NCBI RefSeq assembly: GCF_019029495.1
Contig: NZ_JAERQM010000004.1
Location: 186,294 to 250,293, forward strand
Direction of reading: 5' to 3'
Source: Falsiroseomonas oleicola
GTDB lineage: Bacteria > Pseudomonadota > Alphaproteobacteria > Acetobacterales > Acetobacteraceae
Length of the DNA stretch: 64,000 bases
This document shows positions 1 through 64,000 of the stretch, piece by piece (positions within the stretch are counted from its first letter, which is position 1; each line of letters starts with the position of its first letter). The notes under the pieces were generated by a model that worked only from the letters and a program-made list of their open reading frames with translations, did not search any database and was not told the DNA's origin. Position numbers and translations under genes: made by a program.

Positions 1-378
1 AAGGCCGCCGCGCCGAAGAAGGCCGCCGCTGCCAAGAAGCCGGCCGCGAAGAAGGCCGCCGCGCCGAAGAAGGCCGCCGCTGCCAAGAAGCCGGCCGTGA
101 AGAAGGCCGCCGCGCCGAAGAAGGCCGCTGCCGCCAAGAAGCCGGCGCCGAAGAAGGCTGCCGCGCCGAAGAAGGGCGCTGCCGCGAAGAAGGCGGTCGC
201 GCCGAAGAAGGCCGCTGCGCCGCGCAAGCCGTCACCGACCGCCGCCGCGAAGGCCGCCTCCTCGGCGCGCTCCGACGCCGCGCGCAAGGGCGCCGCGACC
301 CGCGCCGCGAAGAAGGCCGCCGCCGCGGCCGCTGCTGCCGCCGAGGCGCCCGCGCCGACGCCCGAGGCCGCCTCCTAA
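1..378 (+). CDS. Lys/Ala-rich histone H1-like protein (5' end outside window)
   Basis: The reading frame is open at the left edge, so the true start is not in the window; a GTG at 97 is in frame but lies inside the repeats. The 125 visible residues are almost entirely alanine, lysine and proline, built from loose repeats of the type APKKAAA and AAKKPA, ending in an Ala/Pro/Glu tail. No globular domain is visible. Such tails occur in bacterial histone H1-like proteins and in PhaF-type granule/nucleoid proteins, which bind DNA non-specifically through the lysines. DNA binding is inferred from composition only, and which family the missing N-terminus belongs to cannot be told. Confidence 0.75.
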   Translation, partial: KAAAPKKAAAAKKPAAKKAAAPKKAAAAKKPAVKKAAAPKKAAAAKKPAPKKAAAPKKGAAAKKAVAPKKAAAPRKPSPTAAAKAASSARSDAARKGAATRAAKKAAAAAAAAAEAPAPTPEAAS

Positions 379-393
379 GCCTCAGCCGGGACA

Positions 394-437
394 CTGGACC
401 CTGATGCGTTCACCTTCGTTCACGCATCAGGGTCCAG
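394..437. repeat. 16-bp perfect inverted repeat, 12-nt loop
   Basis: The arm CTGGACCCTGATGCGT (394-409) is exactly repeated in reverse complement at 422-437, around a 12-nt loop. It sits 15 nt after the stop codon of the lysine-rich protein. It could act as a transcription terminator, although no T-run follows, or be a dispersed palindromic element. Confidence 0.7.
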
Positions 438-498
438 CGCTGTTGGATCCCCGGGATTCAGACTTTTCGCTAATTTCACCTCAAGTCATCCCGCTCGA

Positions 499-540
499 GC
501 GAAAAGGCGTCGTCCGCTTGCGGGCGGCGCCCTTTTCGCG
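499..540 (+). terminator. Hairpin with CCCTTTT tail, possible terminator
   Basis: GCGAAAAGGCG at 499-509 can pair with CGCCCTTTTCGC near 528-539, with one extra G, and an inner CCGC/GCGG pair closes the stem. It lies upstream of the acetyltransferase gene, so it may end transcription coming from the left. The stem is imperfect and the T-run is inside it, so this is a weak call. Confidence 0.35.
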
Positions 541-556
541 TTCAAGGCCCATCGCC

Positions 557-1027
557 ATGACCTGCTACATCGCTCCCTTGCCGCGCGATCAGCGCCACCG
601 ACTGGCGCCGCTGCTGGCGCTCTACGCCGCCGAGATGCGCGACGTGCTCAACGGCGCCGCCAGCGCGACACCGGAGGCCCAGGCGGCGCTGCTGGCGCGG
701 CATCCGGCCGCGGAGGTGCTGCTGGCGGAGGATGCCGCCGGCACGCCGCTCGGCTTCGCCATCCTGTTCGACCTGCCGGAGGTGGTCTTCGCCCGGCATT
801 GCGGCATGCTCGACGACCTGTTCGTGCGGCCGGAGGCGCGCGGCCAGGGCGTCGCCCGCGCGCTGATCGCCGCCGCGGTGGCCATGGGCACGACCCGGGG
901 CTGGAGCCATCTGCGCTGGATCGTGCCGGAGGGCGATGTGGGCGCCATCGCGCTGTATGAGCGCATCGCCAGCCGCGCCGACTGGCGCAGCTATGTGGTG
1001 CGGATCGACCCCGCGGCTTCCTTGTAG
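557..1027 (+). CDS. GNAT family N-acetyltransferase
   Basis: A 156-residue protein of typical single-domain GNAT length. The acetyl-CoA-binding motif is visible in the middle: a beta strand DDLFVRPEARGQGVARAL containing the R-G-Q-G-V-A pyrophosphate loop, followed by an alpha helix and a C-terminal IALYERI segment, the usual position of the conserved tyrosine. The ATG at 557 is chosen because the residues before it in the same frame do not resemble protein and run through the upstream hairpin. The acceptor substrate cannot be deduced; the gene stands alone, convergent with the otnC-like gene one base away. Confidence 0.8.
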   Translation: MTCYIAPLPRDQRHRLAPLLALYAAEMRDVLNGAASATPEAQAALLARHPAAEVLLAEDAAGTPLGFAILFDLPEVVFARHCGMLDDLFVRPEARGQGVARALIAAAVAMGTTRGWSHLRWIVPEGDVGAIALYERIASRADWRSYVVRIDPAASL

Positions 1028-1028
1028 C

Positions 1029-1664
1029 TTAGCCGAAGGTCTTCAGCAGGTCGTCCACCTGCACCGCGTTCAGCGCCCGCACGCCGGGCACGCCGCGCAG
1101 CAGCAAGGCGAGGCGCGCCGCTTCCTCCAGCTCCTCCGCCGCATGCACCGCATCGGCCAGGCTGGCGCCGCTGACCACGGGGCCGTGATTGGCGAGCAGC
1201 AGGGCCTTTGCCAGAAGCGCCGCCTGATGCACCGCGGGCTCCATCGCGGAATCGCCCGGCCGGTAATAGGCGACGCAGGGCAGGCGGCGGCCGATGCGCA
1301 TGACGAAATAGGGCGTCAGCGGCGGGATCTCCGCATCACCACCCTCGGGCGCGAGGCAGGAGATGGCGGTGGCGTGGGTGGAATGCAGATGCACCACGGC
1401 GCCTGCCTCCGGCCGTGCCGTCAGCATTGCGCGATGCAGGAAGACTTCCTTGGAAGGCTTGTCGCCCGACAGATGCGCCCAGTCCGGCCCCAGCTTGCTG
1501 ATCCGCGCGGGGTCCAGCCGGCCGAGGCAGGAATTGGTCGGCGTCATCAGATAGCCATCCGCCAGCCGCACGCTGATATTGCCGGCGGTGCCGACGCTGT
1601 AGCCGCGATCGAACAGGCTTTTCGCGAGTTCGGCGAGTTGCGCGCGGGCGGCGTCCTCAGACAT
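1029..1664 (-). CDS. otnC: Class II aldolase, OtnC-like 3-oxo-tetronate 4-phosphate decarboxylase
   Basis: A 211-residue cytoplasmic class II aldolase/adducin-fold protein. The zinc site is visible as His92 and His94 in VVHLHSTHA and His160 in ANHGPVV; the catalytic acid is Glu73 in SKEV. Family members release CO2 from 3-oxo-tetronate 4-phosphate to give dihydroxyacetone phosphate. The immediately preceding gene is the matching kinase OtnK, overlapping by 8 bases, which supports OtnC over fuculose- or ribulose-phosphate aldolases. It is the last gene of a seven-gene run, so the true substrate may be an unusual four-carbon unit produced or consumed by that pathway. Confidence 0.8.
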   Translation of the reverse strand: MSEDAARAQLAELAKSLFDRGYSVGTAGNISVRLADGYLMTPTNSCLGRLDPARISKLGPDWAHLSGDKPSKEVFLHRAMLTARPEAGAVVHLHSTHATAISCLAPEGGDAEIPPLTPYFVMRIGRRLPCVAYYRPGDSAMEPAVHQAALLAKALLLANHGPVVSGASLADAVHAAEELEEAARLALLLRGVPGVRALNAVQVDDLLKTFG

Positions 1665-2916
1665 GCGCGAAGGCCTTCAGGAAGAAGTCGCGCGCGCCGA
1701 AATTGCCGGACTTCAGGGCGAGGTGGATGTTCGCCGGCTCTGCATAGGTCCAGGGCACGCCGGGGTCGATCTCCGCGCCGATGCGCAGCGTCGCCACGCC
1801 CAGCGCCGAGACTACGGCGCCGGAGGTCTCGCCGCCCGCCACCACCAGCCGCCCGACGCCGCGCGCCACCAGCCCCTGCGCCACGGCCGCCAGCGCATGT
1901 TCCACCAGCGCCCCCGCCGCGTCGCGACCGAGCTTCGCCTGCAGCGCCGCCACCTTCTCGGGCGGCGCGCTGGCGGCGATCACCACGGGATGGTCGGCGG
2001 AGAGCTTGCCCTCCACCCAGTCCAGCGCCTGCGCCGCCAGGGCCTTTGCGTCCGGCGTCGCCAGTACATCCAACTCCAGCGTCGGCGCATGATCCCGCGC
2101 AAAGCCGATCTGGCCGAGCGTGGCGCGGGAACAGCTTCCCGCGAGAACGGCGCACATGCCCTTGGCCGGCGGCAGTGCGGCGGCGTCCGGCCGTTCCGGC
2201 AGCAATCCCGCCGCCCGAAAATTCGCCGGCAGGCCCATGGCGATGCCGGACCCGCCCGTGATGAGCGGATGATGCGCCGCGGCCTCCCCGATGGCGACCA
2301 GATGCCCATCGGTCACGGCATCGACGATGGCGTAGCGCCGCCCGCCTTCCGCCATGCGGATCATCGCCTGGCGGATCGCCTGCGATCCCTGTTCCACCAC
2401 GGAGAAGGGCACTAGCCCCACCGCACCCTCCGTCTGCCGGCTGAGCACGCGGACCAGGTTCGCATCCTTCATCGGCGTCAGCGGATGGTTCTCCATGCCG
2501 CTCTCGTTCAGCAGATGCGCGCCAGCGAACAGATGCCCCTGATAGATGCTGCGGCCATTCGCGGGAAAGGCGGGGCAGGCCAATGCGAAGCCGGCGCCGA
2601 GCCGCTTCAGCAGCGCATCCGCGACAGGCCCGATATTGCCCGCATCGGTGCTGTCGAAGGTGGAGCAGTATTTGAAGAAGATCTGCTTCGCGCCCGCCGC
2701 CAGCAAGGCCTCCGCCGCCGCGAGGCTTTCGGCGATGGCCTCCCGGGCCGGCGTGGTGCGCGACTTCAGGGCGATGACGATGGCATCGGCCTCCGGCAAA
2801 GGTCCGGTTGGAACACCGATGACCTGCACCGTCGCCATGCCGTTCTTCACCAGCATGGAGGCGAGGTCGGTGGCGCCGGTGAAGTCATCGGCGATGCAGC
2901 CGAGCAGAAGGGGCAT
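1657..2916 (-). CDS. otnK: 3-oxo-tetronate kinase OtnK (four-carbon acid sugar kinase)
   Basis: A 419-residue protein of the four-carbon acid sugar kinase family (formerly DUF1537). The N-terminal substrate domain carries CIADDFTGATDLASML near residues 7-22. The C-terminal nucleotide-binding domain carries the glycine-rich VVAGGETSGAVVSALG near the end. It phosphorylates 3-oxo-tetronate on the 4-hydroxyl before OtnC decarboxylates it, feeding glycolysis. Usual companions, a dehydrogenase of the LtnD/DenD type and OtnI isomerase, are absent here. Instead the gene starts 6 nt after a methyltransferase gene, suggesting it works with the upstream pathway or was recruited to it. Confidence 0.88.
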   Translation of the reverse strand: MPLLLGCIADDFTGATDLASMLVKNGMATVQVIGVPTGPLPEADAIVIALKSRTTPAREAIAESLAAAEALLAAGAKQIFFKYCSTFDSTDAGNIGPVADALLKRLGAGFALACPAFPANGRSIYQGHLFAGAHLLNESGMENHPLTPMKDANLVRVLSRQTEGAVGLVPFSVVEQGSQAIRQAMIRMAEGGRRYAIVDAVTDGHLVAIGEAAAHHPLITGGSGIAMGLPANFRAAGLLPERPDAAALPPAKGMCAVLAGSCSRATLGQIGFARDHAPTLELDVLATPDAKALAAQALDWVEGKLSADHPVVIAASAPPEKVAALQAKLGRDAAGALVEHALAAVAQGLVARGVGRLVVAGGETSGAVVSALGVATLRIGAEIDPGVPWTYAEPANIHLALKSGNFGARDFFLKAFAHV

Positions 2917-2922
2917 TTTTGT

Positions 2923-3798
2923 TTACTCCTTGGGCGGCAGGCAGAGGACATCGCTGTGGCCGATGCGCACGGACAGCCGGTTCAGACCTGCCTCGGCGCG
3001 GCGGTCCACCGCCCAGTTCAGCAGCTTTGGCCGCGAACGGCGATCCTGCTGCATGGCGGCGCGGGCATGGCCGCTGGCGATGGCGGCGGCCATCTCCGGG
3101 TCCTGGCGCGGAATCCGCCAGTCGCTCGGCGCGCGATGCACGGCATAGCCCTGCGCCGCGAAGGCCGCGGCGATCACCGCCGGCGCGCGCGCGCCCAGCG
3201 CGATGCCGCCAAATCCCTTGTCGCGAAGCTGATCGCGCGCAAAACCGCGCGCCACCAGCGCATCGGTCGGATGCGGCGGGTCGAAGCGCTCCCGCCCCGT
3301 CACGTTCAGTGCGGCATAGAAGGGCAGGCGACGTTTGGCGCAGGCGGCGGCAATACGAAAAATCCAATCCTCGGAAACCAGGTCGCAGAGCGCGGTGTTC
3401 ACCACCGCATCCACCTGCGTCAGCGGCAGGCCCTTCGGCGCGTCCCGCAGATCGGCGACCAGCCCCTCCACCCGCCAGGCCCCGCCCGGCGCATGCACCA
3501 GCAGCGTCTTGCGGGAGGCATAGGTGGCGGGCCAGCCCATCGCCTCCCCGAAATCCGCGGTGGTGGTGAAGGCGCGGCTCAGCAGCCCGCCATCGGCGTC
3601 CACCAGGGTCCAGGCCTGGGCGCGGCCGATCGCCGGCGCCAGCCAGCGCAGCAGCGACCCGGTGCCGGCGCCGAGATCGAGAATGCGCGGCCGCGCCGGC
3701 AGCGCCTCCGCCAGACGTTGCGCGAGGTCCAGGTTGCGTGCGGCCGCATCATGCGGTTCGCGCAGTTCCAGCCAGTCGCCGTCAAAACTCTCCGCCAT
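2923..3798 (-). CDS. Class I SAM-dependent methyltransferase
   Basis: A 291-residue protein with the SAM-binding motif I ILDLGAGTGSLL at residues 39-50, followed by an acidic strand TLVDAD that would hold the ribose, and a later VDAVVNTALCDLV segment in the position of motif II/III. The acceptor is unknown. The ATG at 3798 lies next to the stop of the upstream glycosyltransferase (1 nt between them), and residues further upstream in the frame are a shadow of that gene. Its place between a glycosyltransferase and otnK suggests a tailoring methylation in the same pathway; that is inference. Confidence 0.82.
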   Translation of the reverse strand: MAESFDGDWLELREPHDAAARNLDLAQRLAEALPARPRILDLGAGTGSLLRWLAPAIGRAQAWTLVDADGGLLSRAFTTTADFGEAMGWPATYASRKTLLVHAPGGAWRVEGLVADLRDAPKGLPLTQVDAVVNTALCDLVSEDWIFRIAAACAKRRLPFYAALNVTGRERFDPPHPTDALVARGFARDQLRDKGFGGIALGARAPAVIAAAFAAQGYAVHRAPSDWRIPRQDPEMAAAIASGHARAAMQQDRRSRPKLLNWAVDRRAEAGLNRLSVRIGHSDVLCLPPKE

Positions 3799-3799
3799 C

Positions 3800-4840
3800 T
3801 CAGCCTGCCTTGTCGAGTTCAGCGAGGAAGGCGGTGGCGCGATCCTCCCAGCGCGGCAGCTTCTGGCCGGCGGCCCAGGCGGCCTCCGCCATCTCGGCGC
3901 GCAGATCGGTGTCGAAGATGGCGCGGCGCATCGCCTTGCCGAGGGAGACGACATTGCCGGGCGGCGAGATGACCCCCGCCGCCACCGGCACCACCTCCGC
4001 GATCGCGCCGCCGGCGGTGATGGCCACGGGCACGCCGCGCGCTAGGGCTTCCGCCGCCGCCATGCCATAGCCTTCCCAATGCGTCGCCAGCGCAAACAGG
4101 TCGGTGCCGGCCCAGAGTTTGTCGAGCGTCGGCTGGTCGACCTCCCCGGCGAAGGTCACGCGGCCGGCGAGGCCCAGCTCTTCCGCCAAGGCGAGCAGGC
4201 CATCCGCATGCACCTTGTCGCGCGGCGCACCTGCGATGGTCAGGGACCAGTCGAGATCGGAGAGTCCACCCAGCGCGCGCAGCAGCACGTCATGCCCCTT
4301 GCGCGGCACCAGCGTGCCGATGGCGAGGATGGCGCAGCCCGGCCCACCGGAACCCATGCTGCGCGGCGCCGGATCGGTGCCCGGCTCCACCACGCCGACC
4401 TTTGCGGCATCGACGCCGAATTCCGGCTCCAGCCGCCGCGCGGTCAGCGGGCTGGTGGCGACCAGGCGCGCGAGGTGGGGGAAGATCGCCTGTTCCGCCG
4501 CGCGCAGCGCGTCGCGCACCGGGCCGGGATTGCCGTGTTCCAGCGCCGTCGGGTGATGGATCAGGCCGACCGCGCCGCGCTGCTCCAGCACCTCCAGCAC
4601 CGGCTGGAAGGCGGGCAGGCCGAGGCCGTCGATGATGATCCGCGCCCCCTCCGGCACTTTTTGCAGCGCCGCCCGGGCGCTGGCCAAAGCGGTGGTGTCG
4701 GGCTGGGGGTGCGTGCCCTCCAACTCCAGCACCGTCACCGCATGGCCGAGCGCGCGCAGCCCGGCGACCAGGCGCCGGTCATAGCCATAGCCGCCCGAGA
4801 TGGCGTCGAAGGGCGCGGGGACGAGAAAGGCGATATCCAA
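3800..4840 (-). CDS. Glycosyltransferase family 4 (GT-B fold)
   Basis: A 346-residue cytoplasmic protein. The N-terminal Gly-rich segment (GGYGYDRRLVAGLRALGH) and the C-terminal donor-binding part, GTLVPRKGHDVLLRAL followed by WEGYGMAAAEALARGVPV with the Glu-x7-Glu spacing, are typical of retaining GT4 enzymes using nucleotide sugars. There is no membrane anchor. Unlike most GT4 genes it is not in a polysaccharide cluster: neighbours are a QueD-like protein 2 nt upstream and a methyltransferase 1 nt downstream. This favours glycosylation of a small molecule, as in pterin glycosides of other bacteria, but that is not proven. Confidence 0.85.
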   Translation of the reverse strand: MDIAFLVPAPFDAISGGYGYDRRLVAGLRALGHAVTVLELEGTHPQPDTTALASARAALQKVPEGARIIIDGLGLPAFQPVLEVLEQRGAVGLIHHPTALEHGNPGPVRDALRAAEQAIFPHLARLVATSPLTARRLEPEFGVDAAKVGVVEPGTDPAPRSMGSGGPGCAILAIGTLVPRKGHDVLLRALGGLSDLDWSLTIAGAPRDKVHADGLLALAEELGLAGRVTFAGEVDQPTLDKLWAGTDLFALATHWEGYGMAAAEALARGVPVAITAGGAIAEVVPVAAGVISPPGNVVSLGKAMRRAIFDTDLRAEMAEAAWAAGQKLPRWEDRATAFLAELDKAG

Positions 4841-4842
4841 GG

Positions 4843-5241
4843 TCAGACGGGCCCCTCGAAGGCGGCCCAGGCGATGTGGCTTTCGCGCAGCAGGATCTTG
4901 AGGCCCGTCACCGCCTTGCCGCCATCCCCCAGCACGCCGTCGCGGCAGGCCGCGGCCAGCAGGCCATGGATATGCAGGCAGAGATATTCGGTCGTGGTGT
5001 TCTTGCCGGCGAAGGCGTCCTCCGCATCCAGGTTGCGGTAGTCCATCGGCGCGAGAATGGCGCGCAGATGATCCTTCGCCAGGCCAATATCCACCAGCAG
5101 ATGCAGGTCATCGAGCTGCGGCGCGCGGAACTCGGCTTCGACGATGAAGGTCGCGCCGTGCAGCCGCTGCGCCGGGCCGAAGGCTTCGCCGCGGAAGGAA
5201 TGCGCGATCATGATGTGATCGACGACGGTCAGGCTGAACAT
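4843..5241 (-). CDS. QueD/6-pyruvoyl-tetrahydropterin synthase-like protein, active site altered
   Basis: A 132-residue protein of T-fold QueD/PTPS length. Recognisable anchors are AHSF (His14), RLHGATF (His28), LVDIG, the MDYRNL segment and LLRESHIAW (Glu120). Hand alignment to E. coli QueD, from memory, shows that the catalytic Cys is Ala24, the third zinc His is Ala30 and the catalytic His after Asp67 is Tyr68; two zinc histidines and the substrate-anchoring Glu remain. It is therefore unlikely to make 6-carboxytetrahydropterin by the usual route. There are no queC/queE/queF neighbours, so a queuosine role is not supported. It may bind a pterin-like ligand in the operon's own pathway. Confidence 0.75.
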   Translation of the reverse strand: MFSLTVVDHIMIAHSFRGEAFGPAQRLHGATFIVEAEFRAPQLDDLHLLVDIGLAKDHLRAILAPMDYRNLDAEDAFAGKNTTTEYLCLHIHGLLAAACRDGVLGDGGKAVTGLKILLRESHIAWAAFEGPV

Positions 5242-5248
5242 GAAGGGC

Positions 5249-6232
5249 TCATTCCTTGGAATAGGTCACGACGGGGCAGAGCGGCTGATGTGCCCCCGAT
5301 GGCGGCGACAGCAAGGCGTCCAGCGCCTGCGGCAGGTCGGCGAAGGCGGTGTCGGGCCCGAGCAGCGCGTCCAGCCGCGCATCCTCCAGCAGGGACAAAG
5401 CGAGCGCCAGCCTTTCGCCATGCGTGCGCCGGCCGCGCATGGCGGGGGCGACATGGCCGACCTGGGTGGAGATCAGCGACAGGCGCCTGGCGTGAAAGGC
5501 CTCGCCCAGCGGCAATTCCGCCAGGCGGTCGCCGAACCAGGAGGCCTCGACCACGCGCCCCTCGAAGCCGCAGCGCGACAGGGCTAGGCGCAGACCCTCG
5601 GCGCTGGCGGAGGCGTGGATCACCAGGTCGCGCTCGCCGGGCGCATCCTCCGGCGCGCAGAAGCTTGCGCCGAAATCCTCGGCGATGGCGCGCCGCGAGG
5701 CATCCGTGTCGCAGGCCCACAGGTCGAGGCCGGGGATGCGGCCGAGCAGATAGGTCACCAGCAACCCGACCACGCCGCAGCCCACCACCAGCACCCGCTC
5801 GCCAACCAGGGGCCGGGCGTCCCAGAGAATATTGACCGCCGTTTCCATATTCGCGCCGAGCACGGCGCGGCGGTCGGGCACGTCATCCGGGATGGGGATG
5901 CACATGGCAGCCGGCGCCACGAAGGCGTCGTGATGCGGATGCAGGCAGAAGATGCGCCGCCCATGCAGATGCGACGGCCCCGCCTTCACCGTGCCGACCG
6001 CGGCATAGCCATAGGAGAGCGGCGCGGGGAAGTCGCCATATTGCAGCGGCGCGCGCATCGCCGGCCATTGGCTCTCCGGCACCCGGCCGGAGAAGACCAG
6101 CCGTTCCGTCCCGCGCGAAATGCCGGAGGCCGAGGTGACCACCAGCGCCTGGTCGGGGCCGGGCACCTCCAGCTCCTGTTCGCGCAGCTCCGCCTGGAAG
6201 GGGGCGGTGATCCAGAGGGCCTTAGCCTTCAT
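5249..6232 (-). CDS. MDR-family dehydrogenase, BchC-like, lacking catalytic zinc ligand
   Basis: A 327-residue medium-chain dehydrogenase/reductase. The dinucleotide-binding motif is VLVVGCGVVGLL, followed by CDTD at the end of the second strand, suggesting NAD(H). Where zinc-dependent alcohol dehydrogenases have GICGSD, this protein has SGISRGTE, so the catalytic cysteine is a serine; the same SGIS-GTE pattern is what I recall for BchC, the bacteriochlorophyllide dehydrogenase. No bch genes are present. The next gene starts 7 nt downstream, and the upstream gene overlaps by 4 nt. A role as side-chain ketone/alcohol oxidoreductase in the pathway is inferred. Confidence 0.78.
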   Translation of the reverse strand: MKAKALWITAPFQAELREQELEVPGPDQALVVTSASGISRGTERLVFSGRVPESQWPAMRAPLQYGDFPAPLSYGYAAVGTVKAGPSHLHGRRIFCLHPHHDAFVAPAAMCIPIPDDVPDRRAVLGANMETAVNILWDARPLVGERVLVVGCGVVGLLVTYLLGRIPGLDLWACDTDASRRAIAEDFGASFCAPEDAPGERDLVIHASASAEGLRLALSRCGFEGRVVEASWFGDRLAELPLGEAFHARRLSLISTQVGHVAPAMRGRRTHGERLALALSLLEDARLDALLGPDTAFADLPQALDALLSPPSGAHQPLCPVVTYSKE

Positions 6233-7032
6233 GGTGCGGTCGTCTCCTCGCAGATGCCCAGTTCCTCGCAGATTCCGGGCTGGGCGCGGTGCAGCGCGAT
6301 GTCGAACAGCATGTCCTCCCCGATTGCATGCGGCGTCCAGCGGAAGCGCAGCCCATCGGCGATGCGGCCGGCGCTGGGCAGGGTGAAGGCGGGAATGCCG
6401 GAGCCGAGGATGATCGGCGCCACCGTCAGATGCAGCCGGTCGAGGCAGCCGGCGGCGAGAAAGGCGGAGACGGTCCGCCCGCCCCCCTCCACGAATATCC
6501 TTCTCAGATTCCGCGCCGCGAGTTCGCGGAGCAGGGCGGGGAGGTCGGGGCCGTCTGGCTGGTACAGCACCTCGGCCAGGCCGTGGGTGGCGGGACCCTC
6601 GGCGCTGGTCACCAACAGGGTCGGCGCCGCGCCATCCGAAAACACCTTATGCGTGGCGGGCAGGCGGCGGCGGGGGTCCAGCACCACGCGGACCGGGTTG
6701 GGGCCGGAGACCTCCCGCGTCGTCAGGCGCGGATCGTCATGATGCACGGTGCCGCCGCCCACCATCACCACGTCGCACAGCGCGCGCAGCCGATGCGTGT
6801 GCAGGATGTCGCCGCGCCCGCCGATCCATTGCGAGGCGCCATTGGCGCAGGCGATGCGGCCATCCAGCGTCTGCGCCAGCCGGCCGATCACGACGCAGCC
6901 ATCCGGCGCTTCGGGCGCGGCGAGCAGCGGCGTGAACAGGTCGCCGAAGGCGCCGCGTGGCACGGCTGCGCCCTGCCGCGCGGCCAGCAGCGCGGTCCAG
7001 TCTTCCGTCTCGGAGGTGATGGCGTGGTTCAT
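6229..7032 (-). CDS. RibD C-terminal-type reductase (dihydrofolate reductase fold)
   Basis: A 267-residue protein that matches the reductase half of RibD: LAQTLDGRIA, SQWIGGRGD, LRALCDVVMVGGGTVHHDDPRL, PVRVVLDP and IFVEGGGRT are in the expected order. The zinc deaminase half of RibD is absent, so it is not a complete riboflavin enzyme. RibD_C proteins reduce a ribosylamino-pyrimidine with NADPH; related reductases act on other pterin- or pyrimidine-like compounds. It is the first gene of a run of seven closely spaced genes, with an ATGA overlap to the dehydrogenase that follows. Confidence 0.82.
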   Translation of the reverse strand: MNHAITSETEDWTALLAARQGAAVPRGAFGDLFTPLLAAPEAPDGCVVIGRLAQTLDGRIACANGASQWIGGRGDILHTHRLRALCDVVMVGGGTVHHDDPRLTTREVSGPNPVRVVLDPRRRLPATHKVFSDGAAPTLLVTSAEGPATHGLAEVLYQPDGPDLPALLRELAARNLRRIFVEGGGRTVSAFLAAGCLDRLHLTVAPIILGSGIPAFTLPSAGRIADGLRFRWTPHAIGEDMLFDIALHRAQPGICEELGICEETTAP

Positions 7033-7086
7033 GCGTGGGGAATGCTATGCCGAAGCGGCGGGATTGCGGCAACGGCGCAGGCCGCT

Positions 7087-7599
7087 TCAGCGCAGCGCCA
7101 CGCCTGGAAACAGCGGAAGCAGCAACTCGGCCGCCAGCCCCGCCAGCAGGGGCAGGGAAAAGCTCGCCAGCAGCCGCACGACGATAAAGCGCCCGCCGAG
7201 GATCGGAAGTTCCCAGGCCAGCGTCCGGTGCAGGCCGAGAATCGCCCAGCCGGAAATCAGCGCCACCATCTGCGAAGGCCCGGCCCCCGCCTTCAGAAAG
7301 CCCAGCACCAGCGGGAAGGCGACGAAGGGTCCGCCCGGCATGGCGCCGCCGGCTACGGAGGCCAGCAGAATGCCGATGAAGCCGCTATCCGGACCGAGCC
7401 AGCGTTCCGCCCAGCCGGCCGGAATCAGCTCCGCCAGGAAGGCCGCCATGGGCAGCGCCATCAGCATCACCGGCAGCACCCGCCAGAGCGCGGTGCCCGC
7501 ATCGGCCACCGCCCGCCGGCCCACCGCCGGGCTGCGCCGCAGGCACAGCCCCAGCGCGCCGAGTGCCACCACCCAGATGGCGATCACGCCGAAGCTCAT
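7087..7599 (-). CDS. Small inner-membrane permease-like protein, second of a paralogous pair
   Basis: A 170-residue, very hydrophobic protein with about five predicted membrane segments. Its core, SVAGGAMPGGPFVAFPLVL followed by LAWELPILG, is clearly paralogous to the gene before it. The start ATG at 7599 overlaps the stop of that gene (ATGA). The arrangement looks like the two halves of a YraQ/DUF318-type permease encoded separately; such permeases normally have two internal repeats. The substrate is unknown. Only 54 nt separate its end from the reductase-led operon, so cotranscription is possible. Confidence 0.7.
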   Translation of the reverse strand: MSFGVIAIWVVALGALGLCLRRSPAVGRRAVADAGTALWRVLPVMLMALPMAAFLAELIPAGWAERWLGPDSGFIGILLASVAGGAMPGGPFVAFPLVLGFLKAGAGPSQMVALISGWAILGLHRTLAWELPILGGRFIVVRLLASFSLPLLAGLAAELLLPLFPGVALR

Positions 7600-8138
7600 C
7601 GGCGGTCCTGCATGCCGGGCGCATCGGCCGGGTCCCAGCGGATCGGCAGCCAGCGCGCGAAAAGCCCCGCCAGCACCGGCAGCGGCAGGCCGCAGATCAG
7701 GCGGAGCAGGGCGAAATCGGCGCCGAGGATCGGCAGTTCCCAGACCACGATCCGCTGGAAGCCGTTCAGCGACCAGGCGAGCACGAAGGCGATCAGCGCG
7801 CCGCGATCCGCCCCGGCCTGGGCCAGCACCAGCACCACGGGGAATGCCGCGACCGGCCCGCCTGGCATTGCCATGCCGGCCGCCGTCGCCACCAGCAGCC
7901 CTCGGATTCCGCTCTCCGCCCCCATCCACCGCGCCAGCGCCCCGGGCGGCACCAGCTGGCGCAGCGCGGCGGAAAGCAGCAGGCCGCCGATGATGGAGGG
8001 CAGCACCGTCAGGATCAGGTCCCAGGTCGCATCCAGCGCATGCCACACGGCGCCCATGCCGCGCAGCAGCGCGACCGCGATGGCGGAGCAGAGGGTCAGC
8101 GCGGAGATGACCAGGAATGTTGCGTTGCGGCGGAGCAT
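7596..8138 (-). CDS. Small inner-membrane permease-like protein, first of a paralogous pair
   Basis: A 180-residue multi-pass membrane protein with an N-terminal segment LVISALTLCSAIAVALL and later hydrophobic stretches. The signature AAGMAMPGGPVAAFPVV and VWELPILG are shared with the following gene, so the two are paralogous and probably assemble as a heterodimer. The relationship to DUF318/YraQ permeases is judged from the repeated glycine/proline motif and is not certain. The gene lies 78 nt after the flgN-like gene on the same strand but has no evident flagellar role. Confidence 0.7.
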   Translation of the reverse strand: MLRRNATFLVISALTLCSAIAVALLRGMGAVWHALDATWDLILTVLPSIIGGLLLSAALRQLVPPGALARWMGAESGIRGLLVATAAGMAMPGGPVAAFPVVLVLAQAGADRGALIAFVLAWSLNGFQRIVVWELPILGADFALLRLICGLPLPVLAGLFARWLPIRWDPADAPGMQDRR

Positions 8139-8216
8139 GCGATGCGCGGCAAGCTGCGCCCGCGCGCAGCTTCCGGCAAGCGCCCCCGCGTGACGTTCTG
8201 TCCCGCGGAAAGGCGG

Positions 8217-8612
8217 TCAGGCGCGGGAGGAAATCGACAGCGGCTGGTGCCGCCCGTCCCGCTGCCGGCCACGCTCGCCATAGGTGCCGGGGCCGGCCGG
8301 GCGGGTGGCGCCGGCGATGGTCTCGATCACGCGGGATTGCAGCGCGATGGCGCGTTCCAGCAGCCGGCGATTCTCCGCGCCCAGGTCGCGCAGCCGCCCG
8401 GCCAGCTCCTCCGCCTTGGCGCGATCGGGGCCCACGGCCTTGGAATTCGTGCGGTTCGCAGCGTCGAAGGCCGCGGCGAAAGCGTCGGAGGCCTGCTGCT
8501 TCGGCAGGGCCAGCGCGGCGGCGCTGTTCAGGTCCAGCCGGGCCAGCGCCTCGTTCTCGGCGCGCAGCGCCTCGCTCAGGCGTTGGGCGGCAACGATCAG
8601 CGGCTGCATCAT
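8217..8612 (-). CDS. FlgN-like flagellar chaperone (putative)
   Basis: A 131-residue mostly helical protein, starting MMQPLIVAAQRLSEAL, with heptad-like spacing of Leu and Ala over residues 5-105 and a polar tail. Size, helical content and position directly after flgJ-like and flgI genes match FlgN-type export chaperones for hook-junction proteins. The start at 8612 overlaps the end of the preceding gene by 4 nt. Sequence identity to FlgN cannot be judged by eye, so the name rests mainly on context. Confidence 0.6.
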   Translation of the reverse strand: MMQPLIVAAQRLSEALRAENEALARLDLNSAAALALPKQQASDAFAAAFDAANRTNSKAVGPDRAKAEELAGRLRDLGAENRRLLERAIALQSRVIETIAGATRPAGPGTYGERGRQRDGRHQPLSISSRA

Positions 8613-8953
8613 GGTGCGCTTGTCTCCGTGGGGTGGGGGGTAGGGGAGTTCGCGGCGGCGGCGAGCCGGGTCAGTTCCCGGAACACCGAATCCGCGATGC
8701 CGAGGCCGCCGGCCTTGGCCAGGTCCTTGGCGATGGAGTCCACCAGCATCGGGCGCCACTGGCCCTCCGCCGCGCCGCCGCCGAAGGGGCCTTTGCTGTC
8801 CAGGCCCTGGAACATCGGCTGCAACAGCGCGCCGAGTGCCTGGGCCTCGAAATCCCGCGCCACGCGGCGCATCGCCTCGGGCGTATTGGGGGTGCCGCGC
8901 TGGCTCGCGATGGGGCGCGGCGCCGTGCTGGCCTGGGGGGCGGAGATGCTCAT
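8609..8953 (-). CDS. FlgJ-like rod-binding protein
   Basis: A 114-residue protein with the rod-binding domain of FlgJ: ARDFEAQALGALLQPMF near the start of the domain, then PFGGGAAEGQWRPMLVDSIAKDLAKAGGLGIAD, the conserved block ending in helix capping. The peptidoglycan hydrolase domain found in gamma-proteobacterial FlgJ is missing, as is usual in alphaproteobacteria. It acts as a rod cap/scaffold in the periplasm. It begins at 8953, right after flgI ends, and overlaps the flgN-like gene, so the three are one transcription unit. Confidence 0.82.
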   Translation of the reverse strand: MSISAPQASTAPRPIASQRGTPNTPEAMRRVARDFEAQALGALLQPMFQGLDSKGPFGGGAAEGQWRPMLVDSIAKDLAKAGGLGIADSVFRELTRLAAAANSPTPHPTETSAP

Positions 8954-8954
8954 C

Positions 8955-10100
8955 TCAGCGCACCTCCAGCTCGGCCTGCAGGGCACCTGCCGCCTTGATG
9001 GTCTGGAGGATGGTGATCATGTCGCGCGGCCCGACGCCCAGGCCGTTCAGCCCGCGCACCAGATCCTCCAGCGTCACGCTGCCGGGCAGGATGCCGAGCC
9101 GGCGCCCGGACTGGTCATCCACCTCGATCCCGGTGCGCGGCACCACCGCCGTCTGCCCGCCGGCCAGCGCATTGGGCTGCACCACCTGCGGCGTTTCCGT
9201 GATGCGGATGGTCAGGTTGCCCTGGGCGATGGCGACCGTGGACAGCCGCACATTGGCGCCCATGACGATGGTGCCGGAGGCTTCCTCGATCACCACCCGG
9301 GCCATCTGGTCCGGCTGCACCCGAAGCTGCTCGATCTGGGCGATGAAGGCGATGGAATCGCGCCCGGTCAGGGAAACGTTGACGGTGCGTGGGTCGGTCG
9401 CCGTGGCGGCCTGGCTGCCGGCGCTGGCATTGATGGCGGCGGCGATGCGGCGCGCCGTGGTCAGGTCCGGATTGCGCAGTGCCAGGCGCAGCCGGTCGCC
9501 GCCCGCGAAGGTATAGGCCACCTCCCGCTCCACCGTCGCGCCATTGGCGATGCGGCCGGCAGTCGGCACGCCCCGGGTGACGGAGCCGGCGGCGCCACGG
9601 GCGGAAACCGCGCCGGTGACGATCGGCCCCTGCGCCACCGCATAGACCTCCCCATCCGCGCCGAGCAGCGGGGTGACCAGCAGCATGCCGCCGGTGAGGT
9701 TGGTGGCATCGCCGAGCGCGGAGACCGCGATATCGATGCGCGATCCGGTACGGGCGAAGGCCGGCAGGTTGGCGGTGACCATCACCGCCGCGACGTTGCG
9801 GGTATCGAGCTGGCGTTCCTGGTCGCGGGTATTGACGCCCAGGCGTTCCAGCACGCCGATCAGCGACTGCCGGGTGAAGACCGCGCTGCGCAGCTTGTCG
9901 CCGGTGCCGTTCAGGCCGACCACCAGGCCGTAGCCGACCAGCTGGTTCTCCCGCATCCCCTCGATATCGGCGATGTCCTTGATCCGCACCTGGCCCTGCG
10001 CGCCGGCCGGCGCCAGGGCCGGCAGCAAGGCGAGGCACAGCAGCAGGACCGTCAGGAGACGCCGCGGGATGCTCATGCTCGGGCAAGGAATTTTCGGCAC
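8955..10100 (-). CDS. flgI: Flagellar P-ring protein FlgI
   Basis: The protein forms the periplasmic P ring around the flagellar rod. The mature part starts QVRIKDIADIEGMRENQLVGYGLV, the family hallmark, with VGLNGTGDKL close behind, and ends LKAAGALQAELEVR-like; total length about 381 is normal. An N-terminal signal peptide (RRLLTVLLLCLALLPALAPAGA) is clear. I choose the GTG at 10100 because an AGGAGG sits about 6 nt upstream; an ATG at 10076 in the same frame would also leave a signal peptide. The first gene of flgI-flgJ-flgN, downstream of a sigma-54-type promoter at 10154-10168. Confidence 0.93.
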   Translation of the reverse strand: MPKIPCPSMSIPRRLLTVLLLCLALLPALAPAGAQGQVRIKDIADIEGMRENQLVGYGLVVGLNGTGDKLRSAVFTRQSLIGVLERLGVNTRDQERQLDTRNVAAVMVTANLPAFARTGSRIDIAVSALGDATNLTGGMLLVTPLLGADGEVYAVAQGPIVTGAVSARGAAGSVTRGVPTAGRIANGATVEREVAYTFAGGDRLRLALRNPDLTTARRIAAAINASAGSQAATATDPRTVNVSLTGRDSIAFIAQIEQLRVQPDQMARVVIEEASGTIVMGANVRLSTVAIAQGNLTIRITETPQVVQPNALAGGQTAVVPRTGIEVDDQSGRRLGILPGSVTLEDLVRGLNGLGVGPRDMITILQTIKAAGALQAELEVR

Positions 10101-10153
10101 AATCAACCTCCTCGCCGCCGCGGAAGTGGGTCACGGGGCGCGGGATGGCTTCC

Positions 10154-10168
10154 GCAAGGGGCGTGCCA
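10154..10168 (-). promoter_or_regulatory. Sigma-54-type -24/-12 promoter for flgI
   Basis: Read on the minus strand the site is TGGCACGCCCCTTGC, matching the consensus TGGCAC-N5-TTGC at every fixed base. The -12 element lies about 54 nt from the GTG start of flgI. Sigma-54 with the activator FlbD drives middle and late flagellar operons in Caulobacter; fliX, which controls FlbD, is the divergent neighbour. Confidence 0.8.
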
Positions 10169-10188
10169 GGCCTGCGGGGGTATCCGGG

Positions 10189-10222
10189 CGGCAGGGATTG
10201 CCGGGGTGGGGCAGGGGCTGCC
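10189..10222. promoter_or_regulatory. Two inverted repeats, possible enhancer (ftr-like) sites
   Basis: CGGCA-GGGAT-TGCCG at 10189-10203 and GGCAG-GGG-CTGCC at 10210-10222 are two perfect small palindromes lying 20-70 nt upstream of the sigma-54 promoter. They resemble the ftr enhancers bound by FlbD in Caulobacter, as I remember them, but FlbD itself is not encoded here. Confidence 0.5.
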
Positions 10223-10286
10223 GTGTGGTAAGACGATGTTTGCCGCTTTGGGCTAGGATGCGCAGGTTCCAGAAGGGGGCGATGTG

Positions 10287-10718
10287 ATGGCAGTGGGTCC
10301 GGTGCGGCCGGCGGGGTTCAGTGGGGTGCAGGGCGGCGGCAGGGTGCGGCGCCCCGGCGGCGGTTTCGCGCTGCCGGAGATGAGTGGGGAAGCCGCGGCC
10401 AGCGCCGCGATGTCCGGCCCCGCCGCGCTCGGCGGCCTGCTGGCCTTGCAGGATTCCGGTTCCGCCGCACCACCGGAGCCCCCGGCCGAGCGCGCCCGCC
10501 GCCGCGCCCGCCAGGCGCTGGACGAATTGCGCGGCCTGCAACTCGACCTGTTGCGCGACGGGCCGGAGGATGGTGCGCGGCGGGCGCGGCTGGAAGCGCT
10601 GGCCGCCCCGGTGGAGCCGGGGCTGGAGCCGGGGTTGGCCGCGCTGATGGCGGAGATTCGGTTGCGGGCGCGGCTGGAATTGGCGCGCCGACCTGCCCCG
10701 GAACCGTCATCCGATTGA
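10287..10718 (+). CDS. fliX: Flagellar assembly regulator FliX
   Basis: A 143-residue protein whose middle and end match FliX: a low-complexity N-terminus, GPAALGGLLALQDSG, then ARRRARQALDELRGLQLDLLRDG and a C-terminal helix IRLRARLELARR. FliX couples assembly of the early flagellar structure to the activity of the sigma-54 activator FlbD. The ATG at 10287 is preferred over the GTG just before it because an AGAAGGGGG stretch lies 7-8 nt upstream. It is divergent from flgI, the same arrangement as in other alphaproteobacteria. Confidence 0.85.
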   Translation: MAVGPVRPAGFSGVQGGGRVRRPGGGFALPEMSGEAAASAAMSGPAALGGLLALQDSGSAAPPEPPAERARRRARQALDELRGLQLDLLRDGPEDGARRARLEALAAPVEPGLEPGLAALMAEIRLRARLELARRPAPEPSSD

Positions 10719-10850
10719 AAAGCGGGCGAAGATCAGACGCTTGCGGCGAAACGAGCCCTTGCACCCGCCCCATTGCCGCCACTATGGTCCGGCCGCTTTC
10801 GCCACCCCGGGCGCCGGGACCCGGGCGGCAAAGGTTGGGGAAGTCCTGCC

Positions 10851-11267
10851 ATGCTGGTGACCTTGCCGCCGGATTATCGTCCGAGCAGCGACGAAGAATT
10901 CATGAACCCGCTTCAGTTGGAGTATTTTCGGCAGAAGCTGTTGAAATGGCGGGGTGACCTGGTGCGGGAAGCAGGTGAGACCCTGACCTCCATGGGCCAG
11001 GGCGGCATCATCGAGGCCGACCTGACCGACCGCGCCAGCGTCGAGACCGACCGTGCCCTGGAACTGCGCACCCGCGACCGCGCCCGCAAGCTGATCTCCA
11101 AGATCGACCAGGCGCTGGAGCGGGTGGAGAACGGCACCTACGGCTATTGCGAGGAAAGCGGGGAGCCGATCGGCCTGCGCCGGCTGGAGGCCCGCCCGAT
11201 CGCCACGATGTCCATCGAGGCGCAGGAGCGACACGAGCGGATGGAGCGCGTGCACCGCGACGACTGA
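10851..11267 (+). CDS. dksA: RNA polymerase-binding transcription factor DksA
   Basis: A 138-residue DksA. The N-terminal coiled-coil portion runs from NPLQLEYFRQKLLKW to DRARKLISKIDQALERV and includes EADLTDRAS, the acidic tip that enters the polymerase secondary channel. In the zinc-finger region only one cysteine remains, in YGYCEESGEPIGLRRLEARP. This degenerate form is common in alphaproteobacteria and seems functional with ppGpp there. It follows fliX by 132 nt and converges with the SRAP gene 13 nt away. Confidence 0.93.
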   Translation: MLVTLPPDYRPSSDEEFMNPLQLEYFRQKLLKWRGDLVREAGETLTSMGQGGIIEADLTDRASVETDRALELRTRDRARKLISKIDQALERVENGTYGYCEESGEPIGLRRLEARPIATMSIEAQERHERMERVHRDD

Positions 11268-11280
11268 GCGGGCGGCTTCG

Positions 11281-12006
11281 TCAGCCGACCCATTCCGGTG
11301 GCGCGTCGTCCAGCTCGGGCGGCGGGCTGGCCCTGGGGTCGCGGCGCGGCAGGCGGGAGTCGTTCTCCGCCACCTTGCCGACGCGGTTGTCCACCGGCCA
11401 GGCCAGCAGTTCCTCGGCCGGGCAGGGGACCAGCAGTTCCAGAAGTTCCTCCGGCTCGGCCGGTTCGGCGCCCAGCCAGGCGTCCCAGACCTCCGGCGGC
11501 AGGATCGCCGGCATGCGGGCATGCACCAGGGCCTGCTTCGCATTCGCCTCCGTCGTGATGACGGTGTAGCTGCGCAGCCAGGTGCCATCCGGCTGTTTCC
11601 AGCCCTCCCACAATCCGGCGACAGCCATCGGCATCCCGTCGGCCTGCGCCACGGCATAGGCCTGCTTGGCCGCACCTTCCTGCCGCCACTCATAGAAGGC
11701 GTCCATCGGCACCAGGCAGCGGCGCTTCTGGAAGGCTTCGCGGAAGGAGGGCTTTTCGGCCAGGCCCTCGGCGCGGGCGTTCATCAGCCTGGCCGCGTCC
11801 TTCGCATCCTGCGCCCAGCGCGGCACCAGGCCCCAGCGCAGCGCATCAAGGTGACGCTCCCCGCTTTCCGGATGGCGGCGCACCACCAGGCTCATCTGCG
11901 TGACGGCGATGTTCCAGGAGGGCGGGTGGTTCGGCGTCGGGTTCAGCGTCTCGAAATATTCCGCCAACTGCGCTGGCGTGCGCTGCAACAGATATCGTCC
12001 GCACAT
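11281..12006 (-). CDS. SOS response-associated peptidase (HMCES/YedK family)
   Basis: A 241-residue SRAP-domain protein. It begins MCGRY, so removal of Met exposes the catalytic Cys2, which forms a covalent thiazolidine link with abasic sites in single-stranded DNA. Other conserved parts are PSWNIAVTQ, LRWGLVPRWA, NARAEG, MDAFYEW with the catalytic Glu, and HARMPAIL with the catalytic His. The start is fixed by the invariant Cys2; the residues further upstream in the frame are not protein-like. It shields abasic sites during replication. Confidence 0.93.
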   Translation of the reverse strand: MCGRYLLQRTPAQLAEYFETLNPTPNHPPSWNIAVTQMSLVVRRHPESGERHLDALRWGLVPRWAQDAKDAARLMNARAEGLAEKPSFREAFQKRRCLVPMDAFYEWRQEGAAKQAYAVAQADGMPMAVAGLWEGWKQPDGTWLRSYTVITTEANAKQALVHARMPAILPPEVWDAWLGAEPAEPEELLELLVPCPAEELLAWPVDNRVGKVAENDSRLPRRDPRASPPPELDDAPPEWVG

Positions 12007-12266
12007 CCCGACATGTCGCTCCTCGCCCATGGGCGGCGGAGTGTATCGCAGCGGCGGGTTGGGGGGGAAGGCGAGGCGCGGCCTGCCAAGCTGGCGGAGC
12101 CGTGTGTCAGCATGTGGGACATGCCTGCGAATCATTGCGGCCCATGTGAAGAAGCGGCCTGCTTTGTGGCGAGATTGTGGGGGCGCCATGCGGCTTCGGG
12201 GTTGTCGTGCGCCTCGTCTTCGTGAATACCGACGGCACGACCAAGATGACCTTAGGGAGAACAACA

Positions 12267-13211
12267 ATGACCATCCGGACCGCCGCAGCGGCATTTGCCA
12301 TGCTTGGTGCCGTGGCTTTGGCCACCCCCGCATCCGCGCAGGAGACCCTTCGCTTCATGACCGGCCCGCAGGGTGGGGTCTGGGTGCCGATCTCGGGTGC
12401 GCTGAAGAACATCTGGGAAAGCGCCATCCCCGGCCTGACGGTGCAGACCCTGCCGGGCGCCGGCGTGGCCAATGTGCGCGGCATCGGCGCCAACCGCGCC
12501 CAGGTGGCCTTCGGCAATTCCATCAGCACCGTGGACGGCATCGCCGGCCGCGCGCCCTTCCCCGAGGCGGTGAGCAACGTCTGCAACATCGGCTCGCTCT
12601 ACCCGCAGTGGTTCCAGGTGATCGCCCTGGCCGATTCCGGCATCAACTCCATCGAGGACATGCGCGGCCGTCCGATTGCGCTGCAGCCGCGCGGCAACAC
12701 GGCCGAGGTGGTGACGCAGCACATCCTGCAGGCCGCCGGCATGCGCTACAGCGACGTGCGCGCCAGCTTCCAGTCCAGCTACACGGATGCGGTCGGCCTG
12801 CTGCGCGACGGCCATGCCCAGGTCTTCACCCTCGGCACCACCATCCCCGCCAGCGCGGTGATGGACCTGGCCAGCGCGCGGTCCATGCGGATCATCGACC
12901 TGTCCCGCTATGTCGACAAGATGCGGGAGATCAACCCGGGCTATCAGGGTGCGCAGCTGCCGGCCAATACCTATCCGCAGCAGCAAGGCACGCCGACCCA
13001 GATCACCTATACCGCGCATCTGATCACGAATTGCGACCGCAACCCGGATCAGGTCTATCAGATGGTGAAGCTGCTCTGGGACAATGTCGGCACGCTGCGC
13101 AACATCGTGGCCGCCATGCGCGACAGCACCCCGGTGACCGCCGCCGCCGATATCGGCGTGCCGATGCACCCCGGCGCCGCGCGCTTCTACCAGGAAGCGG
13201 CCTCTCGCTGA
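12267..13211 (+). CDS. TAXI-type TRAP transporter solute-binding protein
   Basis: A 314-residue periplasmic binding protein of the TAXI family. The signal peptide (MTIRTAAAAFAMLGAVALATPASAQ) ends at an AxA site. The mature start ETLRFMTGPQGGVWVPISGAL and the repeated GAGVANVRGIGANRAQVAFGN segment are typical of the ligand pocket. The ATG at 12267 has AGGGAG 7 nt upstream, which decides it over the ATG at 12246. It delivers an unknown, probably carboxylate-type, ligand to the fused membrane protein encoded 146 nt downstream. Confidence 0.88.
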   Translation: MTIRTAAAAFAMLGAVALATPASAQETLRFMTGPQGGVWVPISGALKNIWESAIPGLTVQTLPGAGVANVRGIGANRAQVAFGNSISTVDGIAGRAPFPEAVSNVCNIGSLYPQWFQVIALADSGINSIEDMRGRPIALQPRGNTAEVVTQHILQAAGMRYSDVRASFQSSYTDAVGLLRDGHAQVFTLGTTIPASAVMDLASARSMRIIDLSRYVDKMREINPGYQGAQLPANTYPQQQGTPTQITYTAHLITNCDRNPDQVYQMVKLLWDNVGTLRNIVAAMRDSTPVTAAADIGVPMHPGAARFYQEAASR

Positions 13212-13357
13212 GGCCATGACGGCGCGCCCGGCCTGTCCAGGCGCGCAAACGACCAGAAGGGCCGGATGACGGGCTGCCATGGCAGGCCCGGCACCGGCCC
13301 TGATGCATCCGCCCAGACACCAAATTACACAGCGTTCAGGATACGGGGAAAGCGGCG

Positions 13358-15208
13358 ATGACCTATGCGCGCGCCATGCATTGGCTGGCCGGCACCATCG
13401 CGGCCGTAATGGCCGTGTACCATATGTGGGCCATCGCGACCTCACCGCCCGAGGCGGTGATCTTCCGCGGCACGCATCTGCTGTTCGCCATGGCGCTGGT
13501 CTTCATCCTGTTCCCGCTGCGGCAGGGCAAGGACGCCGCGCAGCGCGCGCCGGGGCCCGAGGATTGGCTGCTCTGCGCGCTGACCATCTGGGCCGTGGGC
13601 CGGCTGTTCGTGGAATACGACTGGCTGGTCAACCGCATCCCCTATATCGACGACCCGCGCCCCGCCGACATCATCGGCGGCTGGCTGCTGGTGGCGCTGA
13701 TCCTGGAGGCGACGCGCCGTGTCATCGGCTGGGCGCTGCCGATCACCAGCATGGTCTTCCTGGCCTGGTCCTATTTCTTCACCGATGTCGGCCCGCTGGC
13801 CATGCTGGACCAGCTCTACCTGACGACGGACGGCATCTTCGGATCCACGCTGGGCGTCTCGGCCGGCTTCGTGGTGATCTTCGTGCTGTTCGGATCGTTC
13901 ATGGAGCGGTCGGGCGTCGGCAAGCTGTTCATGGATTTCGCCCTCGCGCTCACCGGCCGCCACAGCGGCGGCCCGGGCAAGGTGGCGGTGATTTCCTCCT
14001 CGCTCTTCGGCTCCGTCTCCGGCTCCGCGGTCGCCAATGTGATGGTGACCGGGCAGGTGACCATCCCGCTGATGAAGCGCAGCGGCTTCCGCCCGCAATT
14101 CGCGGCGGGGGTGGAGGCGGTGGCCAGCACCGGCGGGCAGATCATGCCGCCGATCATGGGCGCTGCCGCCTTCGTCATGGCGGAGTTCCTGGGCGTCAGC
14201 TACCTCCAGGTCATCACCTGGGCGCTGATCCCGGCGCTGCTGTATTATGTGGCGACCTTCGCCGCGGTGCATTTCGAGGCGAAGCGCACCGGCCTCGCCG
14301 GACTGCCGGACCATGAGGTGCCGAAGCTGGGCGACGTGATGCGCGAGAGCTGGCATCTGTTCCTGCCCATCCTGGTCATCATCGTCGGTCTTTTCGCCGG
14401 CTATTCCGCGCCGCTGGTGGCGCTGGTCGCAACGCTCGCCTGCTTCCCGGCCGCCGCGCTGCGCGCCAACAGCCGCCACCACGTCACGATCGCCGCGGTG
14501 TGGGATGCGATGCTGGATGGCGCGCGCAATGCACTCGGCATCGCCATGGCCTGCGCCTGCGCCGGCATCGTCATCGGGCTGATCGCGCTGACCGGCCTCG
14601 GCATCACCTTCACCCAGCTCGTCGTGAATGTCGCCGACAACAACCTGATCTTCGCGCTGATCCTGACCATGATGGCCGGCATCATCCTCGGCATGGGGAT
14701 GCCGACGACGCCCGCCTATATCGTCATGGTCTCCCTGCTGGTGCCGGCGCTGATCGCCATGGGCGTGGTGGTGCCGGCCGCCCATCTGTTCGCCTTCTAC
14801 TTCGCCATCCTGTCCGCCATCACGCCCCCGGTGGCGCTCGCGGTCTTCGCCGCCGCCGGGCTGGCCAAGACGGATATGTGGAGCAGCGGCTGGGCGGCGA
14901 TGAAGATCGGCGCGGCCGGCTTCATCGTGCCCTTCATCTTCGTCTTCCAGCCGGCCCTGCTGCTGATCGGCACCTGGGGCGAGGTGATCTTTGCTGTGGC
15001 GAGCGCGACCGCGGGCTGCCTGCTGCTGGCGGCTTCCCTGCACGCCTATCTGCTGCGGCCGATGCCGATGTGGGAACGGGTGGCGCTGTTCATCGCGGCG
15101 CTGGCGCTGATCCAGCCCGGCTTCGTGACGGACACCATCGGCATCGTCTTCGGCGGCGGCGTGCTGCTGCTGCAACTGGTGCAGCGCCGCCGCGCCGCGG
15201 CGGCCTGA
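13358..15208 (+). CDS. TRAP transporter fused permease (4TM/12TM, TAXI type)
   Basis: A 616-residue inner-membrane protein in which the small (about four helices, residues 10-150) and large TRAP subunits are fused, as is the rule for TAXI transporters. The large part shows the DctM-like features FGSFMERSG, SSSLFGSVSGSAVANVMVTG, GGQIMPPIMGAAAFVM and GMGMPTTPAYIVMV, which line the substrate path. Transport is driven by an ion gradient. With the binding protein just upstream it forms a complete two-gene system; no catabolic genes nearby identify the substrate. Confidence 0.93.
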   Translation: MTYARAMHWLAGTIAAVMAVYHMWAIATSPPEAVIFRGTHLLFAMALVFILFPLRQGKDAAQRAPGPEDWLLCALTIWAVGRLFVEYDWLVNRIPYIDDPRPADIIGGWLLVALILEATRRVIGWALPITSMVFLAWSYFFTDVGPLAMLDQLYLTTDGIFGSTLGVSAGFVVIFVLFGSFMERSGVGKLFMDFALALTGRHSGGPGKVAVISSSLFGSVSGSAVANVMVTGQVTIPLMKRSGFRPQFAAGVEAVASTGGQIMPPIMGAAAFVMAEFLGVSYLQVITWALIPALLYYVATFAAVHFEAKRTGLAGLPDHEVPKLGDVMRESWHLFLPILVIIVGLFAGYSAPLVALVATLACFPAAALRANSRHHVTIAAVWDAMLDGARNALGIAMACACAGIVIGLIALTGLGITFTQLVVNVADNNLIFALILTMMAGIILGMGMPTTPAYIVMVSLLVPALIAMGVVVPAAHLFAFYFAILSAITPPVALAVFAAAGLAKTDMWSSGWAAMKIGAAGFIVPFIFVFQPALLLIGTWGEVIFAVASATAGCLLLAASLHAYLLRPMPMWERVALFIAALALIQPGFVTDTIGIVFGGGVLLLQLVQRRRAAAA

Positions 15209-15212
15209 AGCC

Positions 15213-15252
15213 GGAGGGGCAAAGGGCCCCCCAGGGGGGGCGCCCCCTTTTT
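15213..15252 (+). terminator. GC hairpin with T5 tail after the TRAP permease
   Basis: After the permease stop, GGGCCCCCC near 15224-15232 can pair with the following GGGGGG...CCC block, and TTTTT follows at 15248-15252. The stem has a small bulge. It probably ends the TRAP operon just before the convergent flgH. Confidence 0.5.
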
Positions 15253-15980
15253 CAGAAGGGCAGCACGATATCCAGAAGCTGCTGCCCGTAGCGCGGGGCC
15301 TGCACGTCGGAGACGGTGCCCCGCCCGCCATAGGCGATGCGCGCCTCCGCCAGCCGGTCATGCCGCACGGTATTGTCGCTGCCGATATCCTGCGGCCGGA
15401 TCACGCCCGTCACCTGCAGGTCGCGCAATTCATGGTTCACCCGCACCTGCTGCCGCCCGGCCAACACCAGGTTGCCGTTCGGCAGGGTCTGGGTGACGGT
15501 CGCCGCCAGGCGCAGCGTCACCGTCTCGTTCCGCCGTATCGATCCGGTGCCATTGGTGGTCTGCGCGCCGCTGGTCGACACCAGGGAAGAGGGATCGATG
15601 CTGTTCGGCAGGATGCGGGTGAGGGAGCTTTCCAGGCCGAGCAGGCGCGGAATGCCCATCCGGTCCGTCCCCTCCCGCTCCCGCTCCGTCGTGTTCTGGA
15701 GCTGGGCGGTGTCCTGGATGCTGACCAGCACGGTGATCAGGTCGCCCACCGCCGCCGCCCGCTGGTCGCGCAGGAAGGTGCGGCTGCCGGGGCGCCAAAG
15801 GCTGTTGCCGCCATGGGTCGGCGGCTGCGCCGCCGGCATCGGCATGGAGACCGGCTGGTAGCCCGGTGCGGCCGTGGGGCTGGTGACGGCGGCCATCGCC
15901 GGCGGGCGGCCGACCTCGGAAAGCCGCTCGCAGGCCGGCAGGGCCAGCAGCAGCAGGGGCAGGACATGCAGGCGCTTCAT
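15252..15980 (-). CDS. flgH: Flagellar L-ring protein FlgH
   Basis: A 242-residue outer-membrane lipoprotein forming the L ring. The signal sequence MKRLHVLPLLLLALPAC gives a lipobox with Cys17 as the acylated residue. Family features follow: SLWRPGSRTFLRDQRAAAVGD, LITVLVSI, and near the end LQVTGVIRPQDIGSDNTV and AEARIAYGGRGTVSD. Its start overlaps the end of flgA (ATGA). It is the last gene of the flgF-flgG-flgA-flgH operon and ends in the terminator region of the TRAP operon. Confidence 0.95.
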   Translation of the reverse strand: MKRLHVLPLLLLALPACERLSEVGRPPAMAAVTSPTAAPGYQPVSMPMPAAQPPTHGGNSLWRPGSRTFLRDQRAAAVGDLITVLVSIQDTAQLQNTTEREREGTDRMGIPRLLGLESSLTRILPNSIDPSSLVSTSGAQTTNGTGSIRRNETVTLRLAATVTQTLPNGNLVLAGRQQVRVNHELRDLQVTGVIRPQDIGSDNTVRHDRLAEARIAYGGRGTVSDVQAPRYGQQLLDIVLPF

Positions 15981-16906
15981 CGTCCGGTCTCCACACGCAC
16001 ACGGCCAGGACCGATGGCGCGGGCTTCCACCACGATCCGGCTGCCGAGGTTCATCACGGGCAGCACGCCACCACGCGCCGCGCCTTCCAGGGCGCGGCCC
16101 TGGGCGAGCACGGACAGGCCGGGGATGTCGTACTGCATGGTCACGGTCTGGCCGCGCTCGATCACCAGGGGCTGTGACAGGTTCGCCAGCAGCAGCGGCT
16201 GGCCGACCCCGGTCGGGCGGCGCAGCGCCTGGCCCACCGCCTGGTCCAGCCGCTCCGCCGACCCGGCGCGCAGCCGGCTGGCCGGCATCCGCACCAGCCG
16301 CACATCCTCCGGCCCCAGCACGTCGCCGACGGTCAGGCGGCGCGCCGCCACCAGCACGGGATGGGTGATGACGGCGCGGCCGGCCAGGCGCATGCGATGC
16401 GTCGCCATCCCTTCCGCCGTCACCGCCAGGCTGGCGCTGAAGCGCTGGGTCTGCTCGTCGTAGATCACCTGCTCCACCGTCACCTGGGCGAAGGCGGCGG
16501 CGGGCACCAGGGGCGGGATGAAGGCCTGAAGGGTCAGGTCCGCCTCCTCCTCCACCCCCTGGGCCTGCAGCGACATGCGCAGCGCCTCCATCACCTCCTC
16601 CCGCGCCAGGGCGCGGCCGGGGCGTTCCAGCACCACCCGGTCGCCGCCGCCGCTCGGCTGCCAGGCCACATCGTTGAGGCGCGCGATGGCGGCGAGCTGC
16701 GCCGCCTCCACCACTAGCCGCTGGCCCGGGGCCGGGGCGGGGCCGAGCGGCGTGGCGCCACGTTCCCCGAGGCCATCGAACAGGTCGTCCAGCCGGACCA
16801 CCGCATTCTCCACCGTGGCGAAGGGGCGCAGCGTGGCCGGCGCTTCCGCCATGGCGGCGGAGGCAAGGGCGCAGAACAGGAATGCCAGGCGTCGCATGGC
16901 GCTCAC
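15977..16906 (-). CDS. flgA: Flagellar P-ring assembly chaperone FlgA
   Basis: A 309-residue periplasmic chaperone that helps FlgI polymerise. A signal peptide (MRRLAFLFCALASAAMA) is followed by a long N-terminal region and the C-terminal SAF domain, recognisable by VLVAARRLTVGDVLGPEDVRLVRM, RRPTGVGQPLLLANL and VERGQTVTMQYDIPGLSV. The GTG at 16906 overlaps the flgG stop by 4 nt and suggests translational coupling; an ATG three codons later would work equally well. Confidence 0.92.
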   Translation of the reverse strand: MSAMRRLAFLFCALASAAMAEAPATLRPFATVENAVVRLDDLFDGLGERGATPLGPAPAPGQRLVVEAAQLAAIARLNDVAWQPSGGGDRVVLERPGRALAREEVMEALRMSLQAQGVEEEADLTLQAFIPPLVPAAAFAQVTVEQVIYDEQTQRFSASLAVTAEGMATHRMRLAGRAVITHPVLVAARRLTVGDVLGPEDVRLVRMPASRLRAGSAERLDQAVGQALRRPTGVGQPLLLANLSQPLVIERGQTVTMQYDIPGLSVLAQGRALEGAARGGVLPVMNLGSRIVVEARAIGPGRVRVETGR

Positions 16907-17688
16907 CGCAGCCGCGACAGGGTGGAGAGCATTTCGTCGCTGGCCGAGATGACCTTGCTGTTCATCTCATAGGCGCGCTGGGCGGTGATGAGGTTGGTGA
17001 TCTCCTGCACCACGTTGACGTTGGAGGTTTCGACGAAGCCCTGGAGCACCTGGCCGAAGCCCGGCGCCCCGGGCGCGCCCTGCTGGGCGGCGCCGGAGCC
17101 GGGGGTGGCAAGCAGCAGGTTGTCGCCGACCGCTTCCAGCCCCGTCTCATTGGCGAAGATGGCAAGCTGGATCTGTCCCACATTCTGTGGCTCCACCTGG
17201 CCGTCCAGCTTCGCCAGCACCTCGCCATTCGCATTGATGGTGACGTCGCGCGCCGCGGCCGGGATGTTGATGCCCGGCTGCACCACATGGCCATCCGCCG
17301 TCACCAGCACGCCTTCCGGCGACAGGGCGAAGGTGCCGTCGCGGGTATAGGCGACCTCGCCGGTCGGCAGGGTGATCTGGAAATACCCGTTGCCGCGGAT
17401 GGCGAGGTCGAAGCGGTTCTCGGTCTGCGACAGGCTGCCCTGTTCGGAGATGCGATAGACCGCGCCGGTCTTCACGCCGAGGCCAACCTGGGCGCCGGAG
17501 GGCAGCACGCTGCCGGTATCGGCCGACTGGCTGCCGACGCGGCGCAGGTTCTGATAGATCAGGTCCTGGAATTCGGCGCGGCGGCGCTTGTAGCCCGTCG
17601 TGCTCATATTCGCGATATTGTTGGAGATGACCTCGACGTTGGTCTGCTGGGCCATCATACCGGTCCCAGCGATGTGCAGACTGCGCAT
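16903..17688 (-). CDS. flgG: Distal rod protein FlgG
   Basis: A 261-residue flagellar basal-body rod protein. It begins with MRSLHIAGTGMMAQQTNVEVISNNIANM, the N-terminal signature of the axial family. It continues with TTGYKRRRAEFQDLIYQNL and ends with the C-terminal coil SNVNVVQEITNLITAQRAYEMNSKVI. It is exported by the flagellar type III apparatus and forms the distal rod through the P and L rings. It follows flgF by 26 nt and is coupled to flgA. Confidence 0.97.
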   Translation of the reverse strand: MRSLHIAGTGMMAQQTNVEVISNNIANMSTTGYKRRRAEFQDLIYQNLRRVGSQSADTGSVLPSGAQVGLGVKTGAVYRISEQGSLSQTENRFDLAIRGNGYFQITLPTGEVAYTRDGTFALSPEGVLVTADGHVVQPGINIPAAARDVTINANGEVLAKLDGQVEPQNVGQIQLAIFANETGLEAVGDNLLLATPGSGAAQQGAPGAPGFGQVLQGFVETSNVNVVQEITNLITAQRAYEMNSKVISASDEMLSTLSRLR

Positions 17689-17714
17689 CTTCTTATTCCT
17701 TACTCAGACCAACT

Positions 17715-18461
17715 TCAGCGGCGGCGCAGAATGCGTTCGACGGCGCTGCCCAGGCGCTCGCCTTCCTTCTCGACCATCTGCGAGACGAACTGGAATTCGC
17801 GCAGCTCCTCGGTCATCCGGGTCAGCTCGATCACCGGGCGGACATTGCTGCCCTCCATGGCGCCCTGGACCACGCCGGGGCGCTCCACCGGCTCGGCCTG
17901 CATATCCTCCGGCCGGGAGAAGATGCGGTCGCCCTCGGCGTTCAGCTTCTGGGCATCGGCGAAGCGCACCACGCGCAGCCGGCCGACCGGGCCGTTTTCC
18001 GTGCGCAGCATGCCATCGCCCATCACCTCGATGCGGCTGTCGCCCTGCGCCACGCGAATCGGCTGGCCGGCATCGTTCAGCACCGGGAAGCCTTCCGGCG
18101 TCACCACCCGGCCCTCATTGTCCAGGCTGAAGCGGCCGGCGCGGGTGTAGCGTTCGCCGCGCGCCGTCTCGACGACGAAGTAGCCATCCGGGTTGGACAG
18201 GGCCAGGTCGAGCGGATTGCCCGTGGTGGCGACGGCACCCGGCATGGTGTCGCGCCAGGTCGCGCGGTCCTGCGCGAAGGCCAGGTCCCGGCCACCGCTC
18301 GGCACCGCCGCATCCAACTGCCGCTCCAGCACCGTGCCGAACAGGGGGCGCTGGGCGCGGAAGCCGGGCGTGTCGGCATTGGCGATGTTGTTCGCGGTCA
18401 CGGCGGCGGCGCGGCTCTGCGCCACCAGGCGGGACAGAACGATATAGCCGGGGCTGTCCAT
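17715..18461 (-). CDS. flgF: Proximal rod protein FlgF
   Basis: A 248-residue rod protein with the axial-family N-terminus YIVLSRLVAQSRAAAVTANNIANADTPGF, a middle GYFVVETARGERYTRAGRF and a C-terminal EGSNVRPVIELTRMTEELREFQFVS. The ATG at 18461 is the first that gives this N-terminus. It heads flgF-flgG-flgA-flgH and has a sigma-54-type promoter 39 nt upstream of the start. Confidence 0.95.
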   Translation of the reverse strand: MDSPGYIVLSRLVAQSRAAAVTANNIANADTPGFRAQRPLFGTVLERQLDAAVPSGGRDLAFAQDRATWRDTMPGAVATTGNPLDLALSNPDGYFVVETARGERYTRAGRFSLDNEGRVVTPEGFPVLNDAGQPIRVAQGDSRIEVMGDGMLRTENGPVGRLRVVRFADAQKLNAEGDRIFSRPEDMQAEPVERPGVVQGAMEGSNVRPVIELTRMTEELREFQFVSQMVEKEGERLGSAVERILRRR

Positions 18462-18499
18462 GGGTCGGGTCTCGTCAGGGCGGTTCTGAAGGGAGTAGG

Positions 18500-18514
18500 G
18501 CAAGCGCCGTGCCA
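18500..18514 (-). promoter_or_regulatory. Sigma-54-type -24/-12 promoter for flgFGAH
   Basis: On the minus strand the site reads TGGCACGGCGCTTGC, an exact match to TGGCAC-N5-TTGC. The predicted start of transcription would give a leader of roughly 27 nt before flgF. The same spacing and core as the flgI promoter indicate joint control. Confidence 0.82.
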
Positions 18515-18552
18515 GGATTTTCCGCCCCCGGTGCAGGGCCCGCCGGTGCAGC

Positions 18553-18573
18553 TTCTGCCGAAGCCCGGCAGAA
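18553..18573. promoter_or_regulatory. 8-bp inverted repeat, possible activator site
   Basis: TTCTGCCG-AAGCC-CGGCAGAA is a perfect palindrome with 8-bp arms and a 5-nt spacer. It lies about 40 nt upstream of the -24 element of the flgF promoter, a plausible place for a sigma-54 activator, and shares the TGCCG/CGGCA core with the palindromes near flgI. Confidence 0.5.
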
Positions 18574-18694
18574 ATGGCCGCCCCACCCGGCAGGCCGCGC
18601 CGCCGCAAGGCTTCGTTAACGCCCTTCGGGCCATTGTGCCGCACCCAGGGGTGCCGGCGGTCCGGCATGCGAGGCGAAAGGCACGGTCGACAAG

Positions 18695-19240
18695 ATGGCG
18701 GCGGCGGCAGCCAAGATGGATGCGGCGGCGGAGGGCGATGCCCCCGCGGGCAAGGGCAAGGGCGGCAAGAAGAAGCTGCTGCTGATCCTGTTGCCTGTCC
18801 TGCTGTTGCTCGGCGCGGGCGCCGGGCTGTGGTTCACCGGCATCCTGCCGAACATGCTCGGCATGGGCGGGCCGACGCCGGAGGAGGTCGCGGCGGCGGC
18901 GGCGGAGGCCGAGGCGGCCCCACCCCCGCGCAGCCCCCCCGCCTTCGTCGAACTGCCCGAGATCATCAGCAATCTGAACGCCCCGGGCCGACGCCCGGTC
19001 TTCGTCCGGCTGCGCGCCAAGCTGGAGATCAGCAAGGCCGAGGATGCGGCGGCAGTGACGGATGCGATGCCGCGGCTGATCGACCTGTTCCAGACCTATC
19101 TGCGCGAAGTGCGGCCGGAGGAACTGCGCGGCAGCGCCGGCACCCACCGGCTGCGTGAGGAGCTGATGGCGCGCGCCACGCTCGCCGCCGCCCCCGCCCG
19201 CATCACGGATGTCCTGTTCATGGAGATGCTGGTCCAATGA
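18695..19240 (+). CDS. fliL: Flagellar basal body-associated protein FliL
   Basis: A 181-residue inner-membrane protein: a short cytoplasmic Lys-rich tail, one membrane helix (LLLILLPVLLLLGAGAGLWF, about residues 28-47), an acidic Ala/Glu linker and the periplasmic FliL domain ending TDVLFMEMLVQ. FliL surrounds the stator and affects torque. It heads a plus-strand operon with fliM (ATGA overlap). The 233-nt gap to flgF holds the sigma-54 site on the other strand; I see no clear promoter motif facing fliL. Confidence 0.92.
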   Translation: MAAAAAKMDAAAEGDAPAGKGKGGKKKLLLILLPVLLLLGAGAGLWFTGILPNMLGMGGPTPEEVAAAAAEAEAAPPPRSPPAFVELPEIISNLNAPGRRPVFVRLRAKLEISKAEDAAAVTDAMPRLIDLFQTYLREVRPEELRGSAGTHRLREELMARATLAAAPARITDVLFMEMLVQ

Positions 19241-20343
19241 GCGGCACCTCGGAAGAAGACGATCTCGCCGCTGCCTGGGGCGCGTCGCTGGAGTCGGAGG
19301 CCGCGGCCCCCGACCCCTTCGACGACGCGCCGGGGGAGGCGGTGCCGGCGGCGGATGCCGCGCGGGTGCTGAACCAGGCCGAGATCGACAGCCTGCTCGG
19401 CTTCGACAGCGGCCCGGCCGGCGACAATGGCGAAAGCGGGATCGAGCGGATCATCTCCGCCGGCCTCATCGCCTATGAACGCCTGCCGATGCTGGAGATC
19501 GTCTTCGATCGCCTGGTCCGGCTGATGTCCACCACGCTGCGCAACTTCACCTCGGACAATGTCGAGATCTCGCTGGATGCGATGACCTCGCTGCGCTTCG
19601 GCGACTACCTGAACTCGATCCCGCTGCCGGCGATGCTGGCGGTGTTCAAGGCGGAGCAGTGGGACAATCACGGCCTGGTCGTGGTCGACAGCAGCCTGAT
19701 CTATTCGGTGGTGGACGTGCTGCTCGGCGGCCGGCGCGGTACGGCGGCGATGCGCATCGAGGGCCGGCCCTATACCACCATCGAGCGGACGCTGGTCGAA
19801 CGCCTCATCACCGTGGTGATGGGCGATCTGCGCAATGCCTTCGAGCCGCTGTGCCCCGTGGATTTCCGCTTCGACCGGCTGGAGGTCAATCCGCGCTTCG
19901 CCGCCATCTCCCGCCTGTCGAACGCCGCCGTGCTGGCGCGGCTGCGGGTGGACATGGAGGATCGCGGCGGGCGAATCGAGATCCTGCTGCCCTATGCGAC
20001 GCTGGAGCCGGTGCGCGAATTGCTGCTGCAGCAGTTCATGGGCGAACGCTTCGGCCGCGACAGCATCTGGGAAACCCACCTGGCGGAGGAACTGCGCCAG
20101 ACCGATGTGGCGCTGGATGTGGTGCTGGACGAACAGGCCATGCTGCTGTCGCAGGTGCTGCGGCTGAAGGTGGGCGACCGCATCATCCTGGCCTCCCCGC
20201 CCGGTTCCCCGGTGCAGTTGCGCTGCGGCGACGTGGCGCTGTTCGAAGGGCAGCTCGGCCGGCGCGAGAACAAGCTGGCGGTGCGCATCGACAGCGGGCG
20301 CGAACCTCCGACCCAGGCGATGGCGATGGGACACGCGGCATGA
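19237..20343 (+). CDS. fliM: Flagellar motor switch protein FliM
   Basis: A 368-residue C-ring protein. An acidic N-terminal part leads to LNQAEIDSLLGF, the conserved start of the FliM core, then ERLPMLEIVFDRLVRLMSTTLRNFTS. The middle CheC-like domain includes GRPYTTIERTLVERL, and the C-terminal SpoA domain includes LRLKVGDRIIL and LFEGQLGRRENKLAVRI. FliM binds phospho-CheY to switch rotation; cheY and cheZ are encoded four and five genes along in the same operon. Confidence 0.95.
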   Translation: MSGTSEEDDLAAAWGASLESEAAAPDPFDDAPGEAVPAADAARVLNQAEIDSLLGFDSGPAGDNGESGIERIISAGLIAYERLPMLEIVFDRLVRLMSTTLRNFTSDNVEISLDAMTSLRFGDYLNSIPLPAMLAVFKAEQWDNHGLVVVDSSLIYSVVDVLLGGRRGTAAMRIEGRPYTTIERTLVERLITVVMGDLRNAFEPLCPVDFRFDRLEVNPRFAAISRLSNAAVLARLRVDMEDRGGRIEILLPYATLEPVRELLLQQFMGERFGRDSIWETHLAEELRQTDVALDVVLDEQAMLLSQVLRLKVGDRIILASPPGSPVQLRCGDVALFEGQLGRRENKLAVRIDSGREPPTQAMAMGHAA

Positions 20344-20780
20344 GCATGATGGAATGGGCGGCGCAGGCGGCGTTGCTGGCGCTGCTGGCGATGGCGGTGC
20401 CCTTCGCCTGGCGGCTGGAACGGCAGATCAGCGCCCTGCGGCGCGAGGGTGCGGCGCTGGAAGCCGGTGCCGCCAGCATCGCCGCGGCCAGCGAGGCGGC
20501 GGAGGCGACGCTCGCCCGGCTGCGCGCGACGGCGGAACAGGCAGGGCGCGTCGTCGCCGAACGCGTCGCGGTGGCGGAGCCGCTGCGTGACGACCTGCGT
20601 TTCCTGACGGAACGGGCGGAGATGATGGCGGATCGGCTGGACGGGCTGGTGCGGCAATCGCGACATGCCACGCCGATGGAGGCCGCGCCGGCCCGCGCCA
20701 TGGCCGCGGAACCCTCCGGCCCCACGCCGCGCAGCGAGGCGGAGCGTGAATTGCTGCGCGCCCTGCGGGGTGGCCGCTGA
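20340..20780 (+). CDS. DUF6468 flagellar-cluster protein
   Basis: A 146-residue protein with a single N-terminal membrane helix (AAQAALLALLAMAVPFAWRL) followed by a long coiled-coil rich in Ala, Glu and Arg up to about residue 105. Small membrane-anchored coiled-coil proteins of this kind (DUF6468) sit between fliM and motE in alphaproteobacterial flagellar clusters; the function is not known. It overlaps fliM by 4 nt and motE by 1 nt, so expression is coupled. Confidence 0.72.
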   Translation: MSMMEWAAQAALLALLAMAVPFAWRLERQISALRREGAALEAGAASIAAASEAAEATLARLRATAEQAGRVVAERVAVAEPLRDDLRFLTERAEMMADRLDGLVRQSRHATPMEAAPARAMAAEPSGPTPRSEAERELLRALRGGR

Positions 20781-21463
20781 TGGCCCGCATCGCGAAGCCC
20801 GCCGCGCCGAATCCGGCCGCGCGGCCCACCGCGGCGGCACCCGCCGCCGCGCCGCGTCGCCTGCGCCTGCCGCGGCCGCGCCTGCTGCCGATCGCCTTCG
20901 CGGTGATGGCTGTGCTGGCGGGCACCAAGCTGGAACGCATGTGGCGGAGCGGGGAGGGGACGGCGATCGCCGCCGAACCCGCGCCGGCACGCCCCGCCAC
21001 GCCCGCGCCCGCCGCCGCGCGGGCGGCACCTGCCGAGCCGACTCCGGAACAGCAGGCGGAACGCGCCATCCTGGAATCGCTGCGCGCGCGCCGCGCCGCC
21101 ATCGAGGCGCGCGAGGCGCAGGCGGTGGCGCGGGAGACGATGGTCGCCGCCGCCGAACGCCGGTTGGCCCAGCGTGTCGAGGAACTCGTCGGGTTGCAGC
21201 AGCAGCTCGAGGCGCTGGAGCGGGAACGCGCGGCGCGGGAGGAGGCCGGCATGCGCGGCCTGGTGAAGCTCTATGAAGGCATGCGTCCGCGCGATGCGGC
21301 GGTGATCTTCGATGAGCTGGAGATGCCCGTGCTGGTCCGCATCATGGACCAGATGCGGGAGGCGAAGGCCGCCCCGGTGATGGGGGCGATGCGCCCCGAA
21401 CGCGCGCGGGCGCTGACGGCGGAACTGGCACGGCTGCGGGCCGCGCGCATTTCCACGCAATGA
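20780..21463 (+). CDS. motE: MotE-like flagellar protein
   Basis: A 227-residue protein with an Ala/Pro-rich N-terminus, one membrane helix (LLPIAFAVMAVLAGTKL), a periplasmic coiled coil (QAERAILESLRARRAAIEAREAQAVARE and on) and a C-terminal MgtE-N-like helical domain (VKLYEGMRPRDAAVIFDEL...VLVRIMDQMREAKAAPVMGAM). This architecture is that of MotE, which stabilises MotC in the periplasm of rhizobia. No motC is in the window. Confidence 0.8.
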   Translation: MARIAKPAAPNPAARPTAAAPAAAPRRLRLPRPRLLPIAFAVMAVLAGTKLERMWRSGEGTAIAAEPAPARPATPAPAAARAAPAEPTPEQQAERAILESLRARRAAIEAREAQAVARETMVAAAERRLAQRVEELVGLQQQLEALERERAAREEAGMRGLVKLYEGMRPRDAAVIFDELEMPVLVRIMDQMREAKAAPVMGAMRPERARALTAELARLRAARISTQ

Positions 21464-21571
21464 GGTCGGCGGCGCGGGACAGCGCCGCAAAAAAACACCC
21501 GCATCTATGCGCGTTGGTAAGAGTCGGTGCGCCAGGATGGCGGTGGTTTGGACAGTGAGGGCGCAGAGCCA

Positions 21572-21952
21572 ATGGACAAGAACACGTCGGTGCTGATCGT
21601 TGACGACTACAAGACCATGCTGCGGATCATCCGCAACCTGCTGAAGCAGCTCGACTTCGAGAATGTCGAGGAGGCGACGGACGGGGCGGAGGCGCTGGCG
21701 AAGATGCGCGCCGGCAATTTCGGCCTGGTCATCAGCGACTGGAACATGGCGCCGATGACGGGCCTCGACCTGCTGAAGGAAGTGCGCGCCGATGCGCGGC
21801 TGAAATCCACGCCCTTCATCATGATCACGGCCGAGAGCAAGACCGAGAACGTCATCGCCGCCAAGGCCGCCGGCGTCTCGAACTACATCGTGAAGCCGTT
21901 CAACGCCGAGACGCTGCGCGGCAAGATCGAGAAGGTGATGGCGAATGCCTGA
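21572..21952 (+). CDS. cheY: Chemotaxis response regulator CheY
   Basis: A stand-alone receiver domain of 126 residues. The acidic pair is Asp11-Asp12 (VLIVDDYKTM), the phosphorylation site is Asp56 (LVISDWNMAP), followed by MITAES with the switch Thr and YIVKPF with the conserved Lys. The motif DWNM with a motor switch gene and cheZ in the same operon marks it as the motor-binding CheY. The start at 21572 is the canonical position before VLIVDD; a weak GAGGG lies upstream. cheZ overlaps its end by 8 nt. Confidence 0.93.
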   Translation: MDKNTSVLIVDDYKTMLRIIRNLLKQLDFENVEEATDGAEALAKMRAGNFGLVISDWNMAPMTGLDLLKEVRADARLKSTPFIMITAESKTENVIAAKAAGVSNYIVKPFNAETLRGKIEKVMANA

Positions 21953-22571
21953 CGGAAGCGCCCCCCATGGGGCCGAGGCCACGGCGGAAGGGCAGCGCAT
22001 CGAATCCGCGGTGCGCGCCGTGCTGGGCAGCATGTCCGGCGACCTGACCGTCGTGGAAGCCGCGCTGCTGGCCGAGCTTGAAGGGCTCGGCCGGACGGTG
22101 GCGCGCGCGAAGCAGGAGATCGCCTCGCTCAAGGTGGACGACATCACCCTGAGCCACATCCCCTCCGCCACCGACGAACTCGATGCCATCGTCGACCACA
22201 CCGCCCAGGCGACGAATGAGATCCTGGATGTGTGCGAAACGCTGGAAGGCGTCGCCACCCGCATCGGTGGGCCGGAGGCGGAGGCGCTCGGCAATGCCGT
22301 GACGCGCATCTACGAGGCCTGCAGCTTCCAGGACATCACCGGCCAGCGAATCGGCAAGGTGGTGACGGCGCTGAAGGCGATCGAGGCGCGCGTCGACCAG
22401 GTGGTGTCCCGCTTCGGCGCGGTCAGCGGCCATGCGGCGTCGGGCGAATCGGCAGCCGCGCCGGTCGATCCGGACGAGACCGAGGGCCGCCGCCTGGCGC
22501 ATGGGCCGCAACTTCCGGGGGCCGGTGTCAGCCAGGCCGACATCGACAAGCTGCTCGCCGATTTCGACTGA
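21945..22571 (+). CDS. cheZ: CheY-P phosphatase CheZ
   Basis: A 208-residue, largely helical protein. The catalytic loop is ACSFQDITGQRIGKV, in which the Gln-Asp pair supplies the Gln that positions water for CheY-P hydrolysis. The C-terminal peptide QADIDKLLADFD is the CheY-tethering helix. Both hallmarks support CheZ, which occurs in part of the alphaproteobacteria. Overlap with cheY ensures balanced amounts. Confidence 0.93.
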   Translation: MPDGSAPHGAEATAEGQRIESAVRAVLGSMSGDLTVVEAALLAELEGLGRTVARAKQEIASLKVDDITLSHIPSATDELDAIVDHTAQATNEILDVCETLEGVATRIGGPEAEALGNAVTRIYEACSFQDITGQRIGKVVTALKAIEARVDQVVSRFGAVSGHAASGESAAAPVDPDETEGRRLAHGPQLPGAGVSQADIDKLLADFD

Positions 22572-22608
22572 CGACGGCACCGGTGCGGAAGACCGGAAAG
22601 GAAAATCC

Positions 22609-25605
22609 ATGTTCAGGCAAAAATGCCTTTCCGGTGTCGCCGTGCTGCTGCTGGGCGGCCTTCTGGCCAGCCCCGTCGCGGCGCAGGACAGGGTCGCGCT
22701 ACGTACCGGCGCGCATCCGAATTTCGTCCGCCTGGTCTTCGACTGGCCCGGCAATGTCGCCTACCGGGTCGAGGAATCCGATGGCCAGGTGACGCTGCGC
22801 TTCGCCGCGCCCGGCGCCTTCGATCTCGCCGCGGTGCGCCGCCCGCCGCGCAACGTCCTCGGCGTCACGGCCGAAACCGATACCGCGCGCATCCAGATGG
22901 CGCCCGGTGCGCGCATGCGCCATTTCCGCATCGGCAACCGAATCGTGGTCGATGTGCTGGATCCTGGCCGCGACGAATTCGGCGCCGCCAGCGGCAGCCC
23001 CGCGGCGCGCCGCGCCGCCGCCGCTGCACCCGCCCCCGCACCTGCACCCGCCCCGGCGGCACCGCCCATGCCGGCCCAGATCGTGGTGCCCGCAGCCCCG
23101 CGCGCCGCGCCGCCGGCCCGCGCGACACCCCCGGCCCGCACGGCCACGGCGGAGCGCAGCCCCTTCCAGCCCGCCACGCCGCCGCCCGCCGAGGCGCCCG
23201 TGGTGGTGCAGGCCGCGCCCCGTGCGCCGGTGGCGCGGGAGGCGCTGGCCGAGGCACCCCAGGCCAGCCAGGCCGCTCCGCAGGCCATGCTGCGACCCGC
23301 GCCGCAACCCGCCGCCGCGCCCGGCACGCCCGTCGCCCCGCGTGGCCTGGCGGTGCGCCTGCTGCCCGGCCCGGCGCTGTCCATTCCCGCCACGGCGGAG
23401 GTGGGCGCGGCGCTGTTCCGGCGCGGCGGCGTCTGGATGCTGGTGCTGGACGCGCCGCTGCCGCTCGACCTCGCCGCGCTGCGGGCCAACCCGGTCTTCG
23501 CCGCGGCCGAGGCGAGCACCGGCCCCGACGCCACCACGCTGCGCCTGCCCGCCACCTTCCTGCGCGCCCCGCGCCTGCGCCGTGAAGGCAATGCCTGGCT
23601 GCTCGACCAGCCGGTGGACGAGGTGGCACTACGCGCCATCATGCCGGAGGTCGAGCCCGGCCCGCCGGCCCGCCTGCTGCTGCATGCCAGCCGCGCCGGC
23701 GGCAGCGTTTCCGTCCTCGATCCCGAAACCGGCACCGCGCTGCTGGTCGGCACGGTGCTGGATGGGGCGGAGGCGGTACCCGCCGGGCGCCGCGCCGCGC
23801 TGTTCGAATTGCTGCCGACCCGGCTCGGCGCCGCGTTGCTGCCGCGCGCCGATACGGTGACGCTGCGCGCGCTGCCCGGCCGCTTCCTGGCCGGTGCCTC
23901 GGCCGGGGCGGAACTCGCGCTGGGCGCCGAGGCGCCGGCCGCGAGCGGCGCCGCGACGGCGATGACCCGCAGCTTCGACCTGCCGGGCGAGGCGGTCGCC
24001 GCCCTGCAGGAGCGCCTGCGCAACGCCACCGCCGCCGTCGCCGCCGCCGCGCCGCTCGGCCGGGGCCAGCCGCGGATGCAGGTGGCGGAGGCGCTGCTGG
24101 CGCTGGGCCTGCCGCAGGAAGCGCAATCCATGGTGACGCTGGCGATGCGGGAAGACCCGGTCCTGGCCGAACTGCCGCGCAGCCGCGCCCTGCAGGCCAT
24201 GGCGGCGCTGCTGGCGGGGCGGCTGGCGGAGACCACCGGCCTCGATGCGCCGCGCCTGCCGGAGACCGATGAGGTGGCGCTGTGGCGTGGCCTGCTGGCC
24301 TCGGCACGCGGCCAGGACGGCGCCAAGGCGGTCGCCGCCGGCCTGCCACTGCTGCTCTCCTATCCCGAGCCCTTGCAGGCGCGCCTGGCGCCGTTGGCGG
24401 CGGAGGCCCTGGCGGCCGGCGGCGAATCCGTCGCGGCGCGCCGCCTGCTGGCCACCCGCGACCAGGATGATCCGCCTTTGGCCCTCGCGCGCGCCCGCGT
24501 GCTGGAGGCGGAGGGCGCGCTGGAACCGGCGCTGGCCGCCTATGACTCACTGGCCGCCGGCCGCGACCGCCGCGCCCGGGCACTGGCGCTGCGCCGTGCG
24601 GCGGAGCTGCGGCTGGCCAATGGTCTGCTCGATGCCGCCGGCGCCGCCGCGGCGATGGAGCCGACCCTGGCCGCCTGGCGCGGCGATGCGATGGAGACGG
24701 AAGGGCGGTCCCGCCTGGCGGAGCTGCGCATGCAGGCCGGCGATGCGCGCGGCGCCTTCGACCTGCTGCGCGAGACGGCGGCGATGTTCCCGAACCTCGC
24801 CGCAGGGCTGCGGGAGCGTGAGATCGCGGCGCTGCTCGGCGCGCTGGAGCGGGAGCCGCCGGTTGCCGCCGTGGTACTCTACGACACCCATGCCGAGATG
24901 TTGCCCCCGGGCGATGCGACGGAGCAGGCGCTGGGCTCGCTGGCCGATCGCCTGGCGGCGCTGGACCTGCTGGACCGGGCGAGCCATGTGCTGCGCCGTG
25001 CGGTCAGCCGGGCGGCGGACGCCGAATCGAAGGGCCGCCTCGGTGCCCGCCTCGCCGGGCTGGCCCTGGGCGCGGCCGATGGCCCCGGCGCGCTGAAGGC
25101 GCTGGAGGAGACCGCCAACGAATCACTGTCGGCCGATCTGACCCAGTCCCGCCTGATGCTGGAAGCCCGTGCCCTGGCGCGCACCGGCCGGCATGCCGAT
25201 GCGGCGGCGCGTTTCCGCGCGGCCGGTCCCGCCGCCGCGGCCGAGCTGGCCGTGCTGCTGGAGGAACGGCAGGACTGGGCCGGTGCCGCCACGGCGCTGC
25301 GCCAGCACCTGGCGACCATCGCCCCGCCGCCGCCGGCGCCGCTTTCGGATCAGCACAAGCCGATCATCGCCCGCATCGCCGCCTTGCTGACCCTGGCCGG
25401 CGACGATGCGGCGCTGGCGGAGCTGCGCGCGGAGGAACAGGCGCGGATGGGGGAGGGGCCGATGTCCGGCACCTTCGACCTGCTGACGGCGGATCGGGTG
25501 GCCGGACTCGCGGACCTGCCCCGGCTGCGTGCCGAGCTTGATGTTGCGCGCGGGCTGCCCGCCCGACTGGACGGGTTGCGGGAGGAGACCCCCACGACAC
25601 GATGA
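22609..25605 (+). CDS. Large secreted AMIN-like/TPR-like protein of the flagellar operon
   Basis: A 998-residue protein, last in the fliL operon, 37 nt after cheZ, with a GGAAAGGA ribosome site. A signal peptide (CLSGVAVLLLGGLLASPVAAQ) is followed by an AMIN-like beta domain (residues about 27-120: VRLVFDWPGNVAYRV, QVTLRFAAPGAF, RHFRIGNRIVVDVLDP), a Pro/Ala linker to about 250, a second beta-rich part, then helical repeats to the end (AVVLYDTHAEMLPPGD, LAARLAGLALGAADGPGALKALEE and others) resembling tetratricopeptides. AMIN domains localise proteins to the cell wall. A periplasmic scaffold for the motor is a reasonable guess; no enzyme motif is seen. Confidence 0.8.
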   Translation: MFRQKCLSGVAVLLLGGLLASPVAAQDRVALRTGAHPNFVRLVFDWPGNVAYRVEESDGQVTLRFAAPGAFDLAAVRRPPRNVLGVTAETDTARIQMAPGARMRHFRIGNRIVVDVLDPGRDEFGAASGSPAARRAAAAAPAPAPAPAPAAPPMPAQIVVPAAPRAAPPARATPPARTATAERSPFQPATPPPAEAPVVVQAAPRAPVAREALAEAPQASQAAPQAMLRPAPQPAAAPGTPVAPRGLAVRLLPGPALSIPATAEVGAALFRRGGVWMLVLDAPLPLDLAALRANPVFAAAEASTGPDATTLRLPATFLRAPRLRREGNAWLLDQPVDEVALRAIMPEVEPGPPARLLLHASRAGGSVSVLDPETGTALLVGTVLDGAEAVPAGRRAALFELLPTRLGAALLPRADTVTLRALPGRFLAGASAGAELALGAEAPAASGAATAMTRSFDLPGEAVAALQERLRNATAAVAAAAPLGRGQPRMQVAEALLALGLPQEAQSMVTLAMREDPVLAELPRSRALQAMAALLAGRLAETTGLDAPRLPETDEVALWRGLLASARGQDGAKAVAAGLPLLLSYPEPLQARLAPLAAEALAAGGESVAARRLLATRDQDDPPLALARARVLEAEGALEPALAAYDSLAAGRDRRARALALRRAAELRLANGLLDAAGAAAAMEPTLAAWRGDAMETEGRSRLAELRMQAGDARGAFDLLRETAAMFPNLAAGLREREIAALLGALEREPPVAAVVLYDTHAEMLPPGDATEQALGSLADRLAALDLLDRASHVLRRAVSRAADAESKGRLGARLAGLALGAADGPGALKALEETANESLSADLTQSRLMLEARALARTGRHADAAARFRAAGPAAAAELAVLLEERQDWAGAATALRQHLATIAPPPPAPLSDQHKPIIARIAALLTLAGDDAALAELRAEEQARMGEGPMSGTFDLLTADRVAGLADLPRLRAELDVARGLPARLDGLREETPTTR

Positions 25606-25609
25606 TTTG

Positions 25610-25675
25610 CCGGCCACCCCCCGGGGGGGACCGGCAGGTTCGCCGGCCCCCCCCGGGGGGGGACCCGCTTTTTTT
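25610..25675 (+). terminator. Double GC palindrome ending in T7, terminator
   Basis: Two imperfect copies of GCCGGCC-CCCCCC-GGGGGGG-ACC follow each other, each able to fold into a very stable hairpin, and TTTTTTT ends the element at 25669-25675. It lies just after the stop of the TPR protein and most likely terminates the fliL operon before speD. Confidence 0.6.
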
Positions 25676-25817
25676 GCGGCCTCCGGTCCCGAATTCGCTT
25701 GCACCCCCCCCTGGTTTGCCCCATATGCCGCCGCCTTGACCCGATCTGCTTTGACCAGCCGCACTCCCGCGGCGAGCGATCATCCCGGTCATCTGCTGGC
25801 TGGAAGGAGCCCTTACC

Positions 25818-26270
25818 ATGGAAGCTCTCGTCCAACTGGGGATGGTCTCGGATCTCCCGAGCGACGCCCAGAATGATGAGAACCGCTCGACGGAGACGAA
25901 GGACTATTTTGTCCATCGTAACGGCGTGCGTTATGCGGGAACGCATCTGATCATCGATCTGTGGGGGGCGACGAATCTCGACGACCCCGACCATATCGAC
26001 GCGGTGCTGCGCGAGGGTGCGCTGGCGACCGGCGCCACCATCCTGCACGGCCACTTCCACCACTTCTCTCCGAATGGTGGCGTGTCCGGCGTGCTGGTGC
26101 TGGCGGAGAGTCATGTGTCGATCCACACCTGGCCGGAGCGCGACTATGCCGCGCTCGACATCTTCGTCTGCGGCGAATGCGACCCCTACAAGGCGCTGCC
26201 GGCGCTGAAGAAGGGCTTCCTGGCGGAGCGCGTGCAGCTTGCCGAGCACAAGCGCGGCCTGATCGGCTGA
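25818..26270 (+). CDS. speD: S-adenosylmethionine decarboxylase proenzyme
   Basis: A 150-residue class 1B-type AdoMetDC. Self-cleavage occurs between Glu97 and Ser98 in VLAESHVSIHTWPE, where Ser98 becomes the pyruvoyl group; a conserved His (HFHHFSPNGGVSG) and Cys (VFVCGECDP-like, here DIFVCGECDP) complete the site. The N-terminal 35 residues before HLIIDLWG are longer than in many homologues. It makes decarboxylated SAM, the aminopropyl donor used by the speE product encoded next. AGGAGC lies 8 nt before the ATG. Confidence 0.95.
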   Translation: MEALVQLGMVSDLPSDAQNDENRSTETKDYFVHRNGVRYAGTHLIIDLWGATNLDDPDHIDAVLREGALATGATILHGHFHHFSPNGGVSGVLVLAESHVSIHTWPERDYAALDIFVCGECDPYKALPALKKGFLAERVQLAEHKRGLIG

Positions 26271-26297
26271 ACCCGGCCGACAGGCCGGTGGGATATG

Positions 26298-26325
26298 GGG
26301 CGGGCCGCAGGGTCCGCCCTTTTTT
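26298..26325 (+). terminator. Intrinsic terminator between speD and speE
   Basis: GGGCGGGCC at 26298-26306 pairs with GGTCCGCCC at 26311-26319 (nine pairs, one G-U) around the loop GCAG, and TTTTTT follows. The T-run ends only about 16 nt before the speE start, so it would reduce or regulate readthrough from speD. Confidence 0.75.
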
Positions 26326-26340
26326 GCGCGCATGGGGTTG

Positions 26341-27213
26341 ATGATGACGAACGAAACCTGGCTGAACGAGACGCTCTACGCCGAATGGGGCCAGCGCTTC
26401 CTGGTGAAGCGGGAACTGGCGCACGTGAAATCCGACTTCCAGGACATCCGCATCATCGAAAGCCATCTGCATGGCCGGGTGATGTTCCTGGACGGCGTGG
26501 TGCAGATCACCGAGGCGGATGAGTTCGTCTATCAGGAGATGCTGGCCCATGTGCCGCTGCTGGCGCATGGCGATGCGAAGCGCGTGCTCATCATCGGGGC
26601 CGGCGATGGCGGCGTGCTGCGGCGCGTGCTGCAGCATCGCACGGTCGACAAGGCGGTGATGGTGGAGATCGATGGCGAGGTGATCCGCCTGGCCAAGGAG
26701 CATCTGCCCGCGATCGGCGGCGATGCCTGGACCGACCCACGCGCCACCGTCATCGTGGGTGACGGCATCGACCATGTGCGCCAGGCCGCCCCCGGCAGCT
26801 ACGACGTCATCATCGTCGACAGCACCGACCCGATCGGGGTGGGCGAGGTGCTGTTCACCGACGAGTTCTACGCCAATTGCTCCCGCATCCTGACGGAGCG
26901 CGGCCTTGTGGTGAACCAGTGCGGCGTGCCCTTCATGCAGGCGGAGGAACTGCGCGAAACCTCGCTGCGCCGCGCCAAGTTCTTCCCGGATGTCTTCGCC
27001 TATGTCGCCGCCGTGCCGACCTATGTCGGCGGCTTCATGACGCTGGGCTGGGCCGCGAAGGATGCCGGCTGCCGGCATGTGGATGTTGCGGAAATCCGCC
27101 GTCGCGCCGATGTGGCGGGGGTGCTGGACACCACCCGCTACTGGACGCCGGAAATCCATGTCGGCGCCTTCAACCTGCCGCCCTATATCGGCATGCACCT
27201 GCCGCGCGGGTAA
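26341..27213 (+). CDS. speE: Spermidine synthase
   Basis: A 290-residue aminopropyltransferase. Visible parts are WLNETLYAEWGQRF, the substrate loop MFLDGVVQITEADEFVYQEM, the cofactor site VLIIGAGDGGVLRRVL, and DVIIVDSTDPIGVGEVLF with the catalytic Asp. It uses decarboxylated SAM from SpeD to convert putrescine to spermidine. Two ATG codons in a row near 26341 follow a GGGG stretch; an ATG at 26332 is also in frame, so the exact start is uncertain by three codons. The stop is 6 nt from the convergent membrane protein gene. Confidence 0.95.
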   Translation: MMTNETWLNETLYAEWGQRFLVKRELAHVKSDFQDIRIIESHLHGRVMFLDGVVQITEADEFVYQEMLAHVPLLAHGDAKRVLIIGAGDGGVLRRVLQHRTVDKAVMVEIDGEVIRLAKEHLPAIGGDAWTDPRATVIVGDGIDHVRQAAPGSYDVIIVDSTDPIGVGEVLFTDEFYANCSRILTERGLVVNQCGVPFMQAEELRETSLRRAKFFPDVFAYVAAVPTYVGGFMTLGWAAKDAGCRHVDVAEIRRRADVAGVLDTTRYWTPEIHVGAFNLPPYIGMHLPRG

Positions 27214-27219
27214 GCGGCT

Positions 27220-28623
27220 TCAGGAGGCGAGGGGGGGCGCCACCCTCTCGCCCGGCTGCAGTCCGCGCAGGCGCGATTCGCAAAAGCGTTCGCTGAAGAC
27301 GTCGCGCAGCGAGGAGGCGATGGCGTTGCGCGCCGTCTCGAACTCCTTCCGCGCCACGGCATCCGCCGGGTCGGCCAGCACGCGGGATTCGGCGCCGCGG
27401 ATGCTGGCGATTTCCTCGTTCAGCCGCCTCGCCGAATCGCGGGGCAAAGCGCGGCCGGCGACATAGACGGCCTGGCTGATGCCGATCAGCGTCACAAGCT
27501 GGTCCGGCAGGGTGAAGTTCTCCAGGTCGCCGGTGCCGCTGACCACCAGGGCGACGGCGGCGAACAGGCTGAACAGCAGCGCCTGCACCCGCGTCACATC
27601 GATCTCGCCATCCGATTCCACCAGGTCGGTCCAGCGCGGCAGGCGCGGAGTCGGGTCCAGCACGCCGGTGCCGAACAGCCAGAGCCGGTTCGGCGTCTGC
27701 ATGACGGAGCCTTCGGTCAGCCGCGCCAGGGTCGAGCCCGTCAGCGTCACGCCCAGCAGCGTCAGCACGGATTGCGACAGCTCGGGCAATTCCCCCGTGC
27801 GCCCCATGACATAGGCGTAGACGCCGGCGAGCACGAGGGTGAAGAGCAGCACCTGGAAGCGCGACAGGCTGCAATACCCAAAACTGTCCTGCGCGATGAC
27901 GGTGGGGCGCAGCGCATAGCCGAAGGCGCTGGGCGCGCCGATGCCGAGCAGCCGGCGGCTGTGCTCATATTGCCGCGCATGGATGCGCGACGCCGCATAG
28001 GCCAGCGCCAGATAGGCGGCGAGGACGGTGAGCAGCCCCGCCGCCGTCGAAAGCCGCAGCGTGGAGACGAACATCGGCTGCCGCGCATAGACCCGCAGCT
28101 CCCGCCCATTGGCGCGCAGCAGGTTCACCTCGCCTTGGCTCGGATCCAGGCAGAGGAACAGCACCACCTGCCAGGAGGACGGCAGCCAGCCATTGTCGAT
28201 GGTGGGGAACAGGGCGGAGACGGTGGTCTCGTCATCCGTGGGGGAGGGCGGCAGCACCGTGCCGCGCTGCAGGTGATGCCCCCGCAGATCGACCGGGGAG
28301 ATGCCATCGGGATAGACCACCGCCTCGAAGAAGGCGTTGCGCCATTCGGCGGGCGTCAGCCAGTCCGGCCGCGCCACGGTGATCTCCAGCGTCGGCACCG
28401 CCTTGGAGGTCTGGCGCACCGGCCGCAGCGGCAGAGCGGGCGCGCTGACATTGAGGTGCCGTGCCACATCCTCCATCACCATGAAGCCGGAACCGACCCG
28501 CCAGGGTTCGTCGCGCGGCACCGGCGCGCTGCATTGAATGGCGCGGGAGGGTGCCTGCGCCGCGGCGGGCTGCGCCATCAGCGCCAGCAGCAGCATCGCG
28601 ATGAAGCCGCGCAGCATGGCCAT
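27220..28623 (-). CDS. Membrane protein of unknown function
   Basis: A 467-residue protein that I do not recognise. A signal peptide (MLRGFIAMLLLALMAQPAAAQ) is followed by about 190 periplasmic residues, then a membrane segment (LSTAAGLLTVLAAYLALAYAAS), a pair of helices near SLSRFQVLLFTLVLAGVYAYVMG and SQSVLTLLGVTLTGSTLARL, and another pair near ALLFSLFAAVALVVSG and LVTLIGISQAVYVAGRAL. The C-terminal 70 residues are cytoplasmic and helical. It sits between speE and fliP but shows no flagellar motif. The repeated helix-pair layout hints at an internal duplication. Start chosen at the ATG that gives the signal peptide. Confidence 0.75.
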   Translation of the reverse strand: MAMLRGFIAMLLLALMAQPAAAQAPSRAIQCSAPVPRDEPWRVGSGFMVMEDVARHLNVSAPALPLRPVRQTSKAVPTLEITVARPDWLTPAEWRNAFFEAVVYPDGISPVDLRGHHLQRGTVLPPSPTDDETTVSALFPTIDNGWLPSSWQVVLFLCLDPSQGEVNLLRANGRELRVYARQPMFVSTLRLSTAAGLLTVLAAYLALAYAASRIHARQYEHSRRLLGIGAPSAFGYALRPTVIAQDSFGYCSLSRFQVLLFTLVLAGVYAYVMGRTGELPELSQSVLTLLGVTLTGSTLARLTEGSVMQTPNRLWLFGTGVLDPTPRLPRWTDLVESDGEIDVTRVQALLFSLFAAVALVVSGTGDLENFTLPDQLVTLIGISQAVYVAGRALPRDSARRLNEEIASIRGAESRVLADPADAVARKEFETARNAIASSLRDVFSERFCESRLRGLQPGERVAPPLAS

Positions 28624-28696
28624 GTTCCCCGCAACCGTGGCGGGAGGGTGCGGCGCCGCGCACAATCGGCGCAACGACTATTCGGTTTCGCGGGTT

Positions 28697-29428
28697 TCAG
28701 CCCGAAACGAAACCCTGCACCAGGCTTCCGGCCACCAGCCGCCAACCATCGACCAGCACGAAGAAGGCCAGCTTGAAGGGCAGCGCCACAACCGTCGGCG
28801 GCAGCATCATCATGCCCAGCGACATCAGCAGGCTGGCGGCGACCAGGTCGATCACCAGGAAGGGCAGGAAGATCAGGAAGCCGATCTCGAAGGCGCGGCG
28901 CAACTCGCTGACCATGAAGGCCGGGGTCAGGGCGCGCCAGGGCGCCTCGGCGGCGGCGGTCATCGGCAGGTCCGCGAGGTCGAGGAACAGCGCCAGGTCG
29001 GCATCGCGCACCTGGGCGGCCATGAATTGACGAAAGGGTTCGGCGGCGGCCTGAAGCCCCTCGATCTCGCCGATCGTGCCGGCGGCCAGAGGCTGGATGC
29101 CCTGCTGCCAGGACTGTTGCAGCGCCGGCTCCATCACGAACAGGGTCAGGAACAGCGCCAGCCCGATCAAGACCGGGTTGGGCGGGATGGAGGGTGCGCC
29201 GATGGCGCTGCGCAGCAGGGCCAGCACGATGACGATGCGGGTGAAGGCCGTCATCATCACGATCAGCGAGGGGGCGAGGGAGAGCAGCCCGATCAGCGCG
29301 GTCAACTGCATCAGCCGCGCCGTGGTTCCGGCCTGGCCGCCGCCGAGATCCAGGTTGAGGCTCTGTCCGAGTGCCGCGCCAGGTAGCAGAAGCAGCAGGG
29401 CAAGGGCGGGAAGAAGGCGGCGGATCAT
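28697..29428 (-). CDS. fliP: Flagellar export gate protein FliP
   Basis: A 243-residue inner-membrane component of the flagellar type III export gate. After a cleavable signal (LLPALALLLLLPGAALG) come the conserved LLSLAPSLIVMMTAFTRIVIVL, NPVLIGLALFLTLFVM, and the C-terminal FEIGFLIFLPFLVIDLVAASLLMSLGMMMLPP. FliP, FliQ and FliR form the helical pore; fliQ and fliR lie 2 kb away on the other strand. The start overlaps fliO (ATGA). Confidence 0.96.
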   Translation of the reverse strand: MIRRLLPALALLLLLPGAALGQSLNLDLGGGQAGTTARLMQLTALIGLLSLAPSLIVMMTAFTRIVIVLALLRSAIGAPSIPPNPVLIGLALFLTLFVMEPALQQSWQQGIQPLAAGTIGEIEGLQAAAEPFRQFMAAQVRDADLALFLDLADLPMTAAAEAPWRALTPAFMVSELRRAFEIGFLIFLPFLVIDLVAASLLMSLGMMMLPPTVVALPFKLAFFVLVDGWRLVAGSLVQGFVSG

Positions 29429-29700
29429 CGCGGCGCGCCCTCATCCGGCAGCCAGCCCAGCACCACATCCTGCGCTCCGCCGGTCAACAGCAGCAGGCCG
29501 CGCCCGTCGCAGCGCAGCAGCACCACGCGGCGGCGGCCATCCAGCGCCAGGGTCTCCTCCAGCGCCAGGCGCTTGCCCGCGCGCGCTCCGAGGCCGGCGG
29601 CACGTGCGGCGCGGCCGGCCAGGATCAGCGCGGCCAGCACCGCGATCAGCGCGGCGCCGGCGGTCAGCCCAGCGGTGATGAGGCTTGCGGTCTCGGTCAT
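29425..29700 (-). CDS. fliO: Flagellar biosynthetic protein FliO
   Basis: A 91-residue protein with one N-terminal membrane helix (LITAGLTAGAALIAVLAALILA) and a short cytoplasmic FliO-like part (LALEETLALDGRRRVVLLRCDGRGLLLLTGG, ending DVVLGWLP). FliO helps assemble the FliP ring. The gene is short but the pattern and the overlap with fliP are convincing. Confidence 0.85.
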   Translation of the reverse strand: MTETASLITAGLTAGAALIAVLAALILAGRAARAAGLGARAGKRLALEETLALDGRRRVVLLRCDGRGLLLLTGGAQDVVLGWLPDEGAPR

Positions 29701-29769
29701 CCTGTCCCCTCGCGCCCGCTTTTTGCCGGCGCGTCTCTCTCAATTCAGCAGATCGGGCAATTCAGCAGC

Positions 29770-30021
29770 TCAGGCGCGGGCGACCTCGGCGGTCAGGTCG
29801 TTCACCTGGTGCAGCAGCGCCTCCAGCGCCGGGCGCAGGCTGCGCGCCTCCGCCTCCCGCAGCGCCAGCACGGCGGCGCAGAGCGCGGTGGCGTCGCGAT
29901 CCAGGCCTTCGAGGTCGACGCGGCGACCGCCCTCGACCAGGGCGCGGGCCATCATCACGGTGCCGCCCATCGATTCGATGGCGGCGCGGACAGCCTCGGT
30001 ATGGGTGGCGGCGTAGTGCAT
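29770..30021 (-). CDS. Small helical protein of the flagellar cluster, unknown
   Basis: An 83-residue protein (MHYAATHTEAVRAAIESMGGTV... ending NDLTAEVARA), apparently all helical, without signal or membrane segment. It lies 69 nt upstream of fliO on the same strand and is divergent from flgB. Size and helicity would fit an export chaperone of the FlgN/FliT kind, but I see no defining motif. Start at 30021 is the first ATG that removes an unlikely tail over the divergent promoter region. Confidence 0.55.
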   Translation of the reverse strand: MHYAATHTEAVRAAIESMGGTVMMARALVEGGRRVDLEGLDRDATALCAAVLALREAEARSLRPALEALLHQVNDLTAEVARA

Positions 30022-30170
30022 GGGCTCATCTAGCCAGGGACGCGTTAAGACAGGCTGAACACCACCCCGCATAAACCCAGGGCAAGGCATGCGCGTGAGG
30101 CTGAAAGGCGCACCGCCCTCCGGTTGCAGATGGCAACGCTTCGTTCATGTCTCAGGGGCAGGATGGATGC

Positions 30171-30620
30171 ATGGCGACTCTCCCCCTTTCCCCTGCCGGC
30201 CCCCAGGCGCGCGGCGCGCAGCCCGCCCAGCCGGGGCGCGGCGCCAATCCGCTCGATCTCGCATCGCGGCGGGTGAACTGGCTGGACCGGCGGCAGGCGG
30301 TGCTGGCGCAGAATATCGCCAATGCCGATACGCCGAATTACCGGCCGCACGACATGGTGCCCTTCGCACGGCACCTGGCGGCCGCCACGACGCCCGGCCT
30401 GGCCCGCACCGCGTCCACCCATCTGCAACCGATCCGCAGCGCCCATGGCCAGGCGCCGGAGGATCGCCGGGTGGACGAGGTGGCGCCGGACGGCAACGCC
30501 GTTTCCCTGGACCGGGAAGCGGTGCGCATGGCCGAGACCGATACGGCGCACGCCCTCGCCATGGCCGTGCATCGCAGCTTCATGGGCATGTTCCGCCTCG
30601 CGCTCGGCCGTCAGGGCTGA
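30171..30620 (+). CDS. flgB: Proximal rod protein FlgB
   Basis: A 149-residue rod protein with a Pro/Ala-rich N-terminal extension followed by DLASRRVNWLDRRQAVLAQNIANADTPNY, the axial family motif, and a C-terminal VRMAETDTAHALAMAVHRSFMGMFRLALG. It anchors the rod to the MS ring with FliE. The ATG at 30171 follows AGGATGG at a good distance. It heads flgB-flgC-fliE-fliQ-fliR-flhB. Confidence 0.93.
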   Translation: MATLPLSPAGPQARGAQPAQPGRGANPLDLASRRVNWLDRRQAVLAQNIANADTPNYRPHDMVPFARHLAAATTPGLARTASTHLQPIRSAHGQAPEDRRVDEVAPDGNAVSLDREAVRMAETDTAHALAMAVHRSFMGMFRLALGRQG

Positions 30621-30646
30621 GCGGGGCGTCTGGAGGAGTTCAGGGG

Positions 30647-31054
30647 ATGGATCTCGATCGGGCGCTGCGCATTTCCGCCGCCGGCATGACGGCGCAATCC
30701 ACCCGCCTGCGGGTGGTGGCGGAGAATCTGGCGAACCGCGAAAGCACCGGCGAATCCGCCGGCGCCGACCCCTATCGCCGCCGCACCGTCACCTTCGCCA
30801 ATCGCCTCGACCGGGCGATGGGGGCGGAGACGGTCAGCGTCTCCCGCATCGCCACCCAGCCGGGTGATTTCCCGACCCGCTTCGACCCGGCGCATCCGGC
30901 GGCGGATGCCAATGGCTACGTCAAGCTGCCGAACGTCGACACGCTGGTCGAGGTGATGGACATGCGGGAGGCACAGCGCAGCTACAGCGCCAACCTGACG
31001 GTGCTGGAGACCACGCGCGGCATGCTGACCCGCGCCATCGAGGCGCTGCGCTGA
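30647..31054 (+). CDS. flgC: Proximal rod protein FlgC
   Basis: A 135-residue rod protein: MDLDRALRISAAGMTAQSTRLRVVAENLANRES is the axial N-terminus, and the C-terminus has YVKLPNVDTLVEVMDMREAQRSYSANLTVLETTRGM. The start has TGGAGGAG upstream. The stop TGA overlaps the ATG of fliE by one base. Confidence 0.95.
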   Translation: MDLDRALRISAAGMTAQSTRLRVVAENLANRESTGESAGADPYRRRTVTFANRLDRAMGAETVSVSRIATQPGDFPTRFDPAHPAADANGYVKLPNVDTLVEVMDMREAQRSYSANLTVLETTRGMLTRAIEALR

Positions 31055-31359
31055 TGGCGGTCGGCGCCGTCCGGGCTGCGGCCGCCTATGCCTCCGCCGG
31101 GGTTGGCGCGGGGCTCGGCACACAGATGATGGAGGGGGCGGGCGCCGATTTCGGCGCGGCGCTGACCCGGGCGATGGAAAATGGCGTGCAGATCGGCCGC
31201 AGCGCCGATGCCAGCGCGACCCAGGCGCTGATGGGCCAGGGCAGCGTCTCCGACGCCGTGCTCGCCATCTCCCGCGCCGAGCTTGCCTTGCAGACGGCGG
31301 TGACGCTGCGCGACCGGGTGGTGTCCGCCTATCAGGAAGTGATGCGTATGCCGATCTGA
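31054..31359 (+). CDS. fliE: Flagellar hook-basal body protein FliE
   Basis: A 101-residue protein joining the MS ring to the rod. The helical core runs from FGAALTRAMENGVQIGRSADASATQALMGQGSVSDAVLAISRAELALQTAVTLRDRVVSAYQEVMRMPI, with the C-terminal VVSAYQEVMRMPI being the family hallmark. It is translationally linked to flgC. Confidence 0.93.
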   Translation: MAVGAVRAAAAYASAGVGAGLGTQMMEGAGADFGAALTRAMENGVQIGRSADASATQALMGQGSVSDAVLAISRAELALQTAVTLRDRVVSAYQEVMRMPI

Positions 31360-31444
31360 GGATCGGGGCGTGCCTGACCGGCGGGGCAGCAGGCCGCGCC
31401 GGAACCACGCGCAGGGCGCGTGACTGCTGGGCCAGGAGGGCCGG

Positions 31445-31720
31445 ATGTCGGAACAGGCCATGGGCCAGGCGCTGCGTGAGGCGCTGTGGGTCTCCACCCA
31501 GGTGATGGGACCGCCGCTGCTCGCCGTGCTGGTGGTAGGCCTTGTCGTCTCCCTGATCCAGGCGCTGACCCAGATCCAGGAGGCGACGCTCGCCTTCGTG
31601 CCGAAGCTCATCATCGGCGGCGTGCTGATGCTGGTGCTCGGCCCCTTCACCACGACCGTCATGGTGGCCTGGACCGGCCGTCTGTTCGACCAGATGGTGG
31701 CGATCGGCGGCATGCCGTGA
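31445..31720 (+). CDS. fliQ: Flagellar export gate protein FliQ
   Basis: A 91-residue, two-helix membrane protein of the export gate: GQALREALWVSTQVMGPPLLAVLVVGLVVSLIQALTQIQEATLAFVPKLI and a second helix GVLMLVLGPFTTTVMV. AGGAGGG lies 4 nt before the ATG. Its last codons overlap the GTG start of fliR. Confidence 0.95.
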   Translation: MSEQAMGQALREALWVSTQVMGPPLLAVLVVGLVVSLIQALTQIQEATLAFVPKLIIGGVLMLVLGPFTTTVMVAWTGRLFDQMVAIGGMP

Positions 31721-32499
31721 ACGAGGCCGACCTCGCTTTGGTGCAGTCGCTGCCTGCACTCGCCTTCCAGGCGGTGCTGCTGTTCGCGCGGCTGGGCGCG
31801 GCGGTGATGCTGCTGCCGGGGCTGGGGGAGCAGGAGGTGCCGATGACGCTGCGCCTCGGCCTGGGCGTGGCGCTGCTGGCGCTGCTGTTTCCCCTGGTCG
31901 GCCCCGGCCTGCCGGCGGCGCCCGACGACCCCGCGGAAGCCGCGCGGCTGCTGGCGGTGGAGGTGGTGGTGGGGCTGTGGATCGGCGGGCTGGCGCGGCT
32001 GGCGATGACCGCCTTTGCCATGGCCGGCCAGGCGGTGTCCGCGCTGATCGGCCTCGGCGGGCTGCTGGTGGTGGACCCGGCGCTGGGGGCGCAGGCCACC
32101 GCGCTCGGCCGCGCCTTCGGGCTGCTGGCGGTGGTGCTGGTGCTGTCGCTCGGCCTGCATGGCATCGCGCTCTCGGCCCTGGTGCAGAGCTATGCCGTGC
32201 TGCCGGCCGGCGACCCGTTTCCGGCCGGGCCGGGGGCGGAGGCGCTGGCCCAGGCGGGCGCCGATTCCCTCTCCCTCGCACTCCGCCTGTCGGCGCCCTT
32301 CGTGATCGGCGCGGTGGTGCTGAACGTGGCGCTCGGCCTGCTGGCGCGCCTCGCACCGCAGGTGCAGACCTTCTTCGTCGCGGTGCCGGGGCAGATCCTG
32401 GCAGGGCTGGCGCTGCTCGGCCTGCTGGCGCCGCCGATGATCGCGAGCTTCGCCGAGGCGCTGCGCGCCAGCTTCCTCACTTTGCCCGGGCTGCGCTGA
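31717..32499 (+). CDS. fliR: Flagellar export gate protein FliR
   Basis: A 260-residue multi-pass protein of the FliPQR export pore: LFARLGAAVMLLPGLGEQEVPMTLRLGLGVAL at the N-terminus, AMAGQAVSALIGLGGLLVVDP in the middle, and LNVALGLLARLAPQVQTFFVAVPGQILAGLALLGL near the end, all typical. The start is GTG at 31717 in a GTGA overlap with fliQ. Confidence 0.94.
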   Translation: MNEADLALVQSLPALAFQAVLLFARLGAAVMLLPGLGEQEVPMTLRLGLGVALLALLFPLVGPGLPAAPDDPAEAARLLAVEVVVGLWIGGLARLAMTAFAMAGQAVSALIGLGGLLVVDPALGAQATALGRAFGLLAVVLVLSLGLHGIALSALVQSYAVLPAGDPFPAGPGAEALAQAGADSLSLALRLSAPFVIGAVVLNVALGLLARLAPQVQTFFVAVPGQILAGLALLGLLAPPMIASFAEALRASFLTLPGLR

Positions 32500-32502
32500 G
32501 CC

Positions 32503-33561
32503 ATGGCCGAGGAAGCCAGCGAGGCCGGCGACAAGACAGAGGCCGCAACACCCCGGCGCCTGGACAAGGCGCGGGAGGATGGCCAGGTCGCCATGTCGCG
32601 GGAGGCGGTGGGCTGGTCGGCGCTGGCCTGCGCCACCCTGGCCGCGACGCTGGCCCTGCCGGTCAGCGGGATCGGCATGCTGCGGACGATGCGCGCCACG
32701 CTGGAAAACGGCCATGCGATCGCCATGGCGGAGACGGCGAAGAGCCTGTTCGGCCTCGGCCTGATGGCCGTACTGCCGGTGGCGGGCGCGGCGGCGCTGG
32801 GCGCGGTGGCGGCGACGCTGCTGCAGACCGGGGGGCTGGTCTCGGCCAAGTCCATGGTGCCGCGGCTCGACAAGATCAGCCCCTGGTCGGGGTTGAAGCG
32901 GATGGTGGCGCCAGAGGCGGGGATGGAATTCCTCCGCAACCTGCTGAAACTGGCGCTGGTCGGCGCGGCGCTGTGGCATGCGCTGGGCGACCTGCGGGAG
33001 ATCCAGGCGGCGCTGCATGAACCGCCCGGGGCGCTGCCGGCCAGCGCCGGGGCGGCGGCTTTGCGGCTGATGATGGCGGCGCTGGTGGCCTTCGCCGGGA
33101 TCGCGCTGCTGGACGTGATGTGGGTGCGCTACCGGCATTTCAGCAAGCTGCGCATGAGCAAGCAGGAATTGCGGGAGGAGGCGAAGGAATCCGAAGGCGA
33201 CCCGACCATGAAGGCGCGCCGCCGTCAGATGCGCCAGGCCCAGGGACGCCGGCGCATGATGGCGGCGGTGCCGCGCGCCGCGGTGGTGATTACCAACCCC
33301 ACGCACTACGCCGTCGCGCTGGCCTATGGCGGCGACAATGCGGCACCCAAGCTGGTGGCCAAGGGTGTCGACGCCGTGGCCGCACGCATTCGTGAAGCGG
33401 CGGAAAAGGCTGGTGTGCCACTGGTTGCCAATCCGCCACTGGCGCGGGCCTTGTGGCGGCTGGAGCTGGAGACCGAGATCCCGCCGGAGCACTATCAGGC
33501 GGTTGCAGAAATTATCGCCTATGTATGGCGTCGCAATGGCGTAAATTCCCGTCATGGTTGA
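32503..33561 (+). CDS. flhB: Flagellar export switch protein FlhB
   Basis: A 352-residue protein: the N-terminal KTEAATPRRLDKAREDGQVAMSREAV, four membrane segments, and a cytoplasmic domain with the self-cleavage motif Asn265-Pro-Thr-His in VVITNPTHYAVAL, where cleavage after Asn switches export from hook to filament. The C-terminus REAAEKAGVPLVANPPLARALW is also conserved. It closes the flgB operon; a kinase like CckA follows 81 nt downstream. Confidence 0.96.
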   Translation: MAEEASEAGDKTEAATPRRLDKAREDGQVAMSREAVGWSALACATLAATLALPVSGIGMLRTMRATLENGHAIAMAETAKSLFGLGLMAVLPVAGAAALGAVAATLLQTGGLVSAKSMVPRLDKISPWSGLKRMVAPEAGMEFLRNLLKLALVGAALWHALGDLREIQAALHEPPGALPASAGAAALRLMMAALVAFAGIALLDVMWVRYRHFSKLRMSKQELREEAKESEGDPTMKARRRQMRQAQGRRRMMAAVPRAAVVITNPTHYAVALAYGGDNAAPKLVAKGVDAVAARIREAAEKAGVPLVANPPLARALWRLELETEIPPEHYQAVAEIIAYVWRRNGVNSRHG

Positions 33562-33642
33562 TAGTCTTGTCAACATGCCTCTACAGATTGCATATGCACC
33601 ATACGAACGGTGCCGTCGCGCGCCGGGGCCGAGGAGAACGGC

Positions 33643-35217
33643 ATGACCGAGACGCGACGCAAGTTACAGGCCATGCTGCGCCGGGCGCTGCATCCAGGGC
33701 CCGATCCGCTGTTGCAGGCGGTGCTGGAGGTTGCCGGCACAGGCCTTGCCGTGCTGGATGCGGAAGATCGGATCCTGGCCTGGAACAGTGACTTCGCCGG
33801 CCTGTGCGGACCGATGTTGCCGCCGCGGGAGGGCCTGGCGCTGCGCCAGCTTCTGGCGCCGGAAGGGCGGGATGAAGTGCTGGCGATGCTGGCCAGTGGC
33901 CAGCGCCGGCCGGTGATGCTGGCCGGTGGCGGTGCCCCGCCGCTGGAGGCTGATCGCCGACCATTGCCGGTGCCGGAGCGGCTTTCGGTGCTGCGGCTCA
34001 GCCGGGTGACGGCGCGCCCGCCGGAACAGCAGGCCGCCGCCGCGCGATTGCAGGCGGTGGGCGCCCTGGCGGGCGGCATCGCGCATGATTTCAACAACCT
34101 GCTGACCGCGATCGCCGGCAGCGCCGAAGCCGCCCTGGCCCGCGCGCCGGATGGCAATGCGGCGCCGGAGCTGCGCCAGGTGCTGGAAAGCGCCGGCCGT
34201 GGTGCCGCTTTGGTGCGCCAGCTTCTGGCCTTCGCCCGCCAACAGGCGCTGCGGCCCCGGGTGGTGGAGCTGAACGAGGCGGTGGCCTCGATGGGCGAGC
34301 TGCTGAAGCGCCTGCTCGGCAGCCGGGTAAAACTGGCCTTGCATCTGGAGGAACCGTCCCGCCGCGTGCGCATCGACCCGACTCAGCTCGACCAGGTCAT
34401 CATGAACCTGGCGCTGAATGCGCGGGATGCGATGCCGGAGGGCGGCGCCATGCGCATCGCCACCGGCCATGCGGTGGTGCTGCGGCCGGAGCCGCTGGGC
34501 CATGAGGTCCTGCCCGCCGGGCGCTACGCGCTGCTGGAGGTTTCCGACAGCGGCGCCGGGATACCGGAGGAGGTGCTGCCCCGCATCTTCGACCCCTTCT
34601 TCACCACCCGGCGCGACCAGGGCGGCACCGGGCTTGGGCTGTCCACGGTGCATGGCATCGTCCGCCAGTCCGGCGGCTTCATCGCCGTGGACAGCAAGCG
34701 CGGGGAGGGGACCCGCTTCCGCATCTGGCTGCCGCGGCATGAGGGGCCGGCCGATCCGCCGGTGCCCACCGCCATGGTGGCGCCCCCCAGCGTCGCGCAG
34801 CCGCCCGCCTCGGCCCTGCCGGTGGCCAGCTATGGCAGCGTGCCGGTGCTGCTGGTGGAGGATGAGGTGCCGCTGCTGCGCCTGGCCGAACGCGCGCTGC
34901 GCCGCGCCGGCTTCGAGGTGATGAGCGCCGGCTGCGCGGAGGAAGCGCTGGAGATGCTGACGCGTGGCGCGCCGGCACCATTGGCCTTGGTCTCGGATGT
35001 GGTGATGCCGGGGATGGATGGGCTGGAACTGGCGGCCAAGCTGCGCGAACGCTGGCCGGATCTGCCGGTGCTGCTGGTCTCGGGCTACGCCGAGGCGGCG
35101 CTGGGCCGGGACCTGACCGCGGAGCGGATCCGGCTGCTGGCCAAGCCCTACAGCCTGGGTGCGCTGGTGGCCGAGTTGCGCGGGATTCTGCCGACGGGGG
35201 TGATGAAAGTTTCCTAA
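33643..35217 (+). CDS. cckA: CckA-like hybrid histidine kinase, no membrane segment seen
   Basis: A 524-residue protein: one PAS-like domain (about residues 30-125), HisKA with His148 in AVGALAGGIAHDFNNLLTA, an ATPase domain (NLALNARDAMPEGG, SDSGAGIPEEVLPRIFDPFFTT, GTGLGLSTVHGIV) and a C-terminal receiver with Asp452 in LVSDVVMPGMDG. CckA phosphorylates CtrA through ChpT and controls the cell cycle and flagellar genes. The gene order flhB-cckA with recA close by is what I recall for Caulobacter. Canonical CckA has two N-terminal membrane helices and two PAS domains; here neither the helices nor a second PAS is visible. GAGGAGA precedes the ATG by 6 nt. Confidence 0.75.
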   Translation: MTETRRKLQAMLRRALHPGPDPLLQAVLEVAGTGLAVLDAEDRILAWNSDFAGLCGPMLPPREGLALRQLLAPEGRDEVLAMLASGQRRPVMLAGGGAPPLEADRRPLPVPERLSVLRLSRVTARPPEQQAAAARLQAVGALAGGIAHDFNNLLTAIAGSAEAALARAPDGNAAPELRQVLESAGRGAALVRQLLAFARQQALRPRVVELNEAVASMGELLKRLLGSRVKLALHLEEPSRRVRIDPTQLDQVIMNLALNARDAMPEGGAMRIATGHAVVLRPEPLGHEVLPAGRYALLEVSDSGAGIPEEVLPRIFDPFFTTRRDQGGTGLGLSTVHGIVRQSGGFIAVDSKRGEGTRFRIWLPRHEGPADPPVPTAMVAPPSVAQPPASALPVASYGSVPVLLVEDEVPLLRLAERALRRAGFEVMSAGCAEEALEMLTRGAPAPLALVSDVVMPGMDGLELAAKLRERWPDLPVLLVSGYAEAALGRDLTAERIRLLAKPYSLGALVAELRGILPTGVMKVS

Positions 35218-35339
35218 ATGTTCTTGTCGGAGCGGCCGTTCCGCGCGATAGTCCGGTCATCAGGGAATTGACGGGTGGGTGGTAGACCTGCCTCAATTTC
35301 GCCCATAGGTTGATATCGGATTTCGGGAGATCGAGCCGG

Positions 35340-36374
35340 ATGGACAAGACCAAGGCCCTGGACGCCGCGCTGAGCCAGATCGAACGCGCCTTCGGCAAGG
35401 GTTCGATCATGCGGATGGGCAACAAGGCCGCGACCGATGAGGTGGAGGTGATCTCCACCGGCTCGCTCGGGCTGGACCTGGCGCTGGGCATTGGCGGCGT
35501 GCCGAAGGGGCGGATCATCGAGGTCTATGGTCCGGAAAGCTCGGGCAAGACCACGCTGGCGCTGCACATGATCGCCGAGGCGCAGAAGAAGGGCGGCACC
35601 TGCGCCTTCATCGACGCCGAACACGCGCTCGACCCCGGCTATGCCAAGAAGCTGGGCGTGGATATCGAGAACCTGCTGATCAGCCAGCCGGATGCCGGTG
35701 AGCAGGCGCTGGAGATCTGCGACACGCTGGTGCGATCCGGCGCCATCGACGTGCTGGTGGTGGACAGCGTCGCCGCGCTGGTGCCGCGGGCCGAGCTGGA
35801 AGGCGAGATGGGCGACACCCATGTCGGCCTGCACGCCCGGCTGATGTCCCAGGCCTTGCGCAAGCTGACCGGCAGCGTCTCCCGCTCCAACACCCTGCTG
35901 GTGTTCCTGAACCAGATCCGCCTGAAGATCGGCGTGATGTTCGGCAATCCGGAGACCACCACGGGCGGCAATGCGCTGAAGTTCTACGCCTCCATCCGCC
36001 TGGAAATCCGCCGGATCGGCGCCATCAAGGACCGCGACACCACCACGGGCAACCAGACCCGGGTGAAGGTGGTGAAGAACAAGATGGCGCCGCCGTTCCG
36101 GCAGATCGAATTCGACATCATGTATGGCGAGGGCATCTCCAAGGTGGGTGAGCTGATCGACCTCGGCGTGAAGGCCGGCATCGTCGAGAAGTCGGGCGCC
36201 TGGTTCAGCTGCGACAGCCAGCGCATCGGCCAGGGGCGGGAGAATGCCAAGCAGTTCATGCGCGACAATCCCGCCATGGCCGAAAGCGTGGAAAAGCGAA
36301 TCCGCGATCAGGCCGCCGGCCTCGCCAATGCCATGCTGGCGGGCGAGGGGGATGAGGCCGCTGCGGCGGAGTAG
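35340..36374 (+). CDS. recA: Recombinase RecA
   Basis: A 344-residue RecA of normal length. The Walker A motif is GPESSGKT (residues 64-71); other landmarks are [39 protein letters not shown]-like Walker B (here [11 protein letters not shown]), and [29 protein letters not shown], the DNA-binding loop 2 region. It performs strand exchange and induces the SOS response. The start matches the usual [22 protein letters not shown]-terminus. I did not find a GTTC-N7-GTTC LexA box upstream. Confidence 0.98.
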
Positions 36375-36469
36375 CGGGCGACCCGGGCCGGAAAAATCGG
36401 GTAGGTCGGCAACGTTTCCTTGACCGGCGGCGTTGCATGACAGACCCGTAACCCGATCCTGGAGGCTTC

Positions 36470-36751
36470 ATGATTCGTCTGCCCCTCGCCACCCTGGCTT
36501 TTGGCGCGCTGCTCGCCAGTTCCCCCGTTTTGGCCCAGGCGCCGGCCCAGCCGTCACCCGGCCGCTGTGCCGGCCAGGTGGATATCAACCGCGCCATCGA
36601 GATCGCCCGCGGTGCCGGCGTCGTCCGCATCGACAAGGCGGAATGTGACGATGGTAAGTGGGAGGTGGAGGGCCGCGACGCCCAGGGCCGCAAGATCGAG
36701 GTGGATGTGGACCCCCGCGATGGCCGTGTCGTGAAGGTCGAGCGGGACTGA
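36470..36751 (+). CDS. Small secreted PepSY-domain protein
   Basis: A 93-residue protein: signal peptide MIRLPLATLAFGALLASSPVLAQ, then one PepSY-like unit (VDINRAIEIARGAGVVRIDKAECDDGKWEVEGRDAQGRKIEVDVDPRDGRVVKVERD). PepSY modules bind or inhibit peptidases or sense periplasmic conditions; the precise role is unknown. Two cysteines (in RCAGQ and AECDD) could form a disulfide. TGGAGG lies before the ATG. It has its own strong hairpin just after the stop. Confidence 0.85.
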   Translation: MIRLPLATLAFGALLASSPVLAQAPAQPSPGRCAGQVDINRAIEIARGAGVVRIDKAECDDGKWEVEGRDAQGRKIEVDVDPRDGRVVKVERD

Positions 36752-36759
36752 TCGCATCC

Positions 36760-36790
36760 GGCGGGGCGGTAACCCACCGCCCCGCCTTCC
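36760..36790 (+). terminator. 11-bp perfect hairpin after the PepSY gene
   Basis: GGCGGGGCGGT (36760-36770) and ACCGCCCCGCC (36776-36786) form an uninterrupted 11-bp stem with a 5-nt loop, followed by the short T-rich TTCCGATTTG. It is a probable terminator upstream of alaS. Confidence 0.55.
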
Positions 36791-36845
36791 GATTTGCCGC
36801 ATTCTGCTCTAACGATCACGGCCCCTTGCGAGACATGCCGAGACC

Positions 36846-39490
<2,645 letters not shown>

Positions 39491-39494
<4 letters not shown>

Positions 39495-40087
39495 GCGGGG
39501 TGATCGATCCGGCCTCGGGGCAGGAGGTTCTGCGCCAGGCGCAGACGCTGATCCTCGGCCAGATCGATGCCAGCAAATCGCTCGACCTCAAGGCAATGGC
39601 GCTCCTGCAGGCCTCACAGGCCGTGGCGGTGGCCGGGCTGGGTGGCGGTGCCCTGGGCTTCTCCGGGCAGGACTGGTTGCCCTGGTGGGGCACCGTGGGC
39701 CTGCTGGCGACAGGCGGCATGGCCGCCATCGCGGCCCTGATCGCCGGCTGTTCGCTGCGCGGCAGCGAGATCGCGGCCCCGGCGCTGCGGCCCGCCACCC
39801 TGCTGGAGCGGGAGGCGCAGCTGCTTCCGCCGGCGCAGCTCTATCTGTTCCTGGCATATGAGTTGGACCGCGCGATCGATCGGAACAACCTTGCTGCGCG
39901 TTCCGCCGCGCGCCGCTTCGGGGCCGCGCTCTATGCGGCCATCCTGGCACCCTGCGTCGGGGTCCTGGCCGCCGCATCTCTCGCAGCGCCGGAATGGCGG
40001 CAGTGGATCGGCATGGTTCTCAGCGCGTTCGCCGCGCTGATCCTGCTTCGGCTGATGATCCGACTATTTGGAGCCCGCCACGGGTAG
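39491..40087 (+). CDS. Small multi-pass membrane protein, unknown
   Basis: A 198-residue protein starting at a GTG that overlaps the alaS stop by 4 nt. An N-terminal helix [35 protein letters not shown] leads into two hydrophobic segments ([13 protein letters not shown] and [19 protein letters not shown]). A charged middle follows, and then two further segments near the C-terminus ([23 protein letters not shown] and [18 protein letters not shown]). The LDLKA stretch before the first helix pair recalls small effector membrane proteins of signalling-based phage defence, but no cyclase partner is present. Coupling to alaS suggests a constitutively made protein. Confidence 0.7.
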
Positions 40088-40249
40088 CCGGCTGTATTTC
40101 AGCGGCCCGTAGGACTTGATGAGATAGTCCAACTGCACGGGCTTCGCACCGGGAAGGAAGGGATTGGCACCGGCCGGCAGGGGCGCGGCCGGGGCCGGCG
40201 TCTCCGACGGCTTGGGCAGGGCTGGGGGCGGGGCGGGCTTGTCCGACAT
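40064..40249 (-). CDS. Small proline-rich hypothetical protein
   Basis: A possible 61-residue protein: a Pro/Ala-rich first half (KPAPPPALPKPSETPAPAAPLPAG) and a more ordered end ([31 protein letters not shown]). It converges with and overlaps the upstream membrane protein gene by 24 nt and is divergent from the DmpA-type gene. No ribosome site is evident, so it may not be expressed; the ordered C-terminal half is why I keep it. Confidence 0.45.
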   Translation of the reverse strand: MSDKPAPPPALPKPSETPAPAAPLPAGANPFLPGAKPVQLDYLIKSYGPLKYSRLPVAGSK

Positions 40250-40278
40250 GAACAGAGTATAGGAAGCAGCCCGAGGCC

Positions 40279-41358
40279 ATGCCAGTCAAAGATGCCCCAA
40301 CCCGCGCCCGCGCCCTCGGCTTCGCCCCCGGCATCTTCGCACCCGGCCCGCTGAACGCCATCACCGATGTGGCCGGCCTCCGCGTTGGCCAGGTCACGGT
40401 GATGGAGGGCGAAGCCATGCGGACCGGCGTTACCGCCATCCTTCCGCATCCTGGCAATCCTTTTGCCGAGCGTGTCCCCGCCGGCCTCTTCGCCATGAAC
40501 GGCTACGGCAAGATGGCCGGCGTCACGCAAATCCAGGAACTCGGCGAGCTGGAAACGCCCATCCTGCTGACCAACACGCTGGCGGTCGGCCGGGCGGTGG
40601 AGGCGCTGGTGGATTGGACGCTGGCGCTACCGGGCAATGAGTCCGTCCGCTCCGTCAATGCCGTGGTGGGCGAGACCAATGACGGCAGGCTGAACGACAT
40701 CCGTGCCCGCGGCGTCACCCACCAGCACATGCTGAAGGCCCTGGCCCAGGCCTCGGAAGGTCCCGTGGCGGAAGGCAGTGTCGGCGCCGGCACGGGCACC
40801 ATGGCCTTCGGGTGGAAGGGTGGCATTGGCACATCCTCACGCCATCTGCCCACCGCGCTGGGTGGGTGGATGGTCGGCGCCCTGGTCCAGGCCAATTACG
40901 GCGGCGCGTTGGTGATGGATGGATTGCCCGTAGGGCGGCTTTTGAAAAAATACTACCTGGCGGAGCATGCGGCGGAGCAGGCCGATGCCGATGGCTCCGT
41001 CATGGTGGTGGTGGCCACCGATGCACCTCTGTCGGATCGCAACCTGCAGCGCCTGGCGCGGCGCGCCATGGGCGGCATCGCCCGCACCGGCGCGGCCTTT
41101 TCCGATGGGTCCGGCGACTATGCCCTGGCCTTCGCCACCCATCCCGATGTGCGCCGCGGTGCCGGGCGCGGCGCGACGCTCGACTGGCCGAATGACCGCA
41201 TGTCGCCTTTGTTCGTCGCGGTGGCGGAAGCGGTGGAGGAGGCGGTGCTGAACGCGCTCTGCCAGGCGACCACGGTGGAAAGCCGCCTCGGCGGGCGGCG
41301 GGTGATGGGGAAGGCGCTGCCGCTGGACCAGGTCACGGCTTTGCGAAGGCCCGCTTAA
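40279..41358 (+). CDS. P1-family aminopeptidase (DmpA/BapA type)
   Basis: A 359-residue Ntn-hydrolase-like peptidase. It opens LGFAPGIFAPGPLNAITDVAGLRVGQVTV, with the family N-terminal block, then AMNGYGKMAGVTQIQELGELETPILLTNTLAVG, and GSVGAGTGTMAFGWKGGIGTSSRHLP, where a Ser at 186/187 becomes the N-terminal nucleophile after self-cleavage. These enzymes release N-terminal D- or L-amino acids or beta-amino acids. No signal peptide is present, so it acts in the cytoplasm. Confidence 0.92.
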   Translation: MPVKDAPTRARALGFAPGIFAPGPLNAITDVAGLRVGQVTVMEGEAMRTGVTAILPHPGNPFAERVPAGLFAMNGYGKMAGVTQIQELGELETPILLTNTLAVGRAVEALVDWTLALPGNESVRSVNAVVGETNDGRLNDIRARGVTHQHMLKALAQASEGPVAEGSVGAGTGTMAFGWKGGIGTSSRHLPTALGGWMVGALVQANYGGALVMDGLPVGRLLKKYYLAEHAAEQADADGSVMVVVATDAPLSDRNLQRLARRAMGGIARTGAAFSDGSGDYALAFATHPDVRRGAGRGATLDWPNDRMSPLFVAVAEAVEEAVLNALCQATTVESRLGGRRVMGKALPLDQVTALRRPA

Positions 41359-41415
41359 CCTTGCCGTCAGAAGTTCTGCGTCAGCTTCGGCCCCACCACA
41401 GGGTCAGGGGCAATC

Positions 41416-41799
41416 GTGGGGTATCTGGCGGCGGGCATCCTGCTGGCGCTCATGGCCTGGGGTCTGGGGCGGCTGGTCGCGCGACTGCTGCACGCCTTGA
41501 CCCGGCGGCGACCCCTCGGCCGCTGGCGGGCTTTGCGCCTGGCCCGCAGCAAGGCGCTGGTGCGCAGCGAACAGGCCCGCGCCGAGGCCCTGGCGGCGGA
41601 GGTCGCACGGCTGCGGCTTGAATTGCGGAATGCGCGTCAGGCACCTGCCTCGGAGGAACGCTTCCGCCGCGCCAAGCGGGAATTCGCCCGCCGGTTCCAC
41701 CCGGACCTGCTGCCCCGGCGCAGCCCCGAACGGCCGCTGCGTATCGCGATTTTCCGGGAATACTGGGCCGTGCTGCGCCGGATCGAGCGCGAGGGCTGA
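41416..41799 (+). CDS. Membrane-anchored protein with a C-terminal J-like HPD motif
   Basis: A 127-residue protein starting with GTG. A single membrane helix (YLAAGILLALMAWGLGRLVARLL) is followed by an Arg/Ala coiled coil and, near the end, RFRRAKREFARRFHPDLLPRRSPERPLRIAIFREYWAVLRRIE. The His-Pro-Asp between two helices is the hallmark of the Hsp70-stimulating loop of J domains; the first helix of a J domain is replaced by the coiled coil. Whether it stimulates DnaK is unknown. It follows the peptidase gene by 57 nt. Confidence 0.65.
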   Translation: MGYLAAGILLALMAWGLGRLVARLLHALTRRRPLGRWRALRLARSKALVRSEQARAEALAAEVARLRLELRNARQAPASEERFRRAKREFARRFHPDLLPRRSPERPLRIAIFREYWAVLRRIEREG

Positions 41800-41981
41800 C
41801 GCGCTTCCCATCTTCCTGCCGTTTCAGGGCATCCGATCACATCGCGAGGATTCGGAAGGCTGGCCTTGCCTCATCCCGTCGCATCCGGATGGGCTTCGCG
41901 GTGCGGTGACGCCCGGGCCGGACACCTTCATCCCACCATGACTGAGTAATTTCATATTGTTTCTTATCATTATTGATACTG

Positions 41982-42010
41982 TTGAGCATTGAAAAAAGAT
42001 GACATATATG
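41982..42010 (+). promoter_or_regulatory. Putative sigma-70-type promoter in AT-rich leader
   Basis: TTGAGC (41982-41987) and TATATG (42005-42010) are separated by 17 nt. The whole stretch from about 41940 to 42015 is strikingly AT-rich compared with its surroundings. It lies 43 nt before the ATG of the first gene of the three-gene module. Confidence 0.45.
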
Positions 42011-42052
42011 CATCGATCTGCGAGGCTGTCCCGAAAATAGGGAGAGCGCGGC

Positions 42053-43018
42053 ATGGATCCGGTTTACGAACAGGCCTTGAACGGCACGCTGGTTTCGAAG
42101 CCCGGCGCCGCCCTGCCAGGGGTGGTCTTCATCAAGAACCGGCTTCAGGTTGCCATTCAAGGGTATTATGTGGAGACGAATGGTCTTCATGTCCCACTTG
42201 GCTCCATCATGGGGTTGTCGTCGGCGCCGCTTTCATCTGCGGCGATTGGCGACGCCTATGTCTTCAAGAATCTGCAGAGTGGCGCTTTCATCGCCGCCTT
42301 TGTGATCGATCAATCCACGGTCCAGAACTACTTCATCGCGGCGTCGCTGGCGGTGCCGGCGGAGGATTGGAACAAGCCACTCGACCCGAGCGAGAATGCT
42401 TTTTTCCTGCTCACCAATCCCAACGACATCGGCCCCATCCCGGAACCGACGCAGTCCCTGCTGATTCCGCAGAACTCGCCTTCGGTGCTGGTGGGTTGCG
42501 GCACGATCCCTGCGATAACGACCGCGTCCACGCGGCCGAAGCAGTATGTGGTGCGCGAACAATACTGGGCATTGATGGGCGATTCCTTCACCCTGTCGCC
42601 AGGCGAGGTCCGCCAGGTCAGCTACACGGTCACCAGCGGCAAGCAGAAGACCTCCTCCACGCAGGAACAGGTTTCCGCCTCGCTGGGCATGAATGCATCG
42701 GCGGGGTGGGGGGCCTATTCGGCGGGAATCTCTGCCAGCCTGAATGCTTCGGCCTCCGCGTTTCAGCAATGCACGGTGACGGAGGAAACACAGACCTTCG
42801 TTTCGGATACCTTCACCAACAAGGACGCCAATCCAACCCTGGTCCTCCGCTGGCAATTGTCGGACGTGGTGACGATTTACGGGATCGACGGCATCCCCGG
42901 TTCGACCGTCTCCAGCAGCAGTATCGTGGTCGCGAAGCAATATGATCTCGCCAACATGCCCGGGCGGCAGGAGCGCGCGCGCAGCGTGCCGCGCCCCGCC
43001 ATGCCTCGGTTGGGTTGA
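42053..43018 (+). CDS. Ser/Ala-rich beta protein, possible pore-forming toxin-like
   Basis: A 321-residue protein, unrecognised, with no signal peptide. The first half is beta-rich (VVFIKNRLQVAIQGYYVETNGLHVPLGS, YVFKNLQSGAFIAAFVIDQ). The second half has SPGEVRQVSYTVTSGKQKTSS, then a long alternating Ser/Ala/Gly tract (QVSASLGMNASAGWGAYSAGISASLNASASAF) and FTNKDANPTLVLRWQLSDVVTIYG. Alternating polar/small residues in such a tract resemble the membrane-inserting hairpin of aerolysin-type proteins, which is only suggestive. AGGGAG precedes the ATG. First of three plus-strand genes with lower GC than the neighbourhood. Confidence 0.7.
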   Translation: MDPVYEQALNGTLVSKPGAALPGVVFIKNRLQVAIQGYYVETNGLHVPLGSIMGLSSAPLSSAAIGDAYVFKNLQSGAFIAAFVIDQSTVQNYFIAASLAVPAEDWNKPLDPSENAFFLLTNPNDIGPIPEPTQSLLIPQNSPSVLVGCGTIPAITTASTRPKQYVVREQYWALMGDSFTLSPGEVRQVSYTVTSGKQKTSSTQEQVSASLGMNASAGWGAYSAGISASLNASASAFQQCTVTEETQTFVSDTFTNKDANPTLVLRWQLSDVVTIYGIDGIPGSTVSSSSIVVAKQYDLANMPGRQERARSVPRPAMPRLG

Positions 43019-43051
43019 TGGTCGGCACCTTGATGGGCGGAGGGTTGTGAA

Positions 43052-43453
43052 ATGAGTTGCTGCGACAATTCCAGCATGAGTATCACCAATTTCAGCGGGA
43101 CGACGTTCAAGGTCACCGCCGTGTCGCCCAGTTCCGGAAAGATATCGGACATAGCTGTCGGCGACGTCATCGGGGCCTTGAGTGGCGCGACGCAGGTGTT
43201 CAGTGCCAGTTCGACCAGCGGCAGCAGCGGTGCGGCCGCGGGCAGCGTCAGCATCGCCAGTGAAGCGGCGAGCTTTGTCCTGCAATACCAATTCAAACCC
43301 AACAGCAGTTCCGGCGGCTGTCCCTGCCAGGCTTCCAACCCGGGCGGCAGCCGGCTGCAACAGGGAAACTACACGGTGACGGCGGAGGCGGTTGCCGGAC
43401 AATCCAATGGCCAGGCCTCCATCGCCTGGACCATCAACTCCGGATGGGCCTGA
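43052..43453 (+). CDS. Small Ser-rich beta protein, unknown
   Basis: A 133-residue protein starting MSCCDNSSMSITNFSGTTFKVTAVSPSSGKISD, with a Ser/Ala/Gly low-complexity middle and a beta-rich end (SFVLQYQFKPNSS, GNYTVTAEAVAG, ASIAWTINSGWA). Two Cys pairs occur (CC at the start, CPC in the middle). Length and all-beta character are like aegerolysins, which pair with pore-formers, but no diagnostic motif is visible. It follows the first gene of the module by 33 nt and ends 16 nt before the third. Confidence 0.65.
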   Translation: MSCCDNSSMSITNFSGTTFKVTAVSPSSGKISDIAVGDVIGALSGATQVFSASSTSGSSGAAAGSVSIASEAASFVLQYQFKPNSSSGGCPCQASNPGGSRLQQGNYTVTAEAVAGQSNGQASIAWTINSGWA

Positions 43454-43469
43454 GAGGCGGCAGCGCGCG

Positions 43470-44192
43470 ATGAGCCTGGGACCCATTCCTGCGGTAGAGC
43501 GGCTGGATGCGGAGCGAAACGAAACCGCGCTCATAGCCTTGCGAAGTGCCGATTTTTTTGGGAACTGGGGCGCTCATTATATGTTGGCGCGTCGCCGTGG
43601 CCTAACTTGCACCGTTCCATGCCCTGATGGATATCCAACAGCACCGGCATCAGGGCGATCGACAGAAGACGCCACCTGTTTCTATAGCGTCATCAACGTT
43701 TGCACCCAGGCCGGGTTCCTCCGGGCATGGGAACGTCAGCCGGCCAGGCTTGTATTCAGCCATGATGTATGCGGCACGCAAAATGGACCACTGCAACGAT
43801 ATTGCAATCGTCTGCGCCGGCAGCCGAACGAATTCATCGTCGACAATTTGAGCGGAGCGCAGGCGCGGCAGCCCGGGATTTTTCTCTTCTTTGGAGTGGG
43901 TGTCGATTTTTCGCCCAGGGGGCGGGTCACTCATATCATGATGTCACTGGGAGGAGGAAAAGCTGCTGGATCAAATAATGGCGTCCTGGAAGCCGATGCG
44001 CTTCCCTGGCAAAATTACGATCTCACCCAACGCATAGTGCGAATAACGGATGACGAACGGACGCTTTGGCGCCCGATCAAAGAGTCCGGCGCTTTCACAC
44101 TCTACCACGTGCCGCTCGATTTCATCCGGCTCATGGGGCGAATTGCGGCCCTGCAAGCGATCGAGGCCCTCGCACAATCGCTCCCTTCCTGA
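43470..44192 (+). CDS. Putative papain-fold (NlpC/P60-like) protein, unknown
   Basis: A 240-residue protein without a signal peptide. TEDATCFYSVINVCTQAGFLRAW resembles the catalytic-Cys helix of NlpC/P60 enzymes, and GRVTHIMMSLGGGKAAGSNNGVLEADALPWQ resembles the strand carrying the catalytic His. An N-terminal GNWGAHYMLARRRGLTC and a C-terminal IVRITDDERTLWRPI complete it. Base composition is lower in GC than the chromosome around it. If the reading is right it could be a peptidase or amidase acting with the two preceding beta proteins. Confidence 0.6.
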   Translation: MSLGPIPAVERLDAERNETALIALRSADFFGNWGAHYMLARRRGLTCTVPCPDGYPTAPASGRSTEDATCFYSVINVCTQAGFLRAWERQPARLVFSHDVCGTQNGPLQRYCNRLRRQPNEFIVDNLSGAQARQPGIFLFFGVGVDFSPRGRVTHIMMSLGGGKAAGSNNGVLEADALPWQNYDLTQRIVRITDDERTLWRPIKESGAFTLYHVPLDFIRLMGRIAALQAIEALAQSLPS

Positions 44193-44245
44193 AAGGAGAT
44201 GTAGCATGGGGACCGTGGGCATGCCGCCGAGGGCATTCGTATCCA

Positions 44246-44923
44246 CTAACCGTTCAGCGCGTCCCGCACCGCCGACCGGAATTCCCGCCGGTGCAACTCC
44301 CGCAGCACGAAAAGGCTGGTGGCGACCAGCGCCAGCGGATGCACCACCCAGGCGAGCGCCGCCAGGCCAAAATAATAGCTGCGCAGCCCGGTGTTGAAAT
44401 GCTGTGCGGCGCGGTTGGCGACCTCCGCGGCCATGTCGGCCAGCGAAAGCGCTTCCGCATCCGGCTGGCCGCAGGGAATGCCGCCGACCAGGATCGAGGT
44501 GTAGTTGAACTGGCGCAGCGCCCAGGTCAGCTCGAAGAAGGCGTTGATGAAGATCACCAGCAGCAGGCCGATCTTCAGCTCCCAGGTCGAATCATCCGGC
44601 ACCGCGGCGAAGGGCAGGGTGGCGACCACGCGCCGGCCGAGATCCGGCGCGCCCAGCAGCGCGACAAGGCCGCCCAGGATGAAGATGCTGGTGGTGGCGA
44701 GGAAGCTGGTGCTGTTCATCAGATTGCCGATCGCCGCCATGTCGGCGATGCGGTTGTCCCGCGTCAGCATCGCCCGCATCCAGCGGCGCCGGTAGCCATC
44801 CATGGCGGCGATGACACTGGCGCGGCGGATGCGCGGCACCCGGTCGACCACCGTGGCATAGCCGAGCCAGCAGGCGGCGAAGATGGCCAGGGCGACCCAG
44901 TCGACGAGGGTGAAGGGCATCAT
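44246..44923 (-). CDS. DUF599 membrane protein
   Basis: A 225-residue inner-membrane protein of the DUF599 family. It shows MPFTLVDWVALAIFAACWLGYATVVDR, then RRRWMRAMLTRDNRIADMAAIGNLMNSTSFLATTSIFILGGLVALLGA, and QHFNTGLRSYYFGLAALAWVVHPLALVATSLFVLRELHRREF, with four to five membrane segments. The family has no assigned function. The two adjacent ATG codons at 44923 and 44920 are equally likely starts. A palindrome lies 15-50 nt upstream. Confidence 0.82.
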   Translation of the reverse strand: MMPFTLVDWVALAIFAACWLGYATVVDRVPRIRRASVIAAMDGYRRRWMRAMLTRDNRIADMAAIGNLMNSTSFLATTSIFILGGLVALLGAPDLGRRVVATLPFAAVPDDSTWELKIGLLLVIFINAFFELTWALRQFNYTSILVGGIPCGQPDAEALSLADMAAEVANRAAQHFNTGLRSYYFGLAALAWVVHPLALVATSLFVLRELHRREFRSAVRDALNG

Positions 44924-44937
44924 GCGGCCTTTATACC

Positions 44938-44978
44938 GCAGTGCAGCATGAGCACGCCATATGCTGCATTGCAGCATG
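44938..44978. promoter_or_regulatory. 12-bp inverted repeat plus extra half-site, possible operator
   Basis: GCAGTGCAGCAT (44938-44949) and ATGCTGCATTGC (44961-44972) are inverted copies with a single mismatch, 11 nt apart, and a third half-site TGCAGCATG overlaps at 44970-44978. It lies between the DUF599 start and the icd stop. It could be a regulator site for the DUF599 gene or a hairpin behind icd; no T-run is present. Confidence 0.5.
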
Positions 44979-45034
44979 GGCGTGAAGTTTGCATCCGGCC
45001 GGGGGCGAACCCCCCGGCCGGACGCGGTCTGGCC

Positions 45035-46246
45035 TCAGGCCATCTTCTTCTTCAGGTTCTCATCCAGCTTGGCGAGGAAGGCCTGGGTGTTGAGCCAGGG
45101 CTGGTCCTTGCTGATCAGGATGGCGAGGTCCTTGGTCATGTCGCCAGATTCCACGGTCTTGATGCAGACCTCTTCCAGCGCATTGGCGAAGTCGACCACA
45201 TCCTGCGTTCCGTCGAACTTGCCGCGATAGGCCAGGCCGCGGGTCCAGGCGAAGATGGAGGCGATCGGGTTCGTGCTGGTCTCACGGCCCTTCTGGTGCT
45301 CGCGGTAGTGGCGCGTCACCGTGCCATGCGCGGCCTCGGACTCGACGGTCGAACCGTCCGGGGACAGCAGGACCGAGGTCATCAGGCCGAGGCTGCCGAA
45401 GCCCTGGGCCACGATGTCGGACTGCACGTCGCCGTCATAGTTCTTGCAGGCCCAGATATAGCCGCCTTCCCACTTGAGCGCGGAGGCCACCATGTCGTCG
45501 ATCAGGCGATCCTCATAGACGATGCCGGCCTCCTTGAACTTGGCGGCGAATTCGGCGTCGAAGATCGACTTGAAGATATCCTTGAAGTTGCCGTCATAGG
45601 CCTTCAGGATCGTGTTCTTGTGGCTGAAGTACACCGAATACTTGCGCGACAGGCCGTAGTTGAAGGACGCCCGGGCGAAGCCCTCGATCGAGGCGTTCAG
45701 GTTGTGCTGGCCCATGAACACGCCGGCATCCTTGAAGACGAACTCGCCGACGTCCTGCGGCGCGCCGCCTTCCGGGGTGTAGGTCATCTTCACCGTGCCG
45801 GCGCCCGGCACCTTCATCTCCACCGCGCGGTAGATGTCGCCATAGGCATGGCGGCCCACGACGATCGGCTTCGACCAGTGCGGCACCAGGCGCGGCACGT
45901 TCTGGCAGATGATCGGCTCGCGGAAGATGGTGCCGTCCAGGATGTTGCGGATCGTGCCGTTCGGGCTGCGCCACATCTTCTTCAGGCCGAATTCGGCGAC
46001 GCGCGCCTCGTCCGGGGTGATGGTGGCGCACTTCACGCCCACGCCATACTGCTTGGTGGCGTTGGCGGCATCCACCGTCACCTGGTCATCGGTCTGGTCG
46101 CGATACTGGACGCCCAGGTCGTAGTACTTCAGGTCGATGTCGAGATAGGGCAGGATCAGGCGGTCCTTGATGAACCCCCAGATGATGCGCGTCATCTCAT
46201 CCCCGTCCATCTCGACGACGGGGGTCTTCACCTTGATCTTGGCCAT
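45035..46246 (-). CDS. icd: NADP-dependent isocitrate dehydrogenase
   Basis: A 403-residue TCA-cycle enzyme of the eukaryote-like homodimeric type. Landmarks are [18 protein letters not shown] at the N-terminus, [37 protein letters not shown] with the substrate-binding Ser and Arg, [11 protein letters not shown], the metal-binding [28 protein letters not shown] and [14 protein letters not shown] with the NADP-specific residues. It converts isocitrate to 2-oxoglutarate. The start is fixed by the MAKIKV N-terminus. Confidence 0.97.
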
Positions 46247-46435
46247 GCCTGTATCCTTGCCTGTCTCTGTCGCCGGCCCGCGGGGCCGTGACGACGCCAT
46301 CACGCCAAAGGGTGGGAGGTGGCGGAACATGCCAACCGGACCCTCCGGGGGCAAGCCCGTCCGGGCCGGAAGGCTTGCTTCGGGACGGCGCGCCCGGCTA
46401 GATGCCGCCAAGCTGAGACAATCCCTGATTGCGAG

Positions 46436-47308
46436 ATGATGCTGGCCCTGCCCCTGTGGCTCGCGGCGCTGAGTCTGATGCCGCGACCGGCCCTGGCGCA
46501 GGCGGTAGCGCTCTGGCCGACCGCGTCCTGGATGGCGGGGGGGCTGCTGGCGCTGTTGTGCGCGCTGGGCCTGTTGGTGGTGCTGCGCATGGCCCACCAG
46601 TTGCGCGAGATGCGGCGCGAAGCCGCAGCCCTGGCCGCAGGTAATGTGGACCTGCGCCTGCTGGCGGAGCGTGCGGAAACCAAGGCCCGGCAGCTTGATG
46701 CCGCCATAGCAGCCATGTCGGACGGCTTCATGGCCACCGACAGCGACCTGCGGCTGGTCGGCTGGAATTCCCGCTTTGCCGACTATGCCGGCCTGCCGCG
46801 CCATGGGCTGCGCATCGGCATGCCGATGGAGGAGGTGCTGCGCCTGCAGGCGGAAGCCGGCGAATTCGGCCTGGTCGATCCGGATGCGGAAGCGGCGCGG
46901 CGCATCGCCGTGCTGCGGGACGGGCCGCTGCTGGAACGCTGGGTGCGCCGGAGGCCGGATGGCAGCCGGCTGGAATTGCGCCGCGCGCCACTGCCCGGCG
47001 GCGGCTATGTCACCCTCTACACGCCGCTCGCCGAGGATCGGGCGGATCGCAGCATCGATTCCCTGGCGGAGGCGTTTCGCCAGGAATGGGCCGACCGCAT
47101 GCCCCGGCTGGTGGCGGCCGCGACTCGAGGCGATGCGCCAGCGGCCCGCGACCTTGCCCATGCCCTGCGCGGCATCGCCGCGAATGCGGGCTGGCCAGCC
47201 GCGGCCGACCTTCTCGCCCAGGTCGAGGCCGTGGCCCTGGCGGGGGATGCACCGGAATTGCGGCGGCTGACCTGCAAGCTGCCGGTGGAGGCGCCGCGCT
47301 CCACATGA
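46436..47308 (+). CDS. Membrane-anchored PAS-HPt phosphotransfer protein
   Basis: A 290-residue protein. Two hydrophobic stretches near the N-terminus (residues about 4-22 and 35-53) are followed by a short coiled coil. A PAS_7-like domain comes next ([47 protein letters not shown]...). The C-terminal four-helix HPt domain carries His242 in [24 protein letters not shown], equivalent to the phosphorylatable His. There is no kinase catalytic domain, so it must receive phosphate from, or pass it to, other proteins. A small Cys-rich protein is coupled downstream (ATGA). Confidence 0.7.
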
Positions 47309-47481
47309 TTCCCCGCCTGGAACCACGGCTTTGCCCGCATTGCGAGGAGCCGACCATGCCGAACCGCCTGGCGGATGGCAGTCTCGTCTGTTCCTGCGCG
47401 GCCGAACGTGAACTGGCGCCGACGGCCCCGAGACCCCAGATGCAGCGTGATGGCTCGAAGTGGATTCACCGAAAAGTCTGA
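47305..47481 (+). CDS. Small zinc ribbon-like protein
   Basis: A 58-residue protein with CPHC near the start and CSC after an 18-residue spacing ([13 protein letters not shown] ... [10 protein letters not shown]), the pattern of a small zinc ribbon. The ATG overlaps the stop of the PAS-HPt gene, so the two are translated together. Function unknown. The length is below many gene finders' limits, but the paired cysteines and the overlap favour a real gene. Confidence 0.55.
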
Positions 47482-47568
47482 AGCACGCGACCCGACAAGG
47501 CTGGATCATGCGGCGTGAACCAAGGTGAACGCATCACGGCCAACGGGCGGACGACAGGAGAGATGGCA

Positions 47569-47787
47569 ATGATTCTGCGCATGGCCGCGGGTGGTGTTCT
47601 GGGGGCGGTGATGGTGGCGGGCGCGGTAGGCACGCTGGCGGTTGGCGCCGGGGTGGTCGGCAGCGTGTTGCTGGCACGGCGCCTGTGCGAGGAACGCAAG
47701 GGGTGGCAGGCGGGCGCGGATGCCGGCCCGGAGGAGACCCCGATGGAGGCGCCGATGGAACCGGAACCCGGCGCCAGCCCACTCTAG
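47569..47787 (+). CDS. Small single-helix membrane protein, unknown
   Basis: A 72-residue protein: one long Gly/Ala/Val membrane segment (MAAGGVLGAVMVAGAVGTLAVGAGVVGSVLLA) followed by a short cytoplasmic Glu/Pro tail. AGGAGA lies about 7 nt before this ATG, which decides it over the GTG at 47515. The stop overlaps the end of the convergent Hsp70-family gene by 4 nt. No family recognised. Confidence 0.5.
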   Translation: MILRMAAGGVLGAVMVAGAVGTLAVGAGVVGSVLLARRLCEERKGWQAGADAGPEETPMEAPMEPEPGASPL

Positions 47788-49019
47788 CCGCCCATCAGCG
47801 CCAGGCCCTCCGCCACCGAGACGAACTCGCCCCCCGCCACCACGCGATCCGCGCCGAAGCGCTGCTCGAACAGGCGGCGCACGGCGGGGACGAGGGAGGA
47901 GCCGCCGGTGAGGAAGACCCGGTCCACCTCGCCGGGCGTCAGCGCGGCATCGGCCAGCGCTGCCGTCACGGCCACGTCCATGCGGGCCAGCTCCGGGGCG
48001 ATCCAGCCCTCGAATTCGGCGCGGGCGATGGGGGCGGCCACGGTGAAGTCGCCATGCCGGAAGTGCAGCACGGTGGCTTCGGCCCGCGACAGCGCCGCCT
48101 TGGCGGTGGAGACGGCGCGGTACAGCGCGTAGCCGGCCTCATCCTTCACCAGCCGGATCAGGGCGTGGAGCTGTTCCGGATGGTCGGCGGTGCGGGCCAC
48201 GGCCTCGATGTCCCGCAGGGTCTTCGGCGCCCGCATCAGGGACAGCAGGTGCCAGCGGGCGAAGCTGCCATACCAGGCGGGCGGGATCGGCAATTCGGTC
48301 CCGGTCACGCGGTAGCTGCCGCCCTTGCCCAGCAGCGGCGAGATCACATGGTCGATGATGCGGAAGTCGAAGGCATCGCCGGCCACGCCGACGCCGGACT
48401 GGCCGAGCGCGGTGACGCGCCGCGGCGGCCCGGGCTCGAAGCGCAGCAGGGAGAAGTCGCTGGTGCCGCCGCCGAAATCCGCCACCAGCACGGTGGCCGG
48501 CCGGTCCAGCCCGGCGGCGAAGCGGTGCCCGGCGGCGGCGGGCTCCAGCGCCACCTGCACCTGCTCCACCCCCGCCAAAGCGAAGGCGCGGCGCAGGCGC
48601 TGCTCGCCCAGCACGTCATCGGCGCTTTCGCCGACGAAGCGCACCGGCCGCCCCACCACCACCTTGGCCCCCGCCAGATCGTCCCGGAAGGGGGCGAGCA
48701 GGGCGCGAAGGAACACCGCCACCAGGGGTTCCAGCGTCCAGGCCTCGCCGAGGATGCGGGTTTCCATGAAGCTGCGCTGCGCCAGGTAGCTCTTCATGGA
48801 CATGATGAGCCGCGCTTCCAGCGGATCGTCCAGATAGGCCTCGATGGCGGCAGGGCCGGCGGCGTGTTCGGTGCGGCCGGTGGCGCCCTGCCAGAAGCAC
48901 AGGACGGAGCGGAACACGTCATCCGTCGCATGGCGCAGCACGCGCACCTGGCCATCGGCCGAGAGGGCGGTCACCACGCTGTTGGTGGTGCCGAAATCGA
49001 TACCGATGACGGGCTGCAT
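47784..49019 (-). CDS. Hsp70-family protein, YegD-like, without lid
   Basis: A 411-residue actin/Hsp70-type ATPase: VIGIDFGTTNSVVTA is the phosphate-1 motif, VLVADFGGGTSDFSLLRF the phosphate-2 motif, and VDRVFLTGGSSLVPAVRRLFEQRFG the adenosine motif. The length covers the nucleotide-binding domain only; the peptide-binding domain and lid of DnaK are missing, as in E. coli YegD. A role in protein quality control is possible but unproven. It is transcribed alone, 63 nt after serA. Confidence 0.88.
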   Translation of the reverse strand: MQPVIGIDFGTTNSVVTALSADGQVRVLRHATDDVFRSVLCFWQGATGRTEHAAGPAAIEAYLDDPLEARLIMSMKSYLAQRSFMETRILGEAWTLEPLVAVFLRALLAPFRDDLAGAKVVVGRPVRFVGESADDVLGEQRLRRAFALAGVEQVQVALEPAAAGHRFAAGLDRPATVLVADFGGGTSDFSLLRFEPGPPRRVTALGQSGVGVAGDAFDFRIIDHVISPLLGKGGSYRVTGTELPIPPAWYGSFARWHLLSLMRAPKTLRDIEAVARTADHPEQLHALIRLVKDEAGYALYRAVSTAKAALSRAEATVLHFRHGDFTVAAPIARAEFEGWIAPELARMDVAVTAALADAALTPGEVDRVFLTGGSSLVPAVRRLFEQRFGADRVVAGGEFVSVAEGLALMGG

Positions 49020-49082
49020 GAAAGGACGCCTTGGGCCGGGGAGGGGGCGCGCCCTACCGCAGGAACGCGCCCGTGTGAACCC

Positions 49083-50330
49083 TCAGCTCCGCTCGTAGAT
49101 CAGCCGGGCGCGCACCGTGCCGGGCAAAGCGCGGAGTTCCGCCAGGATCGCCTCGGCCTCCGCCCGCGCCTCCACGCTCTCCACCACGACGTAACCAAGG
49201 TCGCCGCCGGTCTGATAGTACTGCGCCGCGATGTTCAGCCCGCGCCGGCCGAAACAGGCGTTCATCTGGGAGAGGATGCCGGGCGCATCCCGGTGCAGAT
49301 GCGTCCAGCGCGCGCCGGTCGGGCGGGCGGGAAGCTGCACCTGCGGCAGGTTGACGCTGCCCATGGTGGCGCCGGTGTCGGAGTAGTCCACCAGCTTGCG
49401 CGCCACTTCCTGGCCGATCCGGTCCTGCGCCTCCGCCGTGCTGCCGCCGATATGCGGCGTCAGAATGACATTGGGCAGGCCCTGCAGGGCGGAGACGAAG
49501 GCTTCCCCGTTCCGCTTCGGCTCCTCGGGAAACACGTCCAGCGCGGCGCCCAGGATGCGCTTCTCGCGCAGCGCGGCGGCCAGGGCCTCCACATCCACCA
49601 CGGTGCCGCGGGCATTGTTGATGAAGACGGCGCTGGGCTTCATCGCGGCGAACTGGCGGGCGCCCATCATGCCGATGGTGTCGGGCGTTTCCGGCACATG
49701 GATGGTCACCACGTCGGAACGTGCCAGCAGGTCCTGGAGGTTCGCCGCCGGGGTGGCATTGCCATGCGGCAGCTTGCCGGTGTGGTCGTGATACAGCACC
49801 CGCATGCCGAAGGCCTCGGCCAGGACCGAGAGCTGGCTGCCGATATTGCCATAGCCGATGATGCCGAGCGTCTTGCCGCGCATCTCCCAGCTATTGGCGG
49901 CCGACTTGTCCCAGCCGCCGGCATGGGCGGCGTTGGACTTGTCGACGATGCCGCGCATCAGCATCACCGCCTCGGCCAGCGTCAGCTCCGCCACGCTGCG
50001 GGTATTGCTGAAGGGGGCGTTGAACACCGCCACGCCGCGCCGCGCCGCGGCGTCCAGGTCCACCTGGTTGGTGCCGATGCAGAAGCAGCCGATGGCGATC
50101 AGCCGGTCGGCGGCGGCCAGCACCTCCTCCGTCACCTCGGTGCGGGACCGGATGCCGAGGATATGCACCCCCTTCACCGCATCGATCAGCGCCTGGCCTT
50201 CCAGCGCCTTCTTCTCGCGGTGGATGGTGGCGTAGTCGGCCTGGCCGAACAGATCGACGGCGCTGTCGGCGATGCCTTCCAGCAGCAGGATCTTGATGCG
50301 GTCCTTGGGGAGGGAGATGCGGTCGTTCAT
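49083..50330 (-). CDS. serA: D-3-phosphoglycerate dehydrogenase
   Basis: A 415-residue enzyme of the short E. coli-like type with a C-terminal ACT domain. The substrate domain has LGIRSRTEVTEEVLAAADRLIAIGCFCIGTNQVDLDAA, the NAD-binding motif is LGIIGYGNIGSQL, catalytic residues lie in NNARGTVVDVEAL and LTPHIGGSTAEAQ, and the ACT domain starts after HRDAPGILSQMNACFGRRGLNIAAQYYQTGG. It opens serine synthesis; the ACT domain usually mediates serine inhibition. Confidence 0.95.
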   Translation of the reverse strand: MNDRISLPKDRIKILLLEGIADSAVDLFGQADYATIHREKKALEGQALIDAVKGVHILGIRSRTEVTEEVLAAADRLIAIGCFCIGTNQVDLDAAARRGVAVFNAPFSNTRSVAELTLAEAVMLMRGIVDKSNAAHAGGWDKSAANSWEMRGKTLGIIGYGNIGSQLSVLAEAFGMRVLYHDHTGKLPHGNATPAANLQDLLARSDVVTIHVPETPDTIGMMGARQFAAMKPSAVFINNARGTVVDVEALAAALREKRILGAALDVFPEEPKRNGEAFVSALQGLPNVILTPHIGGSTAEAQDRIGQEVARKLVDYSDTGATMGSVNLPQVQLPARPTGARWTHLHRDAPGILSQMNACFGRRGLNIAAQYYQTGGDLGYVVVESVEARAEAEAILAELRALPGTVRARLIYERS

Positions 50331-50420
50331 GCGCCTGGCCAGACAGGAAGGGGCGCTTACCTGAACCCTGGGGGGCGGGTCCGCAAGGGGAAGGCTCGCA
50401 GGTCTGCCGTGCGCTGTGGC

Positions 50421-51902
50421 TCAGCCGACCGGAAAGGCCTCCGTCATGTCGCGCCGCATCGGCAGTTCGAGATGGCAGTCCAGCCCATCGCGCTGCCAGT
50501 CGATCCGGATGCGTCCCCCCAACTGGCCGCGCACCGTCGCATCGACCACGCGGCTGCCAAAGCCGCTGCGACGTGGCGGCGCGGCGATCTCCGGCCCATC
50601 CCGCTCCGTCCAGCGCAGCAGCAGGACGCCGTGGTCGATCCGCCACTGCACCAGCAAATGCCCGGCCTCGACGGACAGCGCGCCGTGCTTCACCGCATTG
50701 GTGGCCAGCTCATGCACCAGCATGGCCAGAGGTTGCGTCATGGCGGCGGGCAGCATCACCGCGGGCCCCTGCAGGCGCGCGCGCGGTTGCGCGGCGTCCT
50801 CCGGACCCAGGAAGGGCGCCAGTTCGCCCCGCAGCAGCACTTCCAGATCGGCCCCGGCCCAGCGGTCGTTGGACAGCAGGGTCTGTGCGCGGGCCAGCGC
50901 CGCCACGCGGCCTTCCAGCGCGCGGGTGAAGCTCGGCACATCCGGCGCGCGGGTCAGGCGCAGCGCCGCCTGCACCACCGCCAGCACGTTCTTGGCGCGG
51001 TGGTCGACCTCCCGCGCCAGCAGGGTCTGGCGTTCCTCCGCCACGCGCCGGTCGGTGATGTCCAGCACCGAGCCGACATGGCCGAGATACTGCCCGGCCT
51101 CATCCAGCCGCGGATGCGCGGCATCGATCGCCCAGCGCCATTGGCCATCGGCGCGGCGCAGGCGGTAGTCGAGGCTGAACGCCTCCTGCGCCGCCACCGC
51201 CGCGGCGAAGCGGGTGTCGGTGACCTCGCGGTCCTCGGGATGCACCGCGCTGAGCCAGCCCTTGCCGAGGCCGGTCGCCTCCGTCTGGCCGGTGAAGCGA
51301 TACCAGCTTCGATTGAGATGGGTGCAGGCGCCGTCCGGATCGGTCACCCACATCATCGCCGGCGCCGCATCCAGCAGGGCGCGGAAACGGCCTTCATTCG
51401 CCCGCAGCGCGCGTTCCGCCACCACCTGGCCGGTGGTTTCCATGCAGGTGCAGAACATGCCGGCGATGCGGCCAGCATCGTCATGGGCCGGGCTGTAGGA
51501 GAATGTGTACCAGCAATCCTCCGCATAGCCATTGCGGTGCAGGACGAGGTGCAGATTCTCCCGCCAGGTCGATGTGCCGGCCAGGGCCCGCTCCACCATC
51601 GGCAGCAGGTCGTCCCAGACCTCGGCCCAGACCTCGCGAAAGGGACGGCCCAGGGCATCGGGGTGGCGGGCGCCGAGGATCGGCGCATAGGCATCATTGT
51701 ACAGGAAGCTGAGCTCCGGCCCCCAGGCCAGGAACATGGGCTGCCCCGAATGCTGCATCAGCCGCAGGATGGTGTGCAGGGCACGCGGCCAGGTCCCGCG
51801 GGGTCCAAGCGGCGTCTCGGACCAATCGAGCCTGTCGATGCGTGCCGCGACATCGTCGCGGGATTGCGCAAGGAGCCCGTCTTCCCCCATCCGCACCGTC
51901 AT
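50421..51902 (-). CDS. HWE-family sensor histidine kinase with PAS domains
   Basis: A 493-residue cytoplasmic sensor. Two PAS domains are visible: FLAWGPELSFLYNDAYAPILGARHPDALGR and FRALLDAAPAMMWVTDPDGACTHLNRSWYRFTG, the second followed by a PAC motif (RRADGQWRWAIDAAHPRLDEAGQYLGHVGSVLDITDRR). The kinase core is HWE type: LAREVDHRAKNVLAVVQAALRLT with the phospho-His, then LVHELATNAVKHGALS and GSRVVDATVRGQLGG. Such kinases feed general stress or light responses in alphaproteobacteria. The start at 51902 follows a GGAAAGG; an ATG at 51923 is also possible. Confidence 0.88.
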   Translation of the reverse strand: MTVRMGEDGLLAQSRDDVAARIDRLDWSETPLGPRGTWPRALHTILRLMQHSGQPMFLAWGPELSFLYNDAYAPILGARHPDALGRPFREVWAEVWDDLLPMVERALAGTSTWRENLHLVLHRNGYAEDCWYTFSYSPAHDDAGRIAGMFCTCMETTGQVVAERALRANEGRFRALLDAAPAMMWVTDPDGACTHLNRSWYRFTGQTEATGLGKGWLSAVHPEDREVTDTRFAAAVAAQEAFSLDYRLRRADGQWRWAIDAAHPRLDEAGQYLGHVGSVLDITDRRVAEERQTLLAREVDHRAKNVLAVVQAALRLTRAPDVPSFTRALEGRVAALARAQTLLSNDRWAGADLEVLLRGELAPFLGPEDAAQPRARLQGPAVMLPAAMTQPLAMLVHELATNAVKHGALSVEAGHLLVQWRIDHGVLLLRWTERDGPEIAAPPRRSGFGSRVVDATVRGQLGGRIRIDWQRDGLDCHLELPMRRDMTEAFPVG

Positions 51903-52020
51903 CGCCCTTTCCGAAAGCTGCATGCGCGGCGGCCCATGGCACCCGCGCAACGACAACACTGCAAATCTGCGCGGGCTTCGGCGGCCTTGTATCACAGCGT
52001 CGTGAGTGATGCCGCCTGCC

Positions 52021-53247
52021 TCAGCCCGCCGCCAGTTGCACCAGCACCCTCGCCAGCACCTGCGCGCCCCTGGCGGTCTGGGAGGCGGAGGAATATTCGG
52101 CCGGGTGATGGCTGATGCCGCCCCGGCTGGGGATGAAGATCATCCCGGTCGGGCAGATCGGCACCAGGAACTGCGCGTCGTGAAAGGCGCCGGAGGGCAG
52201 GGCCTTCGCGCCGTAGCCCTCCGCCTGCGCCGCCGCGGCGATGGCCGCCTGGATCGCCGGATCGAAGCGGGCGGGCAGGGCGTGAAAGGTCTCGGTCACC
52301 GTGGCGCGGCAGGTCTTCAGGGCGCCATGGATGGTGGCGGCGATGGCATCGCCACGCTCGGTCAGCACCGCCGCCTCCGGATGCCGGAAATCGATGCTGA
52401 AGCGCGCCAGGTCGGCGACGGTGTTGGAGGAATTGGGGAAGACCTCCACCCGCCCCACGGTGAAGCGCAGCACGTCGGTCGGGTCCGCCATCAGGGCGTT
52501 CAGCGCATTGATGGCGCGCAGCATGTCCTGCACGGCGTCCTGGCGCAGCGACAGCGGCGCGGTGCCGGCATGGTCGGTCTTGCCGGCGATCTCCACCAGG
52601 AACCAGCGACTGCCCTGGATGCCGGTGACGACGCCGATATCCAGCCCCTCCGCCTCCAGCAGCGGCCCCTGTTCGATATGCGGCTCGACATAGGCATGCG
52701 GGGTGAAGCCGAGCGGACGGCGCGGAATGTCGGACTCGGCGGCCAGCAGGCGGGCGAGTTCGTCGCCGAAGCGCAGTCCGTCACGGTCCTTCACATCGTC
52801 CCAGGTCCCGGGCGGGCGAAATCCGGAAAAACCCATGCTGCCCATGCAGCCGGGGGCGAAGCGGCCGCCTTCCTCATTGGTCCAGGCGACGATCTCGATC
52901 GCGCGGCGCGGGGCGATGCCGGCCTCGATGATCGCCTGCACCGCCTCCAGCGCCGCCAGCACGCCCCAGATGCCGTCGAAGCGGCCGCCCTTGGGCTGGC
53001 TGTCCATATGGCTGCCGGCGAGCACCGGGGCGAGGCCGGGCTCCGTCCCTTCCAGCCGCAGGAACAGGTTGCCCAGGGCATCGACCGAGGGTTGCAGGCC
53101 GAGGGGCATGGCCCAGGACAGCAGCAGGCGGCGCGACTGCTGGTCGAGATCGGTCAGCGCCGCGCGGTTCACTCCGTCCCCGGGAATGGCGCCGAGCCGC
53201 GCCATCTGCATCAGGCGATCCCATTGCCGCGCCTCGCTGACCCGCAT
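52021..53247 (-). CDS. Zn-dependent amidohydrolase (M20, carbamoylase/allantoate type)
   Basis: A 408-residue enzyme of the hydantoinase/carbamoylase family. Metal and substrate residues appear in VLAGSHMDSQPKGGRFDGIWGVLAAL, TNEEGGRFAPGCMGSMGFSG, EPHIEQGPLLEAEGLDIGVVTGIQG, KTDHAGTAPLSLRQDA and, near the end, GAFHDAQFLVPICPTGMIFIPSRGGISHHPAE. It would hydrolyse N-carbamoyl amino acids, allantoate or ureidoglycine-like compounds. No purine or hydantoin genes accompany it, so the substrate is open. Confidence 0.9.
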   Translation of the reverse strand: MRVSEARQWDRLMQMARLGAIPGDGVNRAALTDLDQQSRRLLLSWAMPLGLQPSVDALGNLFLRLEGTEPGLAPVLAGSHMDSQPKGGRFDGIWGVLAALEAVQAIIEAGIAPRRAIEIVAWTNEEGGRFAPGCMGSMGFSGFRPPGTWDDVKDRDGLRFGDELARLLAAESDIPRRPLGFTPHAYVEPHIEQGPLLEAEGLDIGVVTGIQGSRWFLVEIAGKTDHAGTAPLSLRQDAVQDMLRAINALNALMADPTDVLRFTVGRVEVFPNSSNTVADLARFSIDFRHPEAAVLTERGDAIAATIHGALKTCRATVTETFHALPARFDPAIQAAIAAAAQAEGYGAKALPSGAFHDAQFLVPICPTGMIFIPSRGGISHHPAEYSSASQTARGAQVLARVLVQLAAG

Positions 53248-53401
53248 CGCCTGCTCCTGTTGATGGCCTCGCCGGCTTATCAGCCGCCGGCATGTTGCGG
53301 AAGCGGCTTCGCCGGGCGTCGGCGGGCGGCGCGGGAAGGCCCGTCATATTCATCTAGACATCCGGTTGTCATAGAATTGTCACAAGGGCATCCTGCCCGC
53401 C

Positions 53402-53929
53402 ATGCCCATCCTTCGCGATAGCCGCCCCGACGACGTCCCGGCCTTGACCGCCATCTACGCCCATTGGGTGAAGCACGGCCTGGCCAGTTTCGAAACGACC
53501 CCGCCCGATGCGGCGGAGATGGCGCGGCGACGGGCCGCGGTGCTGGACGCGGGCTACCCGCATCTGGTGGCGCTGGACGAGGCGGGACGGCTGCTGGGCT
53601 ATGCCTATGCCAGCGCCTACCGCCCCCGCCCGGCCTATCGCTTCGCGGTGGAGAACAGCGTCTATGTCGCCCCCGATGCCGGGCGCGGCGGCGCCGGCAG
53701 CGCCCTTCTGGCGGCGCTGATCGATCGCTGCACGGAAGCCGGCTTCCGGCTGATGGTCGCGGTGATCGGCGACTCCGCGAATGCGCCCTCCATCGGCCTG
53801 CATCGCCGCGCCGGCTTCACCCATGCCGGGCTGATCCCGGCGGTCGGCTGGAAGCATGGACGCTGGGTGGACAGCGTGCTGATGACCCGTCCGCTGGGGG
53901 AGGGCGCCGGCACGGCGCCGGAGGCATGA
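53402..53929 (+). CDS. GNAT acetyltransferase, phosphinothricin acetyltransferase type
   Basis: A 175-residue enzyme. ILRDSRPDDVPALTAIYAHWVKHGLASFETTPP at the N-terminus, LGYAYASAYRPRPAYRFAVENSVYVAPDAGRGGAGSALLAALI with the CoA loop, and VIGDSANAPSIGLHRRAGFTHAGLIPAVGWKHGRWVDSVLM match the PPT/methionine sulfone acetyltransferase group. The family acetylates amino-acid analogues such as phosphinothricin; the natural substrate is probably methionine sulfoximine/sulfone. It overlaps the MFS gene (ATGA). Confidence 0.9.
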   Translation: MPILRDSRPDDVPALTAIYAHWVKHGLASFETTPPDAAEMARRRAAVLDAGYPHLVALDEAGRLLGYAYASAYRPRPAYRFAVENSVYVAPDAGRGGAGSALLAALIDRCTEAGFRLMVAVIGDSANAPSIGLHRRAGFTHAGLIPAVGWKHGRWVDSVLMTRPLGEGAGTAPEA

Positions 53930-55047
53930 CCCGGTCCGAGGCGGATCGTGCCTCCCGCGATGCCTCCCTCGTGCTGGGCCTGACCCTGCCGGGCGATACG
54001 GTGCTGTACCTTCTGCTGCCGCTGCATGCCGCGGCCTTCGGGGTGACGCTGGCGGAGGCCGGGCTGCTGCTGGCGGCGAACCGCCTGGTGCGCATCCTGG
54101 GCTATGGCTGGGTGGCGCGTTTCTACGAGCGGTCGGGGCCACGCAACGCCTGCATCCTGGCGGTGCTCGGCGCCGCCTGCGCCACCGCGGGCTACGCCTT
54201 CCTGCCCGGCGTCTGGTGGCTGCTGCCGGCGCGGCTGCTCTGGGGCCTGTCCTTCGCCGCGATGAACATCGCCACCCAGGCCCTGGCCACCGCCGAGACC
54301 GCCGGCGCCGCGCGGCGCAGCGGCGTGTCGCGCGCCATCATCGCCAGCGGGCCGATGCTCGGCCTGCTGGCCGGCGCGGTGGTGGCGGAGCTGGCGGGGC
54401 CGCGCGTGGTGTTCCTGGGGCTCGGTCTGCTGTCGCTGGTGGCGCTGCCCTTCGCCTTGCGGCTGCCGGGCGGGGAGGGGGCGCGGCTGAAGGCCGGCGG
54501 GCCGCGCTTCGCGCTGCCGAAGCCGCTCGACATCTGGTCCTTCATCCAGGGCCTGGCGCTGGATGGGCTGTTCGTGCTCGGCCTCGCCTTCCTCGCCGCC
54601 GCCGCCCTGCCGCAGGGGGCGGCGCTGGCGGCCGGCGCGGCGCTGTCGGCCCGCTACCTGGCGGAGGTGCTGCTCGGCCCGCCGGCCGGACGGCTGGCGG
54701 AACGGTTTGGCGCGGCGCCGCTGCTGTTGGCGGTCTCGCTGGGATCGGCGGCGGGGCTGGCGGTGATCGGGCTCGGCTGGCTCTGGATCGGCAGCCTGCT
54801 GGTGGTGGGGCTGCGCGGGTTGTTGCAGCCGCTGCCCGCGCCGGTCGCGGCGGCCCGGGCGCCGGCCGATGAAAGGGTGGCGGCGCTGGCCCGCCTCGCC
54901 ACCTGGCGGGATATCGGCGCGGGGGTCGGGCCGCTGGTGGCGGGGGTGCTGCTGCCGCTGGTGCCGGCCGTGTGGCTCTACCTGGGCGCGGCCGCGTTGC
55001 TGGTCGCAGCGTCGCTTGCGGCGCTCAGGGGTGGAGGCCGGGGGTAG
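53926..55047 (+). CDS. MFS transporter
   Basis: A 373-residue, about 11-12-helix major facilitator. The N-terminal half has LLLPLHAAAFGVTLAEAGLLLAANRLVRILGYGWVARFYERSGPRNACILAVLGA, including the conserved loop 2-3 arginine, and the C-terminal half has LSARYLAEVLLGPPAGRLAERFGAAPLLLAV. It is coupled to the acetyltransferase gene, so export of an acetylated or toxic compound is plausible; the substrate is unknown. Confidence 0.9.
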   Translation: MTRSEADRASRDASLVLGLTLPGDTVLYLLLPLHAAAFGVTLAEAGLLLAANRLVRILGYGWVARFYERSGPRNACILAVLGAACATAGYAFLPGVWWLLPARLLWGLSFAAMNIATQALATAETAGAARRSGVSRAIIASGPMLGLLAGAVVAELAGPRVVFLGLGLLSLVALPFALRLPGGEGARLKAGGPRFALPKPLDIWSFIQGLALDGLFVLGLAFLAAAALPQGAALAAGAALSARYLAEVLLGPPAGRLAERFGAAPLLLAVSLGSAAGLAVIGLGWLWIGSLLVVGLRGLLQPLPAPVAAARAPADERVAALARLATWRDIGAGVGPLVAGVLLPLVPAVWLYLGAAALLVAASLAALRGGGRG

Positions 55048-55051
55048 CTGG

Positions 55052-55570
55052 TCAGCCCGCCTCGGCCAGCAGCGCCCGCAAGTCCAGCCGCTTGGTGCAC
55101 ATGGCCAGCTTGCCATCGGCGCCCATCGGCCAATCCGCGCGGGGGCGGTCGCGATACAGCTCCACGCCATTGCCGTCCGGATCGCGCAGATACAGCGCCT
55201 CCGACACGCCATGGTCGCTGGCGCCTTCCAATGGCCAGCCGGCCTCCGCCAGCCGCTTCAGCGCGCGGGCCAGAGCAGGCCGGTCCGGATACAGCAGCGC
55301 CACATGGTACAGGCCGGTGGTGCCGAAGCCGGGCGGGCTGCCGCCGGCGCTTTCCCAGGTGTTGAGCGCGATGTGGTGGTGGTAGCCGCCGGCCGAGAGG
55401 AACACGGCCTGGTCGCCGATGCGCTGCTGCACCTCCAGCCCGATCAGGTCGCGCCAGAAACCCAGGCTGCGCTCCAGCTCGGCGACCTTCAGATGCACAT
55501 GGCCGATGCGGGCCTCGGGGGCGATGGTATAGGGCGCGGCCTGGGGCCGGGTCTCAAGCGTTGTGGACAT
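55052..55570 (-). CDS. VOC-family dioxygenase/glyoxalase-like protein
   Basis: A 172-residue protein with VOC beta-alpha-beta units: IGHVHLKVAELERSLGFWRDLIGLEVQQRIGDQAVFLSAGGYHHHIALNTWES and GLYHVALLYPDRPALARALKRLAEAGWPLEGASDHGVSEALYLRDPDGNGVELYRDRP. Metal ligands would be the His in GHVHLKV, the His in LYHVALL or SDHGVSEA, and Glu in NGVELYRD. It resembles catechol-2,3-dioxygenase CatE-type proteins. GGAAGGAGT precedes the chosen ATG. Confidence 0.88.
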   Translation of the reverse strand: MSTTLETRPQAAPYTIAPEARIGHVHLKVAELERSLGFWRDLIGLEVQQRIGDQAVFLSAGGYHHHIALNTWESAGGSPPGFGTTGLYHVALLYPDRPALARALKRLAEAGWPLEGASDHGVSEALYLRDPDGNGVELYRDRPRADWPMGADGKLAMCTKRLDLRALLAEAG

Positions 55571-55673
55571 GGCGGGGACTCCTTCCTGGTAGTGGGGAGG
55601 ATGGGCATCCCGGCGCGCCAGGTCCAATCCAGCCCCCGGATACGGGACATCGCCCTGGCTGATGGCGCGCTTC

Positions 55674-57290
55674 TCAGCCCTCCTTGGCGCTGTTGCCTTC
55701 CAAAGCGCGGCGGATGCGTCGCGCCACCTCGCCGCGCCGGTAGGGTTTCTGCATCACGGGGAAGCCATGCGGACGGATGCCGCCGCTGGCCGCCTCGTCC
55801 CTTGGATCGACGAAGCCGGTGGACAGCAGCACCCGCAGGCTGGGCCGCAACTGCCGGGCCTCCCGCGCCAAAGTGATGCCATTCAATCCGCCCGGCATCA
55901 CCACATCGCTGAACAGCAGGTCGAAGTGCCGCGCCGCATCGGACAGCAGGCGCAGGGCGGAGGGACCATCGGTGGCGGTCGCCACCTGATAGCCGAGATC
56001 GGCAAGCAGGCCTGCTGCCAGGTCCAGCACCTCGGGGTTGTCATCCACCACCAGGATCTGCTCGCCCTGGCCCGGCGGTTCGGCGCTGGCATCCTGTCCG
56101 GCGCGGGGCGCCGGCGCGGGCAGTGCCATATCCTCCGGCAGAGCCGGGAAGAACAGGCGCACGCTGGTGCCACGGCCCTCCTCACTGTCGATCCGCAGAT
56201 GGCCGCCGGATTGCCGCACAAAGCCATAGACCTGCGCCAGGCCAAGGCCGGAGCCCTGGCCGACATCGCGGGTGGTGAAGAACGGCTCCGTCACCCGGTC
56301 GAGGATCGCCGCGGGAATGCCCGTGCCGGTGTCGGTCACGGCGAGCTCGACAAAGCCATCCGGCCCCGGCTCCACCTCCGAACCCTCGATCATCGCCCGG
56401 TGGCGGGTGGAGATCACCACCTCGCCGCGACCCGACATGGCCGCGCCGGCATTCAGCAGCAGGTTCACCAGGGCTGCCTCCAACTGGCCGATATCCAGCC
56501 GTGCCGGCGGCAGGGCCTGCGCCAGGTCCAGGCGCAGCCGGAGGCCCCCCAAGGCGCGAGAGAGCAGCTCGGACAAGTCGCGGAGCGACTCGTTCACATC
56601 GACGGGATGACCCTCCAGCCGCTGCCGCCGGGCAAAGGCCAGGAGCTGCCGGGTCAGGATGGCGCCGCGCCGCGCGGCTTCCAGCGCCCCCTCATGCCGC
56701 CGCAGCACGCGGGGATTGCCGGATTGCTCGACCAGCGGCCGCATCACCTCCAGCGAGCCCACGACCACCTGAAGCAGGTTGTTGAAGTCATGCGCGACCC
56801 CGCCGGTGAGCTGGCCCAGCGCCTCCAGCCGCTGGGTGCGGCGCAGCGCCTCCTCCGCCTCGCGCCGCCGGGTGACGTCGAGCTGGCTGCCGAAGAAATA
56901 CAGCAGGCTGCCATCGCTGCCGAAGACCGGGCTGACGAACAGGGCGTTCCAGAAGGGGGTGCCATCCTTGCGGTAGTTCAGCACCTCCACCGCAATGTCG
57001 GTGCGGGTGGCGATGGCCTCGCGGATCTGGCTGACGGTCGCCCGATCGGTGTCCGGCCCCTGCAGCAGCCGGCAATTGCGGCCCAGAACTTCCTCCGCCG
57101 TATAGCCGGTGAGCTTCTGGAAGGCGGGATTGGCGAAGACGATCGGGTTGTCGTCCTGGTTGGGGTCCGAGACGACCATCGGCATCCGCGTCATCTCGAT
57201 CGCAGCGAAGAACACATCCTCCCGTCCCATCGGCGCGTTCGGCCGGTCCACCCGGTGAAAGGGAGCAATGGGCGGGGGATCAGGGGGCAT
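55674..57290 (-). CDS. LOV-domain hybrid histidine kinase (blue-light sensor)
   Basis: A 538-residue protein (start uncertain). The PAS domain is a LOV domain: IVFANPAFQKLTGYTAEEVLGRNCRLLQGPDTD contains the flavin-adduct Cys (residue 73) in the GRNC-LQ signature, followed by EVLNYRKDGTPFWNALFVSPVFG. Then come HisKA (EALGQLTGGVAHDFNNLLQVVVG), ATPase (NLLLNAGAAMSGRG, TDTGTGIPAAILDRVTEPFFTT, GSGLGLAQVYGFV) and a C-terminal receiver (ILVVDDNPEVLDLAAG, DLLFSDVVMPGG, VMQKPY). Light would form a cysteinyl-FMN adduct and change kinase activity; phosphate may pass to its own receiver. Confidence 0.92.
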   Translation of the reverse strand: MPPDPPPIAPFHRVDRPNAPMGREDVFFAAIEMTRMPMVVSDPNQDDNPIVFANPAFQKLTGYTAEEVLGRNCRLLQGPDTDRATVSQIREAIATRTDIAVEVLNYRKDGTPFWNALFVSPVFGSDGSLLYFFGSQLDVTRRREAEEALRRTQRLEALGQLTGGVAHDFNNLLQVVVGSLEVMRPLVEQSGNPRVLRRHEGALEAARRGAILTRQLLAFARRQRLEGHPVDVNESLRDLSELLSRALGGLRLRLDLAQALPPARLDIGQLEAALVNLLLNAGAAMSGRGEVVISTRHRAMIEGSEVEPGPDGFVELAVTDTGTGIPAAILDRVTEPFFTTRDVGQGSGLGLAQVYGFVRQSGGHLRIDSEEGRGTSVRLFFPALPEDMALPAPAPRAGQDASAEPPGQGEQILVVDDNPEVLDLAAGLLADLGYQVATATDGPSALRLLSDAARHFDLLFSDVVMPGGLNGITLAREARQLRPSLRVLLSTGFVDPRDEAASGGIRPHGFPVMQKPYRRGEVARRIRRALEGNSAKEG

Positions 57291-57415
57291 GGCCTGGGCG
57301 AAGGGTCCTGCGGTGAGCGTGCGTGGGACAGGAAGGCCGTTCCGAGGGGGAAGTTCCTGATTGCACGCCGAATTGGCCCCGCCCTTCCACCCTTTCCGCA
57401 CTGCATCCAGACACG

Positions 57416-57444
57416 AAAAAGCCCCGCGCCGGGCGGCGCGGGGC
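57416..57444 (-). terminator. Intrinsic terminator of rpoH
   Basis: GCCCCGCGCC (57421-57430) and GGCGCGGGGC (57435-57444) form a perfect 10-bp stem with the loop GGGC. Read on the minus strand it is followed by TTTTT (57420-57416). It lies 25 nt after the rpoH stop. Confidence 0.9.
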
Positions 57445-57468
57445 TTGATGCTTCGACGGTTTGCCGGA

Positions 57469-58353
57469 TCAGGCGGCGCCGAGGCGTCGTTCGACGATCT
57501 GCGTCTTCATGCTCTTCTGCAGCTTCTCGAAGGCGCGCACCTCGATCTGGCGCACCCGCTCGCGGCTGATGTTGTACTGCTGGGAGAGTTCCTCCAGCGT
57601 CGTCGGCTCGTCCTTCAGGCGCCGCTCGATCAGGATGTGGCGTTCCCGGTCGTTCAGCGTCTTCAGCGCCTCGCCGAGCAGTTCTCGGCGGTTGGACATG
57701 TCCTCCCGCTCCGCCAGCTCGGTCTCCTGGCTGTCGCCGTCATCCACCAGCCAGTCCTGCCACTCGCCGTCGCTATCGGCGCGGACGGGGGCGTTCAGGC
57801 TGTTGTCGGGCGAGGCGAGGCGGCGGTTCATGGAGATCACATCCGCCTCCGGCACCGCCAGCACGCGCGCGATCTTCTCGACCTGCTCAGGCTGAAGATC
57901 GCCCTCCTCCAGCGCCGCCATCTGGCCCTTCAGCCGGCGGAGGTTGAAAAACAGCTTCTTCTGGGCCGCAGTCGTCCCCATCTTCACCAGCGACCAGCTG
58001 TGAAGGATGTATTCCTGTATCGCCGCGCGGATCCACCACATGGCATAGGTTGCCAGACGGAAGCCACGCTCCGGGTCGAAGCGCCGGACCGCCTGCATCA
58101 TGCCGACATTGCCTTCCGAGATCAGCTCGCCGACCGGCAGGCCATAGCCGCGGTAGCCCATGGCGATCTTGGCGACGAGACGGAGATGCGACGTGACAAG
58201 ACGATGGGCGGAGGGCTCGTCGCCCTCGTCCTTCCAACGCTTCGACAGGGAGTACTCCTCCTCCGGCGTCAGCATCGGGAACTTGCGGATGTCCTGCAGG
58301 TACCGGGAGAGGTTACCCTCGGGTGCCATCGGGATGCTCAAAGTGGAAGCCAT
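57469..58353 (-). CDS. rpoH: RNA polymerase sigma-32 factor RpoH
   Basis: A 294-residue heat-shock sigma factor. Region 2 reads HLRLVAKIAMGYRGYGLPVGELISEGNVGMMQAVRRFDPERGFRLATYAMWWIRAAIQEYIL, and the RpoH box follows as SWSLVKMGTTAAQKKLFFNLRRLK. Region 4 has TLEELSQQYNISRERVRQIEVRAFEKLQ. It directs transcription of chaperone and protease genes. The start at 58353 follows GAGGAGG. In alphaproteobacteria rpoH commonly lies next to rluD, as here. Confidence 0.96.
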   Translation of the reverse strand: MASTLSIPMAPEGNLSRYLQDIRKFPMLTPEEEYSLSKRWKDEGDEPSAHRLVTSHLRLVAKIAMGYRGYGLPVGELISEGNVGMMQAVRRFDPERGFRLATYAMWWIRAAIQEYILHSWSLVKMGTTAAQKKLFFNLRRLKGQMAALEEGDLQPEQVEKIARVLAVPEADVISMNRRLASPDNSLNAPVRADSDGEWQDWLVDDGDSQETELAEREDMSNRRELLGEALKTLNDRERHILIERRLKDEPTTLEELSQQYNISRERVRQIEVRAFEKLQKSMKTQIVERRLGAA

Positions 58354-58589
58354 GGTGAGAACTGCCTCCTCGGTCGCCTGACGCCCCCCGTGACGGCGGG
58401 GCTCATGGCGGCTGTGCTGTTCTGCCAACGCTGGCCGGGCCCTCCCTTTCCATACACACCCCGGTCACGACGGGGTGATGGATGGAGGGGCGGTCCCGCC
58501 CCGGAGGATTCCGGGGCCGGGGGGCGCAAGCGGCACCCGCCCAACATTGGCTTGCGAGAGTCTTAGATCGATCGCGGCACGGGATCAAG

Positions 58590-58613
58590 AAAAACCCGAC
58601 CTGCAAGGTAGGT
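58590..58613 (-). terminator. Probable terminator of rluD
   Basis: On the minus strand ACCTACC-TTGCA-GGTCGGGT can form a seven-pair stem with one bulged base, followed by TTTTT. It lies 11 nt downstream of the rluD stop, before rpoH on the same strand. Confidence 0.45.
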
Positions 58614-58623
58614 TTACGTTCGG

Positions 58624-59652
58624 TTACCTGTCTGTAACATCTCTACCCAGCGCCGCGAGCAATCCCGCCATGTCCGGGGGCAGGGCGGCGCTGAAGGATA
58701 GCGCCTCACCTGTGACCGGATGACGAAAACCCAGCGTCGCCGCATGCAGAGCCTGCCGCGGAAACGCCATCAGCATTTCGCGAAGGGGGCCGGAAAGGTT
58801 ACGGGCCGCGGCGGGGATTCGGCGCAGATAGACCGGGTCGCCGACCAGCGGATGGCCGACATGCGCCAGATGCACGCGAATCTGATGCGTCCGCCCGGTG
58901 GCGAGGCGGCAGCGCAGCAGGGCGCAGCCGGTGCCGAAGGCGCGTTCGGTGGCGTAGCGGGTCAGCGCATGCTTGCCGTTGCGGGTGACCACGGCCATCC
59001 GCTTCCGGTCCATCGGATGCCGGCCGATATCGCCGGTGATCTCGCCGGCCGTCGGATGAGGCAGCCCCCAGACCAGCGCCAGGTATTCCCGGTCCAGGTC
59101 CCGATTCGCGAAAGCCTCGGACAGCGCGGTATGGGCGCGTTCGGACTTGGCCACGACCATGACGCCGGAGGTGTCCTTGTCCAGCCGGTGTACGATGCCG
59201 GGCCGTTTCTCCCCGCCGATTCCCGTCAGATCCTCCGCCGCATGGGCCAGCACGGCGTTCACCAGTGTGCCGTCGCGATTGCCGGGGGCGGGGTGGACGA
59301 CCAGGCCCGCGGGCTTGTCCAGCACGATGAGGTGCCGGTCCTCGAACAGGATGGTCAGCGGGATGTCCTGCGGCTGCGGCACCGCATCTTCCGGCGGCGG
59401 CAGGCGCAGGGCGTACACTTCACCCGGCCTCACCGGCTCCGCCGGGTCGTGCACCCGCACGCCGCCGCGGCTGGCCTGGCCGGCTTCGATGAGAGCCTTG
59501 ACCCGGGAGCGTGAGAGACCATTCGTCGCCGCGCTCAGCGAATCGGTCAGGAAGCGGTCGGCACGCAGACCAGCAGCCTCCGGCGGCGCCAGGATTTCAT
59601 GGGTGGACCCGGTGGCCGGGTCGGGGAGGGGGGTTTGCGTGGCGGCGCCCAA
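58624..59652 (-). CDS. rluD: 23S rRNA pseudouridine synthase, RluD-like
   Basis: A pseudouridine synthase with an N-terminal S4 domain (LRADRFLTDSL...LSRSRVKALIEAGQASRGGVRV) and a catalytic domain containing the active-site Asp in GIVHRLDKDTSGVMVVAKS, then LATGRTHQIRVHLAHVGHPLVGDPVY. It modifies helix 69 uridines of 23S rRNA, important for subunit joining. The frame continues past the natural N-terminus, antisense to a decayed DUF6476 gene, to an ATG at 59772; I place the start at a TTG (59652), giving 342 residues. No good ribosome site marks either. A truncated second copy lies at 61228-61363. Confidence 0.9.
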   Translation of the reverse strand: MGAATQTPLPDPATGSTHEILAPPEAAGLRADRFLTDSLSAATNGLSRSRVKALIEAGQASRGGVRVHDPAEPVRPGEVYALRLPPPEDAVPQPQDIPLTILFEDRHLIVLDKPAGLVVHPAPGNRDGTLVNAVLAHAAEDLTGIGGEKRPGIVHRLDKDTSGVMVVAKSERAHTALSEAFANRDLDREYLALVWGLPHPTAGEITGDIGRHPMDRKRMAVVTRNGKHALTRYATERAFGTGCALLRCRLATGRTHQIRVHLAHVGHPLVGDPVYLRRIPAAARNLSGPLREMLMAFPRQALHAATLGFRHPVTGEALSFSAALPPDMAGLLAALGRDVTDR

Positions 59653-59913
59653 GGGATTCGTCGGGGTTGATGGGTGTTGATCGTCCCGGTCACGGTGGGC
59701 CTGCCTTGCATTCCCGTCCAGTGCAAGGGCGGCACGCCGTGTGGTGCGGAGTCGTCGGCGATACTCGGCCACCCTGCCGGCACACGGATGCTGTCACTGG
59801 CCGGCGCCGAGGGTCGCTTCGCCGTGCTGGTAGCACGTCCGGATGGCTCCGAGCGCGTGCTGTTCCTGGATGCCAGGACCGGCCGCGCGGCGGGCGAGAT
59901 CCGCGCCGCGGAT
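59639..59913 (+). pseudogene. Decayed DUF6476 gene (left copy)
   Basis: This stretch aligns base by base with the intact DUF6476 gene at 61407-61688. It has the same GTG start context (GTGGCGGCGC), but then a net one-base shift breaks the frame. After that the shared text resumes (LIVPVTVGL versus LIVLGTVGL, then [32 protein letters not shown]). The stop codon is also lost: the frame runs on for about 60 unrelated residues to 60093. It is a degenerate duplicate, not a working gene. Confidence 0.75.
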
Positions 59914-60046
59914 TGGGTGGCCGCCGCCGCGACACGCCGCGAAAGCCGAGCCGGCCTGGATGGATCGGCCAGCCTCCTTTCGCACTTCGGGGACCGACGC
60001 AAGCGCGCCGCGCTATCCCTCGGCCGGGCGAAACAGGCGGGCTGGC

Positions 60047-61015
60047 TCACACCACCTTGGAATTTGGGCCGAGGTAGATGCCATCGAGGTTGATGAAGCG
60101 GATCGTCTCGCCACGAATCGTCAGCGTCCCGGATTCGATCTTCAGGAAGGTGCCATCTGTAAACGTGAGCCCGCTCCAATCCGTGGCGTAGCGTTTCTCT
60201 CCCGCATTGTCCGTCACGAACAGCGTGGCGGAGCTGTTGAGCTCGTCGAATTTCAGTCCGGCGATCAATTCCTCGACCGTGATCGGCGGCTCGCCCGGGG
60301 GGGCATCGATGTAAAGCATGTCGCCATCGGCCAGGGTACTGCCGACCACCGTGTCGTTGCCGTCGCCGACGCTCCAGAAATACTTGTCCCAACCGGCGCC
60401 GCCATCCAGATAGTCGTCGCCAGGTCCACCGATCAGCGTGTCCAAGCCATCGCCACCCAGAAGCGTGTCGTTGCCGCTGCCGCCCAGCAGGCTGTCGCGC
60501 CCGGCATCACCGGAGATCAGGTCGTTCCCCGGCCCCCCCGCGATGGTGTCGTTGCCGTAGCCGCCGCCCATCTCGTCATTGCCGGAGCCGCCGCTCAGGC
60601 TGTCATCCCCGGCATCGCCCCAGATGAGGTCATTGCCGTCTCCGCCATCGATCTCGTCATGTCCGGCACCGCCGAAAAGGCGATCCGAGCCCGAACCACC
60701 TTGCATCGTGTCGTTGCCTGCATGGCCGTACATCAGGTCGTTGCCGCTGTGGCCGCTCAACAGGTCGTTGCCCTGGCCTCCCAGCAGCGTGTCATGGCCT
60801 GAGCCGCCCAGGAGAACGTCGTCGCCATTGCCGCCATCCAGCCGGTCGTTGCCGGAATCGCCGTGCAGCGCATCGTCGCCGGCCCGGCCGAGCAGCACGT
60901 CATTCCCGCTGCCGCCATTGATCGTATCCGCCCCAGCGCTGCCGCCCACAGCCGCCCCGCCCACGATGGCGTGGAGATCAAGGTCGGAAAGTGGCGTGGG
61001 TCTTGCCCGGGTCAT
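60047..61015 (-). CDS. RTX-type calcium-binding repeat protein
   Basis: A 322-residue protein with about 20 nonapeptide repeats of the GGxGxDxLx type ([35 protein letters not shown] and so on, roughly residues 30-215), which fold into a calcium-binding parallel beta roll. The C-terminal 100 residues ([30 protein letters not shown]...) match the end domain used as a type I secretion signal region. There is no enzyme domain and no secretion genes nearby. AAAGGAG precedes the ATG. The gene is inserted between two copies of the rluD/DUF6476 junction. Confidence 0.9.
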
Positions 61016-61227
61016 GACAGCTCCTTTCCGGTTGCCTCGGCGTCCCTTCGTGAAACATGTCTCGTTGCGTCGCCAGTCAATTCTGCCGATGGGCAGGCAA
61101 GGAAGGTCCTATGCCGATGGCGCCCCTTGCCGGGAAAAGCGCATCCCAACGCCTGATGCTGCGCGGCCGGGGGGCGCGGCGTTCTGCGTGGCCTTCGGAT
61201 GCAACGGGCTGCCTGGGTTCTCCTCCT

Positions 61228-61363
61228 GCACCCGCACGCCGCCGCGGCTGGCCTGGCCGGCTTCGATGAGAGGCTTGACCCGGGACTGCGACGGCCCGCC
61301 TATCGCATCCGTCAGGAAGCGGCCGGCATGCAGGCCGGCCGCGTCGGGTAGGGCGAAGATCTC
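61228..61363 (-). pseudogene. Truncated rluD N-terminal fragment (right copy)
   Basis: On the minus strand this stretch encodes EIFALPDAAGLHAGRFLTDAIGGPSQSRVKPLIEAGQASRGGVRV, clearly homologous to the N-terminus of the intact rluD, with a run of more than 40 identical bases near 61228-61272 and 59452-59497. The catalytic domain is missing; after GGVRV the frame becomes unrelated. It is the broken partner of the rluD/DUF6476 duplication. Confidence 0.75.
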
Positions 61364-61406
61364 GCGCGTTTCGCGTGAGCGGTGGTCCGGTGGAAGGGGA
61401 GGTTGC

Positions 61407-61688
61407 GTGGCGGCGCTCAAATGGCTGGTCGGCGTGATGGGGGTTCTGATCGTGCTCGGCACGGTGGGCCTGGTTGTGGTTCTCGTCCAGCGCATGGGCG
61501 GCGCGGCCGTTCAGGTTGCGCTGCCGCCGGCCTCGCTCGGGCAACCGGCGGGCACACGGATGCTGTCCGTGGCCGCGGCGGAAGGTCGCATTGCCGTGCT
61601 GGTGGCGCGGCCGGATGGGACGGAGCGGCTGCTGCTGCTGGAGCCCGGCCGCGGCCGCGTGGTGGGCGAGCTGCGCGCGGCCGAGTGA
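61407..61688 (+). CDS. DUF6476 small membrane protein
   Basis: A 93-residue protein: one membrane helix ([25 protein letters not shown]) and a short domain [45 protein letters not shown] that looks like a small beta meander. This family is usually encoded divergently from rluD in alphaproteobacteria; here that partner is only a remnant. GTG start with GGGGAGG 4-5 nt upstream. Its stop overlaps the start of the DUF2256 gene by one base. Confidence 0.8.
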
Positions 61689-61888
61689 TGGCGCACCACA
61701 AGCCGAACCTGCCGCAGAAGACCTGCGCCCGCTGCGCCCGGCCCTTCGCCTGGCGGAAGAAGTGGGCGCGTGACTGGGACAACGTGCGGCACTGTTCTGC
61801 CGCCTGCCGCGAAGGCCGGAGGCCGGCGGCGGAGGCGGCGCGAAAAACCTCCGCCGGGCCGCTTGATCCGATCCAGCCCGGACGCTAA
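61688..61888 (+). CDS. DUF2256 zinc-binding small protein
   Basis: A 66-residue protein: [43 protein letters not shown], in which CARC and CSAAC give four cysteines for a zinc site, the typical DUF2256 pattern. Function unknown; it is often found near photolyase-type or rluD genes. Coupled to the DUF6476 gene by the overlapping TGATG. Confidence 0.85.
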
Positions 61889-61929
61889 TGAGCGGGCCTC
61901 ACGACGCTACGGCGCCGCGGGTTGTCTGG

Positions 61930-62005
61930 GTCCCCTTCGTCTAGAGGCCTAGGACACCGCCCTCTCACGGCGGTAACAGGGGTTCGAATCCCCTAGGGGA
62001 CGCCA
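61930..62005 (+). tRNA. tRNA-Glu (anticodon CTC), CCA encoded
   Basis: The acceptor stem GTCCCCT (61930-61936) pairs with AGGGGAC (61995-62001). The anticodon arm reads CCGCC-CTCTCAC-GGCGG with the anticodon CTC, the T arm is CAGGGGTTCGAATCCCCTA-like with the invariant GTTCGAA, and G-CCA follows. It reads GAG codons. The 3' end of this gene appears to be the insertion point of the island that follows. Confidence 0.97.
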
Positions 62006-62428
62006 TTTCAAATCAAGCACTTAGCTGCTGGTTTGGACGGATTGTCCGGGTTTCTGTCTAACTCAGACAGCAAACCGGACAGATAGAGGTAGGCAGTAGC
62101 GGTGCGCGTCGCCGGGCTGCACGGGCGCTCTGCCATGCCGGGGCGGTGCCATACAGCCTGCGCCGATCCCCTACGATTTGTCGCGGTTCCGCCACTCGGG
62201 ACGCGCCGGCCCTGTCTGCACAATTTGTCACGGCAAGCACTGGTGGCCGGGAAGGCGGGATCACCGGGGGGCCAGTCTGCGAACTTGGCACGATGCGCGA
62301 CCTTGAGGCGGGCGGCACCGCGTTGCCATCTGGCCGCGACGTGCCGCTTGCACCGCAGATTCCGATATGATTCCTTGTGGATTCGCCGCGAAGTTCACCC
62401 CCGCAACCGTCAGTCCGGAAGGCGCCTC
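62006..62428. other. Non-coding stretch after tRNA-Glu, island border
   Basis: No convincing gene lies here. It starts with an AT-richer stretch, then a long palindrome (62043-62081). A 71-codon minus-strand frame across the left half shows no domain and has shadow-like composition. No integrase is visible, and no second copy of the tRNA 3' end is present inside the window. Confidence 0.6.
62043..62081. repeat. 17-bp imperfect inverted repeat, 5-nt loop
   Basis: TGTCCGGGTTTCTGTCT (62043-62059) is repeated inverted as AGACAGCAAACCGGACA (62065-62081), with 15 of 17 positions pairing. It lies 38 nt after the tRNA. Possible roles are terminator, recombinase site or remnant of the insertion process. 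Confidence 0.65.
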
Positions 62429-62662
62429 ATGACCAGCGAACGGCAGCCGATGAATTGGGAACACCGGCTCTACCAGCCGGTGGTTATCGGCGGGTGGTCC
62501 GTGGAAGTGTGGAACCCGATGACGAAGGCGTGGCAGCGGAGCGCCTTCGATCCGCACTGGCCCGAAGACTACGGGGACGCGGCGCGCGATTGGGTGCGCG
62601 TCGCCAATGAGGAACAGCGCGAGCGCAACGGTTCGGCCGCCCTCGCGCTGGCGGGCGTCTGA
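62429..62662 (+). CDS. Small hypothetical protein of the island
   Basis: A 77-residue protein (MNWEHRLYQPVVIGGWSVEVWNPMTKAWQRSAFDP...RERNGSAALALAGV) rich in Trp, with no signal or membrane segment and no family I recognise. CCGGAAGG lies before the ATG. Short, compact proteins of this sort are common in phage- or island-derived clusters. The next gene starts two bases downstream. Confidence 0.6.
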   Translation: MTSERQPMNWEHRLYQPVVIGGWSVEVWNPMTKAWQRSAFDPHWPEDYGDAARDWVRVANEEQRERNGSAALALAGV

Positions 62663-62663
62663 C

Positions 62664-62957
62664 GTGGAACGCGCCGCCCTCGAAACCCGATGGATCGTGC
62701 TCGGGACGGACGGCCGCCACGTGACCATGGGCCGGCACACGGACCCGTCGCCGGAGGAAGTGAGCGAGGCGGAGCGCGCCCTTGCCGCGCAGGGCTTGTC
62801 GGGATGGCTGGCCGTGATGAAGGGCGGCTACTACGTCCGCCGGAAGCCGTCCCTCATGATGGTCAGGCCGCTGGCGAACCCTGCCCGGCCGTTCGAGGAA
62901 GCCGTCGCTGAGTTCGAGGCGAAGCGCAAGGCGGCACTCGCCAGCGTCGCCAGCTAG
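62664..62957 (+). CDS. Hypothetical protein of the island
   Basis: A 97-residue protein starting with GTG 1 nt after the previous stop. ALETRWIVLGTDGRHVTMGRHTDPSPEEVSEAERALAAQGLSGWLAVMKGGYYVRRKPSLMMVRPLANP suggests a small alpha/beta fold; the C-terminal part is helical (FEEAVAEFEAKRKAALASV). No function can be assigned. It is tightly linked to the preceding gene and lies 18 nt before vsr. Confidence 0.6.
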   Translation: MERAALETRWIVLGTDGRHVTMGRHTDPSPEEVSEAERALAAQGLSGWLAVMKGGYYVRRKPSLMMVRPLANPARPFEEAVAEFEAKRKAALASVAS

Positions 62958-62975
62958 GCGCGTCGCCGCACCGGA

Positions 62976-63386
62976 ATGGTTGACCGCCTCACGCCCGAAG
63001 CGCGCAGCCGGCTCATGGCCGCTGTCGGCGGCAAGGACACCGCGCCCGAGCTTGTCGTTCGGCGCATGCTGCACGCGATGGGCTACCGCTTCCGCCTGCA
63101 TCGCCGCGACCTGCCCGGCACTCCCGATATCGTGCTCCCTCGCCACGGCAAGGCGATCTTCGTTCACGGCTGCTTCTGGCACGGTCACGAAGGGTGCCGG
63201 CTCGGCCGCCCTTCGAAGAGCCGTATCGAGTATTGGGGGCCGAAGATCGCCGCGAACCGCGCCCGCGACGCGCGCAAGGCCGCCGCCCTTCGCAGGGCCG
63301 GATGGTCCGTCGCGACCGTATGGGAATGCGAGACGCGCCAGATGAACAAGCTAGCCGCCCGGCTGCGGCGCTTCCTCGCGGCCTGA
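62976..63386 (+). CDS. vsr: Very short patch repair endonuclease Vsr
   Basis: A 136-residue Vsr. MAAVGGKDTAPELVVRRMLHAMGYRFRLHRRDLPGTPDIVLPRHGKAIFVHGCFWHGHEGC contains the catalytic Asp in GTPDIVL, the metal-binding HGCFWHGHEGC and the start of the DNA-wedging region; the end has ARKAAALRRAGWSVATVWECE. It nicks 5' of the T in T:G mismatches that arise when 5-methylcytosine deaminates. It is paired with the cytosine methyltransferase gene 41 nt downstream. Confidence 0.95.
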   Translation: MVDRLTPEARSRLMAAVGGKDTAPELVVRRMLHAMGYRFRLHRRDLPGTPDIVLPRHGKAIFVHGCFWHGHEGCRLGRPSKSRIEYWGPKIAANRARDARKAAALRRAGWSVATVWECETRQMNKLAARLRRFLAA

Positions 63387-63427
63387 AACGCCCTGTAAAT
63401 CCCGCCGCTAGAGGGTAGTCTCCGAAC

Positions 63428-64000
63428 ATGACGAATCGGAGCGAATCGGCGCGCGTCCGCGCACGGCCAATCGGTATCGACCTGTTCTCGGGCGCGGGCG
63501 GCATGAGCTTGGGCTTCGAACAGGCCGGTTTCGACGTAGTGGCGGCCGTGGAGAAAGACCCCATCCACGCGGCGACGCACGCCTTCAACTTTCCGCACTG
63601 CGCTGTCTTTGCACGCGACATTTCGCGCGTGACGGGAGCCGAGCTTCGCCTTGCCGCTGGCATCGGCAATAGGACGGTGGATGTCGTCTTCGGCGGTGCG
63701 CCGTGTCAGGGTTTCAGTCTTATAGGGCATCGCGTCCTTGACGATCCGCGCAACGGCTTGGTCCGCGAGTTCGTCCGTATCGTGCGCGAACTTGAACCAC
63801 GTGCGTTCGTCTTCGAAAATGTGAAGGGGCTGACGGTCGGGGAGCACCGCCGCTTCCTAGACGAACTCGTATCGGCGTTCGCCGCCGCCGGCTACGAAGT
63901 CCGCCAGCCTTGGAAGGTGCTGAACGCGGCCGAGCACGGCGTCCCGCAGAATCGGCACCGCCTCTTCCTCATGGGTGTGCGGCGCGGTGAGCGGTGCCCG
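63428..64000 (+). CDS. DNA (cytosine-5) methyltransferase, 3' end outside window
   Basis: The first 191 residues are present. Motif I is IDLFSGAGGMSLGFEQAGF, motif IV with the catalytic Cys is VFGGAPCQGFS, motif VI is FVFENVKGL, and the VPQNRHRLFLMGVRRG segment of motif VIII follows. It methylates C5 of cytosine in a sequence that cannot be read from this part because the target-recognition domain lies beyond the edge. With vsr it suggests a restriction-modification or Dcm-like module in the island. Confidence 0.93.
   Translation, partial: MTNRSESARVRARPIGIDLFSGAGGMSLGFEQAGFDVVAAVEKDPIHAATHAFNFPHCAVFARDISRVTGAELRLAAGIGNRTVDVVFGGAPCQGFSLIGHRVLDDPRNGLVREFVRIVRELEPRAFVFENVKGLTVGEHRRFLDELVSAFAAAGYEVRQPWKVLNAAEHGVPQNRHRLFLMGVRRGERCP

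Follow-up and report, generated by a model that had tools for sequence, protein, structure and literature searches.

Gene organization of the locus

We analysed a 64,000-nucleotide stretch of Falsiroseomonas oleicola DNA (the window), in which seven open reading frames lie on the minus strand between 1029 and 7032, preceded by a pair of putative permease genes. All seven were confirmed. The features are:

7596..8138, minus strand: half-size ArsP_1-like permease A, preceding the operon, role putative (PF03773, 31.4 bits, cut-off 32.3)
7087..7599, minus strand: half-size ArsP_1-like permease B, preceding the operon, role putative (PF03773, 31.3 bits, cut-off 32.3)
6229..7032, minus strand: RibD_C-type pyrimidine reductase, 267 aa, without a deaminase domain (Pfam, solved relatives, linkage)
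5249..6232, minus strand: BchC-like medium-chain dehydrogenase (ADH), 327 aa (weak BchC model match, conserved residues)
4843..5241, minus strand: PTPS-like T-fold protein, 132 aa, SCO6650 orthologue (profile match to 3d7j_A)
3800..4840, minus strand: GT4 glycosyltransferase, 346 aa, TTG start (Pfam Glycos_transf_1)
2923..3798, minus strand: class I SAM-dependent methyltransferase (MT), 291 aa (weak Pfam match, LDLGAGTGS stretch)
1657..2916, minus strand: OtnK, 3-oxo-tetronate kinase, 419 aa, adjacent module (NF043035, distribution, tree)
1029..1664, minus strand: OtnC, 3-oxo-tetronate 4-phosphate decarboxylase, 211 aa, adjacent module (NF043034)

The coordinates agree with the sequence-only reading of seven minus-strand genes spaced by -8 to +7 nt: the RibD_C and ADH genes overlap by 4 nt, gaps of 7, 2, 1, and 6 nt follow (ADH/PTPS, PTPS/GT4, GT4/MT, and MT/OtnK, respectively), and OtnK and OtnC overlap by 8 nt. 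The MT start was set at 3798 for this spacing; the ORF list has an earlier one. Positions 800-8300 were scanned with a simple method that carries little weight in GC-rich DNA: no sigma-70-like promoter turned up, and the single terminator-like site (999-1015, plus strand) is outside the block. Against near relatives (L032 and L034), dN/dS is 0.09-0.34 across all seven genes, lowest in the PTPS-like gene, and therefore all seven are maintained. As described below, the seven genes split into two units, a five-gene core and the OtnK/OtnC pair.

The PTPS-like protein

The PTPS-like protein matches 3d7j_A (SCO6650) over its full length (209 bits, E 2.4e-61, positions 1-131), and by this match it is an orthologue of Streptomyces SCO6650 (PDB 3D7J). 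We aligned 116 PTPS-like sequences (the window's own is counted twice); none of them has the HGH motif, the catalytic Cys, or the catalytic His. Position 30 is Ala in 116/116, position 24 is Ala in 115 and Ser in one, position 25 is Gln or Arg, position 22 is Gly, and position 68 is Tyr in 109, Phe in six, and Leu in one. E120 is kept in 115 sequences, the remaining one having a gap there; we take this Glu to be the pterin anchor of PTPS. SCO6650 itself presumably lacks the third zinc-ligand His and the catalytic Cys/His and keeps the anchor Glu, and the same residue pattern is present in the window's protein.

Section 7 of PMC5041015 gives CxxxHGH, CxxxxxHGH, and ExxHGH as the motifs of PTPS-I, PTPS-II, and PTPS-III, respectively; the function of a further group, PTPS-V, is described as unclear in that paper. 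These families (QueD, PTPS, and folate PTPS-III; COG0720) resemble our protein in fold family and length, but it lacks HGH and the catalytic Cys and His positions, and the pathways named for them in that section differ from this cluster. Neither CxxxxxHGH (PTPS-II) nor ExxHGH (PTPS-III) is present, and given the absent motifs and missed cut-offs we reject a QueD/queuosine or biopterin identity. The earlier label "QueD-like" thus holds for the fold but not for the enzyme, as the QueD model scores 36 bits where 89 are required. It is also possible that the PTPS-like protein is no enzyme at all.

The other proteins

The RibD_C protein passes the Pfam RibD_C cut-off (149 bits versus 24) and narrowly misses TIGR00227 (142 versus 150 bits). 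Its best-matching solved relatives are the 2,5-diamino-6-ribosylamino-4(3H)-pyrimidinone 5'-phosphate reductases 6p8c and 2azn, which likewise have no fused deaminase; these diaminopyrimidine reductases reach 99 and 72 bits, versus 51 bits for Rv2671. It differs from them in not being part of the riboflavin operon; that operon is on a different contig of this genome and has its own RibD.

The dehydrogenase has no Pfam match at E 0.001. Its similarity to BchC (3-hydroxyethyl bacteriochlorophyllide dehydrogenase) is weak, extends over residues 2-237, and falls far under the TIGR01202 cut-off (51.8 bits versus 291), so that of the name "BchC-like" only the fold resemblance survives. Zinc MDRs carry Cys and GHE at two motif positions, where this protein has SGxSRGTE and YGY; S39, G41, E43, Y76, H100, E130, W137, and D138 are identical in 114/114 aligned sequences.

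Pfam finds Glycos_transf_1 in the GT4 protein, which by profile is closest to Tll1590 (135 bits), followed by D-inositol-3-phosphate-glycosyltransferase-type chains (101-119 bits); we reject a tetrahydrobiopterin glucosyltransferase (42-46 bits versus 101-135 for the best GT4 matches). The methyltransferase matches Methyltransf_23/25 below cut-off and has only marginal solved relatives (20-24 bits); its LDLGAGTGS stretch is conserved in the alignment. OtnK and OtnC exceed their curated cut-offs (NF043035, 608 bits versus 350; NF043034, 272 versus 250), with Pfam domains SBD_N+NBD_C and Aldolase_II, respectively.

Conservation of the core and its companion genes

A neighbourhood search found the block of the first five genes (RibD_C, ADH, PTPS, GT4, and MT) to be deeply syntenic across phyla. 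Copies of this core occur in Alpha- and Gammaproteobacteria, in Actinomycetota, and in two MAGs assigned by their titles to Acidobacteria. In the main synteny table (115 rows, some loci being cut by contig ends), ADH-PTPS-GT4-MT are ordered on one strand in 33/34 actinobacterial, 31/42 Acetobacteraceae-like, and 31/36 other alphaproteobacterial rows, in both acidobacterial loci and the single gammaproteobacterial one, and the window itself has this order. RibD_C is linked in 39/42 Acetobacteraceae-like loci and 27/36 other alphaproteobacterial rows. In a separate phylum sample, the PTPS-like gene was found in 19 of 299 genomes; 14 loci fetched from it (further Pseudomonadota) contain ADH and GT4 in all 14, MT in 12, and RibD_C in 13. 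The core gene trees correlate with one another (r 0.65-0.92, without an unrelated-gene control). The permease pair, earlier proposed to export the product, does lie upstream as two half-size ArsP_1-like proteins, but it is near the core in only 15/42 Acetobacteraceae-like loci and one other alphaproteobacterial locus, so the exporter role is weak.

In other lineages, the core is often accompanied by GTP cyclohydrolase II (GCH-II), a creatininase-family hydrolase, a CDP-alcohol phosphatidyltransferase, and an LPG-synthase-type membrane protein, and some of the lineages with the latter two also have a sulfatase-family membrane protein. These companions suggest that a diaminopyrimidine or pterin is made from GTP and then undergoes oxidation, glycosylation, and methylation. 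GCH-II is linked in 32/34 actinobacterial loci, in 45/115 rows of the main table, and in 5/14 of the further Pseudomonadota loci. The switch position of the actinobacterial enzyme is Met in 26/32 sequences; it is Met or His in 29, all with a creatininase-family gene beside them, and Tyr in three, none with such a gene. Streptomyces SCO6655 presumably makes FAPy through the Met in place of Tyr. The 12 linked GCH-II genes in alphaproteobacteria may be a riboflavin enzyme that happens to be nearby. The genome studied here has two GCH-II matches, the motif being present only in the one on contig C28, and its creatininase match that best fits the cluster type (168 bits) is on contig C1. A CDP-alcohol phosphatidyltransferase orthologue was also sought in this genome; four family members were found, the best at only 35 bits, and none was assigned.

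Proposed pathway

Because gene order in the core is so deeply conserved, the best interpretation is that its members jointly build a heterocycle from GTP and add sugar and methyl groups to it, and the sequence-only idea of such a heterocycle gains support. With moderate confidence, we regard the five genes as the Acetobacteraceae form of a widespread orphan SCO6650-type biosynthetic cluster whose product is probably a small molecule resembling a pterin or pyrimidine and carrying a sugar and a methyl group. We infer the substrate, the order of steps, the ring closure, and the product as follows. GTP would be opened to a diaminopyrimidine ribotide by GCH-II, encoded elsewhere in the genome; where the cyclohydrolase forms FAPy, the creatininase-family enzyme would take off the formyl group. 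The RibD_C protein would reduce the ribosyl chain to a ribityl chain, and the BchC-like dehydrogenase would oxidise a side-chain hydroxyl. Lacking the usual zinc site, the PTPS-like T-fold protein would bind the 2-amino-4-oxo ring and steer ring closure, or a rearrangement, towards a pterin-like product, which GT4 would glycosylate and the methyltransferase would methylate. The OtnK/OtnC pair would be a neighbouring tetronate-catabolism module.

Several observations count against this explanation. RibD_C is linked in only 4/34 actinobacterial loci; an unlinked partner is possible there, as 5 to 32 RibD_C-family matches were found per genome in the 11 actinobacterial genomes tested. Outside Actinomycetota, GCH-II has Tyr at the switch position in 10/10 readable sequences (three more were unreadable), and three loci (L160, L161, and L072) have a creatininase gene despite a Tyr enzyme. 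Neither GCH-II nor creatininase is linked in any of the 42 Acetobacteraceae-like loci or present in the window's operon; by profile, pterin glucosyltransferases are more distant from the GT4 protein than other GT4 types are; and eight Acetobacteraceae-like loci lack the methyltransferase, GT4 being followed directly by OtnK.

Alternative explanations

The sequence-only reading placed OtnK/OtnC in the same pathway, supplying or recycling a C4 unit. Such a seven-gene pathway, in which the pair supplies DHAP or another C3/C4 unit that the PTPS-like protein condenses with the diaminopyrimidine, is in our view unlikely. It would account for the same-strand adjacency of OtnK and the core in 47/66 core-positive Acetobacteraceae genomes, for OtnK being present in 63/66 core-positive versus 29/84 core-negative genomes (uncorrected for phylogeny), and for its position 17-102 nt after GT4 in the eight loci without the methyltransferase. 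However, this linkage was seen only in Acetobacteraceae-like loci: the remaining loci (36 alphaproteobacterial rows, 34 actinobacterial, two acidobacterial, one gammaproteobacterial, and 14 further Pseudomonadota) have neither gene close to the core. Even within the family, OtnK is more than 500 nt from the core in 10/35 loci, and the core-negative genomes G298, G422, and G428 (99-100% complete) keep an OtnK of the same clade. With 29/84 core-negative genomes of the family also retaining OtnK, the joint C4-acid pathway is unsupported. OtnK/OtnC look like an ordinary sugar-acid breakdown pair adjoining the core in this family; they differ from known tetronate catabolism in having no adjoining OtnI, but an OtnI homologue over its cut-off lies on another contig, in a glyoxylate-type gene neighbourhood (judged by eye), and tetronate could conceivably be degraded with no contribution from the core.

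The nucleus could instead be a normal pterin from GTP cyclohydrolase I (FolE), with RibD_C as a DHFR-like reductase and the set decorating tetrahydroneopterin or a relative, a reading to which we give a low but real probability. Rv2671, a RibD_C-fold protein among the solved matches, is one that we take to act as a DHFR, and in L146 a FolE gene in divergent orientation, itself a divergent third copy in its genome, lies about 17 nt from the dehydrogenase in a locus where RibD_C was not detected. This is the only FolE near the core in 129 loci, set against the GCH-II counts above, and Rv2671 is a more distant match to the RibD_C protein than the diaminopyrimidine reductases are. It is highly improbable that a true QueD/PTPS step operates here in a queuosine/7-deazaguanine or biopterin/folate pathway: membership of the Pfam PTPS family speaks for it, and the QueD score and the absence of all three PTPS motifs of PMC5041015 from the 116 aligned sequences speak against it.

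A cluster-specific OtnK paralogue was considered separately. The best-separating clade of the OtnK tree (support 0.51; at least two genomes, L059/L210 and L070/L206, were entered twice) includes 39/40 core-adjacent copies but also 16/33 non-adjacent or core-negative ones, so there is no cluster-specific OtnK lineage.

Relation to the SCO6650 cluster of Streptomyces

The Streptomyces cluster is already known, as an uncharacterised one, and SCO6655 is listed as GTP cyclohydrolase II in PMC2853524. We found no description of a pathway or product in the open-access literature, as judged from titles and abstract openings. The S. coelicolor SCO6650-SCO6655 region shares with the window the orthologous PTPS-like protein and, in Streptomyces loci, the ADH-PTPS-GT4-MT order; the window differs in having no linked GCH-II, creatininase, CDP-alcohol phosphatidyltransferase, or LPG-synthase-type membrane gene, and in having RibD_C linked and OtnK/OtnC after the core.

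The five-gene core would tie a solved protein of no assigned function (3D7J) and genes likely to be annotated as QueD, BchC, and RibD into one pathway. If the product is a new glycosylated pterin-like compound, it would be a widespread, overlooked metabolite built from riboflavin-type intermediates. More tentatively, and with clearly lower confidence than in the cluster assignment, we suggest a new class of glycosylated pterin- or pyrimidine-type cofactor, pigment, or signal across Pseudomonadota, Actinomycetota, and Acidobacteria, made through GCH-II, RibD_C, the dehydrogenase, and a T-fold protein lacking the zinc site instead of GTP cyclohydrolase I. In lineages with the CDP-alcohol phosphatidyltransferase and LPG-synthase-type protein, it might be lipid-attached and flipped to the membrane's outer face; Acetobacteraceae would make the soluble core form. 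By position, as read from the gene numbering, SCO6652 would be the methyltransferase of the Streptomyces cluster. PMC3610822 gives SCO6652 log2 values of +0.8, +4.3, and +4.1 at 24, 48, and 72 h, respectively (second versus first mycelium), and this rise in the second mycelium indicates a growth stage at which the compound could be sought.

Conservation of the operon and its core

The operon consists of seven minus-strand genes with spacings of -8 to +7 nt, as the sequence-only reading had claimed and the ORF coordinates confirm. All seven are under purifying selection (dN/dS 0.09-0.34 against two near relatives), with the strongest constraint on the PTPS-like gene. Family scans confirmed RibD_C, the PTPS fold, GT4, OtnK and OtnC, and weakly recognised the methyltransferase (MT); the dehydrogenase (ADH) has no match in Pfam, and its proposed likeness to BchC is present but lies below threshold. 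The PTPS-like gene has a single match in the 5.6 Mb genome, and its closest named relatives among the matches listed belong to Falsiroseomonas and Roseomonas (95-96% identity), on which basis Acetobacteraceae is taken as the window's family.

Synteny counts across loci indicate that the first five operon genes are a conserved unit in Pseudomonadota. The dehydrogenase query matched 36 of 289 alphaproteobacterial genomes, the window's own among them. A search of GTDB genomes with the PTPS alignment gave at least 584 confirmed relatives; the best 80 were taken forward and include, by title, Acetobacteraceae, Streptomyces, Micromonospora, Amycolatopsis, two Acidobacteria MAGs and the gammaproteobacterium Larsenimonas. 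In the table joining these 80 loci to 35 fetched alphaproteobacterial loci, in which several loci are truncated at contig ends, the order ADH-PTPS-GT4-MT on one strand is found in 33/34 actinobacterial, 2/2 acidobacterial and 1/1 gammaproteobacterial loci, and in 31 of the 42 Acetobacteraceae-like loci (a provisional group within the best 80, formed by similarity and record title, in which several loci are named just Rhodospirillales, Proteobacteria or Asaia MAGs). The neighbourhood search also bore out the supposed synteny of the RibD_C/BchC-like/PTPS/GT4/MT block across alphaproteobacteria: the same order occurs in 31 of 36 other alphaproteobacterial rows (L073 and L135 share coordinates and are seemingly one genome entered twice), and PTPS and GT4 matches adjoin the dehydrogenase in 28 of 30 retained loci. 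A later Pseudomonadota sample contained the PTPS-like gene in 19 of 299 genomes, 14 of which were newly analysed (four others were already included, and G721 was left out); all 14 loci have ADH and GT4 (in two of them GT4 precedes ADH on the upstream side), 12 have MT and 13 have RibD_C, the single locus missing RibD_C being at a contig end. The core gene trees correlate (r 0.65-0.92, in a comparison without an unrelated-gene control).

The PTPS-like protein

The third gene had been called QueD-like, an identity that we abandon: the profile matches SCO6650 of Streptomyces coelicolor (PDB 3D7J, "uncharacterized") over its full length with 209 bits, and gives at most 33 bits with the other seven PTPS/QueD chains listed. 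Membership of PTPS-I, -II or -III was likewise rejected, since the defining motifs given in PMC5041015 are all missing. In the 116-sequence alignment (115 locus copies and the window's own, which thereby enters twice), every sequence has His14 and His28, and Glu120 is retained in 115, with a gap in the remaining one. HGA replaces the HGH motif in all 116, the catalytic-Cys position holds Ala in 115 and Ser in one, and Tyr, Phe or Leu occupies the catalytic-His position. At L143, one of the 116 loci, no match to PTPS was obtained. The 3D7J structure paper reportedly describes SCO6650 as lacking the zinc and the triad, with a pocket that could accommodate a pterin; this view agrees with the residue losses counted here.

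OtnK and OtnC

The last two operon genes are:

1029-1664, minus strand: OtnC, 3-oxo-tetronate 4-phosphate decarboxylase
1657-2916, minus strand: OtnK, 3-oxo-tetronate kinase

We surveyed 150 genomes of the window's family, counting OtnK as linked when on the same contig within less than 12 kb. The core dehydrogenase is present in 66 and OtnK in 92 (both 63, core only 3, OtnK only 29, neither 55), a strong association when descent is ignored. OtnK adjoins the core in 47 of the 66 core-positive genomes, on the same strand every time; of the other 19, three lack OtnK, a single genome carries it at a distance of 57 kb, and in 15 it lies on other contigs, where contig breaks may conceal linkage. 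On the question of whether otnK/otnC travel with the block, such linkage occurs within the family, and none was seen outside it in the synteny table or the 14 further Pseudomonadota loci. Among 35 Acetobacteraceae-like loci, the core-to-OtnK distance is at most 102 nt in 25 and above 500 nt in 10 (MT-OtnK gap in L038, L040, L041, L042, L045, L046, L047, L052, L054 and L064).

In a tree of 73 OtnK sequences, core-adjacent copies intermingle with copies from core-negative genomes, and an OtnI homologue above the cut-off lies on contig C2 of the window's genome, among neighbours that by eye look like a glyoxylate pathway. Our reading is that OtnK/OtnC are long-standing neighbours of the core that probably just share the operon in the window's family, because no linkage was seen outside the family, the tree is mixed and OtnI lies elsewhere. 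A part for them in a joint pathway, as first proposed, is not borne out, given that linkage to the core was seen only within the family and 29 genomes have OtnK only.

One further OtnK-like gene follows the core at another locus, with no OtnC found:

L055, 12269-13507, plus strand: highly divergent OtnK-like protein that shares 44% identity with the OtnK of the window

GTP cyclohydrolases and the wider cluster

In actinobacterial loci the core is accompanied by GTP cyclohydrolase II (GCH-II; 32/34), a creatininase-family gene (29/34), a CDP-alcohol phosphatidyltransferase (33/34) and an LPG-synthase-type membrane protein (34/34). RibD_C is linked in only 4/34, and the 11 actinobacterial genomes tested have 5 to 32 RibD_C-family matches each. 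The corresponding counts in the 14 further Pseudomonadota loci are GCH-II 5, creatininase 1, phosphatidyltransferase 7 and LPG-synthase-type protein 7. The lipid-related genes suggest a membrane-bound product form in Actinomycetota and the gammaproteobacterial loci; a search of the window's genome yielded no phosphatidyltransferase orthologue.

At the GCH-II position that we take to decide whether the normal product or FAPy is made, 26 of the 32 actinobacterial sequences carry Met, three carry His and three carry Tyr. A creatininase gene is present at 29/29 Met/His loci and 0/3 Tyr loci, which are not independent because most of the genomes are Streptomyces. This pattern fits a putative FAPy-forming cyclohydrolase followed by a deformylase. 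Outside Actinomycetota all 10 readable sequences have Tyr (those of L152, L153 and L155 are unreadable and outside the ten; L153 has a creatininase). Seven of the ten loci lack a linked creatininase; the three that have one (L160, L161, L072) do not fit this reading.

Three cyclohydrolase genes were noted:

Window's genome, contig C27 (locus L120), 7207-8331, minus strand: RibB with a GCH-II domain lacking the usual motif
Window's genome, contig C28 (locus L119), 5728-7041, plus strand: intact GCH-II, Tyr type
G231, contig C121 (locus L146), 9350-10075, plus strand: FolE (GTP cyclohydrolase I, GCH-I)

The C27 gene, with its degenerate domain, lies with RibD in the riboflavin operon, and the intact GCH-II stands alone on C28; it would have to be shared between the riboflavin and core pathways. 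A search with FolE from the window's genome located GCH-I at 1 of 129 core loci (L146). The gene there is on the opposite strand, some 17 nt away from the dehydrogenase of the core, and RibD_C was not detected in that locus. This FolE is a third, divergent copy in its genome (183 bits vs 254 and 253); five comparison genomes have one each. This one example suggests that the same core can be supplied with a pterin derived from GTP, and possibly FolE replaces the RibD_C branch there.

Proposed pathway

GCH-II would convert GTP to a diaminopyrimidine ribotide, with a deformylase wherever FAPy forms, and RibD_C, whose top solved relatives are 6P8C and 2AZN, would yield the ribityl form. The BchC-like enzyme may then oxidise a side-chain hydroxyl; it has Ser39 and Tyr76 in 114/114 aligned sequences, at what are presumably the zinc-ligand sites of other medium-chain dehydrogenases. 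The T-fold protein could be the site of ring closure or rearrangement, and glycosylation and methylation would be the final steps. By chemical reasoning, C2' oxidation and attack by the 5-amino group could give a dihydroneopterin-type ring.

The Streptomyces cluster was noted earlier, as uncharacterised, so this kind of cluster is already known. No description of a pathway or product was found in the open-access papers searched. The window contributes a compact five-gene variant and puts RibD_C into the core.

Two plus-strand ORFs lie between the window edge and otnC, the second convergent with otnC so that their stop codons nearly abut:

97-378, plus strand, at the window edge: Lys/Ala/Pro-rich repeat protein, histone H1-like in appearance
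404-1027, plus strand: GNAT acetyltransferase-like ORF (by eye)
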